Source: Gammaproteobacteria bacterium (GTDB lineage Bacteria; Pseudomonadota; Gammaproteobacteria; Pseudomonadales; Azotimanducaceae). From it: DNA of 12,124 nt. A program made the translations under genes and the position numbers. The stretch is from the NCBI GenBank assembly GCA_002711495.1, contig PARM01000056.1:3546-15669 (forward strand). Reading direction: 5' to 3'. This document shows positions 1-12,124 of this stretch, one piece after another. Position 1 is the first letter of the stretch. Each line of letters opens with the position of its first letter. Below the pieces are notes generated by a model. It had not been told where the DNA came from, searched no databases, and was given only the letters and a program-made list of their open reading frames with translations.

Positions 1-57
1 AAGACAGAACTACTAAACCAAGTAGAACGTAGGCAGGGAAGTTTTTCTAATCTGTAG
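1..57 (+). CDS. C-terminal end of an upstream gene (partial)
   Basis: The first forward frame is open from the window edge to a TAG at 55-57, encoding 18 residues that end QGSFSNL. The other two forward frames stop earlier (TAA at 13-15 and TAG at 30-32), so this is the most likely tail of the preceding gene. It is followed 56 bases later by an intrinsic terminator, as expected for the last gene of a transcription unit. The fragment is hydrophilic and mixed-charge and too short to assign a function. It could also be chance open sequence. Confidence 0.5.
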   Translation, partial: KTELLNQVERRQGSFSNL

Positions 58-113
58 AAATGCCCTTCTCTTGTTGGTATACAGGATTCCAACCTCCCCC
101 TTTATTATTTTAC

Positions 114-141
114 AAAAGAGAGGTTCTTCCTCTCTTTTTTT
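114..141 (+). terminator. Rho-independent terminator
   Basis: A perfect 10-bp stem (114-123 with 129-138) closes a 5-base loop TTCTT and runs into seven consecutive T (135-141). The core pairs are GAGAGG with CCTCTC. Stem plus U-tract is the classic intrinsic terminator form. It separates the upstream gene from the late promoter that begins five bases after it, so the fibre cluster is insulated from upstream transcription. Confidence 0.92.
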
Positions 142-145
142 GTGA

Positions 146-153
146 CATAAATA
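146..153 (+). promoter_or_regulatory. T4-type late promoter CATAAATA
   Basis: CATAAATA matches the NATAAATA late-promoter motif proposed for T4-like cyanophages (T4 itself uses TATAAATA, read by the gp55 sigma factor and gp33). It sits directly behind the terminator and 37 bases before the start codon of the first fibre gene. By T4 geometry, with the motif at about -13 to -6, transcription would start near position 159. No -35 element is needed for this promoter class. The start site is inferred. Confidence 0.8.
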
Positions 154-192
154 CTTCTAGCTTAGAGAAAGTGTCTGTAGGACTAGAAGTAT
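151..192 (+). promoter_or_regulatory. Inverted repeat able to sequester the fibre start codon
   Basis: ATACTTCTAG (151-160) and CTAGAAGTAT (183-192) are perfect reverse complements and can form a 10-bp stem with a 22-base loop. The 3' arm contains the first two bases of the ATG at 191-193. The Shine-Dalgarno AGGA (179-182) sits in the loop right beside the stem. The 5' arm overlaps the end of the late promoter, so RNA started near 159 would lack most of that arm. The hairpin could therefore form only in RNA read through from upstream. This resembles known control of T4 genes e, soc and 49; the function here is inferred. Confidence 0.65.
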
Positions 193-2893
193 GTCAAAAA
201 TTCTTGCAAATGAAATTGCTAATTTCGGTGATGATTCACCAATAGATCTTAAAGAAGGTCTGAATATCCCTGTCGGCAAACCTTTACAGGCAGCAGGATC
301 TTCTGGCACCTCTGGACAAGTATTATCTACTACTGGTTCAACTGTTGAGTGGGTAACACCATTTAGTGGCAGTTATACAGACTTATCTAATAGACCTACT
401 ATTCCTGCAGCACAAGTAAATGCTGATTGGAATGCCACAAATGGTATTGCTGTTATTTTAAATAAACCTGTTGTTCCTCCTTTATCAAGTGTAACAACAG
501 CAACAGCAGGAACCGCATCACTATCATTTAATGCTTCTAATGGAGAATTTACATACACACCACCAGATCTTTCTGGTTATGCAACAACAACTTCTTTAAC
601 AACTGCAGTAGCAAACTCTAGTAACTGGGATACAGCATATGGATGGGGTAATCATGCGTCAGCAGGATATCTTACAGCAGAAACAGATACAGTAAGCACT
701 GTATTTGGTAGAAGTGTAAGTCCTCAAGCTTGGCAATCTAATACTCAAGATGCTGTTTTATATACTGGAAAACTTATTACTGGATCACACATCATAACAA
801 ATGATGTATACTTTTTTGGACTTGGTGATAATATTAGCATACATGGTGAAGCAGGAGGAGTAACGTACTTAGATAGAGACAGTGCAGATGATAGTCTTCC
901 ATATGCCAGAGGAAGTAATACTGGTAAACGAGTATCTGGTGACTACTTTATTAGAATGAGTGGTGTAACAGGTAATCCATCAAGTCAATTTAAGTTTGGT
1001 AACTCCCATACTGTAGACAGTGTAATGCATCATGATGTTTTTGCAAACTCAGCTGGAAATCCAGTAACATATTCTATTGGTAATGATGATGGTATTATAA
1101 GACTTGGTAATGTACTATCAACAACAGCATATCTAGAAGCATCATCAACAGGAACTAAATTATTTCATAATGGTTCAGAAAAATTAACCACTACTGCAAC
1201 TGGTCTAACTGTTAGTGGAACTCTTGATCTTGGTGCTAATGATTTAACTACTACAGGTAAACTATTATATTCTAATAACTATGCTAACTTGGGTGACCTC
1301 CCAAGTGCAACTACTTATCACGGTATGTTTGCTCATGTGCATGCAGAGGGACATGGGTATTTTGCACATGGCGGAGCATGGGCACAATTATTAGATGAAG
1401 GTTCCTCTATTGATGATTTGGCAGATGTGGATACAACTACTGTTGCTCCTCAAAATGGTCAAGTTCTTAAGTGGAATGGTGCAAACTGGGCACCAGCAAA
1501 TGATTTAACTGGTGGTGGAGGAGGAGGTCTTGCATTAACAGATCTTTCTGCATCAACAGCGACAGCAGCAGGAGGAGGTGCTTTTGCATATAACAATGGA
1601 ACTGGTGTATTTACATACACTCCCCCAGATCTCTCTAATTATGACACTGCATATGGTTGGGGCGATCATTCTACAGAGGGGTATATAACATCTATTGGAG
1701 ATGCAATACAGGATGCTGATTTCACAAGCAATGGTTTGATGAAAAGAACTAATGCTGGAACTTACACATCTATTACTGATAATTCTAGTAACTGGGATAC
1801 AGCGTTTGGATGGGGTGATCACGCACAGGCAGGATATTTAACAACAGAAACTGATAATTTAAGTAGTGTTACTTCAAGAAACCAAGTTACATTAACTCTT
1901 GGTGGAGGATACGGAACTAAAAATTGTGGATCTACTAGTAATCATATCTTATTTGGTGGTCTGGTAATATATGAAAATGACATCATGAATATTGGTGTTA
2001 ATGATAGAACTCTTTTTGGACATCGTAATGGAGCAATAACTTGGTGTGGTGATGATGGAAGTGGTGAAACTGATTGGCAAAACCGTAAATTTGAATTATA
2101 TCATCTAGATTCTAGTCAAAATACAAGTGCAACATATGCATTAGCAGGAGCATTGTATCTTAAAAGTGATGATGGATATCCAATTTCTATTGGTAATGAT
2201 ACTGGAGATATACAATTAGGAAATAAAAGTGGATCAGTAAAATATCTAACAGCATCATCAACAGCAACTAAATTATTTCACAATGGTTCGGAAGTATTAA
2301 CCACTACTGCAACAGGTGTTGATCTTGGTAGTAATAATCTTGTTACCACAGGTAAACTATTATATTCTAACAACTATGCTAACTTAGCTGATCTTCCAAG
2401 TGCAACTACTTATCATGGTATGTTTGCACATGTACATGCTCAAGGTCACGGATACTTTGCACATGGTGGAGCATGGACACAACTATTGGATGAGGGTTCC
2501 TCTATTAATGAGTTATCCGATGTAACCACAGGAACTATCTCTACTGGAGATGTATTGACATGGAGTGGTAGTGTTTGGGAAGCAGCCGCTCCTACTGGTG
2601 GAGGAAACACTCAAGTAAGTATTAGTGATACTATTCCTGCAGGATCTGCTAGTGCTGGTGATCTATGGTGGGAGAGTGACACTGGTCGTTTAAAAATTTA
2701 CTATCAAGATGTTGATAGTGCACAATGGGTTGATGTAAACGCACCACTTCGTCAGGATAGAATTGCATCTACTGGTGCACCATCTTCTGCTACCGATACT
2801 GGTGTTGCAGGAGACATTAGATATGATTCTAATTATGTTTACATTGCTGTTGGAACCAATACTTGGAAGAGAGCAGCACTAACAACTTGGTAA
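191..2893 (+). CDS. Tail-fibre-like structural protein with internal duplication
   Basis: The 900-residue protein is rich in Ser, Thr, Gly and Asn, with no signal peptide or membrane segment, and is probably a beta-structured trimeric fibre. Residues 1-55 form an anchor-like N-terminus (MSKILANEIANFGDD). YTDLSNRPTIP and FTYTPPDL modules follow near 62-127, and FTYTPPDL recurs at 474-481. DTAYGWGxH-type motifs begin at 143, 483 and 532. A unit of about 110 residues occurs twice (295-406 and 666-771), each copy ending in a His-rich stretch. Residues 441-446 are six glycines. The C-terminus carries two compact motifs common in marine phage fibres, AGDLWWESDTG (822 on) and GVAGDIRYDS (871 on). 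AGGA at 179-182, eight bases upstream, supports the start at 191. It is downstream of a late promoter and a possible start-hiding hairpin. The family is recognised from recalled patterns; attachment point and receptor are unknown. Confidence 0.85.
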   Translation: MSKILANEIANFGDDSPIDLKEGLNIPVGKPLQAAGSSGTSGQVLSTTGSTVEWVTPFSGSYTDLSNRPTIPAAQVNADWNATNGIAVILNKPVVPPLSSVTTATAGTASLSFNASNGEFTYTPPDLSGYATTTSLTTAVANSSNWDTAYGWGNHASAGYLTAETDTVSTVFGRSVSPQAWQSNTQDAVLYTGKLITGSHIITNDVYFFGLGDNISIHGEAGGVTYLDRDSADDSLPYARGSNTGKRVSGDYFIRMSGVTGNPSSQFKFGNSHTVDSVMHHDVFANSAGNPVTYSIGNDDGIIRLGNVLSTTAYLEASSTGTKLFHNGSEKLTTTATGLTVSGTLDLGANDLTTTGKLLYSNNYANLGDLPSATTYHGMFAHVHAEGHGYFAHGGAWAQLLDEGSSIDDLADVDTTTVAPQNGQVLKWNGANWAPANDLTGGGGGGLALTDLSASTATAAGGGAFAYNNGTGVFTYTPPDLSNYDTAYGWGDHSTEGYITSIGDAIQDADFTSNGLMKRTNAGTYTSITDNSSNWDTAFGWGDHAQAGYLTTETDNLSSVTSRNQVTLTLGGGYGTKNCGSTSNHILFGGLVIYENDIMNIGVNDRTLFGHRNGAITWCGDDGSGETDWQNRKFELYHLDSSQNTSATYALAGALYLKSDDGYPISIGNDTGDIQLGNKSGSVKYLTASSTATKLFHNGSEVLTTTATGVDLGSNNLVTTGKLLYSNNYANLADLPSATTYHGMFAHVHAQGHGYFAHGGAWTQLLDEGSSINELSDVTTGTISTGDVLTWSGSVWEAAAPTGGGNTQVSISDTIPAGSASAGDLWWESDTGRLKIYYQDVDSAQWVDVNAPLRQDRIASTGAPSSATDTGVAGDIRYDSNYVYIAVGTNTWKRAALTTW
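1073..1408 (+). repeat. Internal duplication, copy 1 (fibre residues 295-406)
   Basis: This stretch is repeated at 2186-2503. It runs from SIGNDDG through KLFHNGSEKL and GKLLYSNNYANL to the His-rich YHGMFAHVHAEGHGYFAHGG and LLDEGSS. The DNA is very close: the segment around GGTAAACTATTATATTCTAA at about 1257-1291 differs from its partner by a single base over about 35. This suggests recent duplication or gene conversion. Copy 1 is six residues longer, mainly because it has TVSGTLDLGAN where copy 2 has VDLGSN. Confidence 0.88.
2186..2503 (+). repeat. Internal duplication, copy 2 (fibre residues 666-771)
   Basis: This is the partner of 1073-1408, running from SIGNDTG to LLDEGSS. All five histidines of the His-rich segment are kept (His742, 747, 749, 753, 758, matching 377, 382, 384, 388, 393). 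Part of the sequence before the unit also corresponds between the halves (FTYTPPDL followed by an NWDTAYGWG-type motif), so the duplicated block may once have been larger. Confidence 0.88.
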
Positions 2894-2901
2894 AATAAAT
2901 A
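2894..2901 (+). promoter_or_regulatory. T4-type late promoter AATAAATA
   Basis: AATAAATA matches NATAAATA and directly abuts the TAA stop (2891-2893) of the first fibre gene. Transcription would start near 2907 by T4 geometry, giving a leader of about 18 bases that begins with the Shine-Dalgarno AAGGAG (2908-2913), 11 bases before the ATG at 2925. No terminator precedes it, so read-through from upstream can also supply this gene. Confidence 0.68.
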
Positions 2902-2924
2902 AAACACAAGGAGCATACTGAGCA

Positions 2925-4025
2925 ATGGCAATTAATTTTCCTGCAACAACAGGGCAAGCAACTGATGGAACTTTTACATACACCGTAGCGGGTATTGTAT
3001 ATGCATGGAACGGATCTTCGTGGGCAGCTGCTGGTGCTGGTGCTAGTGCTACTGATAGGTCATTGTTTAGTGTTACTACAAACTCTGCTAACGCTACTCC
3101 AGCATTAAGTTATGACAATAACACTGGTGTGTTTACATATACTCCACCACTTCCAGAATCTGATACATTACAATCTGTAGTTGATAGAGGTAGTACTGTC
3201 ACAACAGATATACAGACTAGAGGAAAATTAGATTGTAGACCTACCTCTGGTGGAGTCGCTAATAGCATATATATTGACCCGAATAGTGGTAATGGTGAAC
3301 TTAAGTTGTATAATGATGTTAAAGCTTTATTTGGATTTGGTGATGATCTTCAAATATATCATTCAGACCCCGATAATTATATCAAATCAATCCAAGGAAC
3401 TTTAAAAATTCAAGGTAATGCCATTACTCTTGAAAACGAAGATGGTGATGAACAGTATATTGAATGCGTTGACGATGGTTCAGTAAAAATCTACGATGAT
3501 GGTACTCCTAGGTTAGAAACAAGTTCAACAGGAGTTACTATTAGTGGTGCATTGACTGCGGGTGGACTCACATACCCAACAACTAACGGGACTAGTGGAG
3601 ATGTTCTTACCTCGGATGGATCAGGAAATGTTACATGGTCTGCTCCCACAGGATTACAATCTAGAGCAACAATATCAAACACATCATCTCTTGCCAATGA
3701 TGCTACTGCTAATGTTTCCTTTACTACACCTAAAACATATGTACTACTAAAAGTAGAAACATCACATGGTGCATGGGTAACATTGTACAGCGATACATCT
3801 AGTAGGACTGCTGATGCATCAAGACAAATTAGTGTAGATCCCATACCTGGTTCTGGTGTTTTAGCAGAGGTTATTACAACTGGAGCACAAACACAGTTAA
3901 TTACGCCAGGTGCAATTTGTTTTAACTCTTCTGGATCAGGAACAACGTACGCAAAAATAGTTAATAAATCTGGATCAACAGCGAACGTACAAGTAACACT
4001 CACATACGTTGCACTAGAGGCTTAA
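2925..4025 (+). CDS. Tail-fibre-like structural protein, short
   Basis: The 366-residue protein has the modular make-up of marine T4-like fibres. The N-terminus MAINFPATTGQ with WNGSSW at 28-33 resembles short attachment domains of phage fibres. FTYTPP occurs at 70-75. A GDDLQIYHSD-type motif lies around 139-148, and RLETSSTGVTISG follows near 190. The last 120 residues or so (244-366), from LQSRATIS to VTLTYVALEA, form a separate beta-rich unit with YVLLKVETSHGAWVTLYSD, a type I recall at the C-terminus of many cyanophage fibre proteins, where it may be the receptor-facing head. A strong AAGGAG site and its own late promoter support the start. It lacks a Peptidase_S74 domain. Its stop is one base before the next start, so translation of the enzyme gene is probably coupled to it. 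The structural role is inferred; the receptor is unknown. Confidence 0.82.
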   Translation: MAINFPATTGQATDGTFTYTVAGIVYAWNGSSWAAAGAGASATDRSLFSVTTNSANATPALSYDNNTGVFTYTPPLPESDTLQSVVDRGSTVTTDIQTRGKLDCRPTSGGVANSIYIDPNSGNGELKLYNDVKALFGFGDDLQIYHSDPDNYIKSIQGTLKIQGNAITLENEDGDEQYIECVDDGSVKIYDDGTPRLETSSTGVTISGALTAGGLTYPTTNGTSGDVLTSDGSGNVTWSAPTGLQSRATISNTSSLANDATANVSFTTPKTYVLLKVETSHGAWVTLYSDTSSRTADASRQISVDPIPGSGVLAEVITTGAQTQLITPGAICFNSSGSGTTYAKIVNKSGSTANVQVTLTYVALEA

Positions 4026-4026
4026 T

Positions 4027-7000
4027 ATGTCAGAAAAAATCTATATAGTCACTCTTCATAAGCATGAGGACTTAGAAGAATTTTATGTTGAGATGAAAGA
4101 AAAAGGTTTTCGTCTAAACATGAAACGTCCTATCAGTAGGAACACACACTATTGGATGACTGATGAACAAGCAAAAGAATTAAAAAATGATCCTAGAGTG
4201 TGGGATGTTGATTTACGACCAGAAGACAAAGGTATTTTTCCAGAAAGTTATAGAACAATAGAAGATAAATTAGTTCCATATCAAATGAATGGTGTCTTTT
4301 GGAAAGGAGATACACAGGGAGCATCGACCATAGACAGTATCAATGATAAAGATTGGGGAAAAATACATGTTGCTGGAAACTCTGCACAAAGAGATAAAAA
4401 TGTTTTTGGATTAATTTCTGGTGGTGGAACTGTAGAAAAAAAACCTGATGTGGTAGATATATTCAGTGATGGTAGAAATGTTGATGTTGTTATATGTGAT
4501 GATCCAGTAACAAGTAACTGTAATGAGTGGTCAAGTTATGTTAAGGAAAGTAGATTTGTTCCTTATCAATGGTTTAACGAATTGAATAGTATTGTTGGTA
4601 GTATTGATGACGATGGTGAAACATTACCAACTGGTGATGTATATTACTGGCAATCTAATGAGAATCCAGAGTATCATGGAACTCATGTCACTGGAACAAT
4701 AGCATCAAAACATTATGGTTGGGCACATGAAGCAAACATATATGGTTGTCAAATTTTAGGTACATGGCCTAGTTCTCCAGCAAGTGGTATTACTGGTGGT
4801 CAAAATATGCCAGCATTATTATTGTTCGATTATCTTAGAGCATTTCATAGAAATAAAAAAGTAAATTCAGTAACTGGTTTTAAAAATCCAACAATAACTA
4901 ATCATAGTTGGGGATATAATATAGGAACATCATTAGAGAATGCTTTTGAACCAGCTATTACTACTGCAGATATCATAGAAATTAATTATCGAGGCATACA
5001 ATATAACTCTAGTAATCCTAATCCTAGTGGTTGGACTATGGATGGTATTGAAAAAGATTTTGGTATTGGTGCAACAAAATGGAAGATACCAAGTAATATT
5101 ACCTCTGTTAACGCTGATGTATATGATGCAATACAAGATGGTATTGTTATAATATCTGCTGCGGGAAATAGTAATTTTCATGCTGTGTATCCAAGTGATA
5201 TTGATTACAACAACTATGTAAGATTTAATGGTTACAATGGTAACTCAGAAATTTATTTTAATAGAGGTAGTTCTCCTGCTAGTGCTGATGATTGTATTTG
5301 TGTAGGAGCATTGGATAACAGTCATCAATTTAAAAGATCATCTTACACAAACTTCGGACCTAGAATTGATGTTTTTGCACCTGGCAATAATATAATATCT
5401 ACGTGGGGAGATCCAAGTGTAATAACTGGTCAGTTAGCTGGTGCAGGAATTGTTGATGGTAAATGGTTTGGTAATGATTGGATATATCCTATACAAGGAA
5501 CTAGTATGGCGTCTCCTCAAGTTGCTGGCGTAGCAGCACTTATTGCTGGTGCTAGAAGAACAGATAGGTTTAGTAACTATGACCTTCTACAATATTTTGA
5601 TGATAATAGTATCTTTGGTGACATGACATTTGATACTGGTAGTGGAGGAGGTTCATCTCCCTCAACATTTAATGTAACTGTGACAACGCCAGGTTTTAAC
5701 TATGAAGCAACGTCTGGAACTGATAGGAATGGATCTGTGAGTGGAATAGGTTTTGTGGTAACTTTATATGTTGGAGATACAATTAATTTTAATTTAAGTA
5801 ATGTTGCATCCAACCATCCATTCTATATTAGAACAGTATCTGGATCAAATGTAAGCACACCAGCTGCGAGTGGTCAAGGTTCTATTGGTAATGGAACAGT
5901 ATCGTGGACACCAAATACAGCGGGTTCATACAGATACATATGCGGTATTCATTCTAGTATGGTAGGAGTTATTGATGTACAAAGTGTACCTTCTATCACA
6001 GGGACATTTGCTGATGATACTTGCAGAAAAGATAGTCCAAACAAATATTTACATCTTAATCCTATTAGACCAGAGTCTGGATTTATATTATCTGGCAAGA
6101 TAGGATGTAGAACAAGAGATGATTTTATTGGTCGAAGACAATATGTAGGTCCTGTATTTCCTAGAACAAAAAAATTATATTCTTCTCGTGGATTTCCTAG
6201 TGGAATTTTATCTGGTTCATCACCATCACAACAATTAGAAATTACAAAAGAGTGGAGAAATCCTACAGGTGATGGTGCAACTGCAGCATTACATCAATAT
6301 GTCTCTGAAATATATGTACCAACAAATGAATCTCCTGCTGATGGATATCCAGTTATGATTTGTTTACATGGTAACCTTGGTAATGGAACTGTTATTAATG
6401 ATCCTCCATACAATTCACTCACTGATCATATAAGAGTAGGTCCTAATGGTTCATTTGCTAGTTGGAATATTGTAGATGAGAATAGCACTGCACCTGACAT
6501 ACAGTATCTAAAAGAACTTATTAATCTATTGAAAACTTTTAACAATGTAGATGCAACAAAAATTAGAATTTCTGGTATATCAAATGGTGCAGCACTAGCA
6601 TGTAGGGCGTTTATTGAAATTGATGACCCTGCTGTTGATATGATTATTCCAATCGTCTCTCAATTCCACATCAAACAATACGCACCTGTTCAATTCTTTA
6701 TGCCAAGTGATGATTATGAAGTCTCATCTAGCAATACTTCTACTTATGGTTATGATGTTCAAAAAGTTCCTGCAACTGGTAGAAAAATATTAATGATACA
6801 AAATTCCAATGATGGAACTATACCATATACTGGTGGAACTGGTGTCGGTATTCAATTCCTATCTGCACAAGATTCTACTTATGCTATGGCATTGGCAATG
6901 GGATATAGTGGTGGTATAGATTCGAGTGGTGAAACATATCAAGGAGATTCAACTACACAAATATATCGTTATAATATAAATGGAAATCAAAATGAAGTTG

Positions 7001-7434
7001 TTCACGCCACATCTAGCACTGCTGGACATGGAACAAATGCTAAATTAAATGCTATATTTGATGAGTGGGTGGAGAGTGATGGCACTTCAATAACAATGGT
7101 CTCTCCTACTCAAACATTTAATATAACAACTACTAATTCTGGTTTCTCATATGTTTTAAATGGAACGGATAGAAATGGATCTGTTTCTGGCACAGAACCA
7201 ACAGTTACGGTACAAGTAGGAGATACAATTAATTTTAATTTATCAAACGTTGCGAGCAATCATCCATTCCGTATTAGAGTATCAAGTTTAGGTGCAGATG
7301 TAAGCACTCCAGCAGCATCAGGACAAGGTTCTACAGGGAATGCAACAGTATCATGGACACCAAATACAGCAGGATCATATGTATATCAATGTGGTTTTCA
7401 TAGTAGCATGGTAGGAACTATTATTGTCACATAA
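4027..7434 (+). CDS. Subtilisin-cupredoxin-esterase-cupredoxin fusion protein
   Basis: This 1135-residue multi-domain protein has no signal peptide or membrane segment. Residues 1-67 look like an I9-type inhibitor prodomain. The S8 subtilisin domain follows (about 145-520): catalytic Asp158 in VDVVICDD, His217 in YHGTHVTG, HSWG at 293-296, oxyanion Asn381 in SAAGNSN and nucleophile Ser493 in GTSMASP. The Asp motif reads D-D-P where D-S/T-G is usual. A cupredoxin domain (546-651) carries ligands His597, Cys639, His642 and Met645. Residues 739-1018 form an alpha/beta-hydrolase of the PHB-depolymerase/feruloyl-esterase type: oxyanion LHGNLGNG (780-787), nucleophile Ser852 in GISNG, Asp929 and His1001. 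A second cupredoxin (1029-1134) ends the protein with His1079, Cys1122, His1125 and Met1128. AGAGG at 4016-4020 and the TAATATG stop-start junction support the start. Its place between fibre genes suggests a virion-associated enzyme acting on host surface or virion proteins; that role, and copper loading, are inferred. Confidence 0.87.
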   Translation: MSEKIYIVTLHKHEDLEEFYVEMKEKGFRLNMKRPISRNTHYWMTDEQAKELKNDPRVWDVDLRPEDKGIFPESYRTIEDKLVPYQMNGVFWKGDTQGASTIDSINDKDWGKIHVAGNSAQRDKNVFGLISGGGTVEKKPDVVDIFSDGRNVDVVICDDPVTSNCNEWSSYVKESRFVPYQWFNELNSIVGSIDDDGETLPTGDVYYWQSNENPEYHGTHVTGTIASKHYGWAHEANIYGCQILGTWPSSPASGITGGQNMPALLLFDYLRAFHRNKKVNSVTGFKNPTITNHSWGYNIGTSLENAFEPAITTADIIEINYRGIQYNSSNPNPSGWTMDGIEKDFGIGATKWKIPSNITSVNADVYDAIQDGIVIISAAGNSNFHAVYPSDIDYNNYVRFNGYNGNSEIYFNRGSSPASADDCICVGALDNSHQFKRSSYTNFGPRIDVFAPGNNIISTWGDPSVITGQLAGAGIVDGKWFGNDWIYPIQGTSMASPQVAGVAALIAGARRTDRFSNYDLLQYFDDNSIFGDMTFDTGSGGGSSPSTFNVTVTTPGFNYEATSGTDRNGSVSGIGFVVTLYVGDTINFNLSNVASNHPFYIRTVSGSNVSTPAASGQGSIGNGTVSWTPNTAGSYRYICGIHSSMVGVIDVQSVPSITGTFADDTCRKDSPNKYLHLNPIRPESGFILSGKIGCRTRDDFIGRRQYVGPVFPRTKKLYSSRGFPSGILSGSSPSQQLEITKEWRNPTGDGATAALHQYVSEIYVPTNESPADGYPVMICLHGNLGNGTVINDPPYNSLTDHIRVGPNGSFASWNIVDENSTAPDIQYLKELINLLKTFNNVDATKIRISGISNGAALACRAFIEIDDPAVDMIIPIVSQFHIKQYAPVQFFMPSDDYEVSSSNTSTYGYDVQKVPATGRKILMIQNSNDGTIPYTGGTGVGIQFLSAQDSTYAMALAMGYSGGIDSSGETYQGDSTTQIYRYNINGNQNEVVHATSSTAGHGTNAKLNAIFDEWVESDGTSITMVSPTQTFNITTTNSGFSYVLNGTDRNGSVSGTEPTVTVQVGDTINFNLSNVASNHPFRIRVSSLGADVSTPAASGQGSTGNATVSWTPNTAGSYVYQCGFHSSMVGTIIVT
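5662..5979 (+). repeat. Cupredoxin domain, copy 1 (residues 546-651)
   Basis: The segment encodes a plastocyanin/amicyanin-like beta-sandwich. The ligand pattern is His597 (SNHPF) and the loop Cys639-x2-His642-x2-Met645 in YICGIHSSM, which is the amicyanin spacing. GDTINFNLSNV and TVSWTPNTAGSY are shared with copy 2 at 7111-7428, and a 24-base stretch coding GDTINFNL is identical in both. A GSGGGSSPS linker precedes it. Confidence 0.85.
6241..7080 (+). other. Alpha/beta-hydrolase (esterase-type) domain, residues 739-1018
   Basis: The domain order fits the PHB-depolymerase/feruloyl-esterase (LpqC-like) branch. YPVMICLHGNLGNG supplies the oxyanion loop. RISGISNGAALACRA is the nucleophile elbow with Ser852. 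ILMIQNSNDGTIPYTGG places the acid Asp929 before the usual PY, and AGHGTNAKLNAIFDEW places His1001 before a C-terminal helix. All three catalytic residues are present, so activity is plausible. Possible substrates are ester-linked polysaccharide decorations, polyesters or lipids; none can be chosen from sequence. Confidence 0.78.
7111..7428 (+). repeat. Cupredoxin domain, copy 2 (residues 1029-1134)
   Basis: This is the partner of 5662-5979, at the extreme C-terminus of the fusion protein. Ligands are His1079 (SNHPF), Cys1122, His1125 and Met1128 in YQCGFHSSM. Both copies are 106 residues, with a one-residue shift on either side of the first His. The close DNA match suggests recent duplication within the gene or import of the same module twice. 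Confidence 0.85.
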
Positions 7435-7437
7435 ATA
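7430..7437 (+). promoter_or_regulatory. T4-type late promoter CATAAATA
   Basis: This perfect NATAAATA match is identical to the one at 146-153. The TAA stop of the fusion gene (7432-7434) lies inside the motif. Transcription would start near 7443, about 26 bases before the ATG at 7469. No terminator lies between the genes. Confidence 0.72.
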
Positions 7438-7468
7438 AACCTGAGCAGTAGTATCATTTGGTAGATAA

Positions 7469-10400
7469 ATGGCAGATCGTTTTCCGTTGATAGTAAATGC
7501 AGTTTCTCAAAAAATTGAGGAATTGATTTCTGGCGACAATTTAGAATTAACTGGTAATAATATTGTTATTGGTGGAGACACAGGTGCAGGAAAATACCTG
7601 ACGAGTGATGGTTCTGTTGTTTCGTGGGGTTCACCTGGCGATGTGTATTTGAATCAATCACAAATTCTTACTAATAAAACGTTAGAGAGTAGTGTTATAT
7701 CTGGATCACTCAATACACTAACGAATATACCAAACTCTGCTTTTGTAAACTCAGCAATAACTGTAAACGGTGCTTCTATTCCTTTAGGTGGAAGTGTTAT
7801 AACTCCAAATGATGATACCACTTACTCTATTAGTATGGGTGATGGCGTTTCTTCTAATGAGAAAAAAATAATTTTGACTGCTGGTGGATCTGGATCTGGA
7901 ACTGATGAAATTAATATTGCTGTAGGATCTCCACAGACAATTCCTGCAGGATCTAATGCTCTTAGTCTAGCAATTGCAAGATCAGGAGATACAGTAACTA
8001 TTTCTGGTACAGCACCTGATGCTGATACTGTCACAACTTTAAAATCTGCAGTTGGTGGTACATCACAAACAGGTGACATAACAATTGCTGCCACTGGATC
8101 TTCTACAGTATCTCAAGATCCATCAACCAAAACAATTACAATCAATTCTTCTTACGTCGATACGATTACAAAAATTAGAGCGACTACAGGACAGGTATTA
8201 AATCCTGGCAACTTTACATTCTTAGATGGTGGTGCTACTACTGTTGCTCAAGGCGTAGATGGTAATGGTGATACAACAATAACTTATGAATCTACCGATA
8301 CAGTTACTAGAATAAAAGGTGGAGGAGCTGGAACATTAGTATCAGGAGACGTAACATTTTCTGGAGGTTCTGGTGGTAATGTAACCGTTAGTCAAAGTGG
8401 TAATACTATTAATATTGATAGTGTAGATAATGATACAGTAACTAGATTGGCATCAGGTTCATCTGCTGTTACTGCAGGAGATTTTAAATTCTTAGCAACA
8501 GGTGCTACTAGTATTTCACAAGCAACAGCTGGTGGTGTAACTACATTTACTATTACATCTACCAACACTGATACTGGTGCATCATTAACTGCATCAAAAG
8601 GAATTATATTATCAAATAATGATTTTCAATTAAAAAATGCTGACAATTTAACTGGTAATAGTTTATTAAAATGGGACTCAGGTAATAATCAAATAGGAAG
8701 CAGTCTCATAGCAGACAATGGATCTACCGTAACAATTAGTGGAGATTTAGTTGTTGATGGAACTCAGACAATTTTAAATACAAGCACTCTACAGGTAGAA
8801 GACAATATTATTGAACTTAGAAAAGGTCAAAATATTGTTGGTGCTGATGGTGGTATACAAGTAAACAGAACAACAGATAATACTGGATCAGTAACTGGAT
8901 ATCAGTCATTACAATGGTATGAAACTGGTGGTTACTGGAGAGGATGGGATGGATCTGTTGAAAGGAGATTTGTTACAGAAACAGAAACACAAATTCTTAC
9001 AAACAAAACTCTTACTTCTCCTACACTTACTGCTCCTGTTTTAGGTGCTGCTACTGCTACATCAATCAATGGACTTGAGATTGCTTCTACTGCGTCTGCA
9101 ACTTTAGATGTTGCCACTTCTAAAACATTGGATGTTAATGAGTCTATGGTGCTATCATCAGAAAACTCTACTGCATCAATTGATGTTAATTTTAGATCTG
9201 GTGGAGATGTAGCATATAGATCTGATACTCTTGCATCATTCTCATCTACAACATCCACACAGATGCGTGGTTTGATTACAGATACAACAGGATTAGATAA
9301 ATTAGTATTCCAAACCAACCCTACAATTTTAACTGGTATTACTACAACCTCTAGTGGTTTCAATTTAATTAATTCTGGTGCTACTAGCATTCAGTTTGGT
9401 GGTGCAGCAAGTTCAATTACCATAGGTGATGCGACTGGTGACACAACAATAAATCATGATTTAATAGTTAGCGAAGATCTTACAGTTGGTGTTGACACAA
9501 ATGACAATGCAGTATTTAATGGTAATGTCAACATTGAGAATGTAGATCTTATTATTCGTGGAACAACTTTAGATCCAATGTCAATTGGTAGAGGTGGTGG
9601 TGCTGTAAATACAAACACTCGTATGGGTGTATCTGCACTAGCTGCCAACACTTCGGGATCTCAAAATACCGCATTTGGATACCAAGCATTGCTCACAAAT
9701 AATGTTGGTGCATCGAATACTGCAATTGGAAATAGAGCTTTAAGAGTAGCGGGTACAGCTAGTAACAATATTGCGATAGGAAAAGATGTAATGCTTGTTA
9801 CTCTTTCGGGTGGAAAAAACGTTGCTATTGGTAACAATGCAATGGAGACCAACGAAACTGGTGAAGCAAATGTTTGCATCGGACACTACGCAGGATATGA
9901 CGTAAAAGGAACTGGTAACGTTCTTATAGGTCCTGCTGATAATGAGACTTCTGCTGATGTAACATTTAGACCTCCTAATATCAGTGGTGATAGACAGTTA
10001 GTTATTGGTTCTGGAGGAGTAGCATGGATACGTGGTGATTCTAATTATGATGTTTCTCTTAGTAATGATCTTACTGTTAATGGAGATACTCTTGTTAAAG
10101 GTAACCTAACAGTCAATGGTACTACAACCACAGTTAAATCTAATATCGTAGAGATTACAGATAAAGCAATTGAACTTGCTGCTGTTGTAAGTACAACATT
10201 TACATGTACTGTGGTAAATGGATCTCCAAATATCTCATCAATTTCTCCTACATTAGGATTGATACCTGGTATGGAGGTTACATCCAACACTGCTGGTATT
10301 ACAGTTCCTGCAGGAACAATTATTGTAAGTATTGCAACTAACGGAACTGCAGTGTTAAGTAATAACGTAACAGGATCTGGTACACCCACATTTAGTGCAA

Positions 10401-12034
10401 TAGGTCCTTCTGATTCTGCTGCGGAAGATGGTGGTATTATTGTTAAAGGTACAACCGATAAAACATTCCTTTGGAGAGGAACTGATGGTGGCGTATCATA
10501 TAATAGTTGGACATCATCAGAACATATAGATGTTGCTGCAAATAAAAATTACTTTGTTAATGGTATTATGTTTGCCAGTGATCAAAACAAAGTTATAGGA
10601 CCTACAAATGGTAGTGGTCAAGGACAAACAACCTCTACATTTACTCTTGGTAGTGCTGTTACAGGATCATCATTAACATCTGTTGGAGTTCTTAATTCAT
10701 TGTCTGTTTCAGCTGACAACAGTTCTGGTGTAATCGCATCATTTGAAAACACAAATAACGCTGGTGGATTTGGTGTAAAGATTAAGGGAGGTGGAACTAC
10801 TGCTGATCGTTATGCACTAAGAGTTGATAATGCTGCTGACGAAGAAATCTTTAGAGTAAATGCAAACAAGAAGGTTGGTATTGGAACCGCTAGTCCAACA
10901 GAACTACTTTCTCTTGGTTTTGCAGATGGGTCAGGTGGTAACTCTACATCTGGAACGATAGAGTTTAGAACTACATCCTATTCTAAAGTTGCAATGATTA
11001 GAGGTGCTGATGATACAAGTAATGTAAATGATGGTAATGTTCGTGGAAGTTTGCGTTTTATAACTCGTCTTGCTGGTAATGAAAATGAGAGGATGCGAAT
11101 CACATCGGATGGTAAAATCGGTGTCAATATAACTGACAACACCACCGCAGATTTACATGTGAGAACAGGAAATAATGGTGCTGGACTCTTCAGACTTGGT
11201 GGTGGCACTGGCGGTGCCACTGGACTGGATTTGGATTATACTAATGCTGGTACAACTAAAACAACAATTAAACAAAATTATAGATCTACAAACAATGGTG
11301 CAGAGTTAGCACTTGACTCTGGTATCATAACATTTAGGACTGGTACTCTTGGTGAAGAAAAAATTCGCATCGACAGTCAAGGTAGACTTGGTATTAACAC
11401 GACTAATGTTGGAGGTCCTGGCAAATTCCTTCATGTGGAAAGTCAAATTGGTGACTCAAATCATTTTATTGCAGAGTTTACAGGAGAGGACACTGTCCTT
11501 AATAGTATTAGTAGAGCAGCTGCTTGTAATTTTTATTACATGCTTTGTGGTTCAGATGATAACAGAACTGGTTTGTACTGGGAGCATCAGCAAGTTACTA
11601 ATATTCGTATGTGGATGGATGATAGTGGAGAATTAAGACAATCTAATTCAGATCCACAGTCAGAGAGTTCTGGAACACCTTTCGCATATTCTGGTGGTTC
11701 TGATTATAGGTTAAAAGAAAATGTTGTAGATTACACTGATGGAATAACAGAATTAAAACAATTAAAACCATATAAATTTAATTACATAGAAACTGATCAA
11801 GCAAAAGTTGATAAACCTGACGTTTTATGTAGTGGTTTTTATGCACATGAAGCGGGTACAGTAGTTCCAAGTTCATTAATAGGAGAAAAAGATAAAGTTT
11901 CTTCATCAGGAGTTCCTGTTTATCAGCATCTTAAATATGAAAAATTTGTTCCATTACTAACAGCTGCTTTACAAGAAGCGATTGCTAAGATAGAAACTCT
12001 TGAGGCAAAAGTTGCACAACTAGAGGGGAACTAA
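7469..12034 (+). CDS. Large trimeric fibre protein with C-terminal Peptidase_S74 chaperone
   Basis: The 1521-residue beta-rich protein starts MADRFPLIVNAVSQKIEEL, an N-terminus type I recall from marine T4-like fibres. In order: QILTNKTL motifs at 65 and 508; four tandem repeats of 45-46 residues (186-367); paired label motifs GDLVVDGT (425) and GNLTVNGT (878); a YadA-head-like array of NxAIG turns with 17-residue period (733-821); a GMEVTSNTAGI/VPAGTIIVSI module (about 909-978); and GIGT-like motifs at 1137, 1218 and 1308. The Peptidase_S74 domain begins at SDYRLK (Ser1411, Lys1416) and ends in a coiled coil. In this family the C-terminal domain drives trimer folding and then cuts itself off, here predicted just before Ser1411, releasing about 111 residues. 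The ribosome site is weak (GGTAG at 7460-7464). It is probably the longest fibre or appendage in the cluster; its exact position on the particle is unknown. Confidence 0.87.
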   Translation: MADRFPLIVNAVSQKIEELISGDNLELTGNNIVIGGDTGAGKYLTSDGSVVSWGSPGDVYLNQSQILTNKTLESSVISGSLNTLTNIPNSAFVNSAITVNGASIPLGGSVITPNDDTTYSISMGDGVSSNEKKIILTAGGSGSGTDEINIAVGSPQTIPAGSNALSLAIARSGDTVTISGTAPDADTVTTLKSAVGGTSQTGDITIAATGSSTVSQDPSTKTITINSSYVDTITKIRATTGQVLNPGNFTFLDGGATTVAQGVDGNGDTTITYESTDTVTRIKGGGAGTLVSGDVTFSGGSGGNVTVSQSGNTINIDSVDNDTVTRLASGSSAVTAGDFKFLATGATSISQATAGGVTTFTITSTNTDTGASLTASKGIILSNNDFQLKNADNLTGNSLLKWDSGNNQIGSSLIADNGSTVTISGDLVVDGTQTILNTSTLQVEDNIIELRKGQNIVGADGGIQVNRTTDNTGSVTGYQSLQWYETGGYWRGWDGSVERRFVTETETQILTNKTLTSPTLTAPVLGAATATSINGLEIASTASATLDVATSKTLDVNESMVLSSENSTASIDVNFRSGGDVAYRSDTLASFSSTTSTQMRGLITDTTGLDKLVFQTNPTILTGITTTSSGFNLINSGATSIQFGGAASSITIGDATGDTTINHDLIVSEDLTVGVDTNDNAVFNGNVNIENVDLIIRGTTLDPMSIGRGGGAVNTNTRMGVSALAANTSGSQNTAFGYQALLTNNVGASNTAIGNRALRVAGTASNNIAIGKDVMLVTLSGGKNVAIGNNAMETNETGEANVCIGHYAGYDVKGTGNVLIGPADNETSADVTFRPPNISGDRQLVIGSGGVAWIRGDSNYDVSLSNDLTVNGDTLVKGNLTVNGTTTTVKSNIVEITDKAIELAAVVSTTFTCTVVNGSPNISSISPTLGLIPGMEVTSNTAGITVPAGTIIVSIATNGTAVLSNNVTGSGTPTFSAIGPSDSAAEDGGIIVKGTTDKTFLWRGTDGGVSYNSWTSSEHIDVAANKNYFVNGIMFASDQNKVIGPTNGSGQGQTTSTFTLGSAVTGSSLTSVGVLNSLSVSADNSSGVIASFENTNNAGGFGVKIKGGGTTADRYALRVDNAADEEIFRVNANKKVGIGTASPTELLSLGFADGSGGNSTSGTIEFRTTSYSKVAMIRGADDTSNVNDGNVRGSLRFITRLAGNENERMRITSDGKIGVNITDNTTADLHVRTGNNGAGLFRLGGGTGGATGLDLDYTNAGTTKTTIKQNYRSTNNGAELALDSGIITFRTGTLGEEKIRIDSQGRLGINTTNVGGPGKFLHVESQIGDSNHFIAEFTGEDTVLNSISRAAACNFYYMLCGSDDNRTGLYWEHQQVTNIRMWMDDSGELRQSNSDPQSESSGTPFAYSGGSDYRLKENVVDYTDGITELKQLKPYKFNYIETDQAKVDKPDVLCSGFYAHEAGTVVPSSLIGEKDKVSSSGVPVYQHLKYEKFVPLLTAALQEAIAKIETLEAKVAQLEGN
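8024..8569 (+). repeat. Four tandem 45-46-residue repeats in the fibre shaft
   Basis: Units start at Asp186, 231, 277 and 322 and the next D-T begins at 368, giving spacings of 45, 46, 45 and 46 residues. Each begins D-T-[VI]-T-x-[LI], has a central G-[DN]-[IFV]-[TK]-[IF] strand and ends in an [IV]-T-[IF] or TINI-type strand. The DNA copies have diverged, so the array is old and kept at the protein level. It probably forms a repeating beta-shaft. Confidence 0.8.
9665..9931 (+). repeat. YadA-head-like NTAIG repeat array, 17-residue period
   Basis: The motif N-[TIV]-[ACL]-[FI]-G starts at residues 733, 750, 767, 784, 801 and 817, so the period is 17, 17, 17, 17 and 16 residues (51 bases). It resembles the left-handed beta-roll heads of trimeric autotransporter adhesins, whose usual repeat is nearer 14 residues. 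It would form a trimeric bulge in the fibre, possibly adhesive. Confidence 0.8.
11699..12034 (+). other. Peptidase_S74 intramolecular chaperone domain (residues 1411-1521)
   Basis: The SDYRLKENV start matches the S-D-x-R-x-K signature, with the Ser1411/Lys1416 pair needed for self-cleavage in characterised members such as phage endosialidases. LKQLKPYKFNY and GFYAHEAG follow, as is typical. The final helix, PLLTAALQEAIAKIETLEAK, has a heptad pattern. Length is normal for the family and both catalytic residues are present, so cleavage is expected. Confidence 0.9.
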
Positions 12035-12037
12035 ATA
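12030..12037 (+). promoter_or_regulatory. Degenerate late-promoter-like motif ACTAAATA
   Basis: ACTAAATA differs from NATAAATA at one position. The stop codon of the fibre gene (12032-12034) sits in it at exactly the same register as the stop at 7432-7434 sits in the promoter there. It could be a weak late promoter for the small gene at 12057 or chance. Confidence 0.3.
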
Positions 12038-12056
12038 TATCAGGTGAATAGAAATT

Positions 12057-12124
12057 ATGACTGAGAAAAAACCAGAAGAAAAGAATGGTATTCTTGGAAA
12101 CATAAAAGGACACATAGAGGATAA
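12057..12124 (+). CDS. Small hydrophilic protein, N-terminal part (truncated by window)
   Basis: An ATG at 12057 opens a frame of 22 complete codons that is still open at the window edge: MTEKKPEEKNGILGN, then IKGHIED. The ribosome site AGGTGA (12042-12047), nine bases upstream, is good, and the 22-base gap from the fibre stop is typical of this cluster. The start is strongly charged (Lys/Glu), with no signal peptide or membrane segment in the visible part. No family can be assigned. It may be a small structural or accessory late protein. Confidence 0.7.
   Translation, partial: MTEKKPEEKNGILGNIKGHIED

Follow-up and report, generated by a model that had tools for sequence, protein, structure and literature searches.

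A single open reading frame of 1135 residues in the analysed stretch of DNA (the window, 12,124 nucleotides) joins an S8 subtilisin, an alpha/beta-hydrolase esterase and two cupredoxins (C1 and C2), and the active-site and ligand residues are complete in all of them. We read its product as an enzyme that is made late and belongs to the structural module of a T4-like cyanophage, most likely situated on the tail fibre or baseplate and acting on the host surface (probability about 0.6). The presence of four domains in one frame, proposed in an earlier sequence-only reading, was supported by profile matches, structure models and residues, and the layout of the gene was as follows (window coordinates).

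4027..7434, + strand, whole protease-esterase gene, 1135 aa plus stop
4027..4278, + strand, propeptide-like N-terminal domain, residues 1-84 (beta-alpha-beta-beta-alpha-beta secondary structure, pLDDT; residues 70-79 low-confidence)
4279..5649, + strand, S8 subtilisin, first and main segment, residues 85-541
4498-4500, 4675-4677, 5167-5169 and 5503-5505, + strand, S8 catalytic codons D158, H217, N381 and S493
5650..5991, + strand, cupredoxin C1, inserted in the S8 fold at residues 542-655 (ligands H597, C639, H642, M645)
6001..6075, + strand, closing stretch of the S8 fold with the SPNKYL strand, about residues 659-683 (structure models)
6076..6246, + strand, linker, residues 684-740 (model confidence low in part)
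6247..7101, + strand, alpha/beta-hydrolase esterase, residues 741-1025
6580-6582, 6811-6813 and 7027-7029, + strand, esterase triad codons S852, D929 and H1001
7102..7431, + strand, C-terminal cupredoxin C2, residues 1026-1135 (ligands H1079, C1122, H1125, M1128)

The 1135-residue protein matched PF00082 with 78.1 bits (curated cut-off 21.8) and belongs by fold to the subtilisins, with the Asp-His-Ser triad and the oxyanion Asn all present. When the S8 family was aligned (141 rows including the window), H217, N381 and S493 were each found in 141/141 rows and D158 in 134/134 rows with a letter at that position, the other 7 having gaps; from these intact catalytic residues the domain is predicted to be proteolytic. 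The esterase is acetyl xylan / feruloyl esterase-like and has the alpha/beta-hydrolase fold with a Ser-Asp-His triad, the catalytic residues being conserved across homologues. Thus, the complete catalytic sets claimed earlier for both enzymes were recovered, and the dN/dS ratio in comparison with L009 was about 0.20 for the S8 domain as well as for the esterase. A PHA depolymerase label (NF050058, type-1 short-chain) was rejected at 38.1 bits, far under the NCBIfam cut-off of 150. The N-terminal domain showed a beta-alpha-beta-beta-alpha-beta order in the model and no match to the Inhibitor I9 profile (PF05922) in the 1135-residue protein at E up to 1; the same profile was below cut-off in the S-WAM2 and S-H9-1 relatives (E 0.042 and 0.056). 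No signal-peptide-like N terminus was seen by eye.

In the structure models C1 is nested within the protease fold, which corrects the simple serial domain order. The SPNKYL segment was ordered together with the S8 domain and disordered when S8 was left out, and in the fold search 50/50 of the matches listed ended at model residue 679-706. The nesting rests on the models, since a profile search against solved sequences lost the S8 domain before its final strand. Two fold-search listings were filled by subtilases and another covered mainly the esterase; the subtilase-filled listings are therefore no test of the non-S8 domains.

The type-1 copper set His-Cys-His-Met is complete in both cupredoxins. 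C2 matched PF00127 with 23.5 bits (cut-off 21.2), and C1, which gave no separate PF00127 stretch, is identical to C2 at 77/104 positions. Over 190 aligned domains the ligands were retained as His in 190, Cys in 189, His in 189 and Met in 190, and among 25 representatives with less than 50% identity (mean identity about 34%) all four fell within the six most conserved columns. This conservation extends over the cupredoxins of proteases, of tail fibres and of gp9/10-like proteins of the baseplate. An amicyanin identity (TIGR02657) was rejected at 25.3 versus 110.2 bits, the similarity lying solely in the C-x2-H-x2-M loop spacing, which we take to be amicyanin-like.

The sequence-only reading had left the choice between spacers, adhesion domains and copper centres open. 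A metal-free role for the cupredoxins, as beta-sandwich spacers or adhesion domains, appears unlikely: such folds can act as scaffolds, and the strict ligand pattern was absent in 34/435 cupredoxin domains, including S8-linked domains that align over their length (in about half of the 34, Gln replaces Met), but the ligands are among the top-conserved positions at that low mean identity and the pattern was retained in 42/50 clusters at 50% identity and 13/19 at 40%. In a branch of nine S8 proteins most of the copper ligands were gone while GTSMASP was intact in 9/9, and copper is therefore dispensable in some relatives; however, this branch seems by eye to have lost several ligands together, as expected after a metal has been abandoned. 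Ligand conservation thus favours true type-1 copper sites, presumably copper-loaded, and these domains may additionally serve as adhesion modules.

The protease gene is flanked on both sides by fibre or virion-protein genes, in agreement with the phage fibre cluster described previously. The neighbouring features are listed here.

147..153, + strand, ATAAATA, 38 bp 5' of the tail fibre start
191..2893, + strand, tail fibre gene, 900 aa (phrog_9729)
2895..2901, + strand, ATAAATA, 24 bp 5' of the 366-aa gene
2925..4025, + strand, 366-aa gene directly upstream of the protease gene (phrog_9627, no function in PHROGs)
7431..7437, + strand, ATAAATA, 32 bp 5' of the 1521-aa gene
7469..12034, + strand, gene for a virion structural / fibre protein of 1521 aa that ends in a Peptidase_S74 intramolecular chaperone

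The motif ATAAATA, which we take to be T4-late-promoter-like, occurs 4 times in the contig, always on the + strand and with a predicted gene start 23-38 bp further downstream. Since this count is lower than the chance mean of 7.9, it is the placement alone that argues for function, and late expression of the cluster would fit it. The 366-aa gene is separated from the protease gene by 1 base, and in S-WAM2 and ACG-2014e its homologue (hypothetical) stands immediately ahead of the S8 gene. Upstream of the fibre cluster, the contig carries genes for a bilin reductase, a transaldolase and a glutaredoxin (ferredoxin-dependent bilin reductase PF05996, 186 bits, L008 67-750; talC PF00923 and glutaredoxin PF00462 above cut-off), and a 2OG oxygenase under cut-off (18.2 of 27 bits). 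The order talC, glutaredoxin, 2OG oxygenase, tail fibre, hypothetical, S8, virion protein is that of S-WAM2, which has Phd antitoxin and gp206 genes in addition, and the flanking gene types match those in S-MbCM7. The contig is that of a marine cyanophage, which we read as T4-like and of the Kyanoviridae type. The gp23 major capsid protein gave no match in the bin, where the control matched nothing either (the contig is 15,669 bp). The bin taxonomy was set aside as evidence for the host: the bin had no match to the photosystem profile PF00124 or to SSU rRNA, the related-genome search gave a full-length match in the window's own genome alone, and the contig bears the bilin reductase.

An alternative that draws on this neighbourhood is virion maturation, in which the subtilisin would trim neighbouring fibre or baseplate proteins at assembly and the esterase and cupredoxins would aid assembly or stability. 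The N terminus is propeptide-like, the gene sits among fibre genes, and the product of the gene that follows has an S74 chaperone at its end, a kind that cleaves itself, so that proteolysis is normal in clusters of this sort. We nevertheless consider this rather unlikely, as the esterase has no clear role in assembly, the free variation in esterase and in cupredoxin number is more like that of a surface-facing part, and the prohead protease of T4-like phages belongs to another protease family.

Action on the host surface at the time of adsorption, as first suggested, stays the best reading, with a virion location that we infer. According to this reading, the N-terminal propeptide would keep the subtilisin silent until clipped off, probably by autoprocessing. 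The virion-borne protease would then cut host surface proteins and the esterase would strip ester groups off surface polysaccharide, and their combined action might open a path for irreversible adsorption. The cupredoxins would be stable docking or adhesion modules carrying a functional copper ion, of the same kind that recurs, attached to various tail and baseplate proteins, in these phages.

Such attachment is seen in the gp9/10-like baseplate protein of Syn9 (BSV9_gp102), which has the same ligand-bearing cupredoxin type at its end and differs in having the T4 gp9/10 N-terminal domain and no enzymes. This domain (PF07880, T4_gp9_10_N) was above cut-off in Syn9, P-RSM4, P-SSM3 and S-WAM1, all four of which end in this cupredoxin, and had no match in the 1135-residue protein at E up to 0.1. 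The esterase likewise has homologues with an identical triad in S-SSM4 (CYXG_00060) and S-ShM2 ('gp7'), fused there to YHYH (PF14240) in a baseplate cluster without protease or cupredoxin; these genes have a virion structural gene on one side and one of gp9 type on the other. In the baseplate cluster of S-CREM1, a relative of the protease comes after 'baseplate wedge subunit and tail pin', two genes ahead of 'baseplate wedge subunit'. In S-CREM1, 14 proteins were detected, their identities not being given in the part of the source available.

A role outside the virion, with the protein released at lysis or acting within the host, is very unlikely in our view. No proteomic detection was found, and a PADLOC 'subtilase' model matched (2.5e-10), but the modules are common to gp9/10-like and tail fibre proteins and the genes are located in fibre and baseplate clusters. 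The PADLOC match is a generic S8 match, and a defence role was set aside. The portion of the S-CREM2 virion table that precedes the hypothetical proteins lists no S8 protease, an S-CREM2 relative not being established.

The exact four-domain form was found in 3/330 census proteins, that of the window and two metagenome clusters (P0001 and P0002), and is therefore not shared by many described proteins. P0001 and P0002 are 93% and 89% identical to the window's protein over the whole length and differ from it as sequence variants only. An assembly chimera of unrelated genes, which could be suspected for a single contig from a metagenomic bin, is scarcely credible and was rejected: these clusters repeat the whole architecture, and ACG-2014h has three of the four domains in one protein. 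The suggestion that the combination stands alone was not supported. ACG-2014h S-MbCM7_177 (YP_009008311.1, 974 aa, 'hypothetical protein') is already propeptide-S8-esterase-cupredoxin, and the protease-esterase-cupredoxin layout is the commonest in the census (77/330). In ACG-2014h the gene has the same position as in the window, with a tail fibre gene on one side and a virion structural gene on the other; the protein has no nested cupredoxin, its terminal cupredoxin is from another lineage, and the identity to the window is about 43% in the S8 part and 34% in the rest. At the corresponding locus, S-H9-1 PQC11_gp171 and ACG-2014e AAJ58_gp173 have S8 and one terminal cupredoxin and lack both the esterase and the nested cupredoxin. 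Prochlorococcus phage P-HM2 PHM2_106 (1827 aa), at another locus, combines an S8-like part with a cupredoxin 70% identical to C2, with no esterase match and weak Ig-type Pfam matches further along. A first scan of genome contigs found no relative; among 58 related genomes including the window's own, 18 matched, full-length only in the window's own, and a relative was also present in a Euryarchaeota bin, on a contig of 3.6 kb (L234).

Census relatives thus vary in the presence of the esterase and in cupredoxin number. In the tree C1 and C2 group with different relatives. The nested cupredoxin in P0060 shares 90% identity with C2, although the S8 domain of that protein is only 52% identical; a simple tandem duplication of one cupredoxin was therefore rejected. 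As judged from these sequence comparisons, the four-domain form arose through module swapping and its two cupredoxins are of separate lineages, a mosaic history in which single modules, besides whole genes, move among phage proteins. The family itself is not new; it is frequent in ocean data, though little studied, and the four-domain form is one of its rare, reshuffled members.

Provided that the copper sites are genuine, the phages of the ocean's most abundant phototrophs bear redox-capable copper proteins on their virions, and in the part of the open-licence literature surveyed no description of copper proteins on such virions was found. Metal on a phage tail protein has been proposed or shown for the iron sites of T4 gp37 (the Ferrojan, or Trojan, horse idea), according to the part of the source available (PMC11705849). 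In gp37 the iron is held by HxH motifs, whereas the window's protein has a type-1 copper domain; by analogy, copper might play a role like that of the gp37 iron. Tentatively, and with some doubt, marine cyanophage tails and baseplates might share a true blue-copper module, which in the window's protein would form part of the fold of the virion protease itself. Copper loading or reduction would then gate or target the entry enzyme, in a parallel, with copper, to the iron-bearing tail fibres that have been proposed. The family also provides an explanation, open to testing, of how cyanophages pass the host surface layer. The three-domain form is present in a phage that is already in culture, ACG-2014h, so activity, the content of copper and the location on the virion are measurable now.

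The scoring was restricted to candidates sharing most words, and among the 7,994 scored, 554 proteins matched the window protein at E <= 0.001; the family work was based on the 120 of these that were listed. The layout S8-MID-EST-C (the label MID being, by our present reading, the end of S8 plus linker) was found in 57 of the 120 and S8-C-MID-C in 33, while 2 had the window's architecture and 28 had the remaining layouts. A census was made of 330 proteins in which one or more of the domains occurred: 209 encoded in phage and IMG/VR loci, the 120 listed proteins and the window protein. It is a non-random sample given that the loci were gathered with these very domains as queries and that two of the searches reached a limit of 80 loci each. 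It contained S8-EST-CUP in 77 cases, S8-CUP in 58, S8-CUP-CUP in 46 and S8-CUP-EST-CUP in 3, namely the window protein and the metagenome proteins P0001 and P0002; the rest had other layouts. The whole protein matched 117 phage records, the C-terminal cupredoxin (C2) 53 and the esterase 65, and every one of these records bears the name of a Synechococcus or Prochlorococcus phage, a cyanophage or a "Marine virus". For the S8 part there were 47 matching records, including two from Acinetobacter phage at the weak end.

Identity to the relatives was uneven along the protein. Compared with P0003, which has the S8-EST-CUP layout, the propeptide region, S8, MID and esterase were 84-90% identical and the terminal cupredoxin only 49%. 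C2 was 90% identical to the nested cupredoxin of P0060 (S8 52%), and in the comparison with P0074 the nested cupredoxin C1 was 82% identical (S8 47%). At the DNA level C2 was 86.7% identical to a stretch of locus L158 directly after the S8 body of the gene there, and identity to L158 was 71.7% from the 366-aa upstream gene through C1. Compared with locus L009, dS was 1.19 in C2 and 0.35-0.59 across the other compared parts. In a cupredoxin tree of 80 of 190 domains, with few columns and several long branches, C1 joined P0074/P0075/P0071 and C2 joined P0060/P0082/P0115/P0091, both in starred clades. From the uneven identities, the high dS in C2 and the separate clades, we conclude that this protein probably exchanged its terminal cupredoxin and gained a further one by insertion, the two having different sources.

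The position of C1 (residues 542-655) was examined in the predicted structure. In the fold comparison the aligned range of the model, defined by the first and last aligned residue only, reached residue 679-706, past C1, in 50/50 rows among the matches listed. The last S8 strand was not reached by the sequence search. In the full-length model pLDDT was 81-89 for blocks 661-680, and it was 35-42 for residues 656-685 once the S8 domain was removed. In relatives without C1, an SPNKYL-type segment adjoins the S8 body directly. From the aligned ranges, the pLDDT values and the placement of this segment we conclude that, in the modelled fold, C1 is an insertion in the loop preceding the last S8 strand. 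P0091 and P0096 carry a cupredoxin at residues about 165-274, after the propeptide region and ahead of the main body of S8, indicating that the protease accepts insertions at more than one place.

The catalytic residues were conserved in both enzymes. Esterase S852, H781 and D929 were each present in 79/79 sequences and H1001 in 78/79 (one gap); S8 D158 was present in each of the 134 rows that have no gap there, and H217, N381 and S493 in 141/141 each. In the wider set 219/235 S8 proteins fitted the text motifs, the others deviating at HGx[H/A/N] (15) or GTSxA (1). Compared with L009, dN/dS was about 0.20 for S8 and esterase.

The type-1 copper ligand columns were counted in 190 domains, each 81 aa or longer, that included the window's two and many close relatives; they held His in 190, Cys in 189, His in 189 and Met in 190, with S-CAM1 the sole gap at the Cys and His columns. 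When 25 representatives sharing less than 50% identity (mean pairwise 33.8%) were compared, all four ligands ranked within the six best-conserved columns. The strict ligand pattern was found in 401/435 domains of a wider set (at least 86 aa), corresponding to 42/50 clusters at 50% identity and 13/19 at 40%. Of the 34 domains off the pattern, 16 (a count by eye) belong to a distant family whose signature is C-x2-H-x3-Q, and the off-pattern domains also include those of nine S8 proteins that form a branch in which most ligands are missing. Given this conservation and the 34 exceptions, copper is strongly favoured in the window protein on sequence grounds and is not universal among its relatives. 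The nine branch proteins (L199, L201, L213, L215, L217, L222, L223, L229, L231) all keep GTSMASP. Long viral proteins (long ORFs of L143, L145, L147, L148, L155, L112, L128, L133 and others) carry cupredoxin-like domains of a second family, which end in a YYWCHFHTGQG-type motif and have Gln at the axial Met position, reminiscent of stellacyanin.

The contig is 15,669 bp long. Upstream of the window it encodes:

Upstream of the window, positions 67-750 of locus L008, ferredoxin-dependent bilin reductase (PF05996, 186 bits, E 1.1e-54)
Upstream of the window, SegE-type GIY-YIG endonuclease (PF19835)
Upstream of the window, transaldolase (PF00923)
Upstream of the window, glutaredoxin (PF00462)
Upstream of the window, probable 2OG oxygenase (below cut-off, 18.2 versus 27 bits)

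The order in S-WAM2 is talC, glutaredoxin, Phd antitoxin, gp206, 2OG oxygenase, two small genes plus tRNA, tail fibre, hypothetical, S8 and virion protein; at the corresponding place the contig has neither the antitoxin gene nor gp206, and its order is otherwise the same. The 366-aa upstream neighbour matched 77 phage records and the 1521-aa downstream gene 138. The protease gene starts one base beyond the end of the upstream neighbour and is therefore probably on a common transcript with it. ATAAATA, which resembles the T4 late promoter, occurs four times in the contig (7.9 expected by chance), each time on the + strand and 23-38 bp upstream of a predicted gene start. The bilin reductase marks the contig as cyanophage and, given also the cyanophage relatives, we take it to be cyanophage DNA put in an unrelated bin. 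The bin (1.85 Mb, 82.88% complete) had no PF00124 match, and the bilin reductase is a cyanophage-type gene within it. A search of related genomes gave a match in 18/58, full-length only in the window's own. Two MAG contigs in bins named for other organisms also encode relatives, L234 (WTIV01000062.1, Euryarchaeota; 47% in the best segment) and L235 (NZHE01000019.1, Rickettsiales; 30%), and are probably misbinned phage DNA.

A link to the virion is suggested by related domains in other cyanophages. In Syn9, P-RSM4, P-SSM3 and S-WAM1, gp9/10-like proteins end in a cupredoxin of the window-protein family, and PF07880 was above cut-off in all four. In S-SSM4 and S-ShM2 the esterase is fused to YHYH inside the baseplate cluster; the S-ShM2 gene (L003:9200-10921) is annotated "gp7 baseplate wedge initiator", a label that looks doubtful because the gene encodes the YHYH-esterase protein. 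YHYH is predicted to be a tail-associated metal-dependent hydrolase (PMC7824862), and the structural operon of related phages contains YHYH domains (PMC7029224). The S-SM1 virion has 41 proteins and an S8 peptidase is mentioned for P-HM1 and P-HM2 in PMC3037559, the only paper found in open-licence PMC literature on cyanophage S8 peptidase; no description of the window-protein family was found there or in searches of the open-licence PMC literature on cyanophage or phage virion cupredoxins and on cyanophage subtilisin-like tail fiber proteins. No S8 protease was found in the examined part of the S-CREM2 virion table (PMC10665884), and 14 virion proteins are reported for S-CREM1 in PMC9964418.

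Separate parts of the tail fibre gene at window 1236-2746 align to one and the same stretch in L158, and likewise in L159, and this gene seems from its sequence to contain internal repeats.
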